Origin: a virus
Virus record (IMG/VR): IMGVR_UViG_3300035670_000584
Span: 1-38,892 of that record
Length of the DNA: 38,892 bases
Strand: one strand, 5' to 3'
Of the stretch, positions 1 to 38,892 are shown one piece after another. Each line of letters opens with the position of its first letter. The stretch's first letter is position 1. The notes below the pieces were generated by a model, which saw only the letters and a list, made by a program, of their open reading frames with translations, had not been told where the DNA came from and searched no databases. A program made the translations under genes and the position numbers.

Positions 1-103
1 TGATAGTGGATACTATAATATCAAAGCCGATTTAACACGGTCGGGGACAATATCATATATAAGAGCAAAATATTGGGACGTTGTCGATAGCGAACCTGCC
101 AAT
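1..103. repeat. Left copy of the terminal repeat
   Basis: Positions 29-103 are identical to 38818-38892. Positions 1-28 match 38790-38817 with six differences, five of them synonymous third-position changes and the sixth the first base of the window, outside any complete codon. Both copies encode the same peptide in the same frame. This joins the two window ends into one circle or terminally redundant molecule. The clustered silent differences suggest that two strain variants meet at the join. Confidence 0.9.
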
Positions 104-226
104 TGGCAAATAAATACTTCTGATGATAATGCAATCACATCAGATGGTAACGACTATTGCGGAGTATTCGCAAGTTGGGGAGATAACGTAAATTTTGATA
201 ATTATAGCATAACATGGACAGAATAA
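2..226 (+). CDS. C-terminal end of jelly-roll fibre protein (continues from 38290)
   Basis: This is an open frame of 74 codons with no start, ending at TAA 224-226. Its first 34 residues equal the last residues of the frame that runs off the right edge from 38290, so the two pieces are one protein of roughly 240 residues. The fragment (Trp-Asp-Val-Val-Asp early, ending Ser-Ile-Thr-Trp-Thr-Glu) resembles the last strands of a lectin-like beta sandwich with alternating polar and hydrophobic residues. The next gene follows after 9 bases with its own AAGGAG site, so the two are probably co-transcribed. A role in surface binding is inferred from the neighbouring fibre genes, not from a recognised family. 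Confidence 0.8.
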   Translation, partial: DSGYYNIKADLTRSGTISYIRAKYWDVVDSEPANWQINTSDDNAITSDGNDYCGVFASWGDNVNFDNYSITWTE

Positions 227-235
227 GGAGCAACC

Positions 236-715
236 ATGAAACTAGCATTAGTGCAGACGGCTTTTAACAAGATGATGTTATCGGTTTTAGAGAACACGAA
301 TGTGGACATCTTCAATGCAACGATTTCGGGATTGGGAATCGTATCAATGGCGGTTGTCGGGACGGGTGGAGAGTTAGTTGATTTCAATTACGATAATGGG
401 AAGTTCATTGTTTACGATTTAAAAAAGAACGATGCAGTATTAGCGAATGGCAGTTTGTTGGAGATTACGTTTGAGGTTTCGGAAGATGAATATGGCACAT
501 ATCCGATAAAGATTACAAATGCGGTTGGTGCTGATAATAACGCAAATGAAATTACGATTGGAGATGTGTCCGCTGATTTGCGGATTACGTTTTCACAAGC
601 AGAATTGGTGGCAACGGTTTCTCACTTGGTTGGCAAAGGTTCTCAAGGGGTAGATGCTAACAATGACGGGAAAATATCAATAGGTGATTTGGCTATTATT
701 ATATCAAATTTATGA
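236..715 (+). CDS. Cohesin-like beta domain with C-terminal dockerin-type calcium loop
   Basis: The protein has 159 residues. Residues 1 to about 120 alternate hydrophobic and polar residues and include segments (FIVYDLKKNDA, LLEITFEVSEDEYG) that look like the later strands of a cohesin-like beta sandwich. The C-terminus has a canonical EF-hand/dockerin loop, DANNDGKISIGD (residues 140-151), with Asp, Asn, Asp and Asp at positions 1, 3, 5 and 12, followed by the hydrophobic helix start typical of one dockerin half. Known dockerins bind calcium and dock onto cohesins, usually in cellulosomes or surface scaffolds. AAGGAG at 224-230 supports the start. It has no signal peptide, unlike the five fibre-type genes before it. 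The domain names are my reading of motifs; the dockerin loop is the firmer of the two. Confidence 0.6.
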   Translation: MKLALVQTAFNKMMLSVLENTNVDIFNATISGLGIVSMAVVGTGGELVDFNYDNGKFIVYDLKKNDAVLANGSLLEITFEVSEDEYGTYPIKITNAVGADNNANEITIGDVSADLRITFSQAELVATVSHLVGKGSQGVDANNDGKISIGDLAIIISNL

Positions 716-723
716 GGTGAATG

Positions 724-1134
724 ATGACAAAGCACATAAGAACTGATGATTATAATGGAGAGGATAGAAGGGATAACGATATGAGTTGGTGCAACATAGC
801 GCAGATATTATTCAATCTAATAGTCGGGATTATGATGCTTGTCGGTGGGTGGCACATTAACCTAACAATGCAGACGATGGATAAGTTAGAGATTGTTTCA
901 AAAGAAATTGCGGTAATACAGGGAAATAGATTCACGGCAGGTGATGCTAACACCATGTATGAGAAGTTCCTTACTGCAATCGAGGGTATCAATAAGAACC
1001 TTAATTCAATGGCGATAACGATTGCACAGTTACCGAAAGAAGCACCGCCAAAATGGTGGGTGGATGAGGTAACGAATAAGTTTATTGAGCATGACCAACA
1101 AATCGAAGCACTAAAAAGGTATCACATGAAATGA
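724..1134 (+). CDS. Single-pass membrane protein with coiled-coil tail
   Basis: The protein has about 136 residues: a charged N-terminus, one hydrophobic segment (about residues 25-45, ILFNLIVGIMMLVGGW), then a helical, probably coiled-coil region. This layout resembles XhlA-type or other phage membrane-anchored lysis accessory proteins, but no family signature is clear. ATG codons occur at 721 and 724. GAGGTGA at 714-720 is better spaced for 724. The stop overlaps the next start (ATGA at 1131). It lies between fibre-type genes and far from the holin-like gene at 12786, so a lysis role is only one option and a membrane anchor for neighbouring proteins is another. Confidence 0.6.
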   Translation: MTKHIRTDDYNGEDRRDNDMSWCNIAQILFNLIVGIMMLVGGWHINLTMQTMDKLEIVSKEIAVIQGNRFTAGDANTMYEKFLTAIEGINKNLNSMAITIAQLPKEAPPKWWVDEVTNKFIEHDQQIEALKRYHMK

Positions 1135-2117
1135 GTGTAAAATACGGATACGGGCAAGACGGCTTTGGCGTAAGTGGATTCGGAACGGGATGGTGGGAAT
1201 ATTCAGGTAGTATAACGGCTACGCTCACGCCATCAGCGACAACGGAATATGTCGAATACGTTGCAGGGGTGTTTCCATATACAGGGAATATATCGGTATC
1301 ATTAACGCCTAGCGTTGTGGCTACATTCGTTCAGGTTTGGGCGTATAGCGGTAGCATAACAACGACATTAACGCCTTCTCATGCGGTTGTATTAGATAAG
1401 GTATATGCAGGTGCATTGACCGTTACGCTAACGCCATCGCATACGGTTGCGGTCGATAAGGTATGGGCAGGTAGTCAGGCAATAGATTTAACCGTATCGG
1501 CAAGTTATTCGTTCGTGCCGAGAGGTATAGCGGTCTATGAATATAACGGTGCGGTCAGTATATCTCTCACAAATGCGTTTAATTCACGATTTGAGCAGGT
1601 TTGGACGGTAAGTGGCAGTATACCTATATCAATCGTTAATAGTGCCGTATACGCCAATTTTAGCGTGTTTTCGTATAGCGGTAGCGTATCATTGGCATTA
1701 ACACCGTCAGTTGTATCTGATTGGGTGCATAATTTCGTCTATTCGGGCAGTATACCGTTGGCGTTAACGGTATCAGCAACAACGAAGGTATGCAATATAT
1801 TTGAGTATAACGGCTCTGTAAGTATCGGATTATTACTTTTAAGCATAACAGGGCAATATGACGAATACGCATATAATGGGAATGTTCCTGTAACGCTGAT
1901 TAATTCAGCAAAATCATATTCGGGTATCGTTGATGTTTATAAGAATTTCATTTCTGACATTGAATATTCGTTGACGGTTGATGGTGATATTGAACGGGCG
2001 TTGTCTATATTGGCGCAGTTCGATAAGACATTAAGTTGGAATACATTGATTGATAAAGCGAAGGAATATAACAGTAAAGCGGATAGAACGATTGCATTTA
2101 ATTCAAAGGTAGGGTGA
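1131..2117 (+). CDS. Protein with eleven tandem 22-residue beta repeats
   Basis: The protein has 328 residues. A Gly-rich start (GYGQDGFGVSGFGTGWW) is followed by eleven repeats of about 22 residues (residues 23-270). The consensus is Tyr-Ser-Gly-Ser-Ile-x-x-x-Leu-Thr-Pro-Ser, then a variable half ending in an aromatic residue. The last 58 residues are charged and probably helical. Such regular short beta repeats suggest an elongated or solenoid structural protein. The gene lies just upstream of the tail tube gene and is coupled to the previous gene by ATGA overlap. A tail decoration or fibre part is likely by context; I recognise no named family. Confidence 0.65.
   Translation: MSVKYGYGQDGFGVSGFGTGWWEYSGSITATLTPSATTEYVEYVAGVFPYTGNISVSLTPSVVATFVQVWAYSGSITTTLTPSHAVVLDKVYAGALTVTLTPSHTVAVDKVWAGSQAIDLTVSASYSFVPRGIAVYEYNGAVSISLTNAFNSRFEQVWTVSGSIPISIVNSAVYANFSVFSYSGSVSLALTPSVVSDWVHNFVYSGSIPLALTVSATTKVCNIFEYNGSVSIGLLLLSITGQYDEYAYNGNVPVTLINSAKSYSGIVDVYKNFISDIEYSLTVDGDIERALSILAQFDKTLSWNTLIDKAKEYNSKADRTIAFNSKVG
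1197..1940 (+). repeat. Tandem 66-bp coding repeats (11 copies, degenerate)
   Basis: Eleven units of 60-78 bases, mostly 66, encode the YSGSI...LTPS repeat. At DNA level they are degenerate: recurring words such as attcaggtagtataacg and tatagcggtagcataac mark unit starts. Silent and replacement differences between units suggest an old expansion rather than a recent slippage event. Confidence 0.75.
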
Positions 2118-2121
2118 GCAG

Positions 2122-2415
2122 ATGGCAAATAAAAAGCATTATGTTAATGAGGAAGGAACGGTGCTGACGTTCGATTGTGGGGTTGATGTATCGGATGGCT
2201 CACCGAACGGACTTGAAATTGAGATGAAGAATCCAGCAGGAACAGAAACGACATTAACGGGAACGCTAACGGGGACGAATAGTATTGCATATACGCTATT
2301 GGGAACAGAGTTTCTTATATCGGGTGTATATGCTTTTCAAACACACGTTACAACGGGTAACGGGGAGTGGTTTGGCGAAACAACTGAAATATATGTATAC
2401 GGGGAATTTGAATAA
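2122..2415 (+). CDS. Small Ig-like phage structural protein
   Basis: The protein has 97 residues with the pattern of a small beta sandwich: VLTFDCGVDVSDG near the start, then EIEMKNPAGTETTL, then TGNGEWFGETTEIYVYGEF at the end. Small phage proteins with a 'GTVLTLDCG...KPDGTE' pattern are common beside tail genes and remain functionally undefined. GGGTGAG lies just upstream of ATG 2122, 4 bases after the previous stop. Context (immediately before the tail tube) points to a tail or neck accessory role. Confidence 0.6.
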   Translation: MANKKHYVNEEGTVLTFDCGVDVSDGSPNGLEIEMKNPAGTETTLTGTLTGTNSIAYTLLGTEFLISGVYAFQTHVTTGNGEWFGETTEIYVYGEFE

Positions 2416-2439
2416 TAACACAAAAGGAGAAATGAAAAC

Positions 2440-3390
2440 ATGACTACATTTATGACTAAACGGAAAATCATATTGGCAAAAGAGGAAGCGGTCTATAACA
2501 CAGACCCGACACCGACAACTGCTGATAATGCGATTGATGCTTACGATGTGAAAGTAAACTATCAATCGGATGTATTAGAACGGAATATACTGCGTTATAC
2601 TCTTTCACCCGTAACACCTGTTATCGGGAAACGGTATATCGAGGTGCAGTTTGGTATGGAATTAAAGAACGGTGGCACGGCAGGAACGGCATCGAGAATT
2701 GGCGATTTATTACAGGCGTGTGGTTTTACGGAAACAGTTTCGGCAGGTAGTTCGGTAACGTATACACCTGCGAGCGATTCGCATAAGTCGATTACATTGT
2801 ATGTCTATGATTGTAACGATGCAGGTTCGGCAGTATTGCATAAAGTTACAGGAGCAAGAGGTAATGTTAGTTTCGATATTACGGCAGGACAGATTGCGAT
2901 GGCGAATTTTCAGTTTCAAGGGTTTTACAATACGGCATCTGATGTTACAAGACCGACAGGAATGGCGTATGAAACAACGAAACCGCCTATTGTAGAAAGT
3001 GCATCAATGTCATTTAGCGGTGTATCGACATTATGTGTTCAGAATGTATCAATCGAAATGGCTAATGAGTTGCAACAGAATGAATGTATAAATGCAAGTG
3101 GCGCAATAAGCGAATTTGCTATAACGGGAAGGAAACCTAACGGGACAATGAATCCTGAAATGACGAGCGTTGCGACTATTGATTTGCAATCGCTTATGTT
3201 AACACCGACAGAATCGGTATTGAGTATTGCATTGGGTAGCACGGCAGGCAATAAGATTACATTTTCCGCTCCGAAGGTAACGATTGATAATATATCGGCA
3301 GGAGATAAGAATGGGATTCTAGTTAATGATTTGCCTATTAGGTTTAATCAAAGTAGCGGTGATGATGAACTTTCAATAAAATTTTGGTAA
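2440..3390 (+). CDS. Major tail tube protein
   Basis: The protein has 316 residues. It begins MTTFMTKRKIILAKEEAVYN followed by a TDPTPT turn, as in siphovirus tube proteins of the Phage_tube_2 type. A beta-rich body with alternating Gly-Ser-Thr strands follows, and there is an internal similarity between a first and second half, as in two-domain tube proteins. Tube subunits stack as rings around the tape measure to form the tail. AAAGGAG at 2422-2428 supports the start. The order tube, two chaperone frames, tape measure is the standard siphovirus order and supports the call strongly. Confidence 0.8.
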   Translation: MTTFMTKRKIILAKEEAVYNTDPTPTTADNAIDAYDVKVNYQSDVLERNILRYTLSPVTPVIGKRYIEVQFGMELKNGGTAGTASRIGDLLQACGFTETVSAGSSVTYTPASDSHKSITLYVYDCNDAGSAVLHKVTGARGNVSFDITAGQIAMANFQFQGFYNTASDVTRPTGMAYETTKPPIVESASMSFSGVSTLCVQNVSIEMANELQQNECINASGAISEFAITGRKPNGTMNPEMTSVATIDLQSLMLTPTESVLSIALGSTAGNKITFSAPKVTIDNISAGDKNGILVNDLPIRFNQSSGDDELSIKFW

Positions 3391-3408
3391 ACAAAGGAGC
3401 ATAACATT

Positions 3409-3744
3409 ATGGCACTAATCGGAATTGACAATACCGAGTTTGTAGAATTTGTCAGCAGTTTAGAAACGGACAAGGATAACCCGACAGTATTTAAAATCGG
3501 GTTAATTACAAACAGACAGAAAATGAAATTTCTATCAAGCGAATCAACATCGGTTGCAAGGATTGGAGATATTATGGTGGCAGGATTAAAGGGAATTAAG
3601 AATTTAAAGTTTAAAGATAAATCAATTAATATTGATGCAATCACGGAAGATATTATCGACCTGTTGCCGATGGATATATTGATGGAAGTTGTCAACAAAG
3701 TTTTAGAGTTTAATGATTTGTCGAAAGACGAAACAAAAAACTGA
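3409..3744 (+). CDS. Tail assembly chaperone, zero-frame product (lambda gpG-like)
   Basis: The protein has 111 residues and lies between the tail tube and tape measure genes, the position of the chaperone that coats the tape measure during tail assembly. The first half has a beta pattern (DNPTVFKIGLITNRQKMKFL) and the second half is helical. It ends at TGA 3742-3744 directly after a slippery heptamer. The start ATG 3409 has AAAGGAG at 3393-3399. By analogy with lambda G/G-T, most ribosomes stop here and a minority slip back one base to make the longer fusion. The family is inferred from position plus the frameshift signal. Confidence 0.75.
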   Translation: MALIGIDNTEFVEFVSSLETDKDNPTVFKIGLITNRQKMKFLSSESTSVARIGDIMVAGLKGIKNLKFKDKSINIDAITEDIIDLLPMDILMEVVNKVLEFNDLSKDETKN

Positions 3745-3784
3745 TTTTGGCACTTGTCGTTATTGAGGAAGGTATTGAGTGCCA
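3735..3784 (+). promoter_or_regulatory. Programmed -1 ribosomal frameshift site
   Basis: The heptamer A AAA AAC (3735-3741) is in the correct phase of the upstream frame and is followed at once by TGA. A possible stimulatory hairpin starts six bases downstream: TGGCACT (3748-3754) pairs with AGTGCCA (3778-3784) across a 23-base loop. Spacer and layout match known -1 sites. A shift here continues into the frame that ends at 4052. Confidence 0.88.
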
Positions 3785-4052
3785 TACCTGCACGGGACAG
3801 TTGAAGGAAGTTCGTGGATGCAACGGATTAAAAGCACCGATTCAAATTAGACGAGATATACCGTATGAATTGGATAAGTGCATTATGAAATATATCGGGT
3901 ATCGTGAGATGTTTTATTTACAGGCATATAACTGTTTTATGAATGGAGCATTTATGGAACAGGGCGGTATGAACGACCAATATGCAAAGGTAATTCGTGC
4001 CATGAATATTATTGCTGATTACAATAGCAAGAGGGACAAAGATGGCAAATAG
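3747..4052 (+). CDS. Tail assembly chaperone, T-like extension made by -1 frameshift
   Basis: This is the -1 frame relative to the gene at 3409. It has no credible start of its own: the first candidate is a TTG at 3747 with no ribosome site. It is open from the slippery site to TAA 4050-4052. The expected product is the 111-residue upstream protein joined to about 104 residues beginning Leu-Ile-Leu-Ala-Leu. The extension contains four cysteines in its first 40 residues (HTCTGQL and others) and an aromatic helix (MFYLQAYNCFMNGAFM). In lambda the T part recruits the tube protein to the tape measure-chaperone complex. It overlaps the tape measure start by 11 bases. Confidence 0.8.
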   Translation: MALVVIEEGIECHTCTGQLKEVRGCNGLKAPIQIRRDIPYELDKCIMKYIGYREMFYLQAYNCFMNGAFMEQGGMNDQYAKVIRAMNIIADYNSKRDKDGK

Positions 4053-5631
4053 TGATATTAATATTTTCGTAAGGGCGTTTGATAAAACGGCATCAGCGTT
4101 TAAGTCGGTTAACACAAAGTTAGCAAATTTAAAAATGAGTTGGGTTGATGTTGTTGCGGTATATAAGATTGCTGAAACAGCGATGCGGACAGTTGTGAGG
4201 GCAATAAACGCAGTTACAACTGCATCATCTGAACAGGAAGATGCGGTCAATAGACTTGGTTATGCGTTGCGGTTACAGGGTGGAAACATAACGCAGATAA
4301 TGGATGATTATACGAAACTAGCCAATACGATTCAGATGTCAACACGATACGGTGATGAAGCAATCCTAGATGTAATGAAAACGCTTGTCGGGTTAGGGAA
4401 TGTTGCGCCTGAAAATATGCAACGGGCAACACAGGCGGTAGTTGATTTCGCAACGATTACAGGTCGGGACATATCAACGGCATCATTATTGATAGCGAAA
4501 GCATCACAGGGAAGCACGGCAGAATTATCACGATACGGAATTGTTATTGATGATACTGTTCCTAAAGGTAAGAAATTTGAAGCGGTGTTAGCGTTAATTG
4601 AAAAGCGTTTTGGCAAATCGGCTCAAAATGATGCGAATACATACGCAGGATTATTAGCGAAAATTGGTAATCAGTATGGAGATATATTAGAAAAGATAGG
4701 TGGGTTAATTACAGAAAATGTAGTCGTATTAGGAACATTACGGGCGATAGAAAAAGTTTTAATTGGAATAAATACAGTTGCGGAAAAGATAGGGAAGAAC
4801 AAAGCACTTATCGGGTCAATTTTGCCTTTCCCGTTTAATATGATTGGGATGTTCAGCAAAGATAAACCTGACGAGATAATACCAAAAGACGAACCTGCCA
4901 AGATGAGTGCGATGGCAACTTATTTTGAACAATTTAAAAAAGGATTCGGTTCAGGCATACAAAAGATGAAAGACGAGTATGTTGACTTCTCAACTAATGT
5001 TCAAACGATGACGGCTAATATGGCAAAGAATATTGAAACGACATTAGGAGATGTTTTTTATGATGGGTTGACGAATAACTTAAAAGGTGCGAAGGAGATA
5101 TTCCACGAGTTTTGTAATTCATTATTGCGTGAGTGGATTAATATGTCGGTTAGGATGTCATTATATGGAATTGGCGGTGAATCAAGTGGTGGCGGTTGGC
5201 TTCCGTCATTACTTAAAATGGGAGCAGGAGCGATAGCAGGTGCAGTTGGTAGAGGTATTGGTTCTGCATTTAATCCTGCTACTCAATTAGCAGTTGGTGG
5301 TGTTAAAGATATGGGTTCAGGAGCATATTCGCATGGAGTTGTATTTGGTAACGGGCAAAGTTATTTAATACCGAGCCAACAACTAGGAACAACGTATGTC
5401 GGTAGCAACGGATTATATATGTTGCATCGTGGGGAGCAGGTCGTTCCACCATCAACGGTTCGGGAACGCAATCAAGGCGGTGGGCGTGGTGGCGATATAA
5501 TCAATGTATTCAATATATCGGCTATGGATTCGCAGGACATAATGCGTAGAAGGAAAGATATTGCTAATGCGGTTGCGGTTGAAATAAAGAATAACGCAGG
5601 GATAAGAGGGGTAATAAAGGAGCAGAAATAA
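4042..5631 (+). CDS. Tail tape measure protein
   Basis: The protein has 529 residues and sets tail length. The N-terminal part is helical (FDKTASAFKSVNTKLANL). A central repeat-like helical region follows, then Gly-rich hydrophobic stretches (GAGAIAGAVGRGIGSAF), and a C-terminal part with GLYMLHRGEQVVPPS, a motif common near the end of siphovirus tape measures. At about 1.5 angstrom per residue a tail near 80 nm would be expected, which is short. ATG 4042 with GAGGGAC upstream is chosen over an earlier in-frame TTG at 4012. Its stop overlaps the next ATG (TAATG). Confidence 0.85.
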   Translation: MANSDINIFVRAFDKTASAFKSVNTKLANLKMSWVDVVAVYKIAETAMRTVVRAINAVTTASSEQEDAVNRLGYALRLQGGNITQIMDDYTKLANTIQMSTRYGDEAILDVMKTLVGLGNVAPENMQRATQAVVDFATITGRDISTASLLIAKASQGSTAELSRYGIVIDDTVPKGKKFEAVLALIEKRFGKSAQNDANTYAGLLAKIGNQYGDILEKIGGLITENVVVLGTLRAIEKVLIGINTVAEKIGKNKALIGSILPFPFNMIGMFSKDKPDEIIPKDEPAKMSAMATYFEQFKKGFGSGIQKMKDEYVDFSTNVQTMTANMAKNIETTLGDVFYDGLTNNLKGAKEIFHEFCNSLLREWINMSVRMSLYGIGGESSGGGWLPSLLKMGAGAIAGAVGRGIGSAFNPATQLAVGGVKDMGSGAYSHGVVFGNGQSYLIPSQQLGTTYVGSNGLYMLHRGEQVVPPSTVRERNQGGGRGGDIINVFNISAMDSQDIMRRRKDIANAVAVEIKNNAGIRGVIKEQK

Positions 5632-5969
5632 TGTCAGATTTCACATATACACCTGATTATATGTTTGACGAAAGTCCTGAATGGCATACGTTGATTTCGC
5701 AGTTTGAAAATGGGTATGAACAACGCAGGAATAAATGGTCAGCACCTATCCGCAAATGGCGATTACTATTCAAGAACAGAGTTACAAGCGAGTTTGAAGC
5801 GGTGCGAGATTTCTTTAACGGGAAATTGGGAGCATATACGCAGTTCACTTGGACAAATCCGAATGATTCCGTTGAATATAATGTGAGGTTTGATGGCGAT
5901 ACGATGACGTTCACAAATAAAACGTATGGATTATATGACTACGAGATAAAATTTATTGAGGTGCGTTAA
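5631..5969 (+). CDS. Distal tail / minor tail protein (DUF2460- or gpM-like)
   Basis: The protein has 112 residues. It has the pattern of small distal tail proteins: Trp-Ser-Ala-Pro-Ile-Arg-Lys-Trp followed by FEAVRDFFNGKLGAYTQFTW and an ending of alternating strands. The phrase 'F...F...GAYTQFTWTNP' is typical of DUF2460-like and gpM-like tail tip proteins. It sits between the tape measure and the gpL-like gene, where lambda gpM lies, with one-base stop/start overlaps on both sides. Confidence 0.7.
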   Translation: MSDFTYTPDYMFDESPEWHTLISQFENGYEQRRNKWSAPIRKWRLLFKNRVTSEFEAVRDFFNGKLGAYTQFTWTNPNDSVEYNVRFDGDTMTFTNKTYGLYDYEIKFIEVR

Positions 5970-6580
5970 TGGTGCGGACATTAGATGCAGGGTTCATCAC
6001 GGAAAAGAACAAAGAAGAAAATAAACCTGTTTTTTTATACACGATTTATGATTATGACGGCAGTTCAAATAACCTTTATTTCACTTCTTATGATACTAAC
6101 CTTACATTCGATAGCGTTGAATACGTTAGATTCCCAATAACGCATGACCAAACGGGTGAAAATTCAAGCGGTGAGATTGATAATATTCGGTTACGGGTTG
6201 CAAATACAAATCGGGCGATTCAATATTATTTAGAGTTATATGATTGGAGTGGTAAGAAAGTCAAAATAACAACGGTATTTGCTAATACTATTGATGATGC
6301 AGATATAAAAAAAGAGGATATTTATTATATATCCGATTACCTATCAACGCAGGATGTAGCCGAATTCACCTGCACATCAAAGTTTAATGTCCTTCAAATT
6401 AAAATACCATCACGAATATATATGAGAACATTTTGCAGTTGGAAATTTAAGGGGACGGAGTGTGCATACGCAGGTGCGGAAACAGAATGTAATAAGACAA
6501 AAACACGGTGTAAAGAGTTGAGCAATTATCAACGGTTCGGTGGATTCCCGTCAATACCTGAAAGAAGAATATATGCTTAA
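5969..6580 (+). CDS. Minor tail tip protein, gpL-like, with Fe-S type cysteines
   Basis: The protein has 203 residues. The N-terminal two thirds is beta-rich. The C-terminus carries Cys156, Cys165, Cys174 and Cys181 in the context FCSWKFKGTECAYAG and TECNKTKTRC, then RFGGFPSIPER. Lambda gpL has four such cysteines that bind an iron-sulphur cluster, with the same first and last spacings (nine and seven residues); the middle spacing is shorter here. The same family ending (FGG-P-IP) is present. It is placed directly before the NlpC/P60 gene, as in lambda (L, K, I, J). Fe-S binding in this phage is inferred. Confidence 0.85.
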   Translation: MVRTLDAGFITEKNKEENKPVFLYTIYDYDGSSNNLYFTSYDTNLTFDSVEYVRFPITHDQTGENSSGEIDNIRLRVANTNRAIQYYLELYDWSGKKVKITTVFANTIDDADIKKEDIYYISDYLSTQDVAEFTCTSKFNVLQIKIPSRIYMRTFCSWKFKGTECAYAGAETECNKTKTRCKELSNYQRFGGFPSIPERRIYA

Positions 6581-6977
6581 AAGGCAGATAATAAATAAAT
6601 ATCTAGGTAGGAAATACGATAAAAAAACATTTCATTGTGGTAGTTTAATAGGTGCTATATACGAGGATTTCGGTTTTACGGTCAGAGGATGTGAGGTTGA
6701 GATATACGATTCAAAATGGTCATTTAAAGACGGCATCAATTATTTTGCGGAACGGTTTGATGATGGATGGATTGAAGTAAAAGAGCCAAAGTTATTGGAT
6801 GTTGTTTTGATTGATAATGGAAAAGATGCACCTTGTCATGGTGGCGTTATGTTGGATAACGATTCATTTATTCATTGTTCACGGCAGGGTGTTGTTGTCA
6901 ATCGGGTGAGTGATAAGCCATTCAGAGATAGTATATTCGGCTATTATAGACTACAAGCGAGGTCAAATAATGATTAG
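6573..6977 (+). CDS. NlpC/P60-type tail tip peptidase (gpK-like)
   Basis: The protein has 134 residues from ATG 6573, which overlaps the gpL-like stop by 8 bases. Candidate catalytic residues are Cys22 in FHCGSLIGAIYEDFG and a His in APCHGGVMLDNDSFIHC, the Cys and His blocks of NlpC/P60 cysteine peptidases. In lambda-like tails this protein cuts peptidoglycan stems during entry. The Cys block reads His-Cys-Gly rather than the usual Asp-Cys-Ser/Trp-Gly, so the family is clear by layout but activity is not proved. An upstream in-frame GTG at 6540 is less likely because it lies deep in the previous gene. Confidence 0.8.
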   Translation: MLKRQIINKYLGRKYDKKTFHCGSLIGAIYEDFGFTVRGCEVEIYDSKWSFKDGINYFAERFDDGWIEVKEPKLLDVVLIDNGKDAPCHGGVMLDNDSFIHCSRQGVVVNRVSDKPFRDSIFGYYRLQARSNND

Positions 6978-9900
6978 ACTTGTTTACGTCAAGAATCAAT
7001 TAAAGATTAAAGATAATAATATTCACGATATTGCATGGGTTGATGGCAAGACGGTTCGCTATTATCTTGACAAAGCAGATATTGATGTAACAGAAAACCT
7101 TATTATTACATCCGCTAGACATGGTAAGTTATATCCTGATGATAAGGTTATTTCTGCCAATGATGAATTGACGGTTATTAATGTTATCAACGGTCCTGTT
7201 ATTGGTTATCTTGTTCAGGCGATAGTTGTTGCAATAGTTCAATTCGCAGTATCGTATGCGATGAATCTTGCGATTAATGCGATATTCGGGACAGAGCCAA
7301 AGACAAGCACAGGTGGGAACGGGTTAGATGAAGGGCAAACGTATTCATGGGATGGCATCAGAACGAGGAATGATATTGGCGTTCCTGTTCCTATTATTTA
7401 TGGTGAACATAAAGTTGGCGGTAACATAATTAATTGTCATTTGACGAATGATGGCGATAAGAATTATTTGAATATGTTAATTGCATTATGCGAGGGTGAA
7501 ATTGAAAGTATAAGCGATATTCGGGTTGACGATAATCCATACACTAATTATACGGGTATTACAACGGCAACGGCATTGGGAACTAATACAGATACAATCA
7601 TTCCTAACTTTGAGGATTTAGCGACAACGTATAATGAAACGCAGACACTTCTTAAAGATACACCGTATGTATATACGACAAGCGGTGATGATATAGAAGC
7701 ATTTGAGTTACATTTAAAATTTAATGGTCTGTTTCAGCAATCGCAATCAACGGGTTCAATAAAATCGTGGAATGTATCACTTTTAGTTGAATATAAAATC
7801 CATACGGACGGTTCATATACGGAGTTAGGCACGACAACATTTTCAGCAAAGACACGGAATCAGATTACAAGAAGCATAAGCAAAACGGGATTGACGGCAG
7901 GACAGTATGATATACGGATTACACGGACAAGTAACGATTCAGATTTCTACCATACGGGCGATGTTACATTATATGCTGTTGAGGAAATAGTTACAGACGA
8001 TTTAATATATCCGAATACAGCGAAGTTAGGCATCAAAGCATTAGCAACGAATCAGTTGTCAGGTCAAGCACCTAACATTACTTGCGTTGTGCAAGGGTTA
8101 AAGATATATGCGCCTAATATAGAAAATAGCGGAACAACGGTTGATTGGGAAGATTATTATTATGATGAAGATACGAGCGAATATAAGTTGATTGCAGATG
8201 ATACGGTGTTAACGATGGATGGATATACAACGCAATATTGCGGGAATCCGATATGGTGTTTACGGGATTTGTTGACGAATGGCAGATATGGATTAGGCGA
8301 GTATATACAGACAACGGATATGTCGGATGCAAGTTTGCTTGAAATGTCAAAACATTGTGAGGAATTAGTGCCTAACGGATTAGGTGGATTTGAGAAACGA
8401 TTTCGATTAGATGTCGTGATTGATTCGGCAACATCTGCGCTTGATGTAATACGGCAGGTGGCAGGAACATTCAGGGGATTGCCATTCTATTCAGGTGGAG
8501 AAGTGAAATTCAGGATTGATAAAGCAGAAGCACCGACACAGTTATTCGGTATGGGGAATATCATAGCAGGTTCGTTTCAGCAACAATGGAAACCGATAAA
8601 CGAGGTTTACAATGTCGTTGATGTTCAGTTCCTAGATAAAGATAAGAATTACGAGTTCGAAACAATATCGGTTGTCGATGAGGAAGCAATAGCAGACGGT
8701 GAACAGTTAAGACGTAAGAGTGTTCGGTTATTTACAACACGGATGGGATATGCGTTACGGGAAGGTCGTTATGCGTTAAAGTTTGCTAAATACATAAATG
8801 AGATAATAACATTCAAGGCATCAATAGATGCGTTATCATCACAGGCAGGTGATGTAATAGCGGTTTGCCATGATGTTCCTGCATGGGGTTATAGCGGTCG
8901 TATTGTATCAGCAACGGCAAATACAGTAACATTAGACAGGGCGGTGACCATTCAGGCAGGATATACGAATACGGTCATGATTCGCCATTCAGACGATACG
9001 ATTGAAACAAAGAACATAACGACAGGTATTGGAGAGCATACAACGGTTACGATTGACGGGACATTTGCGACAACACCGAGTGAATATGAAGTATATGCAA
9101 TCGGTATTCAAAATGTATCTGTTAAGAATTATCGTATTATGGGAATAAAGGTTGATGAAAAGCATGAAGTATCTATCACGGCACAGGAATATAACGAAGG
9201 GGTATATGATGATTCTGCGATAACATTACCGAGTGATAATTATACGATGTTGTCTATGGAGATTCCTGAAATAACAACGGTTAATTTATCGGAGCAATTA
9301 GTAAAAAAGCAAGACGGGACGATTGAGAACACAATCATAGTTGATTTTGTTAAACCTGCATTGACGGATTATAGCGTTAATGGATTTGAAAGTGCGAACA
9401 TTTATTTGAGTGATGATGACGGTGTAAGTTATAGATTAGTTGGTAATACAAGGACAGATAGTTTTCTAATATCTGATGGAATCGGTAGCGGTGAAACATA
9501 TTATGTTAAGGTTTCAAGTTTAACGGCGATGGGACAAGAGAACGATGTTGATTCATTGACGGCTTATAATATCACGGTATTAGGCAAGTCAGCATCACCG
9601 ACAGATGTTTCATCATTCCTTGTTAATCAAAGTCGAGATAGATTAGTTATGTCATGGGGTGCAATTACAGATGTTGATGTTTGGGGATATGAGATTCGAT
9701 GTGGAAATTCGTGGCTTGATAGTAGCCATGTTGCTTTCGTTGAAGGAACAAGTTATTTAACGACTAATTTCCGTGAAGGGACGGGACAATCATATTGGAT
9801 TAAAGCGGTTGATACATCAGGTAATTATTCAGGAACGGAAAAAGAAGCGGTGTTAACGGTTGATAATATACCGTTCAGAAACATAGTGCAATCGTATTCA

Positions 9901-10548
9901 GAACAGACGGCATGGAGTGGAACGAAGTCGAACACAGAAACAGATGGTAATTATTTACAGATAACGACAGGAAATTTAACAGGGACGTATGTTACGGCAG
10001 TTAGAGATATTGGATATAGTGCAAGTTTCTATATTGGGATTGAAGTTATTACATCAATCGCAGTAGCAAGGTCATGGGACGATGATGAAACGACTACATG
10101 GGCATCTGATTCAGAAGCACGATTTAGTGGTGTTGAAACATCAGGAAATGCAACATTTGAAATTAAAACAAGCCATGATAATTCAACATGGACAGATTGG
10201 ATGGCATGGCAATCTGGTGATTATTCATGCCGATATTTTCAGTTACGAATGACGTTGACACGGGAGAATGTAACTGACGATTTGGAATGTTCGCAGTTTG
10301 ATTACTATGCTGATTTGCCTGATGTAGATGAAACGGGTAGTGATAGTGATGCAGGTGGAGATGGTGAAGAAATTGTCTTTACTAAAGAATACCATGTCGA
10401 GCCGAATGTGCATATCGAGATATTAAGCGGTTCAGCAATATACCATAGGTTTACGGAAAAAGATTTAACGGGATTCACGGTTGCATTTTATGATGCTACG
10501 GGAACTCAACAACCTGCATCATTTGATTGGCACTCACACGGAATATAG
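6970..10548 (+). CDS. Tail tip host-specificity protein, gpI-gpJ fusion
   Basis: The protein has 1192 residues. Residues 1-75 look like the ubiquitin-like fold of lambda gpI, and 77-107 form a strongly hydrophobic segment (GYLVQAIVVAIVQFAVSY), as in gpI. From about residue 125 the gpJ pattern begins: GIRTRNDIGVPVPIIYGEHK, then LNMLIALCEGEIESI, the tip-attachment core, then fibronectin-III-like domains in the last third. gpJ forms the central tail spike that meets the receptor. ATG 6970 overlaps the previous stop by 8 bases with GCGAGG upstream. The I and J parts are normally separate genes, so the fusion is notable. The C-terminal 200 residues are the likely receptor-binding part. Confidence 0.85.
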   Translation: MIRLVYVKNQLKIKDNNIHDIAWVDGKTVRYYLDKADIDVTENLIITSARHGKLYPDDKVISANDELTVINVINGPVIGYLVQAIVVAIVQFAVSYAMNLAINAIFGTEPKTSTGGNGLDEGQTYSWDGIRTRNDIGVPVPIIYGEHKVGGNIINCHLTNDGDKNYLNMLIALCEGEIESISDIRVDDNPYTNYTGITTATALGTNTDTIIPNFEDLATTYNETQTLLKDTPYVYTTSGDDIEAFELHLKFNGLFQQSQSTGSIKSWNVSLLVEYKIHTDGSYTELGTTTFSAKTRNQITRSISKTGLTAGQYDIRITRTSNDSDFYHTGDVTLYAVEEIVTDDLIYPNTAKLGIKALATNQLSGQAPNITCVVQGLKIYAPNIENSGTTVDWEDYYYDEDTSEYKLIADDTVLTMDGYTTQYCGNPIWCLRDLLTNGRYGLGEYIQTTDMSDASLLEMSKHCEELVPNGLGGFEKRFRLDVVIDSATSALDVIRQVAGTFRGLPFYSGGEVKFRIDKAEAPTQLFGMGNIIAGSFQQQWKPINEVYNVVDVQFLDKDKNYEFETISVVDEEAIADGEQLRRKSVRLFTTRMGYALREGRYALKFAKYINEIITFKASIDALSSQAGDVIAVCHDVPAWGYSGRIVSATANTVTLDRAVTIQAGYTNTVMIRHSDDTIETKNITTGIGEHTTVTIDGTFATTPSEYEVYAIGIQNVSVKNYRIMGIKVDEKHEVSITAQEYNEGVYDDSAITLPSDNYTMLSMEIPEITTVNLSEQLVKKQDGTIENTIIVDFVKPALTDYSVNGFESANIYLSDDDGVSYRLVGNTRTDSFLISDGIGSGETYYVKVSSLTAMGQENDVDSLTAYNITVLGKSASPTDVSSFLVNQSRDRLVMSWGAITDVDVWGYEIRCGNSWLDSSHVAFVEGTSYLTTNFREGTGQSYWIKAVDTSGNYSGTEKEAVLTVDNIPFRNIVQSYSEQTAWSGTKSNTETDGNYLQITTGNLTGTYVTAVRDIGYSASFYIGIEVITSIAVARSWDDDETTTWASDSEARFSGVETSGNATFEIKTSHDNSTWTDWMAWQSGDYSCRYFQLRMTLTRENVTDDLECSQFDYYADLPDVDETGSDSDAGGDGEEIVFTKEYHVEPNVHIEILSGSAIYHRFTEKDLTGFTVAFYDATGTQQPASFDWHSHGI

Positions 10549-10559
10549 AAAGGTAAATT

Positions 10560-10784
10560 ATGGCAAGACGGATAATACCGAACAAGATTATATTTGATTT
10601 CAAGGATGGTGTATTCAACAAGGGGATATTTCAGTATCGTATTCGCATTGATGGCGTATTGGATAACAATTATAAGAGTATACGGGTTGATGGATTAGCG
10701 TTCAATAAGTTAGCGTTAAAGAATATTTATACGGTAATTCGAGACCATGTGATAGCGATTGAAAGTGCAGAGGTGGAAGCATGA
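10560..10784 (+). CDS. Small tail-tip-associated protein of unknown function
   Basis: The protein has 74 residues and is basic at the N-terminus (MARRIIPNKIIFDFKDG), with three or four predicted strands and a helix near the end. AAAGGTAAATT precedes ATG 10560. It follows the gpJ-like gene by 11 bases and overlaps the next gene by 4 bases (ATGA), so it belongs to the tail operon. Small proteins at this place are common in lambda-like phages and their job is mostly unknown. I recognise no family. Confidence 0.6.
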   Translation: MARRIIPNKIIFDFKDGVFNKGIFQYRIRIDGVLDNNYKSIRVDGLAFNKLALKNIYTVIRDHVIAIESAEVEA

Positions 10785-10957
10785 CAGGCAAAGGATTAAA
10801 GGATTTAGTGTTGTATATTATAGGAGTTTTAATTGCGTTATTGATGGCGTTATTTGCGATGGTATGGCGAAGTGATGATACGAGTTGGGATAAGTTGGTA
10901 GGACAGACATTTGAACAAGATATAAGTTGGAAGGAGATAGCGCAAAATGAAGAATAG
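10781..10957 (+). CDS. Small single-pass membrane protein
   Basis: The protein has 58 residues. MTGKGLKD is followed by a 20-residue hydrophobic helix (LVLYIIGVLIALLMALFAMV) and an acidic tail rich in Trp and Asp. Both ends overlap neighbours: ATGA with the gene before, and 11 bases with the fibre gene after. AGGTGGAAGC precedes the start. The size and one helix fit a small inner-membrane phage protein such as a lysis or exclusion peptide. Its function is unknown. Confidence 0.65.
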   Translation: MTGKGLKDLVLYIIGVLIALLMALFAMVWRSDDTSWDKLVGQTFEQDISWKEIAQNEE

Positions 10958-11876
10958 AGTTTTAGGATTATTAATTGGATTATTGTTAATTGGTGGCGTT
11001 GCGAATGGTGCATGGGATGAAACAAAGCCAACTGATACAGGATTATTGAAAGATGCACCTGCACAGATTCGGGCGAATTGGGATGCGATTGCATTGGGGA
11101 CGGATGCAGATTTGCAGATTACAAATGCGAAAGTGTCAGCATCGGCAGGAATAGTCGATACAAAACTAGCGCAGTTATCAACGGCAGGGAAGGTTGCAGG
11201 TTCGGCATTGACGACGTTCAGCACAATCCCAAGTGGTGCAGGATTGATTCCCGATGCAAACTTATCGCATAAACTTAAAGCAGATAGCGGTGATACGACA
11301 CCGCAGTATTTAGATGGTTTGATTGACACGAATGATTTTCAGATTTCGGCAGGGGATTTGTTACAAATTAAAGATTCAGCGTTAACGGGGATAACTACAC
11401 TTGCGTATCTTACGACAACGGGTAATTTGTGGGTTCAAGCGAACGCATCGGTGGCAGGGACATTGGGTGTAACTGGCGCAACAGGAATTACAGGAACACT
11501 AACATTAGCAAAGGATTTATCGGTTAATAAAGATTTTACTGTTGGCGGTAATATATATTCTAATTCAAGAGTATCACCAATGGTATATGCTAACAATTTG
11601 ACTACGAGCGGAGTATTAAAAACTGATAGTGTTGTTACTTCTCAAAACATCAAAATTTGTCAAGGATATAGAACAGTTGGTGGCGAAACGAGTGCTACTG
11701 TAACTGGATTGCCATTTACATCAAATTCTGTCTATCATGTTGTGTTAACACTTGGCGAAAATAATACATTGAATAGATATAATATGAAAGTAAACCGTGA
11801 TAGCGGTTCTCAATTCACCATATATAATCCAAATGGTGCATCTCTAAATTGTAATTGGATAGCGGTCGGAACATAA
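10947..11876 (+). CDS. Tail-fibre-like protein with Sec signal peptide
   Basis: The protein has 309 residues. It starts MKNRVLGLLIGLLLIGGVANG, a textbook signal peptide with a likely cut after Ala-Asn-Gly. Next comes a block seen in many phage fibres (WDETKPTDTGLLKDAPAQ, then IRANWDAI). Shaft-like repeats with 'LTLAKDLSVNKDFTVGGNI' wording follow, shared with the long fibre at 32149. The ending is a C-terminal beta domain (FTIYNPNGASLNCNWIAVG). Fibre identity is well supported; a true export signal on a fibre is unusual. AAGGAG at 10931-10936 supports the start. The next gene also has a signal peptide. Confidence 0.75.
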   Translation: MKNRVLGLLIGLLLIGGVANGAWDETKPTDTGLLKDAPAQIRANWDAIALGTDADLQITNAKVSASAGIVDTKLAQLSTAGKVAGSALTTFSTIPSGAGLIPDANLSHKLKADSGDTTPQYLDGLIDTNDFQISAGDLLQIKDSALTGITTLAYLTTTGNLWVQANASVAGTLGVTGATGITGTLTLAKDLSVNKDFTVGGNIYSNSRVSPMVYANNLTTSGVLKTDSVVTSQNIKICQGYRTVGGETSATVTGLPFTSNSVYHVVLTLGENNTLNRYNMKVNRDSGSQFTIYNPNGASLNCNWIAVGT

Positions 11877-11888
11877 GGAGTATAAACA

Positions 11889-12326
11889 ATGAGGACAATA
11901 ATAATATTACTTTTGTTGTGTAGTTTAGCGTATGCAGGAACGGGAGAAGTTATTACTGGATATGGGTATATTTCAGAGAATGGTAAAGTTATTTCAAAGA
12001 TTCAGCGTGAGATTGGTTCGTCAGTTGATTTAGCAGAAGGGCAGACATATACCGAAGTTGCTAATGTTGAAGAACTAACAGCGGTTGAATTGTTCAAGTA
12101 TAGAGCGAATGATTTAATTGAGTGGGGTATGACGAATTATCCTGCGTTTATTGGGACACCACATGAATACGTTTTGTTAGCGTTTGCGAATGACCCTAGC
12201 GGTTATAAGGATTTATTATTAGCAAGAGCAACTATATTGGACACATCATTAGGTGGAACAACATTTACAGATACTGCTAATGCTTTGATTGCTAAAGCGC
12301 AAGAATTAGGTGCGGTAATAGAATAA
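11889..12326 (+). CDS. Exported helical protein of unknown function
   Basis: The protein has 145 residues. MRTIIILLLLCSLAYA is followed by Gly-Thr-Gly, a clear Sec signal peptide with an Ala-Tyr-Ala cleavage site. The mature part opens with a Gly/Tyr-rich beta stretch and continues as helices (ELTAVELFKYRANDLIEWG and ANALIAKAQELGAVIE). AAGGAG precedes ATG 11889 and the fibre gene ends 12 bases earlier, so the two are likely partners. It may be a fibre-assembly or accessory protein in the periplasm; this is inference from adjacency. Confidence 0.65.
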   Translation: MRTIIILLLLCSLAYAGTGEVITGYGYISENGKVISKIQREIGSSVDLAEGQTYTEVANVEELTAVELFKYRANDLIEWGMTNYPAFIGTPHEYVLLAFANDPSGYKDLLLARATILDTSLGGTTFTDTANALIAKAQELGAVIE

Positions 12327-12347
12327 TTTATTAGTGGGGGGTGAGTT

Positions 12348-12614
12348 ATGGCAGGTGTTGACCCGATTACGGCAATAGGAACGGCTATTGATTCGGTGTT
12401 TAAGTTTCTTGCAAAGGCGTTTGATTCAAGCAATAGGTCGGACAATTATTCGTTGAAGGTGCGGAAGCACAAAGACAAGGCATTAAATATTGCGGAACAG
12501 ATGAACGCAATCGTGCGTGAAATGATGAAGCATTACGATTCACGGGATAAAGACGGATTACAGTTATACGCAAAGTGGCAGAATTTAGAACGTAAATTTG
12601 ACAAGGTTGATTAA
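12348..12614 (+). CDS. Small amphipathic helical protein
   Basis: The protein has 88 residues. It starts MAGVDPITAIGTAIDSVFKFLAKAF in type, an amphipathic stretch that could touch a membrane, then becomes highly charged (KVRKHKDKALNIAEQM and REMMKHYDSRDKDG). GGGGGGTGAG lies 7 bases before the ATG, an unusually G-rich site. It is located just before the holin-like gene, where phages often place small lysis or virion-release genes. No family recognised. Confidence 0.6.
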   Translation: MAGVDPITAIGTAIDSVFKFLAKAFDSSNRSDNYSLKVRKHKDKALNIAEQMNAIVREMMKHYDSRDKDGLQLYAKWQNLERKFDKVD

Positions 12615-12616
12615 CA

Positions 12617-12895
12617 ATGGATTTCAAAACACCTGATGGATACACATTAATTAAGATTGATGACCTACATAGGTATCGTGAGATGGCGTTCACATTCGCA
12701 TCATTCGTCAATACGTATGCTTCATATAACAGGAAACTAAACAAGATAATGGAATTAGGAAACGAAATAACGGGGGTAAAGGACAATGACAATAATATTA
12801 GATTACATCAAGGCGAACATTCCGCAGTTACTAACGGCAGTTCTAGCGTTGGGTGCGGTGAAGGTGTATGCAAGTGCGATTCTAAAAGTTGTTAA
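12617..12895 (+). CDS. Small protein, 3' part overlaps the holin-like gene
   Basis: The protein has 92 residues: a helical N-terminal half (DDLHRYREMAFTFASF and NRKLNKIMELGNEI), then a low-complexity end with four cysteines (GCGEGVCKCDSKSC). Its last 110 bases lie inside the next gene in another frame, so the C-terminal part may be a by-product of the overlapping frame. It starts 2 bases after the preceding stop and lacks a strong ribosome site, suggesting coupled translation. Function unknown. Confidence 0.45.
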   Translation: MDFKTPDGYTLIKIDDLHRYREMAFTFASFVNTYASYNRKLNKIMELGNEITGVKDNDNNIRLHQGEHSAVTNGSSSVGCGEGVCKCDSKSC

Positions 12896-13040
12896 TGAGA
12901 GCAACGAGTTGATAACGGTCGTGCTGATTGCATTGGCAGATGGGAAAATTACGCAGGAAGAATTGAAAGCAATATATAATGAAGCAGATGACATACCAAC
13001 TGCGGTGAAAGAATTAGTTTCATTGTTCAAGAAGAAGTAA
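12786..13040 (+). CDS. Holin-like membrane protein
   Basis: The protein has 84 residues. A short N-terminus leads into hydrophobic segments (IPQLLTAVLALGAVKVYASAIL and ELITVVLIALADG in part), followed by a charged end finishing FKKK. Small size, one or two membrane helices and a basic tail fit holin-like proteins. The site GGGGGTAAAGGACA just before ATG 12786 is strong. It is the last + strand gene before the control region. The holin role is inferred from shape only; the lytic transglycosylase lies 1.4 kb further on. Confidence 0.55.
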   Translation: MTIILDYIKANIPQLLTAVLALGAVKVYASAILKVVNESNELITVVLIALADGKITQEELKAIYNEADDIPTAVKELVSLFKKK

Positions 13041-13287
13041 GATTTTCGACAATAATTTTCACCTGTCCGAAATAGGAAAAGACGGTAACGAGATATTTCT
13101 TGCCGTCTTTTTCCATCTCAAATTTCTCCGAATAAAGCGAAACAATAATCCTGCCGTTTTCAATTTTGATTGCCTCATGTTTTAAAATCTGTTCTTTTAA
13201 AAAAGTAAAATTTTCATCTACGTAGTCATCGGGATATGTTATGTGCGTTGGCGTGATTTCGTTTTGTGGTAAGCGGTTGTTATTCAT
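13027..13287 (-). CDS. Only minus-strand gene; small unknown protein, possibly regulatory
   Basis: The protein has 86 residues and reads toward the holin-like gene, overlapping its 3' end by 14 bases. It has Thr-Tyr-Pro-Asp-Asp-Tyr near residue 16, a Lys/Glu-rich helix, then several beta strands (GRIIVSLYSEKFEMEKDGKK and FGQVKIIVENL). No helix-turn-helix is visible. The region just before the ATG has no Shine-Dalgarno sequence but a TATAAT, so the messenger is probably leaderless. A divergent gene beside an early promoter is often a regulator, but nothing in the protein shows that. Confidence 0.65.
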   Translation of the reverse strand: MNNNRLPQNEITPTHITYPDDYVDENFTFLKEQILKHEAIKIENGRIIVSLYSEKFEMEKDGKKYLVTVFSYFGQVKIIVENLTSS

Positions 13288-13293
13288 AATTGC

Positions 13294-13299
13294 ATTATA
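13294..13299 (-). promoter_or_regulatory. -10 element giving a probable leaderless mRNA
   Basis: On the minus strand TATAAT occupies 13299-13294, six bases before the ATG at 13287. Transcription would start at or next to the A of the start codon. There is no Shine-Dalgarno sequence in the gap. The -35 region is weak. Confidence 0.55.
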
Positions 13300-13345
13300 T
13301 ACTTTTTTTACAGGAATTAAATTGCGCTTTAATTTATTATGCTTT

Positions 13346-13367
13346 TATACGGCTTTATCGTATACGG
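13346..13367 (+). repeat. Direct repeat TATACGG, possible operator
   Basis: TATACGG occurs at 13346-13352 and 13361-13367, 15 bases apart. The second copy sits in the palindrome CGTATACG. The pair lies between the two divergent promoters, a fitting place for a regulator site. Confidence 0.35.
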
Positions 13368-13395
13368 AACTTTATATGCTATATAGAGTTACAAC

Positions 13396-13417
13396 TATTT
13401 TACATTTTGTTAAAATA
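13396..13417 (+). promoter_or_regulatory. Inverted repeat upstream of the early promoter
   Basis: TATTTTA (13396-13402) and TAAAATA (13411-13417) form a perfect inverted repeat with an 8-base gap, ending five bases before the -35 box. A similar word, TTACAAC followed by TATTTT, is repeated across the -35. This is a plausible binding site for a phage regulator or an AT-rich UP-like element. Confidence 0.4.
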
Positions 13418-13421
13418 ATCC

Positions 13422-13450
13422 TTTACAACAGTTATTTTGTTTTATATAAT
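13422..13450 (+). promoter_or_regulatory. Early promoter, sigma-70 type
   Basis: TTTACA (13422-13427), a 17-base spacer and a perfect TATAAT (13445-13450). Transcription would begin near 13457, about 40 bases before ATG 13498. It is the strongest promoter match I found and drives the early operon. Confidence 0.8.
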
Positions 13451-13497
13451 TTTATCAAGTTTAACAAATAGCAACTAACAAAGAAAGGGGGTTTACA

Positions 13498-13668
13498 ATG
13501 AGAACTAAAAAGAAAAAGTATTACGGCTTCTTAAATGATGCCGACAAAATGAAGGATTTTTTTATATCTAGTAGGAAGAACTTTTTAGAATATTATTCGT
13601 ATCTCAAGGAAGAAGATTATAACGAGACAATCAAACAAATATTATTACGGATTGCTGACAGAATGTAA
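13498..13668 (+). CDS. First early gene, small basic protein
   Basis: The protein has 56 residues, starts MRTKKKKYYGFLNDADKMKD and is helical and highly charged throughout. GAAAGGGGG (13483-13491) before ATG 13498 is a strong ribosome site. It is the first product expected after infection from the early promoter. Proteins in this position commonly alter host functions, but nothing identifies a target. The 73 bases after it hold no gene, only a partial copy of the AAAGGACAG motif at about 13671. Confidence 0.65.
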   Translation: MRTKKKKYYGFLNDADKMKDFFISSRKNFLEYYSYLKEEDYNETIKQILLRIADRM

Positions 13669-13723
13669 TAAAGGACAGAAGATTATAAAGAAGTATTAAA
13701 AAACAACGACATATACTTTGAAT

Positions 13724-13741
13724 AAAGAAAAGGAACGGACA
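13724..13741 (+). repeat. Extended ribosome-site motif, copy 1
   Basis: AAAGAAAAGGAACGGACA directly precedes ATG 13742. It is one of four near-identical copies (others at 14441, 15081 and 15518) in front of early genes. The GGAACGGACA part goes beyond what the 16S RNA tail can pair with. Confidence 0.7.
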
Positions 13742-13945
13742 ATGAATAAAATTTCGTTAGGAAATACAAGAGCAACATGGAGTAGGAAAGAAGATATAAT
13801 TACGGCAATAAAATTAAGAGCATTAATGATTGATAAAATTAGTTTAAATGATGCAGATAAAATATATGAATATTTACAATATTTGACATTGAGTGAAATA
13901 CAATTAGAAAGGAAAAGTATATGGCAAAACAAAAGCGGTCTATAA
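13742..13945 (+). CDS. Small early protein, helical
   Basis: The protein has 67 residues (starts MNKISLGNTRATWSRKEDI) with two helices, the second with leucine spacing (IYEYLQYLTLSEIQLERK). ATG 13742 is chosen because the conserved AAAGGAACGGACA element ends next to it; a TTG at 13718 has no site. It overlaps the next gene by 25 bases. No family recognised. Confidence 0.6.
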   Translation: MNKISLGNTRATWSRKEDIITAIKLRALMIDKISLNDADKIYEYLQYLTLSEIQLERKSIWQNKSGL

Positions 13946-14103
13946 TTGGGATTTCGGCAACGAGCAATGACCTAAAGCAATTTGAGTTGAGGTCAAAAGA
14001 GGATAACATCCCAATCGTAAGTGTTTGGATTAAAAAAGTGTTGCACGATTATATTGATGGCAAGTTAAGGTATGATTTAACAAAACAGTTTAATCGGGGT
14101 TAA
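13921..14103 (+). CDS. Possible small regulatory protein
   Basis: The protein has 60 residues. It begins MAKQKRSIIGISATSNDLK and then has two helices (QFELRSKEDNIPIVSVW, KKVLHDYIDG). A basic start, a short beta strand and two helices is the outline of ribbon-helix-helix regulators, but no signature residue settles it. AAAGGAAAAGTAT precedes ATG 13921. It lies among other small early genes near the control region, which fits a regulator. Confidence 0.5.
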   Translation: MAKQKRSIIGISATSNDLKQFELRSKEDNIPIVSVWIKKVLHDYIDGKLRYDLTKQFNRG

Positions 14104-14106
14104 ACT

Positions 14107-14487
14107 ATGTTACTAATTCGTAGGGAAAAGATTGACGGGTGGCTTAAAGCGATAAATAGAAAGCATCGGTGGATTGCTGAAATGCTTGGGATAACTAAAG
14201 GGTATGAATCATTGATAATAAATAATCATTGTAAAATATCAACTCTGATTATAGAACGTATGCTAATACTAACGCATATTCCTTTTGATGAACTATTCAG
14301 TTATGATGGCAAGAACGACAAACGGGAATGGTTCGGTGCTTCATGGTGGGACGATAAGCACGGATATTCCGATTCGATTGAAGATTATCACGACTACATA
14401 AATAGTCGTTTACAAAACATGAAAGGCAATTATAATGATAAGAAAGGGAACGGACAAGATGGAAAGACAGAACATAATAATTTATAG
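14107..14487 (+). CDS. Helix-turn-helix-like early regulator
   Basis: The protein has 126 residues. Residues 8-60 read as several short helices (DGWLKAINRKHRWIAEMLGI, then KGYESLIINNHCKIS, then LIIERMLILTHIPFDELF). This resembles the Cro/XRE-type helix-turn-helix of phage repressors: helix, turn at Leu-Gly-Ile-Thr, recognition helix, then an ending 'IPFDELF' typical of such domains. The C-terminal third is acidic and low complexity and overlaps the lysin start. DNA binding, perhaps at the 13288-13497 sites, is inferred. Confidence 0.6.
   Translation: MLLIRREKIDGWLKAINRKHRWIAEMLGITKGYESLIINNHCKISTLIIERMLILTHIPFDELFSYDGKNDKREWFGASWWDDKHGYSDSIEDYHDYINSRLQNMKGNYNDKKGNGQDGKTEHNNL
14441..14458 (+). 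repeat. Extended ribosome-site motif, copy 2
   Basis: AGAAAGGGAACGGACAAG precedes ATG 14459. Same element as at 13724, with one G more in the purine run. Confidence 0.65.
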
Positions 14488-15103
14488 AATATATCATTTA
14501 TTGGCGCAGAGCATTGTGGCTTTGGTAGCGAATGTCCGTTCACTTTCATCCACTTTGTTTCTGCGCCTCTTTTATTTGATTCGTTTAATGGTTAGTAAGT
14601 TAAATAAAATAAGTTACATAACATACATTAAGTTCATTATTTTCAATGGGTTACAACTGCTAATATTCATTCGTTTACTGCTCCTATCATCATCAGTTCA
14701 GGCACAAGCACCGCCACAGATTAATCTTGAAATAATTAAGCAAATCGAATCATCGGGGAATATATTTGCTCGTTCATCAGCAGGAGCAAAAGGATTATTT
14801 CAACTCACAAAAATATGTGTTCAAGATTATAACCAATTCCACCAATCCGCACAGGTCGATTTCGATTCACCATCAATTTATACTCCGTCAATTCAATACA
14901 AAATAGCATCGTGGTATATAAACGAACGATGTCCTCAACTGCTAAAACATTTCGGGTTATCTAACAACACAACTAATATTTTAATTTGTTACAACGCAGG
15001 AATCGGTTGGGCAATTAAGCACAACCGCAAAGGGATTTCTCTGCCCAAAGAAACAGAGAATTATGTCAAATCGTATAACAAAAGAAAGGAACGGACAGAA
15101 TGA
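14459..15103 (+). CDS. Lytic transglycosylase with long hydrophobic N-terminus
   Basis: The protein has 214 residues from ATG 14459. Residues 85-205 are an SLT lysozyme-like domain: the catalytic Glu97 in KQIESSGN, AKGLFQLT, and CYNAGIGWA near the end. It cuts glycan strands of peptidoglycan. Residues 57-84 form a hydrophobic stretch ending in Ser-Val-Gln-Ala-Gln-Ala, a probable signal-peptide cut, so the enzyme is likely exported. The first 43 residues look unusual and cover a strong RNA hairpin, so a later start (ATG 14588) is possible although it lacks a ribosome site. From about 14690 the + strand has about twice as many C as G, opposite to the other genes, which suggests separate origin. 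Confidence 0.75.
   Translation: MERQNIIIYRIYHLLAQSIVALVANVRSLSSTLFLRLFYLIRLMVSKLNKISYITYIKFIIFNGLQLLIFIRLLLLSSSVQAQAPPQINLEIIKQIESSGNIFARSSAGAKGLFQLTKICVQDYNQFHQSAQVDFDSPSIYTPSIQYKIASWYINERCPQLLKHFGLSNNTTNILICYNAGIGWAIKHNRKGISLPKETENYVKSYNKRKERTE
14503..14577 (+). other. Hairpin with T-rich 3' side inside the lysin 5' region
   Basis: GGCGCAGA (14503-14510) pairs perfectly with TCTGCGCC (14560-14567), and GTGG/CCAC inside can extend it. TCTTTTATTT follows at once, as in a Rho-independent terminator or attenuator. It overlaps the doubtful first codons of the transglycosylase frame. Confidence 0.4.
15081..15099 (+). repeat. Extended ribosome-site motif, copy 3
   Basis: AAAGAAAGGAACGGACAGA precedes ATG 15100, overlapping the end of the lysin gene. 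Same element as at 13724. Confidence 0.65.
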
Positions 15104-15279
15104 ACATGAAAGTATGCAAAGATTCAATTTGTGCGGATTGTTTTTATTGGTCGGATGATTTCAGCAGGTGTTACATCCACAAGACCGAGCCGAGATTATT
15201 AACAAGGGAATATGCGCTTAACAGAATGAACGGTGTTGCCTTTGGTTGTAAGGCATACAGAAAGGATATAACGAAGTGA
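15100..15279 (+). CDS. Small cysteine-rich, probable zinc-binding protein
   Basis: The protein has 59 residues with Cys6, Cys11, Cys14, Cys24, His27 and Cys50 (KDSICADCFYW, then RCYIHKTEP, then GVAFGCKAY). The spacing suggests a small zinc finger. The conserved AAAGGAACGGACA element supports the start, and it overlaps the lysin stop by 4 bases. It lies in the early operon. Cys-rich proteins of this size in phages often bind nucleic acid or host enzymes; the target here is unknown. Confidence 0.65.
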   Translation: MNMKVCKDSICADCFYWSDDFSRCYIHKTEPRLLTREYALNRMNGVAFGCKAYRKDITK

Positions 15280-15281
15280 TA

Positions 15282-15518
15282 ATGAGCAACTTAAAAAAGT
15301 TCAAGGATATGAATGACGAACGAATGTTATATGCCAAAAGCATATATCATCACAAGGTAACTATTACGACAACGCAAAAGACGGAGTTTGTATTTGTAAC
15401 TGCTGATGAAGATTTACAGGAATCTAAAATTGAAATGTATTTTGAGATGGGTGAATTTGATGACCATATTGCAAGTTGCGTTGGTGATGGGAAATTAATA
15501 AACATTAACATTCAGTAA
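15282..15518 (+). CDS. Small acidic early protein
   Basis: The protein has 78 residues. MSNLKKFKDMNDERMLYAKS is followed by strands (HHKVTITTTQKTEFVFVTAD) and an acidic segment (EMYFEMGEFDDH). ATG 15282 lies two bases after the preceding stop; an earlier in-frame GTG at 15276 is possible. No family recognised. Early-operon position before the recombination genes is the only functional hint. Confidence 0.55.
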   Translation: MSNLKKFKDMNDERMLYAKSIYHHKVTITTTQKTEFVFVTADEDLQESKIEMYFEMGEFDDHIASCVGDGKLININIQ

Positions 15519-15533
15519 AAGAAAGGAACGGAC
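15518..15533 (+). repeat. Extended ribosome-site motif, copy 4
   Basis: AAAGAAAGGAACGGAC directly precedes ATG 15534. Same element as at 13724. Confidence 0.65.
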
Positions 15534-16148
15534 ATGAACGATGAGATTTTAAAATCACAGGAATTGGCAACGGTGGAAGCCGAGATTAATGACATTGAGT
15601 TTAATATTGACGGATTTACGGTTGCAGGAGAATCGGAATTGATGAAAGCGACCGAGTGGTTAAGCGTTCTAGTTAATCACAGGAAACGGGTGGAATCTGA
15701 ACGGACGTATATGAAAGCACCCGTGCTAGAACAATGCAAAAGGATTGATAACTTTTTTAATCGGGTAAAGGACAAGATTCAAGGAATAGAGAACGTATTA
15801 CGGCAGAAGGTAGGAAAATACGTTATGGCGAAACAGGAAGAACAACGAAAGCAAGAAGAAGAAAGACAAAAGGTAATGCAGGAAGAATTGCGAAGGGCAA
15901 AGGAAGAAAAACGAGAAGTTGAGAATATTGAATTACCTGCGGTCGTTGAAGCACCGACATACATTAGAACGGATTTAGGGAAAGCGGTTACTAAAAAGAT
16001 TTGGAAGTTTGAAATTACTGACGAAAAGGATGTTCCTAAAAAGTATTTAAGTGTGGACGAAAAGAAAATCAGACAAGCGGTCAAAGACGGGGTGCGTGAG
16101 ATTAAGGGTGTTCGGATATATGAGGACATTGTATTGGCGGTCAGTTAA
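15534..16148 (+). CDS. Coiled-coil protein partner of RecT
   Basis: The protein has 204 residues. A central coiled coil (about residues 85-130; KQEEQRKQEEERQKVMQEE) is followed by Pro-rich text and a conserved end (WKFEITDEKDVPKKYLSVDE, then KIRQAVKDGVREIKGVRIYE). This C-terminal block is widespread in phage proteins encoded beside RecT/Bet genes. The family has no settled function; roles as nuclease inhibitor or recombination accessory have been guessed from position. Here too it directly precedes the RecT-like gene by 27 bases. Confidence 0.7.
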   Translation: MNDEILKSQELATVEAEINDIEFNIDGFTVAGESELMKATEWLSVLVNHRKRVESERTYMKAPVLEQCKRIDNFFNRVKDKIQGIENVLRQKVGKYVMAKQEEQRKQEEERQKVMQEELRRAKEEKREVENIELPAVVEAPTYIRTDLGKAVTKKIWKFEITDEKDVPKKYLSVDEKKIRQAVKDGVREIKGVRIYEDIVLAVS

Positions 16149-16175
16149 TAAACAAATTAAAAAGGAGTAGGGGAA

Positions 16176-17189
16176 ATGACAAACGAGATGATTAAGAAAG
16201 AAGAAGAACAACAGTTAACGGCAGATAATTTAAGGCGGTTTCTTTGTCCGAACGCAACGGAGCAGGAGATTGGGTTGGCATTGAATATCTGTAAGGCGTA
16301 TGAATTAAACCCGTTCAAACGTGAAGTCCATATTATTAAATACGGTGATTCACCTGCGAATGTGATTGTTGGCTACGAAGTATATTTGAAACGGGCGAGG
16401 TCGTTCCCGTCATACGAAAACTTTAAATGTTGGACGGAAATGCGTGGCGAGGAGTTGGTTGCTATTTGCGAGATATACGATAAGAATTGGAAAAACCCGT
16501 TCGTATGGGAAGCGTATTATGATGAATGTGTGCAGACGACTAAAGACAGGAATGGAGCGGTAAGACCGAACAAGAATTGGTCGGTAAAAAAGCGTTTCAT
16601 GCTTAAAAAGGTAGCAATCGCACAGGCGCATAGATTGGCATATCCTAACGATTTAGGCGGTATGCCGTATGTTGCGGAAGAAATACAGGACATTGATACA
16701 CATGATGCACCTACGCAACAGATTGAGCAACAGGCAAGTTATCCTAACGCTGACGATATGACGGAAGAACAGTTATTGAATTGGGAATTACCTGCCGTAT
16801 GCAAGACATTTGCAGGGTGGAAGATTAAGGATGTATGGACATCAGGCGAACGTGGGCAGAAATACCTAGCGTATATATGCGAGAAAACCGACAACGTAGT
16901 GTTAGAAAACCTTATTACACGGGCGGTCGGTATATTATCGCAAGTTGATGAAGAAGCAGAACAGGTTGTTGAAGCGGAAAAGAACACGATGAACGGTGCG
17001 TTATCGCTTGAGCAGAAAGTTGCGGATGAATTAATTAATGCAATTAATGCAACTAGGTCAAAGGCACAACTTGTTAATTTTGGCACGGATGTAACGGCAA
17101 AGGTTAGCAGGTTCGTGATGGATGAAAACAGGAATAAGGTTTATGACGTTTTCAATACGAGATTAAGCAGTTTTGATAAAGTAAAGTAA
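16176..17189 (+). CDS. RecT/Bet-family single-strand annealing protein
   Basis: The protein has 337 residues. Residues 15-190 match the RecT/Bet pattern: LCPNATEQEIGLALNICKAY, ELNPFKREVHIIKYG, NVIVGYEVYLKRARS, and KKRFMLKKVAIAQAHRLAYP followed by DLGGMPYVAEE. These proteins coat single strands and anneal them in phage recombination and replication-linked repair. AAAAGGAGTAGGGG precedes ATG 16176. The C-terminal 140 residues are variable and helical. Its usual exonuclease partner is probably the nuclease-like gene at 17281. Confidence 0.85.
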   Translation: MTNEMIKKEEEQQLTADNLRRFLCPNATEQEIGLALNICKAYELNPFKREVHIIKYGDSPANVIVGYEVYLKRARSFPSYENFKCWTEMRGEELVAICEIYDKNWKNPFVWEAYYDECVQTTKDRNGAVRPNKNWSVKKRFMLKKVAIAQAHRLAYPNDLGGMPYVAEEIQDIDTHDAPTQQIEQQASYPNADDMTEEQLLNWELPAVCKTFAGWKIKDVWTSGERGQKYLAYICEKTDNVVLENLITRAVGILSQVDEEAEQVVEAEKNTMNGALSLEQKVADELINAINATRSKAQLVNFGTDVTAKVSRFVMDENRNKVYDVFNTRLSSFDKVK

Positions 17190-17197
17190 CATTAAAA

Positions 17198-17231
17198 CGT
17201 GGTGGGGTGTTAGGGGTAGCACCTCACCACG
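17198..17231 (+). other. Strong hairpin after the RecT gene
   Basis: CGTGGTGGGGTG (17198-17209) pairs with CACCTCACCACG (17220-17231): 12 pairs including one G-U, with a 10-base loop. It sits in the 91-base gap between RecT and the nuclease. There is no T run after it, so it is more likely an RNA processing or stability element than a terminator. Confidence 0.55.
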
Positions 17232-17280
17232 CTACACACCGTTTCAAATCCCATAACAATTTAATTCGTGGATAAACTAA

Positions 17281-17754
17281 ATGGCAAACTATAACTTTAC
17301 AATGGATTTAGAGTTGGGCGAACGGTTTGAATCTGCTGTTTGCATACATCTTAATCGTGGCAGGAAGTCAGATTTTATTGTAAAGGAATTGGACAAGAAG
17401 TTAAGGAAATATTGGGATTTGAAGAACCAATCAAGCAGGTGGGAAATAAAGTTGGACACGGAATCACACAAGACGGGTAACATCTTTTTTGAGTTGTTCA
17501 GTAAGACAAAAAAGAAGTCAGGTATGTTATCGACATACGCTGATTATATAGTCTATGGTTTGTTTGACGGTGATTATATATCAGCATATCAGATTTCATA
17601 TTACGATTTAATGTGTTTCCTTTTTACCAACGAGAATGTATTAAAGGATAAAAGCGGTGATTTCAAATCAATAACTGGTGTTTTATGTAGGAGAAATGTT
17701 TTTACAAATTTACCAACCGTATACAAATTATTTAGTATCGAGAGGTGGTTTTAA
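17281..17754 (+). CDS. PD-(D/E)XK-like nuclease
   Basis: The protein has 157 residues. The key block is Trp-Glu55-Ile-Lys57 in RWEIKLDTESHKTGNIFFE, followed by KKKSGMLSTYADYIVYG. This 'E-x-K...TGN...SG...T.ADY' arrangement is seen in small phage nucleases of the PD-(D/E)XK fold, where Glu and Lys bind metal and act in catalysis. An upstream acid (Asp46) could be the third residue. Position after RecT fits an exonuclease or Holliday-junction role; the exact activity is not certain. The stop overlaps the next start by one base (TAATG). Confidence 0.65.
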   Translation: MANYNFTMDLELGERFESAVCIHLNRGRKSDFIVKELDKKLRKYWDLKNQSSRWEIKLDTESHKTGNIFFELFSKTKKKSGMLSTYADYIVYGLFDGDYISAYQISYYDLMCFLFTNENVLKDKSGDFKSITGVLCRRNVFTNLPTVYKLFSIERWF

Positions 17755-18575
17755 TGAAGGAAGCGTATTACTTTTCGCACGATTCAAATGCACGGCACGA
17801 CCCAAAAATGCTGAAATTGCGTAGGCAGTTAGGTATTGAAGGTTACGGCATCTATTTCATGGTTATTGAATCATTACGTGAGCAAGAGAATTACACTCTG
17901 CCATTAGATTCATACGATGACCTTGCATACGATTTTGCAACATCAATGCAAAAGGTGAAGGCGGTCGTTGAAGGGTTTGGATTGTTTAATGCAGATGCAA
18001 ATTGCTTTTATTCACCACGTTTGATGCGTAGCATGGAAAGTTATAACTCTATGAAAACAAAGCGGATAGAAGCAGGTAGGGTTGGTGGTCTAGCATCCGT
18101 TAAGCAAAGGTTAAGCAAACGTCAACGATTGCTCAACGATTGCTCAAGCATTAAAGGAAAGGAAATGAAAGGAAAGGAAATAAAAGAAAATAAAAACAAG
18201 AATATGTGTTTGTTTGATGAATTATGGAACGCATATCCTAATAGGATAGGCAAAAAACAAGCAGAAAGGCACTTTTTAGCAACGATAAACGAATCTAATG
18301 GTGATGATATTAAGAAAGCGTTAAATAACTATAAAGAGCATTTAAAGCGAAACGTATGGAAGAAGCCACAGAACGGAGCGACTTGGTTTAATAATTGGCA
18401 GGATTGGGTTGATTTTAAAGAGCCAACAGTTCCTGTATGTGAGATTTGCGATGGAAAAGGATATATAGTTCAAAGGGGAACGCATCAAACATCGCAGGTT
18501 AAATGTCCTGCTTGTAAAGGAAACAAAGTTGGCTACGAAGAAGAAGAAGGTGCATCAGGGAGAATGTTATGTTGA
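17754..18575 (+). CDS. DnaD/Lin1244-type replication initiation protein with zinc fingers
   Basis: The protein has 273 residues. Residues 1-85 match the Lin1244/Lin1753 (DUF4373) N-terminal domain: AYYFSHDSNARHDPKMLKLR then GIEGYGIYFMVIESLRE. A basic low-complexity linker (about 120-150) follows, then a helical domain ending ATWFNNWQDWVDF. The C-terminus has a DnaJ-type zinc finger (CEICDGKGYI, later CPACKGNK). Such proteins start phage replication and load helicase. The linker-coding DNA holds 11-bp repeats followed by a purine tract, so the origin probably lies inside the gene as in lambda O. ATG 17754 with GAGAGGTGG is preferred to GTG 17745. Confidence 0.8.
   Translation: MKEAYYFSHDSNARHDPKMLKLRRQLGIEGYGIYFMVIESLREQENYTLPLDSYDDLAYDFATSMQKVKAVVEGFGLFNADANCFYSPRLMRSMESYNSMKTKRIEAGRVGGLASVKQRLSKRQRLLNDCSSIKGKEMKGKEIKENKNKNMCLFDELWNAYPNRIGKKQAERHFLATINESNGDDIKKALNNYKEHLKRNVWKKPQNGATWFNNWQDWVDFKEPTVPVCEICDGKGYIVQRGTHQTSQVKCPACKGNKVGYEEEEGASGRMLC
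18099..18203 (+). other. Candidate replication origin: five phased 11-bp repeats plus purine tract
   Basis: Five consecutive 11-mers occupy 18099-18153: GTTAAGCAAAG, GTTAAGCAAAC, GTCAACGATTG, CTCAACGATTG, CTCAAGCATTA. Each copy shifts the reading phase, so the repeat is not explained by the protein. An A/G-only stretch broken by a few T and C bases follows (18154-18203), itself containing a duplicated AAAGGAAAGGAAAT. Iterons followed by an AT-rich purine tract inside the initiator gene is the lambda-type origin layout. Confidence 0.6.
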
Positions 18576-18928
18576 AAATTAGTTTGCGTAAGACAGATTC
18601 ATTGTATTCAAAAATAATAAGGTCAGAAAGACCAATATGTGAATTATGTGAGAAACGGCAATCGACACAAATACATCACTATTACGGAAGGCGGTTTGAG
18701 AATGTAAGGTTTGATGATAATAATGTTGTCGCTGTATGTTTCACGTGCCATAGGATATTTGAGGAAGATGCACACGAAGGAAGAAGATTTATGATTAAAA
18801 AACTAGGTGAATCAAAATTTGATGAGTTAACACTTAAAAGGAATCTTTACAAACGTAGGGATGATAAATTGGATTTAATATGGTTAAAAATACGTAATAA
18901 AGGAGTAAATCATGGACAAAATGGATGA
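18569..18928 (+). CDS. NinG/HNH-like zinc protein
   Basis: The protein has 119 residues. PICELCEKRQ and AVCFTCHRIFEED give two CxxC pairs around IHHYYGRRFENVRFDDNNVV. This is the pattern of NinG-like and HNH-related phage proteins (CxxC, His-His-x-x-Gly-Arg-Arg, CxxCH). NinG in lambda helps resolve recombination intermediates. GGGAGAATGTT before ATG 18569 is good, and it overlaps the replication gene by 7 bases. Nuclease action is possible because the His-His block is intact, but is not shown. Confidence 0.7.
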   Translation: MLKISLRKTDSLYSKIIRSERPICELCEKRQSTQIHHYYGRRFENVRFDDNNVVAVCFTCHRIFEEDAHEGRRFMIKKLGESKFDELTLKRNLYKRRDDKLDLIWLKIRNKGVNHGQNG

Positions 18929-19199
18929 TAAAGAAATTAAGCAAGGGATTATTAAGCAGGTAAATAATTGTGTTATCACGGGCGTATTGGCAGGGGAGAT
19001 ATTTGAAACGATAAAGCAGATGTCATTTGCTATATGTTTTATGTTGTCGAAGTTAGATGAAGCCGATAGCGACAAGGCAATTTTAATGCACGATTACGTC
19101 ATAGATTCGATTAGGGATTATGCAGATGTTAGGCGCAAATATGAAACAAGGCAGTTTGAGAAAATCGTTGCATCAATCAGAAAGGACATTGAATTATGA
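18912..19199 (+). CDS. Small helical early protein
   Basis: The protein has 95 residues, nearly all helix (KEIKQGIIKQVNNCVIT, FETIKQMSFAICFMLSK, YVIDSIRDYADVRRKYE). AAAGGAGTAAATC precedes ATG 18912. It overlaps the NinG-like gene by 17 bases and the next tiny gene by 4 bases. No family recognised. Confidence 0.6.
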   Translation: MDKMDDKEIKQGIIKQVNNCVITGVLAGEIFETIKQMSFAICFMLSKLDEADSDKAILMHDYVIDSIRDYADVRRKYETRQFEKIVASIRKDIEL

Positions 19200-19297
19200 T
19201 AGCGTTGGGTTGGTTTTGTTTCGGGATATTTGTTGGTAATATACTGTTAGTGATTGCGCTATTCCTATTATCGTTAAATGAAATGGATGAATTATGA
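19196..19297 (+). CDS. 33-residue membrane peptide
   Basis: The peptide is a single hydrophobic helix over residues 2-27 (IALGWFCFGIFVGNILLVIA) with a short acidic end. It starts in the ATGA overlap with the preceding stop and ends in an overlap with the next start, so translation is coupled. Its preserved overlaps on both sides argue that it is real. Function unknown. Confidence 0.5.
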   Translation: MIALGWFCFGIFVGNILLVIALFLLSLNEMDEL

Positions 19298-19491
19298 TGA
19301 TTGGAGATATTGAAGAAATCGCAAAAATAATATCGAGAAGCACGGTTGGTTGGTGGGTTAGAAAAGCAACTGGGTGTAAAAACCCTAACTCTTTATGGAA
19401 AGAATTAGCGAAAGAGTTATTCGTATATTTCAACGTAAAAGCACAAATTAGTAAATTTACACTCAAAGATGATAATGGAGTTGAATTATGA
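19294..19491 (+). CDS. Small unknown protein
   Basis: The protein has 65 residues. It contains STVGWWVRKATGCKNPNSLW followed by an amphipathic helix (ELAKELFVYFNVKA). Both ends overlap neighbours by 4 bases. It could be a small DNA- or RNA-binding protein because of its basic middle, but nothing decides this. Confidence 0.5.
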   Translation: MMIGDIEEIAKIISRSTVGWWVRKATGCKNPNSLWKELAKELFVYFNVKAQISKFTLKDDNGVEL

Positions 19492-19556
19492 AATTGCCTG
19501 ATTTGATGGTAATTGCGATGGTGATTGGGTTATTAATCAAAATGATAGCGAGGTAG
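19488..19556 (+). CDS. 22-residue membrane peptide
   Basis: MKLPDLMVIAMVIGLLIKMI ending Ala-Arg: a very short single hydrophobic helix. It starts in an ATGA overlap and ends 3 bases before the next ATG, so it is spaced as a real gene would be. Too short for family assignment. Function unknown. Confidence 0.4.
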   Translation: MKLPDLMVIAMVIGLLIKMIAR

Positions 19557-19559
19557 ATT

Positions 19560-19808
19560 ATGAAAACAAGAAAATTGAGTGGTAGAAATTATAGAGTATT
19601 AAATCCTGTATATTGTCCTAAATGGGGTAAAGATACAGTATTTATTGAGATTAAAGCGTTACACGATTGTATTAAAGATGGGGTAATATTAGCAAACACT
19701 ATAAGTAAAGCGATTGATTATTGTGATACAGGTGCAGTTAGTATTAAAGAATTAAGAAAGATATTGATGAAGGCAAAGTTGCGGACATGGATTAAAAAGG
19801 AGAAATAA
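19560..19808 (+). CDS. Small unknown early protein
   Basis: The protein has 82 residues. It has a basic start (MKTRKLSGRNYRVLNPVYC), a middle helix with two cysteines and a Lys-rich end (KAKLRTWIKKEK). The preceding GCGAGG supports the start, and the next gene follows after 2 bases. No recognised family. Confidence 0.5.
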   Translation: MKTRKLSGRNYRVLNPVYCPKWGKDTVFIEIKALHDCIKDGVILANTISKAIDYCDTGAVSIKELRKILMKAKLRTWIKKEK

Positions 19809-19810
19809 TA

Positions 19811-20110
19811 ATGAAAAAGGGATTACGGGATGCGATAAATGAGCATAACGAGGATTTACGGAACGAATTTAAAATATATCCGAAAATCGTAGGAAAATTG
19901 ATATGTTCTGCTAATTCAGACGATGAGTTAATCGAGTTGCATAAGTTAGTTGACGAAACGATTACGGCAGAATCATTACGGGATTGTATGATTTGCAAGA
20001 TGATTAAATGGGGTTGTTCGCTACGGTTTTTAGGTATTTTATTTAATCACGATGGCAAGACGATAAAGGCGATTGCGGACAAATATAGTTGCAAAAGAGG
20101 ACAAAAATAA
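19811..20110 (+). CDS. Possible helix-turn-helix protein ending the early operon
   Basis: The protein has 99 residues. The last 40 residues (MIKWGCSLRFLGILFNHDGK then TIKAIADKYSC) have the outline of a sigma/transposase-like helix-turn-helix: helix, turn at the Phe-Asn-His-Asp, second helix. Proteins like this at the end of an early operon and just before the late genes can be late-gene activators. This is inference. A terminator follows 23 bases after the stop. Confidence 0.5.
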   Translation: MKKGLRDAINEHNEDLRNEFKIYPKIVGKLICSANSDDELIELHKLVDETITAESLRDCMICKMIKWGCSLRFLGILFNHDGKTIKAIADKYSCKRGQK

Positions 20111-20126
20111 TTCCGCACTTTTTCAT
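20109..20126 (+). repeat. 18-bp direct repeat, left copy
   Basis: AATTCCGCACTTTTTCAT. An identical copy is at 20178-20195. The pair flanks the terminator hairpin and overlaps the stop codon of the gene before. Confidence 0.8.
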
Positions 20127-20133
20127 GCCACTT

Positions 20134-20172
20134 AAAGCGTTGTTAGTCTTAATGATAGCAACGCTTTTTCTA
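20134..20172 (+). terminator. Rho-independent terminator closing the early operon
   Basis: AAAGCGTTG (20134-20142) pairs perfectly with CAACGCTTT (20159-20167) across a 16-base loop, followed by a T-rich end (TTTTTCTATTTT). It separates the early genes from the packaging and head genes. Confidence 0.8.
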
Positions 20173-20177
20173 TTTTA

Positions 20178-20195
20178 AATTCCGCACTTTTTCAT
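20178..20195 (+). repeat. 18-bp direct repeat, right copy
   Basis: Identical to 20109-20126. It starts just after the terminator T-run. It could be a regulator site or part of a packaging signal for the terminase encoded downstream. Confidence 0.8.
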
Positions 20196-20242
20196 ATTAG
20201 TAGAGGGTAATTTAATATAAATGACTACTTTTAAGATGGCGA

Positions 20243-20320
20243 GGTTGGTTGTTCTGCGATGGGTGAAAGACTAATATTCAGTTATTAGACTAAAGGACGG
20301 GTGGGGTAGCGCAACCAACC
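20243..20320 (+). ncRNA. Candidate structured leader RNA before the late genes
   Basis: GGTTGGTTG (20243-20251) pairs perfectly with CAACCAACC (20312-20320). Inside is a small hairpin, CTAATA (20271-20276) with TATTAG (20283-20288), flanked by direct AGACTA words, and two G-rich stretches (GATGGGTG; GGACGGGTGGGGTAG). The closing stem ends 22 bases before ATG 20343. It matches no riboswitch or ribozyme that I recognise. The 20196-20242 part before it contains only a weak promoter-like TTTCAT/TAATAT pair. Confidence 0.4.
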
Positions 20321-20342
20321 AAACCACAAACGAAAGAGCGAG

Positions 20343-21521
20343 ATGGTAAAGACCGATTACGTTATAGAGCAAGTCAATATCAACGATTTGATTCCTGCCG
20401 AATATAATCCACGCAAGGGTTCACCGAAACAATACGATGAGTTGAAAAAGTCAATGGAACGGTTCGGAATGGTTGACCCGATTATCGTGAACAAGGCAGA
20501 AGAACGAAAGAATATAATTATCGGTGGGCATTTCAGATATAAAGTCGCTCGGGATATTGGGTTGCAGAGCGTTCCTGTTGTCTATATTGACGTTCCCGAT
20601 TTAAAGAAGGAGCAGGAATTAAACCTGCGGTTGAATAAGAACACGGGTGAGTTTGACTTTGATTTGTTGGCTAATATTGATGAGCAACTACTTGTTGATG
20701 TTGGCTTTACATCCGAGGAATTAGATAGGATATTCCAAATTAACAACGACGAGAAGGATGATGTCGTCCCAGAAGTGCAGGATAACGAGTTTGATGTTAA
20801 GCGTGGGGATATTTGGAAGCTTGGGAATCATCGTCTTATGTGTGGAGATAGCACGAACGCAGGTGATGTTGCGTTGCTGATGGACGGGAAAAGGTCAGGG
20901 ATGATACACACAGACCCACCGTATAACGTTGATTATGGAGTGTCAAAAAACCCTCGCCATAAAATTAGAACAATCGAAAACGACAAGCAATCGCCAGAAG
21001 AATGGGAGAATTTCTGTAAATCATTGTTTCAGATATTTAAGGACTTTAACGATGGCGACATTTATATGTGGGGTGCGTCAAGCGGAGAAGGGATGAGGAT
21101 GAGATTGTGGCTCATCGAGAGTGGATGCCATTGGTCGGCAACGATTATATGGAAGAAGCAACAACTTGTTTTATCACCTGCTAAATATCAAAGAATATAT
21201 GAGCCGTGTTTTTATGGGTGGTTTAACAAAAGTTCTTTCGTTGGTGATAGGAAACAAACAGAAGTGTGGGAAATCGACCGTCCGTTAGATAGCAAACTGC
21301 ATCCAACAATGAAACCCGTTGAGTTATGTCAAAAGGCGATATTAAACTCAAGTGAACGAGAACAGATTGTCCTTGATTTATTTCTTGGAAGTGGCTCAAC
21401 GCTTATTGCTTGTGAGAAAACGGCACGGATTTGTTACGGGATGGAAATATCGGAGCATTATTGTTCGGTAATTATAAAGAGATGGCAGGATTTCACAGGG
21501 CAGAAGGCAGAGAAAGTATGA
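20343..21521 (+). CDS. ParB-domain / DNA methyltransferase fusion
   Basis: The protein has 392 residues. Residues 10-100 are a ParB/sulfiredoxin-type N-terminal domain (YNPRK; IIGGHFRYKVARDIG). From about residue 155 there is an N6-adenine/N4-cytosine methyltransferase: DPPYNVDYG (191-199, catalytic) and, near the end, LDLFLGSGSTLIACEKT (binding AdoMet, 344-360) then MEISEHYCSVIIKRW. The motif order (DPPY first, FxGxG last) is the beta class. Phages use such fusions next to terminase, probably to mark or protect their DNA or to control packaging. The target sequence cannot be read from the protein. The weak AAAGAG site lies just after the structured leader. Confidence 0.85.
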   Translation: MVKTDYVIEQVNINDLIPAEYNPRKGSPKQYDELKKSMERFGMVDPIIVNKAEERKNIIIGGHFRYKVARDIGLQSVPVVYIDVPDLKKEQELNLRLNKNTGEFDFDLLANIDEQLLVDVGFTSEELDRIFQINNDEKDDVVPEVQDNEFDVKRGDIWKLGNHRLMCGDSTNAGDVALLMDGKRSGMIHTDPPYNVDYGVSKNPRHKIRTIENDKQSPEEWENFCKSLFQIFKDFNDGDIYMWGASSGEGMRMRLWLIESGCHWSATIIWKKQQLVLSPAKYQRIYEPCFYGWFNKSSFVGDRKQTEVWEIDRPLDSKLHPTMKPVELCQKAILNSSEREQIVLDLFLGSGSTLIACEKTARICYGMEISEHYCSVIIKRWQDFTGQKAEKV

Positions 21522-21652
21522 ACGGCAAGTGGTTTGTTATCACTTTAATTATATTAGACGTATGCGCTTCAATAACATATTTCTGCGGTGGCGATTTTAA
21601 AAGAGGATTGTATTGGCTTTCCGCATCAACATTAACCTATTGCGTGTTATAA
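21518..21652 (+). CDS. Small membrane protein between methyltransferase and terminase
   Basis: The protein has 44 residues with two hydrophobic segments (WFVITLIILDVCASITYF; GLYWLSASTLTYCVL) separated by a Gly-Gly-Asp-Phe-Lys-Arg turn, suggesting a hairpin in the membrane. ATG 21518 overlaps the methyltransferase stop (ATGA). The next gene follows after 4 bases. Function unknown. Confidence 0.5.
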   Translation: MNGKWFVITLIILDVCASITYFCGGDFKRGLYWLSASTLTYCVL

Positions 21653-21656
21653 AGTT

Positions 21657-22046
21657 ATGGCAAACGAGCAGAATTTAAGACCAGTTAGTGTAAGCCGTGA
21701 GAAAGCTAGAGAATATGGGCGTAAAGGCGGTAAGGCTACGCAGAAGAAACGGTTACAGATAAAGAGTTTCAAAGAAGCGTGTCAGTTGTTTATGGATATG
21801 AAATGCCCAGATGGTGTGGCGAGGGAGATTAAAAAGCATTTTCCTGTTTTAGAAGACACGCAGATTAACGGGTTGACAGCGATGGTATTTGCACAGAAGG
21901 CGAAAGCGTTGAAGGGTGATAGCAAGGCGTTTGAGTTGATACGGGACACGGCAGGGGAGAAGCCGATTGATAGGATTAAGCAAGAAGGACAGATAATAAA
22001 TAAGGTTAAGGTGGAGATTGTTGGCAGAAGCACAGCAGGGAATTGA
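21657..22046 (+). CDS. Terminase small subunit (putative)
   Basis: The protein has 129 residues. It begins with a basic segment (SREKAREYGRKGGKATQKKR) common in small phage proteins directly before large terminases, followed by helices (FKEACQLFMDMKCPDG; LTAMVFAQKAKALKGDSKAF) and ends AGEKPIDRIKQEG. The small subunit selects viral DNA for packaging. It overlaps the large subunit gene by 29 bases, a usual arrangement. The call rests on position and the typical end; there is no HNH domain. Confidence 0.7.
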   Translation: MANEQNLRPVSVSREKAREYGRKGGKATQKKRLQIKSFKEACQLFMDMKCPDGVAREIKKHFPVLEDTQINGLTAMVFAQKAKALKGDSKAFELIRDTAGEKPIDRIKQEGQIINKVKVEIVGRSTAGN

Positions 22047-23199
22047 TTTAAGTATTACGGGGACACCTGTTCTTGAAAAGAATTTACAGGCAACGAGCCG
22101 TATTATTGTTAATCAAGGTGGCACACGAAGCAGTAAAACATATTCAATAGCACAGAAATATATTATTAGGTTATTGCAGGAAACAGGCAAGGTGCTAACT
22201 ATAATGCGTAAGACCTCGCCATCATTGAGGGCATCTGTCTTGCGTGATTTCTTTTGTATTTTGAATGAGTTGGGATTGTATAGTGATGAGAATTATAATA
22301 AGTCAACAGGCGAGTATTTCATAAATGGAAACCTTGTCGAGTTCATATCGTTAGACCAACCGCAGAAGAAAAGAGGGACGAAACGGAATTATGCGTGGCT
22401 AAACGAAGCGAACGAGTTTACATACGAGGATTTCTTTCAAATCGAGATAAGGACAACGGAAGAAATTACGCTTGATTATAACCCGTCAGATGAGTTCAGT
22501 TGGATATATGAGAAGGTCATACCACGTAGCGATTGCACGTTTATTCAATCAACGTATAAAGATAATCCGTTTCTTGAGGAATCGTTAGTAAACGAGATTG
22601 AACGGTTGCAGACGATTGACGAGAATTATTGGAAGATTTACGGGTTAGGGGAGCGTGGGCAATCGCAGACAACGATATACCCGAATTGGGAAATGATTGA
22701 CGTATTCCCGACAAATGTTGATGAGATAGTTTATGGCGTTGATTTCGGGTATAACAACCCGTCTGTTGTTGTTAAGGTTGGCGTTAAAGATGGCAAAAGC
22801 ATTTATGTCCACGAAGAATTATATGAATCACACCTCACGAATCAAGACCTCATAAATAAATTAAAATCAATAGTAACAAATAGAAATAAGATTATGAAAT
22901 GTGATTGCGAAGACCCTGCACGAATTGAGGAATTATGTCGGGCAGGATTCAATGCACGGGCGTGTATGAAGGGCAAGAATAGCGTTAAGGATGGCATTGA
23001 TAACGTCAAGATGTTGAAAGTCTATGTAACGAAGTCGAGCATTAATATAGAGAAAGAGCGAAGAAACTACAAATGGAAAACCGATAAAGACGGTCATGTG
23101 TTGGATGAACCTGTTAAGTTCTCCGACCATGCGATGGATGCAATCAGGTATGCAATAGGCGATTTCAAAGAATGTGAGGTTAGAGCGTGGGATTTATAA
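22018..23199 (+). CDS. Terminase large subunit (Terminase_3/PBSX type)
   Basis: The protein has 393 residues. The ATPase part has Walker A GGTRSSKT (34-41), a Walker B-like WLNEAN (127-132) and the coupling region TTEEITLDYNPSDEFSWIY. The nuclease part has VYGVDFGYNN (Asp242), CDCEDPARIEEL (Asp296/Glu298) and FSDHAMDAIRYAIGD (Asp370/Asp374). It translocates DNA into the procapsid and cuts it. It begins with TTG (22018, or 22021) after AAGGTGGAG; no ATG exists before the Walker motif, so a non-ATG start is required. It overlaps both neighbours, and the portal start lies within its end. Confidence 0.92.
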   Translation: MLAEAQQGIDLSITGTPVLEKNLQATSRIIVNQGGTRSSKTYSIAQKYIIRLLQETGKVLTIMRKTSPSLRASVLRDFFCILNELGLYSDENYNKSTGEYFINGNLVEFISLDQPQKKRGTKRNYAWLNEANEFTYEDFFQIEIRTTEEITLDYNPSDEFSWIYEKVIPRSDCTFIQSTYKDNPFLEESLVNEIERLQTIDENYWKIYGLGERGQSQTTIYPNWEMIDVFPTNVDEIVYGVDFGYNNPSVVVKVGVKDGKSIYVHEELYESHLTNQDLINKLKSIVTNRNKIMKCDCEDPARIEELCRAGFNARACMKGKNSVKDGIDNVKMLKVYVTKSSINIEKERRNYKWKTDKDGHVLDEPVKFSDHAMDAIRYAIGDFKECEVRAWDL

Positions 23200-25247
23200 G
23201 CAAGATAATAAACCTGTTTAAAAAACCTGCCGAAACGGTAGTTGTTCAAAAGGATTCACAATGGGGGAAGTTATGGAAAACGGTCAACGAAAGTCAAATC
23301 CTAGATAGTTCGCAGGGTGTGGCATTACCGTATGAGCAAGTGCCGAGTGTATATAAGGCAGTAAAGGCGATTTGCGATAACGTGCCACAAGCGGAGTTAG
23401 GGTTCTTTGATTGGCAAAAGGACGAACGTGATTACGATTCAGCGAGTGCAAAGGCATTGATTGCGTTATTCGATAAGCCGAATCCATTAATGTCAGGCAG
23501 GGATTTCATTCAGTATTGTGCAGGGTATTACTCATTATACGGTGAGTGTTTCGTCATTAAGCAGAACAAGAACAGGGGAGAAATGACAGTAGGGCAGTTG
23601 ACAGGGACACAGTTGCCTGATGAGTTATGGACATTTGACCCGACACAGTTTCAAGCCGTGATTGAGGAAGGGCGTTTGGTGGCGTGGAATTATGGCAACA
23701 AGATGAGGTTTAGTTTGAATGAAGTGATTGTGGTTAAGGACTTTAATCCACGTGATGTAGTGCGTGGACTTGCGCCAACGAAAGCGATTAGGAAGTTGAT
23801 TGATATTGACTATCAAACATTAGTATATAACAAATCGTTCTTTGACCATGATGCAACGTGTGGGTTTGTTTTAAAGACAGACAAGAACATGACGGAAGAA
23901 CAACGAGAGCAGTTGCAGATATGGTGGAATAACAGGTATAAGGGTGCGAGTAACGCATATAAGTTAGCGGTCATGGAAGGCGGTTTAACGCCTGAACGGT
24001 TATCGGTAACACCGAAGGAAATGGATTTCATAGAACAAAAGAAATTTACCCGTGAGGAGATAACGGGGACATGGCGTGTGCCGAAATGTTTACTAAATAT
24101 TACAGATGATATTAATTATGCAACGTATGTCGGTCAGGTAAAGTCATTTTGGCAATATGGCATTATGCCGATTTTGTTAAAGTTTGAGGATGCGTTCAAT
24201 ACACGTATAGTTGTGCCGTTTGATTCACGGTTATATTGCAAGTTTGATTTATCACAAGTTCCTGCCTTTCAAGAGGATTTAGGTGCGAAGGTTGATACGG
24301 CAACGAAGTTGTTTAATATCGGGATTCCGTTAAATGCGATTAATGCACGGTTAGGGTTAGGGTTTGATGAGTTTGAATGGGGTGATTCACCTTACAATCA
24401 GGATGCGTATGGTAGTTATGAAGAAGAACAGACAGAAGATAAAGAAGAAGAAGGCGAGAAGGCGGTCAAGCATTGTGCGGTTGATAGTGGTAAGCGTATG
24501 ACGAAGGCGGAGAAGATTGTTGCGTGGCAGAAGTTTATCAGAACGCATGAAGCGATAGAACATAGGATGAGGGGAGCGGTTAAAAAGTTCTTCTATGAAC
24601 AACGAGTTAGGGTGTTATCTACCATTGATGCTCTGTCAGGAACAGACAAAGCAATTAAAGCACAAGCGACCATAGGCATAAATTGGGGTGGCGAAAAAGA
24701 AATGCTAAAGGCAAAGATAACACCTTATCTCGCATCTGCGATTAAAGAGGGCGTTAAGCAAGGGCAGAAACGAGTTCCGTTCATGGTTAATCGTGAGATA
24801 TTAGAGCAACGGATTCAATCGTTGATAGTGCAAAGGCGAATGAGCATCGAACGGGTGCAGGATACGGTTGAGAAGTTGGTTGATAGTGCGATGGCAAATT
24901 ACGTTACTGGGCAATCTATCACAAAATTAGCGGATGAAATAAAGCAGATATACAACAAGGCAGGGAATCGGGCGTTGACGATTGCACGGACGGAAACAGG
25001 CGTTGCATTGAATAGCGGTTCGTTCATGTATTACGAGCAGGTGCAGAAGGAAAGCGGTTACGTGATGTATAAGGAATGGATTACGGCAAATGATGAAATG
25101 GTTAGGGAATCGCATCAAGAGGTTGAGAACGAGGTTGTTTTATTAAAAGAGGATTTCTCAAATGGGTTAGCATATCCGAATGACCCAAAGGGTGAACCTG
25201 AAGATATAATAAATTGTCGATGCACATACGCAACAATAGTTGAATAA
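23187..25247 (+). CDS. Portal protein fused to a MuF-type head morphogenesis domain
   Basis: The protein has 686 residues. Residues 1-420 are an HK97-type portal (PSVYKAVKAICDNVPQAEL; NPLMSGRDFIQYCAGYYSLY; then TWRVPKCLLNI). After an acidic linker (about 415-430, EEEQTEDKEEEGE) comes a MuF-like region: ARTETGVALNSGSFMYYEQV, KEWITANDEMVRESHQ and a terminal block with Asp-Ile-Ile-Asn-Cys-Arg-Cys. Portal forms the DNA entry ring, and MuF proteins are minor head proteins, normally separate genes. GTG 23187 overlaps the terminase stop by 13 bases. Confidence 0.88.
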   Translation: MGFISKIINLFKKPAETVVVQKDSQWGKLWKTVNESQILDSSQGVALPYEQVPSVYKAVKAICDNVPQAELGFFDWQKDERDYDSASAKALIALFDKPNPLMSGRDFIQYCAGYYSLYGECFVIKQNKNRGEMTVGQLTGTQLPDELWTFDPTQFQAVIEEGRLVAWNYGNKMRFSLNEVIVVKDFNPRDVVRGLAPTKAIRKLIDIDYQTLVYNKSFFDHDATCGFVLKTDKNMTEEQREQLQIWWNNRYKGASNAYKLAVMEGGLTPERLSVTPKEMDFIEQKKFTREEITGTWRVPKCLLNITDDINYATYVGQVKSFWQYGIMPILLKFEDAFNTRIVVPFDSRLYCKFDLSQVPAFQEDLGAKVDTATKLFNIGIPLNAINARLGLGFDEFEWGDSPYNQDAYGSYEEEQTEDKEEEGEKAVKHCAVDSGKRMTKAEKIVAWQKFIRTHEAIEHRMRGAVKKFFYEQRVRVLSTIDALSGTDKAIKAQATIGINWGGEKEMLKAKITPYLASAIKEGVKQGQKRVPFMVNREILEQRIQSLIVQRRMSIERVQDTVEKLVDSAMANYVTGQSITKLADEIKQIYNKAGNRALTIARTETGVALNSGSFMYYEQVQKESGYVMYKEWITANDEMVRESHQEVENEVVLLKEDFSNGLAYPNDPKGEPEDIINCRCTYATIVE

Positions 25248-25260
25248 AAGGGGTGAGGTA

Positions 25261-26148
25261 ATGGAAAAGGTTTTCAAGACGTTTAAAGGTGAAGTGAAAG
25301 CGGTTGATGAGAAGGAGCGAATCGTTGAAGTGATTGTATCAACCGAGTCGAAGGATAGGGACAGCGAACGGATTTTATTAAGTTCATTTAAGAAACGGTT
25401 AGGGACGTATAAGGCACATCCTATTTTGTTATCAAGCCATAGATACGATTCGTTGCAAAATCAGATTGGCGAAGCGGTAAGCGTTAAGGTTACAGACGAT
25501 GGATTGAGGGCGAAGTTCAAATATTACACGGGAGAAGGAAATGCGGAAGCAGATTGGGGATTTAACCTTGCAACAAAGGGAATCGCAGGTTATTCGATTG
25601 GCTTTATGGCACATCAATTCGAGGATTCTACAAAAGAGGAATTTGAAAAGACAGGAATATGGCGAACATTTACCGATATTGAGTTATTTGAAATAAGTCA
25701 GGTTTTGATTCCATCAAATCGTGATGCGGTGCAGGAACGGCAAGGGAAAGCGGAAGGAATAGAGCGTGAGATGTGCGAGTTGGCTATTAAGTCAATATTT
25801 CCTGCCGAGATTAAGGCAGAGGATACGACAACGACCGAACAGAACACTACTATTGAAAATGTTAAGCAAGAAAATATAGAAGCGGTCATTACGGAAGTGA
25901 AAGAAACAGGCGTTAGCGAGGAACGGGTTAAGGAATTGATTGCGGAGTTTGTTAAGTCAGATGAGTTCGTTGGTATTGTAAAATCAATCACAACGGAGAA
26001 ACAAGATAAGCATTATTCAGAATTATTATTTAAGTCAAGTAAAGAAGATGAAAACGGTGAAGTGGATATTGAATCCGATGAACTTTCACCACTAATAGAT
26101 ATGATTAGGTCAACAATCAAAGATTCGTTAAAAGGAGTTGTAAAATAA
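25261..26148 (+). CDS. Prohead protease (S78/U35 type) with scaffold-like tail
   Basis: The protein has 295 residues. Residues 1-165 match HK97-type prohead proteases: STESKDRDSERILLSSF, a candidate catalytic His in ILLSSHRYDS, Ser in AGYSIGFMAHQ, and LFEISQVLIPSNRDAV. The rest is acidic, helical and low complexity and probably works as a scaffold that is later degraded. ATG 25261 with AAGGGGTGAGG is preferred to an upstream TTG. The stop overlaps the capsid start (TAATG). Confidence 0.88.
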   Translation: MEKVFKTFKGEVKAVDEKERIVEVIVSTESKDRDSERILLSSFKKRLGTYKAHPILLSSHRYDSLQNQIGEAVSVKVTDDGLRAKFKYYTGEGNAEADWGFNLATKGIAGYSIGFMAHQFEDSTKEEFEKTGIWRTFTDIELFEISQVLIPSNRDAVQERQGKAEGIEREMCELAIKSIFPAEIKAEDTTTTEQNTTIENVKQENIEAVITEVKETGVSEERVKELIAEFVKSDEFVGIVKSITTEKQDKHYSELLFKSSKEDENGEVDIESDELSPLIDMIRSTIKDSLKGVVK

Positions 26149-27353
26149 TGGAAGATATTTTGAAGGAAGTAAAAGGAGCAATACAACCTGCGATTGACAA
26201 AATTGCAGATGTCGAGAAGTCAGTAAAAGAATTGGGCGAGAAGGTTAAGAAGATTGAGGATTTACCTGCGATGCAAGCACCTGCAATCAAAACTCGTTCA
26301 CAGATTTACAAAGGGTATAACCTTGATTATCAGTTATCAAATATTCGTAATAATGCGAAAGCATTGGGATTGAAAACCCTTGCTGATGATGAGAAGGCAG
26401 ACGATTTCAGCAAGTTCGTCATTGATTTCTTGAAAGTAAAACGTGGCGATATGTCTGCTCAAGAAGGTCTGAAACAGTTTTACGCAAAAGCACAGATGCA
26501 GAACAACACGGATTCAGAGGGCGGTTATTTAGTTCCGCAAGAGTATGCAACGGATATTATTCAACTCGCTCGTAACCGTTCATTTGCATTGAATGAATGT
26601 TCGGTTATCCCGATGAGCCGTGATACGCTGAAGATTCCAAAAGAATTAACGCTCGTCAGCGTTGAGTGGGATGTCGAGGAAGGTGCGATTGGCGAAAGTG
26701 AGCCGACCTTTGCAGAAATTGATTTAACAAACAGACGGTTGAACGCTTATGCTAAAGTAACGAATGAATTGTTGCAGGATTCAGCGATTGATATTGTCGG
26801 TATGTTAACCGAGCAGTTTGCGTATGCCACAGGTCTTGAATTGGACAATCAGGTATTGAACGGAACAGGAGCGCCATGCTCGGGACTTTTGACGGCAAAT
26901 GCAGGTTATTCGGTTATTTGCGCTTCGGGTGCAAGTATGTCAACGGTTACGGCAGGGAAATTCAGCGAAATGATTAGCAAAATTGAGGAAGGTTATTTGC
27001 AGGGTTCAAAGTTTGTGATTAACCGTCTTGGTTTACATTATTTGCGGTCATTAGCAGATAGTACGGGACAACCGATTTTCGCTATGCCACAGGGTTCGGT
27101 TGCAGGAACGATATTCCAATATCCGTATATCATGTCTGAAAAGATTGCAAATACAGACGGTGCATCAAAGGCATTTGTTGTATTCGGTAATCTTAAAAAG
27201 TTTCTCATTGGGCAGAGATTAGGGACTATGTCATTGGATGTTGACCCTTACACATTGTTCTTATCGTATGCAACCCAATTCAGGATTGTAACGAGATGGG
27301 CATTGGCTAATGGTAATACATCAGCGTTCGTTCGTTTATTGACAAGTTCGTAA
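26148..27353 (+). CDS. Major capsid protein (HK97 fold)
   Basis: The protein has 401 residues. Residues 1-45 form a helical, charged delta-like domain (ILKEVKGAIQPAIDKI and VKELGEKVKKIEDL). It is normally removed by the protease at about residues 45-115, just before a mature N-terminus in front of GGYLVPQEYATDI. HK97 landmarks follow: EEGAIGESEPTFAEIDL, VTNELLQDSAIDIVG, LELDNQVLNGTGAPCSGLL, and the end VTRWALANGNTSAFVRL. It forms the icosahedral shell. It begins in the protease stop, and the gap after it (27354-27442) contains a hairpin. Confidence 0.93.
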   Translation: MEDILKEVKGAIQPAIDKIADVEKSVKELGEKVKKIEDLPAMQAPAIKTRSQIYKGYNLDYQLSNIRNNAKALGLKTLADDEKADDFSKFVIDFLKVKRGDMSAQEGLKQFYAKAQMQNNTDSEGGYLVPQEYATDIIQLARNRSFALNECSVIPMSRDTLKIPKELTLVSVEWDVEEGAIGESEPTFAEIDLTNRRLNAYAKVTNELLQDSAIDIVGMLTEQFAYATGLELDNQVLNGTGAPCSGLLTANAGYSVICASGASMSTVTAGKFSEMISKIEEGYLQGSKFVINRLGLHYLRSLADSTGQPIFAMPQGSVAGTIFQYPYIMSEKIANTDGASKAFVVFGNLKKFLIGQRLGTMSLDVDPYTLFLSYATQFRIVTRWALANGNTSAFVRLLTSS

Positions 27354-27375
27354 TTTGAAAAGAGTTTGACGGGGT

Positions 27376-27424
27376 GTGTGCAGGGTTGAGATTGGCGTTC
27401 CCTACTCCGCTTGACCTTGCACAC
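27376..27424 (+). other. Hairpin after the capsid gene
   Basis: GTGTGCAGGGT (27376-27386) pairs with ACCTTGCACAC (27414-27424), 11 pairs including one G-U, loop of 27 bases, followed by only three T. It may be a partial terminator or an RNA end that raises capsid mRNA levels over the downstream cassette. Confidence 0.45.
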
Positions 27425-27442
27425 TTTAAAAAGAAAGAAAAT

Positions 27443-27994
27443 ATGAGAAAGATTTTAGTTATTGGTTCAGCACCGTATATCGTCAGGTGGTATAACAAGC
27501 ACAGAAGCGTTTTATTGCGTGATGGATATACGATATGTGCGATAAATAATGCGTGGGCGGTAAGTAGGGAAGATACGCAGGTGTGGTTTCATTCAACTGA
27601 TTTCTTTACATTGGATAATACGGTTAAACCTGATATAAAGAAAGATATGCTTAAAACGTGGGAGATTACGCATTATAAGGCAGAGCCGTATTGGTATGAC
27701 AAGCAAGAAAGCGGAACAATGATACTAAATGTGTTAGCACATATATTAAATGAGTTGGTTACAAATAAGGTTAAAGGAGATGTGTTTATTGCAGGATGTG
27801 ATTTGAATTATAACAATGTTATAAATCATTTCTATTGCAACGGGCAGAATGACCCGATGCGGTTCGGTGAAGATTATCTTGTAAATGAGTTGATAAAGAT
27901 GGGCAATAATTATGAGCATGAAGGGATTGGAATTTATAATGTTGGCGGTCGAGAGGATTCGTTATTGCCATTTAAGAGGATTGAAATATGTTAA
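27443..27994 (+). CDS. Rossmann-like protein, DUF115/sialyltransferase-like
   Basis: The protein has 183 residues. MRKILVIGSAPYIVRWYNKH begins with a nucleotide-binding-like strand and a Gly-x-x-Pro turn. TICAINNAWAV and VWFHSTDFFTL follow, and later VFIAGCDLNYNNVINHFYC with a conserved-looking Gly-Cys-Asp. This pattern resembles DUF115 and related sugar-nucleotide or sialyltransferase-type enzymes. It is the first of four overlapping genes with radical SAM and glycosyltransferase products. AAAGAAAGAAAAT precedes ATG 27443. The substrate is unknown and the family call tentative. Confidence 0.5.
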   Translation: MRKILVIGSAPYIVRWYNKHRSVLLRDGYTICAINNAWAVSREDTQVWFHSTDFFTLDNTVKPDIKKDMLKTWEITHYKAEPYWYDKQESGTMILNVLAHILNELVTNKVKGDVFIAGCDLNYNNVINHFYCNGQNDPMRFGEDYLVNELIKMGNNYEHEGIGIYNVGGREDSLLPFKRIEIC

Positions 27995-28830
27995 CGGTTT
28001 TATTTATGCCAACGCTACGGTGCAATTTGAAATGTGATATGTGCCATTTCAAATTACAGTATCATAAGGACGGTGTGTATGAGTGGAATGCATACGGTAA
28101 GGAGCATAAGGTTAAAGAGGAAGTCGATTGGTTTCAATGGAGTTATATGTTAAGGAAATACGAGCCATTCCATTTAGAGATTACGGGCGGTGAGCCATTA
28201 TTATATAAAGATTTGGGCAAGATATTGCAGGACATATCGCTATTATCATCATGGGCGATTACGTCAAATACATTATTAGATGTTGAAACGATACCGCTTG
28301 ATAAGTGTATATGTTGGACGGCTTCATGGCATGGCATTGATAGAGAACAGTTTTTATTTAATTTAGGGTATTTAAAAAGTCAGGTTAGTTTAAGTGTTTC
28401 TATCGTTGTTACGTTCGATAAGATTGATTATTGGTTAGCAGAAGCAGAGCAGTTCAAGACATTAGGATATAGGGTTAATTTATTACGGGAGTTAAATCCA
28501 TCGGTTAATTGGGATGGAACGCCTGAATGGAACAGATTATTAATGATGCGGTTAAATGGCTTTAATGTTGTTGAGGATGATATACCGCCAAATTATACAT
28601 TCGAAAGCGGATTCCGATGTGATGCAGGTAATAGATATTTCTGCGCTATGCCTGATGGGAATTTATATAGATGTTACAGCGAAGCGATGTTAGGTGAGCC
28701 GATTGGATATGTTGGTAGTGCGGATTTAGATATTGATTCGCACGATTGCTATTCGAAATGTCTTGCCTGTTCATTGGATTATCGGTTTAGAAAATCTAAA
28801 CTAACGAAAAAGGAAGGAATCAAATGTTAA
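27988..28830 (+). CDS. Radical SAM protein with SPASM-like cysteines
   Basis: The protein has 280 residues. Cys12, Cys16 and Cys19 (RCNLKCDMCHF) form the CxxxCxxC cluster site that binds the 4Fe-4S used with S-adenosylmethionine, and ITGGEPLLY (65-73) is the GGEP motif. A second cysteine set (Cys211, 219, 229, 254, 258, 261) looks like a SPASM/twitch auxiliary cluster site. Such enzymes often modify peptides or proteins by radical chemistry. It overlaps its upstream and downstream neighbours by 7 bases each. A radical SAM gene between capsid and neck genes is unusual. Target unknown. Confidence 0.85.
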   Translation: MLTVLFMPTLRCNLKCDMCHFKLQYHKDGVYEWNAYGKEHKVKEEVDWFQWSYMLRKYEPFHLEITGGEPLLYKDLGKILQDISLLSSWAITSNTLLDVETIPLDKCICWTASWHGIDREQFLFNLGYLKSQVSLSVSIVVTFDKIDYWLAEAEQFKTLGYRVNLLRELNPSVNWDGTPEWNRLLMMRLNGFNVVEDDIPPNYTFESGFRCDAGNRYFCAMPDGNLYRCYSEAMLGEPIGYVGSADLDIDSHDCYSKCLACSLDYRFRKSKLTKKEGIKC

Positions 28831-29033
28831 CAGGAATGTCGATTTACAGATGTCCGAAATGTAAAGGTGAATTGATGTATCACCCAGCGAGAAATGTTAA
28901 TTGCCTTAATTGTAATGTAACATTAATTGAGATTACAAAGGGAATAGTGAATAAAAGCATTATTGCGAATGATGAACAACCGATAAAGGCGAAACGTGGC
29001 AGAAAACCTAAAATCACAAGTATTGCCGTCTGA
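28824..29033 (+). CDS. Zinc-ribbon protein with AT-hook-like tail
   Basis: The protein has 69 residues. Cys pairs in RCPKCKGEL and NCLNCNVTL form a zinc ribbon (residues 9-12 and 27-30). The end, KAKRGRKPKITS, has the Arg-Gly-Arg core of an AT-hook. It overlaps the radical SAM gene by 7 bases and contains the glycosyltransferase start. It could bind DNA or RNA, or act as substrate or partner of the radical SAM protein. This is inference. Confidence 0.65.
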   Translation: MLTGMSIYRCPKCKGELMYHPARNVNCLNCNVTLIEITKGIVNKSIIANDEQPIKAKRGRKPKITSIAV

Positions 29034-30141
29034 TAAATTCCCGATTGCATGGATAACGCAAGACAATGACCTTGTCGGTAATGCTTTTGGGTATCGTGTT
29101 CATAATTCGTATATGAAGAAATACAGCGCAAAGTATTTCTCATTCGATTACCGTTCAGATATTGCATTACACATAGTTCCTGCCGATAAGTTCAAATACA
29201 TACCGAACAAATTTAATATCTTATTTACGATGTGGGAGTTCTTGGATATACCGAAAACGTATGAACGGGCGTTGAAAGAAGCGGACATGATTGTTGTGCC
29301 GTGTTCGTTTTGTCGGGATTTGTTCGCACGATATACAACGAAGCCGATTTATGTTTGTTGGGAAGGTGTTGAAGCGGAACGATTCCCGTTTAAAGAGCGT
29401 AATTTTACGCAAGGCGGTAAGTTTAGATTCCTGTGGGTTGGCGCTCCGAATCCACGCAAGGGGTATCCGATAGTATTAGAAGCAACGAAAGTATTTGAGC
29501 AAATACCGAATGTTGAAATATATCTAAAGACAACAACACATGCGGTTGATAGACGGGAGATATTACAACGGGTATTTAAGAACAGAAGCGAGTTGAGGAA
29601 ATCAAGACCTGATTACATAAGCGAGTTATTATATCGGTTACGGCAGGAGAAGATATACGATGGCGTTGCAAATAGCGTTAAGAAATTCGGCAAACATGAG
29701 AACATCATATTCGATACACGGATATTATCGAAAGAGGAATTAGTTGATTTATACCATTCAGCGCATTGTTTTATATTGCCGTCATTCGGGGAAGGGTGGG
29801 GATTGACGTTGAGTGAAGCGATGGCAACGGGAGCGCCTTGCATAAGCGTTGATTATACGGGTTGTAAGGATTTCTTTTCTGATTCGGTTGGTTATACATT
29901 GAAATATGCGTTTGCAGAGCAGGAATTAAAGAATTACGACTTAACGACACGGAGTTATGTTCCTGATACGCAGGATTTCGTTAATCAGATGTTTAAGGTA
30001 ATTATGGATTACGGTGAAGCGAAACGAAAAGGATTACGGGCGAGTGAGTTGATTAGAAATAAATTCACATGGGAACGGTCTGCTAAACGGTTATATGAAA
30101 TTATAATGATGGCAAAAGAACAAATACGGAAGGTGGCGTGA
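28996..30141 (+). CDS. GT4-type glycosyltransferase
   Basis: The protein has 381 residues in the GT-B fold. Residues 140-155 read GKFRFLWVGAPNPRKGY, and the donor site is in LPSFGEGWGLTLSEAMATG, with Glu266 and Glu274 forming the E-x7-E motif typical of family 4 transferases. The N-terminal half (ILFTMWEFLDIP, then MIVVPCSFCRDLF) is like those of protein or lipid glycosyltransferases. GTG 28996 is required because the first ATG is 39 codons in. It overlaps the zinc ribbon by 38 bases and the neck gene by one base. Sugar and acceptor unknown. Confidence 0.85.
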   Translation: MAENLKSQVLPSDKFPIAWITQDNDLVGNAFGYRVHNSYMKKYSAKYFSFDYRSDIALHIVPADKFKYIPNKFNILFTMWEFLDIPKTYERALKEADMIVVPCSFCRDLFARYTTKPIYVCWEGVEAERFPFKERNFTQGGKFRFLWVGAPNPRKGYPIVLEATKVFEQIPNVEIYLKTTTHAVDRREILQRVFKNRSELRKSRPDYISELLYRLRQEKIYDGVANSVKKFGKHENIIFDTRILSKEELVDLYHSAHCFILPSFGEGWGLTLSEAMATGAPCISVDYTGCKDFFSDSVGYTLKYAFAEQELKNYDLTTRSYVPDTQDFVNQMFKVIMDYGEAKRKGLRASELIRNKFTWERSAKRLYEIIMMAKEQIRKVA

Positions 30142-30683
30142 TGATAGTTACATTGACAGACGTTAAAAACTATATGGGAATAACGAGGATAACGGATGAT
30201 GTTGTTTTATTCCGCATATTAGAACGGGCAGACAGGCAGATGAAAAGCGAATGTAGAAGGGAATTTGAATCAGCATCGAGAACGGAGTATTACGATGGAT
30301 TTGCAACGTGTGAATTGAATGTTCGTGAAGCACCTATCACGGCAATTACATCAATATATGACGATTGTGATATTGCGTTTGGGAGCGATACGCTGATACC
30401 TGCAACGGATTATTATTATGATGCGAACAAGGGGATAATTTATCTTAAATATTCGGTATTTACGAAAGGCATTAAGAATATAAAGGTTGTTTATACAGCA
30501 GGATATTCGGCAATGACAATGCCGTATGACGTTAAGAAGGCGGTCATTAACCTTGCGTGTGCGGATTATATAGAATCACAGGGTGCATTGAACGCAATTC
30601 AGGCGGTTGATTATGTGTATAAACCTGATTTATTGAGGAAAGAAGCGTATAAGATAATCAATCTATATAAAAGGTATGTGTAA
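30141..30683 (+). CDS. Head-tail connector (gp6-like)
   Basis: The protein has 180 residues. It starts MIVTLTDVKNYMGITRITDD and ends in helices (VKKAVINLACADYIESQGAL; LRKEAYKIINLYKRY), with the middle beta segment TEYYDGFATCELNVREAPIT. This is the pattern of HK97 gp6-type adaptor proteins that sit under the portal. ATG 30141 is preferred over GTG 30138, with GGAAGGTGG upstream. It is coupled to the glycosyltransferase by TGATG, so the cassette and neck genes are one operon. Confidence 0.8.
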   Translation: MIVTLTDVKNYMGITRITDDVVLFRILERADRQMKSECRREFESASRTEYYDGFATCELNVREAPITAITSIYDDCDIAFGSDTLIPATDYYYDANKGIIYLKYSVFTKGIKNIKVVYTAGYSAMTMPYDVKKAVINLACADYIESQGALNAIQAVDYVYKPDLLRKEAYKIINLYKRYV

Positions 30684-31276
30684 TGATAACGGTTGATATT
30701 CCGCAAGCAGAAATAGATAGAATAAAGAAAATGTTTGAACGTGTGCAATCGTCTGCTTTGGAAAAGCGCATGATTACGAAATCATCTGCACATTTAACGA
30801 GAGCATTGAAAAAGAACATAGCAGGTGTGATATTGCATCATAGGACAGGGCAATTAAGCAGGTCAATTAATTATTCGATTAATAAATATGGTGTTAAGTC
30901 GTGGGTTGGCGAAGTTGGGAGCGGTGTTGGCATTGGTGAGCGGATGATTTATGCTGATATACACGAAACGGGCGGTGTAATAAAACCAAGACCTGAAAAC
31001 AAAAGTGGTTATCTTACAATACCGATTAGAGCAGGTAGCACAGGAGCGATAAATTTAGGTTTATGGAAATATAAAAGCGGTGCTAAAAAAGGTCAAGATA
31101 AGACACCGATTTCGTTTAGTTCAAAGGTAATTAGTTTCAGAAGGAAAAAGAGCGTTACGATTCCTGCACGTAGGTATATGAGCATAACGGCAGAGCAGGA
31201 AGTCAATAATGTTGTGAATATATTTGAAACGGAAATAAATACTGCGATTAATAACGCCACTAATCAGAAGGATTAA
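30683..31276 (+). CDS. Head closure / minor tail protein (HK97 gp10-like)
   Basis: The protein has 197 residues. Typical blocks are HHRTGQLSRSINYSI, YADIHETGGVI and TIPARRYMSITAEQEVNNVV, as in the HK97 gp10 family of neck or tail-completion proteins. It overlaps the connector by one base (TAATG). It is followed by a probable tail terminator gene, the usual order. Confidence 0.8.
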   Translation: MITVDIPQAEIDRIKKMFERVQSSALEKRMITKSSAHLTRALKKNIAGVILHHRTGQLSRSINYSINKYGVKSWVGEVGSGVGIGERMIYADIHETGGVIKPRPENKSGYLTIPIRAGSTGAINLGLWKYKSGAKKGQDKTPISFSSKVISFRRKKSVTIPARRYMSITAEQEVNNVVNIFETEINTAINNATNQKD

Positions 31277-31282
31277 TTATAT

Positions 31283-31720
31283 ATGGCAACGAATAGTTCA
31301 GTATTAACGGCATTAAAGACACAGATTGAGAATAATGCAAATTTAACGTATGTGAAGAATGTATATTTAGGTATTCGGGAAGTGGTTGCGGAATTTCCCG
31401 TGATATTCATTGAGCCGATTTCAACGGATGAAACAGACGGGAGTTATGCGTGTCAGGAGATAGTGTTTAATGTTGCGGTTGTTGGTGCGGTTGAGTGTGT
31501 TGAAGAAGATTTGCAGTTGATTGGCGATACGGATAATAAGGGCATATTAGATTTAGAGAACGATATTAAGAAGGCAATCAGTAGTGATGAAACGATTGGT
31601 GGAACGTGTTATCACTTGAATATAGTGCGGACAAATTATACGGAGAAAGAGTTAAATATTCGCAGGTGTCAAATTGAAATTCAATTACGATATAAACAAA
31701 ATGCTTCAACAAGAGCGTAA
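31283..31720 (+). CDS. Tail terminator / completion protein (probable)
   Basis: The protein has 145 residues. An N-terminal helix (SSVLTALKTQIENNANLTYV) is followed by strands (EFPVIFIEPISTDE; CQEIVFNVAVVGAV) and LDLENDIKKAISSDE, then a final strand (CQIEIQLRYKQ). This fits the gpU-like terminator fold that caps the tail tube. It starts 7 bases after the gp10-like stop. The family is inferred mainly from order and secondary structure. Confidence 0.65.
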   Translation: MATNSSVLTALKTQIENNANLTYVKNVYLGIREVVAEFPVIFIEPISTDETDGSYACQEIVFNVAVVGAVECVEEDLQLIGDTDNKGILDLENDIKKAISSDETIGGTCYHLNIVRTNYTEKELNIRRCQIEIQLRYKQNASTRA

Positions 31721-31736
31721 ATAAGGAGATTTGAAA

Positions 31737-32135
31737 ATGGCAAAATGGTGTGATGAAGGCGAAAACAGAGTTGCAGACATATTATTTGATGACCAAGCGG
31801 TTGATGCTACGTTGTATCTAGGATTATATGAAAATTCGACCGAACCTGCGGAAGATGCGACATTGGCAGGGATTACGGAACAGGCAGGTGGAACGGGATA
31901 TGCACGGATTGAATTAACACGGGGAACATGGACAGTAACGGGTTCAGTTGCGAGTTATGCACAACAAACATTCACGGCAAACGGTGGCGATTGGGGTGAC
32001 CAATACGGTTATTTTATTGCAACGAGTTCAGATGGTTCAGGGAAGTTATTATGTGTTGAGCATTTCTCCGATGGTCCTTATGCGGTAACGGATGGTGATT
32101 CAGTTAAGATTACGCCTAGCATTACAGTTGGCTAA
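31737..32135 (+). CDS. Structural protein of unknown class at start of the fibre block
   Basis: The protein has 132 residues, beta-rich, with Trp-Cys near the start and ATLYLGLYENSTEPAED in the first third, later YARIELTRGTWTVTG. Similar 'lyLGLyen' phage proteins are found near structural genes, without defined role. AAGGAG at 31724-31729 sets ATG 31737. It is the last gene before the long fibre, which begins 13 bases downstream. Confidence 0.55.
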   Translation: MAKWCDEGENRVADILFDDQAVDATLYLGLYENSTEPAEDATLAGITEQAGGTGYARIELTRGTWTVTGSVASYAQQTFTANGGDWGDQYGYFIATSSDGSGKLLCVEHFSDGPYAVTDGDSVKITPSITVG

Positions 32136-32148
32136 CGAAAGGCATTTG

Positions 32149-35100
32149 ATGAAACGGATATTTCTTTTAATTTTATTGCTTATTGTAAGCATAACGGGTT
32201 TGGCTTATGGCGAGGATTGGAAGGAAGACCCTTCATCACCGAGTTATACGGAGAACACATACACGGCAAATGCTAATTTGTTTATCGCTCCATACGCATC
32301 ACCTCGTTATGATTTGACACTTAATAGAAACCTTGTGATTCTTGATTCTATATTAGGCGATGTTGAGTATAACGCTGATTTGACGGACGATGTTACAAAA
32401 TGGGTTAGTGTTACATATCCGAATCTTGATACTGATTCAACGGATGATTTGGTTATTGATGATGTTTATACTGCGATTAAAGGAAGTGGATTTGAGAACA
32501 GGACGGATTCAAGCATAGCGTTTGAGGATTCAAGTAGAACGCTTACAATCACGGGAACATTTAATATTTATTCTCAAGTTGCAGGGGTAACGACTAAATA
32601 TAGCAAAACAACGGCAGGAATAATTATACCTGATGTCGAGGGGTTATATTTTGTTTATTATACTGCATTAGGGGTATTGACACAATCGACTACGGCATGG
32701 GATTTCACGACAGGTAAGATTTTCGTTGCAACGGTTTATTGGGATGGCACGAAGGGGTTACTTACAGACGAACGTCATGGCGTAATTATGGACGATGCAA
32801 CGCATGAATTATTGCATGATTGTATCGGGACGTTATATGAAACAGGACTAGCAGGAACGATAACAGATAGCGGATTTATTATTGCAGAAGGTCAGATTGA
32901 CGATGAAGATTTAGAGATTGATATTGATGAGCAGAAATTTTGTCGTGTTGTTTGGAATGATGCAGGAACGGGGACGATTGATTGCACGACAGCGCAGAAT
33001 AAATATTATTATGAATCATCTGATATTATTCAGTATGACGATGGTGATGGGACACCTGCTGATGTTGATAATAACTCGTATGTTGCCTATTGGCTATTTG
33101 CGACAAACGAGATAGCAACACCAATCTATTCTATTATGGGACAACGGACAGATGTCCTATTGGCTAACGCTCGTGAGAATAATACTTTATCATCTTTAAA
33201 TTTAAGAATACCATCAAAAGAATACAGAGTATTATATAGAGTTATTTTGCAAAGAAGTGGAACAAGCGAAACATATATTGAATCAACTGATTATCGTGCG
33301 GTATCGCCATCACCGAGTGGGACGTATGTTCCAACTGACCACGGGACATTGGCAGGATTGACGGATAACGACCATACGCAGTATTTATTAAGAACTGATG
33401 TAACGCCTACGGGTGCTATTTCTAACGGTAGCACGGCACTTGTTACTGCTGATACGGTCTATGATGCAGGGTATATAACAGACGGGAACACGGGATGGGA
33501 CAACACATATAACCTATTAGATAAAGATACAGATTCTATAACGGCATTGAGTGGTAATTTATCAGTAGGGCAGTTTAATTCGGGGACGAACGCATCGGGT
33601 TCAACGTATTGGCGTGGTGATGGGACATGGGTTGCGGTTAGCGGAAGTGCTGATACGGATTGGACGGAATCGGGCGATATTATATCAACGGTTGACGATG
33701 TATATGTATTCGGTAATGTCAGCGTATCGGAATGTATTACGATTGCAGATACGATATTCTGCGATACATTTGAAACGATTGACGGCACAGGGGATTTCTC
33801 AATCGAGAACGGTGGGTTAACGATTGAAGGTTGTTTGACGGTATCGAGTATGCTATCGCCAACAGGAACAGTTTATGAGATGGTGTGGGATTCAGCGACA
33901 GGACAGGTTGGACGTAGTAATGTTGCGTTTCCGATTGGTGGCGGTAGCGTTGGAAGCGGTGATATTGAAGGTGTTAATGTAAGCGGTCTATTAGGTGGTG
34001 GTGGAGATAGTGGAACTGTTACGGTATCGTTAGGTGTGATTGATATATCATCAGCATCAACGGTAAGCGGAACATTACGCCATGAAAACGGTGGACTTGA
34101 AGCGGATGTTTCTGCTTATAATGGGTTCGTTAAAATAAGCGGTGGCTCAACAAGCGCAGTTACGGCTAATGCAGGGACAGATATTACTGCTGACCTTGAG
34201 GAAGAAGTAACAGAAGGTTCGTTGGCGGATTCGGTTATTGTTAGTGCAGATATAAAAGACGGTGAAGTAGGACACCTTGATATTGCAACTGATGCTGTTG
34301 GCGCAGACGAATTAAGTGCATCAGCAGTTGAGAGTGAACTTGAAGCGGTATTAGATTTAGCAGAATTACAAGGTGAAGTTACTACGGCTCAACTGCCAGA
34401 TAACGTGACAACTGGTTTAGTATTAACAACTGACCTAGCGAGTCTTGCAGTAGATGTTACAACTTCAAAAGGTGTATTCGTTGCTGATAGTGCATATGGT
34501 GCAGGTTGGAATGGACGGACAAATGTTCCTACAATGAACGCAGTATACGATGCTATTGAAGCCCTAGAAGTTGGTGGTATGACTAACATAGTTGACACCG
34601 CAGAAGGTGTGCAGATAACGGGTGATGCAACGGTGAGTGTGAATGTTACTGCGGTAGGTGGGATATTCTCCGCTGATGTTGCATATGGTTCGTCATGGAA
34701 TGGCAAGACACAGTTGCCAACGATGAACGCTTTATATGACAAGATTGAAACACTTGGCGGTTCTAGCATATGGACAGATACAGAAGAAGGTGCATATATC
34801 GGGCAGAACTTAACCGTAGATGGTTCTTTGTCATTAGGTAATAACCTAACGGTCAATAAAGACCTACGGGTTAATGGCGATTTGACGGTTGATGGAATTA
34901 ATCTATTAGCGTTTAGTCGTGGTGATTTATACGGCAACGGTCAGATATGGCAGGATGGAAGCAATCTTATCGAGTTGACGGTTACAGGAACAGGGTTGGT
35001 TAAGATGTGGGCAGACCTGTCGGTTGATGATTCATTGACGGTTGATAACACGATATGGGCGGTATATTACAGAGGTGCAGGGACATATCTAACGGCACTT

Positions 35101-35805
35101 GACGGTGAGAATATAACTGATGATACGATTGATGATGATTCGATTGATTTCACGGATGTTACATTAGCAGATTTGACCTTTGACGTTGGTTCTGTTGATA
35201 CGACAGAATTTGGATATCTTAACGGGGTAACGAGTTCGATACAAGACCAATTAGGCGGTAAACAGGCAACGGTAACAGAAGGTAGCCTTGCAGATAATGT
35301 AATTGTATCGGCAGATATTAAGGATGGTGAAGTCGGTAGTGGTGATTTAGCGGACGGAACACAGGCATCACCGATTACATTCACTAACCTGCAATCGCAG
35401 GATGCAACTGTTACTGGTTCGTTGAGTGTATCAACACTTGTCTATACACGCAATAGGATGTCACAACCGATTATGTCGTTGAACATCAATACTCCAACGG
35501 TATCATTTGACGACATAAAAAAGAAGTTCCCACGACCTATGACGGTAACGGCAGTATATATATTCGTTACTGGTGGGACGAGCGTTGAGTGTTCGCTTGG
35601 TGCGGTTGATTCAGATGGTAATGATTCAGACATAGCGGATGTAAACGGTGCTAATTTCACGGCATCGGCAGGGACACAGTTAGCCGATACATCAATGGGT
35701 GGAACGGCTACACTACTTGCAGACGAATGGTTACAGTTTGATACGGTGGCGGTCACAGGTGCGGTTACTAACATAAGTGTAACGGTGTATGGATATGAAA
35801 CATAA
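32149..35805 (+). CDS. Long tail fibre-like protein with signal peptide
   Basis: The protein has 1218 residues. MKRIFLLILLLIVSITGLAYG is a typical signal peptide (cut after Leu-Ala-Tyr-Gly or nearby). Fibre motifs include LAGLTDNDHTQYLL, two copies of VTEGSLAD[SN]VIVSADIKDG (about 34210 and 35272), two copies of an 'AYG..WNG.T..PTMNA.YD.IE.L' unit (34470-34566 and 34656-34755), and shaft text (LTVNKDLRVNGDLTVDGI) shared with the fibre at 10947. CGAAAGG precedes ATG 32149. Fibres normally fold in the cytoplasm, so an export signal is unexpected. Receptor binding is inferred. Confidence 0.75.
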   Translation: MKRIFLLILLLIVSITGLAYGEDWKEDPSSPSYTENTYTANANLFIAPYASPRYDLTLNRNLVILDSILGDVEYNADLTDDVTKWVSVTYPNLDTDSTDDLVIDDVYTAIKGSGFENRTDSSIAFEDSSRTLTITGTFNIYSQVAGVTTKYSKTTAGIIIPDVEGLYFVYYTALGVLTQSTTAWDFTTGKIFVATVYWDGTKGLLTDERHGVIMDDATHELLHDCIGTLYETGLAGTITDSGFIIAEGQIDDEDLEIDIDEQKFCRVVWNDAGTGTIDCTTAQNKYYYESSDIIQYDDGDGTPADVDNNSYVAYWLFATNEIATPIYSIMGQRTDVLLANARENNTLSSLNLRIPSKEYRVLYRVILQRSGTSETYIESTDYRAVSPSPSGTYVPTDHGTLAGLTDNDHTQYLLRTDVTPTGAISNGSTALVTADTVYDAGYITDGNTGWDNTYNLLDKDTDSITALSGNLSVGQFNSGTNASGSTYWRGDGTWVAVSGSADTDWTESGDIISTVDDVYVFGNVSVSECITIADTIFCDTFETIDGTGDFSIENGGLTIEGCLTVSSMLSPTGTVYEMVWDSATGQVGRSNVAFPIGGGSVGSGDIEGVNVSGLLGGGGDSGTVTVSLGVIDISSASTVSGTLRHENGGLEADVSAYNGFVKISGGSTSAVTANAGTDITADLEEEVTEGSLADSVIVSADIKDGEVGHLDIATDAVGADELSASAVESELEAVLDLAELQGEVTTAQLPDNVTTGLVLTTDLASLAVDVTTSKGVFVADSAYGAGWNGRTNVPTMNAVYDAIEALEVGGMTNIVDTAEGVQITGDATVSVNVTAVGGIFSADVAYGSSWNGKTQLPTMNALYDKIETLGGSSIWTDTEEGAYIGQNLTVDGSLSLGNNLTVNKDLRVNGDLTVDGINLLAFSRGDLYGNGQIWQDGSNLIELTVTGTGLVKMWADLSVDDSLTVDNTIWAVYYRGAGTYLTALDGENITDDTIDDDSIDFTDVTLADLTFDVGSVDTTEFGYLNGVTSSIQDQLGGKQATVTEGSLADNVIVSADIKDGEVGSGDLADGTQASPITFTNLQSQDATVTGSLSVSTLVYTRNRMSQPIMSLNINTPTVSFDDIKKKFPRPMTVTAVYIFVTGGTSVECSLGAVDSDGNDSDIADVNGANFTASAGTQLADTSMGGTATLLADEWLQFDTVAVTGAVTNISVTVYGYET

Positions 35806-36406
35806 GATTATAGCGGTTATTATATGTCTGTTGATGTGCGGTAATGTGTATGCTCTATCAACGGGTGCGAAAGTTCCGACATCATCATCAACTGCATCAT
35901 CTGACCCGCATAGCGATAATGATTGGGTAACGATAGCAGAAATATATTCTAATAACGGGACACACGCAAACATAACGGACAATACTTATGACAATGGTGA
36001 CCAATCATATCTTGCGTATGTTAAAGGGTTTGATTTCTCTGCCTTGCCAACTGATGCAGTTATCACAGGAGTAACGCTTGAGTTTGAAGCGTATTATGCA
36101 GTTGGTGGCAGTTCGATTGATTATCTATATTTATTAGATGCCAGCGGTGCGGTGCAAGGTAATAATAATTGTGCGACACCATACGCATTATCAGCAACGG
36201 CAGGAACAACATTCACACGGGGTAGTTCATCTGACACATGGGGTGCGACATTAACAAGGGCGATTGTAACTGATGCTGATTTTGGTATATGTTTAGGCAC
36301 GATTGCAACGGGTAATAACTCTGATATATATTTCGATTATGTAACAATGACGATTGAATATACAAGCGCATCAACTGCAACAGGGCAGGTGATAATATGC
36401 GATTGA
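35789..36406 (+). CDS. Exported beta-sandwich protein 1 of the fibre block
   Basis: The protein has 205 residues (203 if ATG 35795 is used). MDMKHKIIAVIICLLMCGNV ending Tyr-Ala is a signal peptide. The mature part begins with a Ser/Thr-rich stretch (PTSSSTASSDPHSDNDW) and continues as strands (ITGVTLEFEAYYAVGGSSID; DIYFDYVTMTIEYT), the outline of a carbohydrate-binding-like beta sandwich. It overlaps the long fibre's end by 17 bases and the next gene by 10. No named family is certain. Confidence 0.6.
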   Translation: MDMKHKIIAVIICLLMCGNVYALSTGAKVPTSSSTASSDPHSDNDWVTIAEIYSNNGTHANITDNTYDNGDQSYLAYVKGFDFSALPTDAVITGVTLEFEAYYAVGGSSIDYLYLLDASGAVQGNNNCATPYALSATAGTTFTRGSSSDTWGATLTRAIVTDADFGICLGTIATGNNSDIYFDYVTMTIEYTSASTATGQVIICD

Positions 36407-37203
36407 TTGCGACAACGATATTACTCCTAATGTTCGGCACGATAGCGAGTGCAGGGCTTTGGTTTGGTGGGGTGGAGCCGAGTGGTGCAACCGATTACAC
36501 TAAAGATGCAGATTGTGTGTTCGCTTGTTATATGAATGGCGAAACGACAGAAGTTGATAGAAGTGGTGCTAGTGGTAATTTGTCTGTTTCAGATGGTGAT
36601 ACGATTGAAAGGTCAACGACAGTTCCAACAGGATATAGTGGTTACTCAAGGACATTTGCAACCGCTGATGCTGATGGTCTATATCATGCTGACGAATTGG
36701 CAACTGACATAAATGGTGTTGATGCTCAATGGACTATTGTTGCGTGGATATATAGGTCATCCGTAGGAGCGACACAAGCAGTAGTATCAAAATATAACAC
36801 ATCGGCAAACAGGCAATATATCCTATATGCAGGACTTGATAATGATATGGGTGCATTTGCATCTGGTGATGGAACAAATATTACACAATCATGGACACCT
36901 AATAACAGCATAGGAAGCACATCGACTTGGTATCATATTGCGTATGTTTGCGATGATGTCAATTTAACAGGTTATTTGAACGGTGATGTGGCTACAAGTG
37001 CAGGAGAAAATCCGCTATCGTATACAAACGGATTATATGACGGTTCTGCTCTTTTTTCTATTGGTGTTAGAATAGCTGACGGTGGATTCGGTTTTGATGG
37101 CTTGATTGACGAGGTTGCGGTTTTTAAGAGGGCATTGTCAGAATCAGAGATTGAAGAAATAATGACATACGGTATTGACGGAACAAATGGTGGAAATGAT
37201 TAA
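36397..37203 (+). CDS. Exported LamG/concanavalin-like lectin domain protein
   Basis: The protein has 268 residues. MRLIATTILLLMFGTIASAG is a clear signal peptide (Ala-Ser-Ala). The rest is a LamG-like jelly roll: QWTIVAWIYRSS, WYHIAYVCDDVNLTGYLNGD, and the hallmark end FDGLIDEVAVFKRALSESEI. Such domains bind sugars or proteins at surfaces. AGGTGATAAT before ATG 36397 is a good site; it overlaps both neighbours. A host surface-glycan role is inferred. Confidence 0.75.
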   Translation: MRLIATTILLLMFGTIASAGLWFGGVEPSGATDYTKDADCVFACYMNGETTEVDRSGASGNLSVSDGDTIERSTTVPTGYSGYSRTFATADADGLYHADELATDINGVDAQWTIVAWIYRSSVGATQAVVSKYNTSANRQYILYAGLDNDMGAFASGDGTNITQSWTPNNSIGSTSTWYHIAYVCDDVNLTGYLNGDVATSAGENPLSYTNGLYDGSALFSIGVRIADGGFGFDGLIDEVAVFKRALSESEIEEIMTYGIDGTNGGND

Positions 37204-38302
37204 ACGCACACTATCACTCATACTTATCTATCTCATGTTCAGCGGTTCGGTCTATCTTGGAAGGTATCCGTTGACAACGACTTCATTATTTGAATTTTCA
37301 GATAATTTTGCTACAACAATGGTAGATGAATATAGTGGTGTATGGTGTCCTGCTAGAGGAACATATACCATAACATCAGAAGAATTAGTTCATTCTGGTT
37401 CAATAGGAGAACCAGATTTTTTTATTATTAATGAACCAAAACAATTTATTAATGGTAGCATTGAGGTCAAAGCGAAAACAGTATCGACATACGAACATTG
37501 CGGTATCGCTTTTAGAATACAAGATATGAATAATTATTATTGTTGGCAATGGTGTAATAATTACAACACTCCCGATATGGAACTTGTTGTTGTTGTCGAT
37601 GGTGTAGAAACACAATTAGGAAGTGGAACTGGTTCTTATAACGACCTTGCTACATTTTATACAATGAAAGTTGTTCTTTCTGGCTCGTCAATTAAAACAT
37701 ATGTTGATGGTAATTTAATTGATGATGTAACTGACACGACATATTCACAAGGATATGTTGCTTTATATTCAAGTCGTGCATCTGGGCAAGGAACATATGA
37801 TGATTTCAGTATGTCAATGACTTATGTAAATGATACTCAAACTGGTTTGATAGAAGATAATAGTGATACTTATGCTGATTTTAGTTACTCTGGATGGGAC
37901 AGAGGTTTTGGTTCTGGAGAAACTTATCTGTGTGGTAGGTCTGGGCAAATAACTACAATATATTATGAGCATGATTCTACTCTTAATAGAGATGTTATGA
38001 ATTGTGGTGTATTTACAAAAGACAAATATATTGCGTTTTCAGTAAATGAAGGTGATGATGTTGGTAGCGGAGTATCATCATTTACATTGCAATATCCTAT
38101 GATTGTATTGGGTGGAGTTACTTATGGATTAGACACACAATGCGATGATACATCATGGGCAATGTGGGGAATAGTTGATGCTGGAGTGTCAACAGGACAT
38201 AATACTAGGTCGGAGATTGATTATCTTGGTTTGAACCAAGATGAAGCATCTCAAGGATATGATAACACAGCAGGAAGAAAGTTAAAACTATGGGCATCAT
38301 AA
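37187..38302 (+). CDS. Exported jelly-roll protein 2 of the fibre block
   Basis: The protein has about 371 residues. The N-terminus (MVEMIKRTLSLILIYLMFSG) resembles a signal peptide. It contains LFEFSDNFATTMVDEYSGVW, the opening of a DUF1080/LamG-like jelly roll, with GIAFRIQDMNNYYCWQW and SSIKTYVDGNLIDDV typical of that fold, then a second domain of unknown type. Candidate starts are ATG 37187, GTG 37190 and ATG 37196; none has an ideal site. Codon use (many GGT, ACT, TCT) differs from the older fibre genes, suggesting a newer acquisition. Confidence 0.65.
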   Translation: MVEMIKRTLSLILIYLMFSGSVYLGRYPLTTTSLFEFSDNFATTMVDEYSGVWCPARGTYTITSEELVHSGSIGEPDFFIINEPKQFINGSIEVKAKTVSTYEHCGIAFRIQDMNNYYCWQWCNNYNTPDMELVVVVDGVETQLGSGTGSYNDLATFYTMKVVLSGSSIKTYVDGNLIDDVTDTTYSQGYVALYSSRASGQGTYDDFSMSMTYVNDTQTGLIEDNSDTYADFSYSGWDRGFGSGETYLCGRSGQITTIYYEHDSTLNRDVMNCGVFTKDKYIAFSVNEGDDVGSGVSSFTLQYPMIVLGGVTYGLDTQCDDTSWAMWGIVDAGVSTGHNTRSEIDYLGLNQDEASQGYDNTAGRKLKLWAS

Positions 38303-38892
38303 AAAAAGCAATCTGCATACTATCAATATTCTTTATGGGATTCACGGTTGACATCGGTGGCACACGGGTAACTGATAATACTGGGACGATGCAGGGGTAT
38401 ATGAGTGGTAGCGAACAAGAGTATAGTTTTAGTGATAACTTTAATATTGCTAATACAACAGACCCAACGATAAATGATAATTGGGCAAAATCAACGGGCG
38501 AAGTAAATACATTCACGGCAAATATATCAAGCAATACATTATACATAACAAATGGTGATAATAATTCGTTGGTATATTATACGGGAGATACATCTATTGC
38601 AGAACCATCTGCACAAGTTGCTTGTAATCCTGGTTCTTCTGAAATTGCTGGCTTACTATTTTCGTCAGACGTTACTGGCGATACTGGATATACAGTAGAA
38701 ATACGAAATGGAACTGGTAACGGATTGAGGGTTGGTAGACGAATAGATGGAACGGGGACGACAACATTAGTTACATATACATTTACTCCCGATAGTGGTT
38801 ATTACAATATAAAAGCAGATTTAACACGGTCGGGGACAATATCATATATAAGAGCAAAATATTGGGACGTTGTCGATAGCGAACCTGCCAAT
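38290..38892 (+). CDS. Exported jelly-roll protein 3, cut by the window edge
   Basis: Two hundred and one codons are visible and the frame continues at 2-226, giving a protein of about 240 residues if the ends join. MGIIKKAICILSIFFMGFTV is signal-peptide-like. YSFSDNFNIANTTDP matches the opening strand of the protein before it, so the two are probably related jelly rolls. It overlaps the preceding gene by 13 bases. The C-terminal strand pattern contains TSTLVTYTFTPDSG-like text. A lectin-like role is inferred. Confidence 0.65.
   Translation, partial: MGIIKKAICILSIFFMGFTVDIGGTRVTDNTGTMQGYMSGSEQEYSFSDNFNIANTTDPTINDNWAKSTGEVNTFTANISSNTLYITNGDNNSLVYYTGDTSIAEPSAQVACNPGSSEIAGLLFSSDVTGDTGYTVEIRNGTGNGLRVGRRIDGTGTTTLVTYTFTPDSGYYNIKADLTRSGTISYIRAKYWDVVDSEPAN
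38790..38892. repeat. Right copy of the terminal repeat
   Basis: Matches 1-103: 75 identical bases at the outer end, six differences in the first 28. Encodes the same peptide as the left copy. Confidence 0.9.

Follow-up and report, generated by a model that had tools for sequence, protein, structure and literature searches.

The window analysed here, meaning the whole stretch of DNA, comprises positions 1 to 38,892 (38,892 bases) of IMG/VR record IMGVR_UViG_3300035670_000584, and its main genes lie on the + strand. Four genes occupy the slot between the major capsid protein (MCP) gene and the gene for a gp6-like head-tail connector (Table 1). A preliminary description had reported four overlapping genes at this place, and all of them are present on the + strand. 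The motifs that it named were likewise found, namely a radical SAM protein with GGEP, a zinc ribbon and an E-x7-E glycosyltransferase. The genes in its title were correct but their order was not, the actual order being DUF, radical SAM, zinc ribbon and GT4. In the GT4 gene the motif is E266-x7-E274, within GEGWGLTLSE, and both E266 and E274 are invariant in the GT4 alignment. Overlaps between adjacent cassette genes range from a few bases to 38, the end of the GT4 gene overlaps the start of the connector gene, and a purine-rich, plausible ribosome-binding sequence precedes each cassette gene start. The four genes are translationally coupled. A scan of the region for promoters and terminators returned sites no more numerous than in shuffles. 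Phage virion glycosylation systems are characterised by a virion glycan that depends on the phage glycosyltransferase and by a glycosyltransferase gene inside the structural gene block; the GT4 gene does lie in that block, in the interval between MCP and connector.

Table 1. Genes of the capsid-connector slot and its two borders in the window.
Feature	Position	Strand	Evidence	Note
HK97-type major capsid protein (MCP)	26148..27353	+	PF05065, E 3.9e-48; phrog_10, E 1e-56	Left border of the slot; possible acceptor
183-aa Rossmann-like protein, MptE/DUF115-type fold	27443..27994	+	Structure matches	Possible sugar/nucleotide-binding or glycosyltransferase-like enzyme
Radical SAM enzyme with short SPASM/twitch-type C-terminal cysteine region	27988..28830	+	PF04055, E 7.9e-6	
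Small zinc ribbon, CPKC...CLNC (CxxC...CxxC)	28824..29033	+		Probable GT4 partner
GT4 (GT-B) glycosyltransferase	28996..30141	+	PF00534, E 5e-15 (above cut-off); phrog_2170, E 2.9e-31	
gp6-like head-tail connector	30138..30683	+	PF05135, E 2.9e-6; phrog_442, E 3e-19	Right border of the slot

Third-position GC is 0.31-0.41 in the cassette genes and 0.31-0.44 in the phage's own structural genes. Host contamination or a chimera was rejected as an origin of the cassette, given this phage-like composition, the overlapping genes and the occurrence of the same order in other contigs. The ends of the window (1-104 and 38789-38892) have at least 70 identical bases in common, preceded by diverged bases and with no exact end repeat, and the open frame that runs off the right end continues into the left-end frame. 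Because the ends match and a frame runs across them, the contig is likely to be an almost complete circular map.

The radical SAM protein belongs to the superfamily: PF04055 matches all 21 members that were aligned, C12-x3-C16-x2-C19 and GGEP are invariant among them, and radical SAM folds are the top structural matches. The C-terminal region typically carries five cysteines, four of them invariant in the 21 members (C211-x12-G-x4-C229, C254 and C261, with the first spacing C-x12-13-G-x4-C across members). SPASM domains are defined by C-x9-15-G-x4-C, then C-x2-C-x5-C-x3-C and a seventh cysteine, and hold two auxiliary clusters. The C-x9-15-G-x4-C half was found in 21/21 members, followed by two invariant cysteines and one that is semi-conserved; the Pfam SPASM model matches 5/21, the window protein not among them. 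The SPASM-like cysteines reported previously are therefore present as a region, but not as a full seven-cysteine SPASM. The four conserved cysteines would fit a single cluster of the twitch or short-SPASM kind, in a cluster-free model whose residues 260-280 have pLDDT below 50.

The AlphaFold2 (AF2) model of this protein (mean pLDDT 85, last 20 residues poor) has a radical SAM fold. Structure matches over 248-256 residues were to SuiB (Z 17.7), MoaA (17.2) and DesII (16.7), with BlsE (Z 16.4), EpeE (about 15) and AbmM (14.3) following, whilst the top Foldseek ranks went to EpeE, AbmM and SpeY (SpeY E 1.3e-3). SuiB, SkfB, PqqE and EpeE modify peptides; DesII, BlsE, AbmM and SpeY act on sugars or aminocyclitols. 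Since peptide- and sugar-acting enzymes are mixed among the top matches of the model and score equally, the substrate is not derivable from the fold.

One reading of the cassette is that the radical SAM enzyme modifies a capsid or fibre peptide in the style of a RiPP maturase, with the zinc ribbon as recognition factor, and that the GT4 then glycosylates the modified residue. The motifs C-x12-G-x4-C and C-x3-C-x2-C do resemble SPASM, the Pfam SPASM model matches a minority of members (5/21), and SuiB, SkfB and EpeE are among the top structural matches. However, the first barrel strand of the model lies at residues 3-6, so that an N-terminal peptide-recognition extension is absent, and the usual count of only five C-terminal cysteines also speaks against a maturase. 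We regard this reading as unlikely, and the behaviour of the genes across related contigs, described below, bears on it further.

For the Rossmann-like protein, Pfam, PHROG, NCBIfam and PDB sequences gave no significant match. Its AF2 model (mean pLDDT 80.6, residues 125-137 poor) matched thiamine pyrophosphokinase 3lm8 (VIA Z 9.4, 125 aligned, rmsd 3.3) and the Methanocaldococcus jannaschii HPPK (MptE) 8sd5 (VIA Z 8.6, 130 aligned, rmsd 3.2); thiamine pyrophosphokinases tied with 8sd5, and the next family drops to Z 6.4. The best match in BFVD is an uncultured phage protein named MptE-like. By contrast, the PF01973 (MptE-like/DUF115) sequence model had no match at E <= 1 in the window or in 10 members, so the earlier label 'DUF115-like' holds at the level of the fold and not of the sequence family. 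As modelled, the protein has the MptE-type fold in common with these enzymes, and the fold does not give its function. Foldseek matches to sugar-nucleotide epimerases had low TM-scores (0.34-0.37) and were not relied on, and no GT42 sialyltransferase structure was among the structural matches listed for this protein. MptE-fold genes also occur outside the island in other phages, near portal or terminase genes (L061:3529-4149, L063:5779-6432).

A tblastn search with the window's radical SAM and Rossmann-like proteins against 50,697 phage records gave no match, and relatives of both were found in uncultured virus contigs. When IMG/VR was scanned with the capsid protein, one relative was returned, contig L002 (capsid 55% identical), whose slot holds radical SAM, zinc ribbon and GT4 genes; this contig was thus found through its capsid rather than its cassette. 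Profile scans of IMG/VR with the GT4, the radical SAM and the Rossmann-like protein brought the set to 21 distinct contigs (window counted, near-duplicates excluded) with a GT4 of the same type downstream of the capsid gene, all but one of these slot contigs being recruited through cassette genes (GT4, radical SAM or MptE-fold). The gp6-like connector follows the GT4 wherever the contig is long enough. A radical SAM gene is present in 15/21 and an MptE-fold gene in 6/21, and the exact four-gene order occurs in 4/21 (the window, L027, L029 and L035), whilst contig L058 stops after the zinc ribbon. Recurrence of the same gene types in the same slot, in contigs whose capsids are only 38-56% identical to that of the window, is well above chance. 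The preliminary description had allowed that the order might be unique to this contig; it recurs in other phages. In bacterial genomes the GT4 profile gave a single weak match, and the radical SAM profile, run on 296 genomes of one phylum, gave three long, distant matches with uninformative surroundings.

The remaining content of the slot varies widely. Between capsid and GT4, contigs L031 and L032 carry a GT2 and a GT-B-like protein; L038/L039 a methyltransferase, a GT-B-like protein, an NAD-dependent epimerase, a PIG-L deacetylase and DUF6625; and L037 a PIG-L, a Polysacc_synt_2 dehydratase, a DegT aminotransferase and a GNAT. In L073, LicD, GNAT and a cytidylyltransferase (CTP transferase) precede radical SAM and zinc ribbon, and in L041, L057 and L043 a methyltransferase-like gene or GT2 precedes radical SAM. 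The GT-B-like label of some of these proteins is a reading of the sequence, with no Pfam family matched, and some contigs (e.g. L037) show frame changes, possibly sequencing errors, and the cargo of these contigs was taken uncorrected, piece by piece. Under a strict set of glycan Pfams (GT2, PIG-L, epimerase/Polysacc_synt_2, DegT and LicD only), 11/29 cargo proteins matched, against 0/56 flanking proteins sampled in the same contigs (Fisher p 1.6e-6). The slot is therefore a hypervariable glycan island, and the four genes of the window are one variant of it rather than a fixed four-gene system. In L036 (1451-2021) an HNH-endonuclease-like gene seems to interrupt a GT-B-like gene of the island, of which the N-terminal fragment alone remains. 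In the cultured phages Dagobah and Javan113, whose capsids are distant homologues, MCP is directly followed by small unannotated genes only.

Mantel tests, run on pairwise identities after near-duplicates and distant outliers had been taken out, separated the GT4 from the radical SAM gene. MCP and GT4 identities were correlated (rho 0.45, p 0.001, n=21 contigs), as were those of MCP with portal, gp6 or neck, at similar values. MCP and radical SAM identities were not (rho -0.02, p 0.55, n=15), whereas MCP and GT4 within the same 15 radical SAM contigs were (rho 0.52, p 0.004). The GT4 is thus the constant gene of the slot, co-inherited with the head genes. As portal, gp6 and neck give similar values, linkage by itself can account for this co-inheritance; it is the radical SAM result, not the GT4 result, that calls for exchange between backbones. 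Two types of radical SAM protein are distinguishable, and they are found on mixed backbones. Contig L027, for one, has the GT4 nearest to that of the window (57% identical), yet its radical SAM protein is only 21% identical. The second radical SAM type is also found in further phage contigs that lack this GT4 in the neighbourhood (L071, L072, L075, L076, L078, L080-L083).

The zinc ribbon is kept beside the GT4 in contigs without radical SAM (L036, L038/L039 and L047), and for this reason it is more likely a partner of the GT4 than of the radical SAM enzyme, as judged from gene neighbourhoods; the opposite pairing, which had been considered, is weakened by the same contigs. A PHROG family, phrog_21308, is matched weakly by both GT4 and radical SAM proteins (E about 0.01-0.02) and may be a lead to a natural fusion of the two.

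These observations return to the maturase reading, against which stand the exchange of radical SAM independently of MCP, its replacement by sugar genes and the retention of the zinc ribbon where radical SAM is lacking. Gene context points instead to a sugar as the radical SAM substrate, rather than a peptide. The best reading is that the radical SAM gene behaves as a gene for sugar tailoring whose exchange does not follow the capsid lineage, unlike a peptide maturase acting on the capsid.

Taken together, the slot is probably a hypervariable virion-glycosylation island between capsid and connector in a lineage of uncultured tailed phages, in which the radical SAM enzyme tailors the sugar. Here we infer that the virion is the target, that a sugar is the radical SAM substrate and that the steps run as follows. 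Late in infection, a cytosolic GT4, perhaps docked through the zinc ribbon, would transfer a sugar from a nucleotide-sugar donor, made by host or phage, onto a protein of the virion, be it capsid, connector, tail or fibre. Tailoring of this sugar, e.g. by epimerisation, dehydrogenation or deoxygenation, would fall to the radical SAM enzyme and take place either on the nucleotide-sugar or after transfer, and the MptE-fold protein could contribute a further step of nucleotide or sugar binding. Among related phages the tailoring genes would be swapped and the GT4 kept, which would alter the surface glycan. Such a cytosolic transfer, with exchangeable enzymes that make or tailor the sugar, fits the head-operon position, the constancy of the GT4, the variability of the cargo and the absence of flippase-like membrane proteins from the slot. 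The idea of a glycosylation and radical-chemistry cassette acting on the virion, put forward in the preliminary description, is strengthened because the order recurs, related phages have other sugar genes in its stead and the GT4 lineage tracks that of the capsid; it is modified in that the four genes are one variant of the island, a peptide-maturase role is unlikely and the zinc ribbon goes with the GT4. More tentatively, the island might be a combinatorial 'coat serotype' locus, pairing a fixed, capsid-matched GT4 with exchangeable sugar genes and displaying on the virion a radical SAM sugar new to viruses.

The genes directly 3' of the GT4 suggest a second candidate acceptor. These genes have a signal-peptide-like start in 8/20 contigs and are often fibre-like, against 25/280 of other genes (p 5e-4, with a crude detector), and the signal-peptide-bearing proteins after the GT4 are accordingly listed as candidates. 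Signal peptides on virion or exported fibres are unusual. The window itself has a run of Sec signal-peptide-like proteins in or beside the structural region (32092-38892 and 10947-12326; 1237, 205, 268, 375, 201+, 309 and 145 aa), and 36397-37203 resembles a LamG/concanavalin-type lectin.

An island of sugar genes could also serve to alter the host surface polysaccharide during infection, by way of superinfection exclusion or receptor masking, and leave the virion as it is. LicD, PIG-L and DegT are characteristic members of surface glycan clusters. Pelagimyophage glycosyltransferases, in a region with radical SAM cassettes, have been read as modifying the host O-chain (PMC7029224). Here, however, the genes sit within the head operon, a single fixed GT4 lineage tracks the head genes, and flippase- or polymerase-like membrane proteins are absent from every slot. 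The 87 slot genes included no flippase-like membrane protein, the sole hydrophobic stretches being two N-terminal signal-peptide-like starts (L040) and an over-extended start (L002). We therefore consider a host-surface role quite improbable. Glycosylation of modified phage DNA bases is very improbable indeed: although phage glycosyltransferases do hypermodify DNA (Pyle et al. 2024, as cited in PMC12619734), and an MptE-like fold beside radical SAM recalls pterin and deazaguanine enzymes, the position in the head operon argues against it. Moreover, no hydroxymethyl-pyrimidine or deazaguanine synthesis gene was recognised among the window proteins examined, a subset of which was library-scanned, and the only DNA-modifying candidate is a ParB/N6_N4 DNA methylase-like gene (20343-21518) near the terminase.

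Reports of glycosylated virions exist for a few actinobacterial phages. That phage-encoded enzymes glycosylate virions is already known, whilst a swappable island beside the capsid gene that includes a radical SAM cassette appears to be undescribed; a search of the open-licence literature returned no description of a radical SAM-GT4 cassette beside a phage capsid gene. If virion glycosylation by the island is correct, closely related viruses could wear different sugar coats. A capsid-adjacent locus that swaps whole sugar pathways would make the diversity of phage coat glycans directly testable and would help to account for the repeated presence of glycan genes in head operons, and the island would be a source of radical SAM enzymes that probably act on carbohydrates.

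The closest functional parallel is that of the mycobacteriophages Che8, Corndog and Myrna, in which capsid and tail tube are glycosylated by the phages' own glycosyltransferases (Freeman et al. 2023, as cited in PMC12363180 and PMC12619734). The likeness lies in phage-encoded glycosyltransferases, with glycans reported in those accounts on capsid and tail-tube proteins. The same accounts report no radical SAM, zinc ribbon or MptE-like partner, whereas the window holds a multigene, exchangeable capsid-connector cassette known from its genes. Arthrobacter phage KellEzio gp28 and Microbacterium phage Magritte gp31 are GT4-type proteins, about 24% identical, encoded in the head-tail gene block, but they are located after the tail terminator and without radical SAM. 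In both phages a small one-CxxC protein with similar sequence (VDLVLHRF / VDLVIHRY) follows the glycosyltransferase (L023:8702-8911 in KellEzio, L025:8929-9072 in Magritte), a possible counterpart of the zinc ribbon to judge by its motif and place. Another phage contig, L012 (2499-11752), has by eye a large glycan block after a capsid-like gene, with a 944-aa multi-domain glycosyltransferase-like protein, two radical SAM genes, a split transketolase-like pair, and epimerase-like and methyltransferase-like genes. DesII, BlsE, AbmM and SpeY resemble the window's radical SAM protein in their barrel and have comparable fold scores; however, they are only 13-16% identical to it, and peptide enzymes score equally. 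Finally, the pelagimyophage host-recognition region (PMC7029224) is likewise hypervariable and combines glycosyltransferases with radical SAM gene cassettes. That region lies in the tail-fibre area of large myophages and GT8 is its commonest glycosyltransferase, whereas the island of the window adjoins the capsid gene and keeps one constant GT4.
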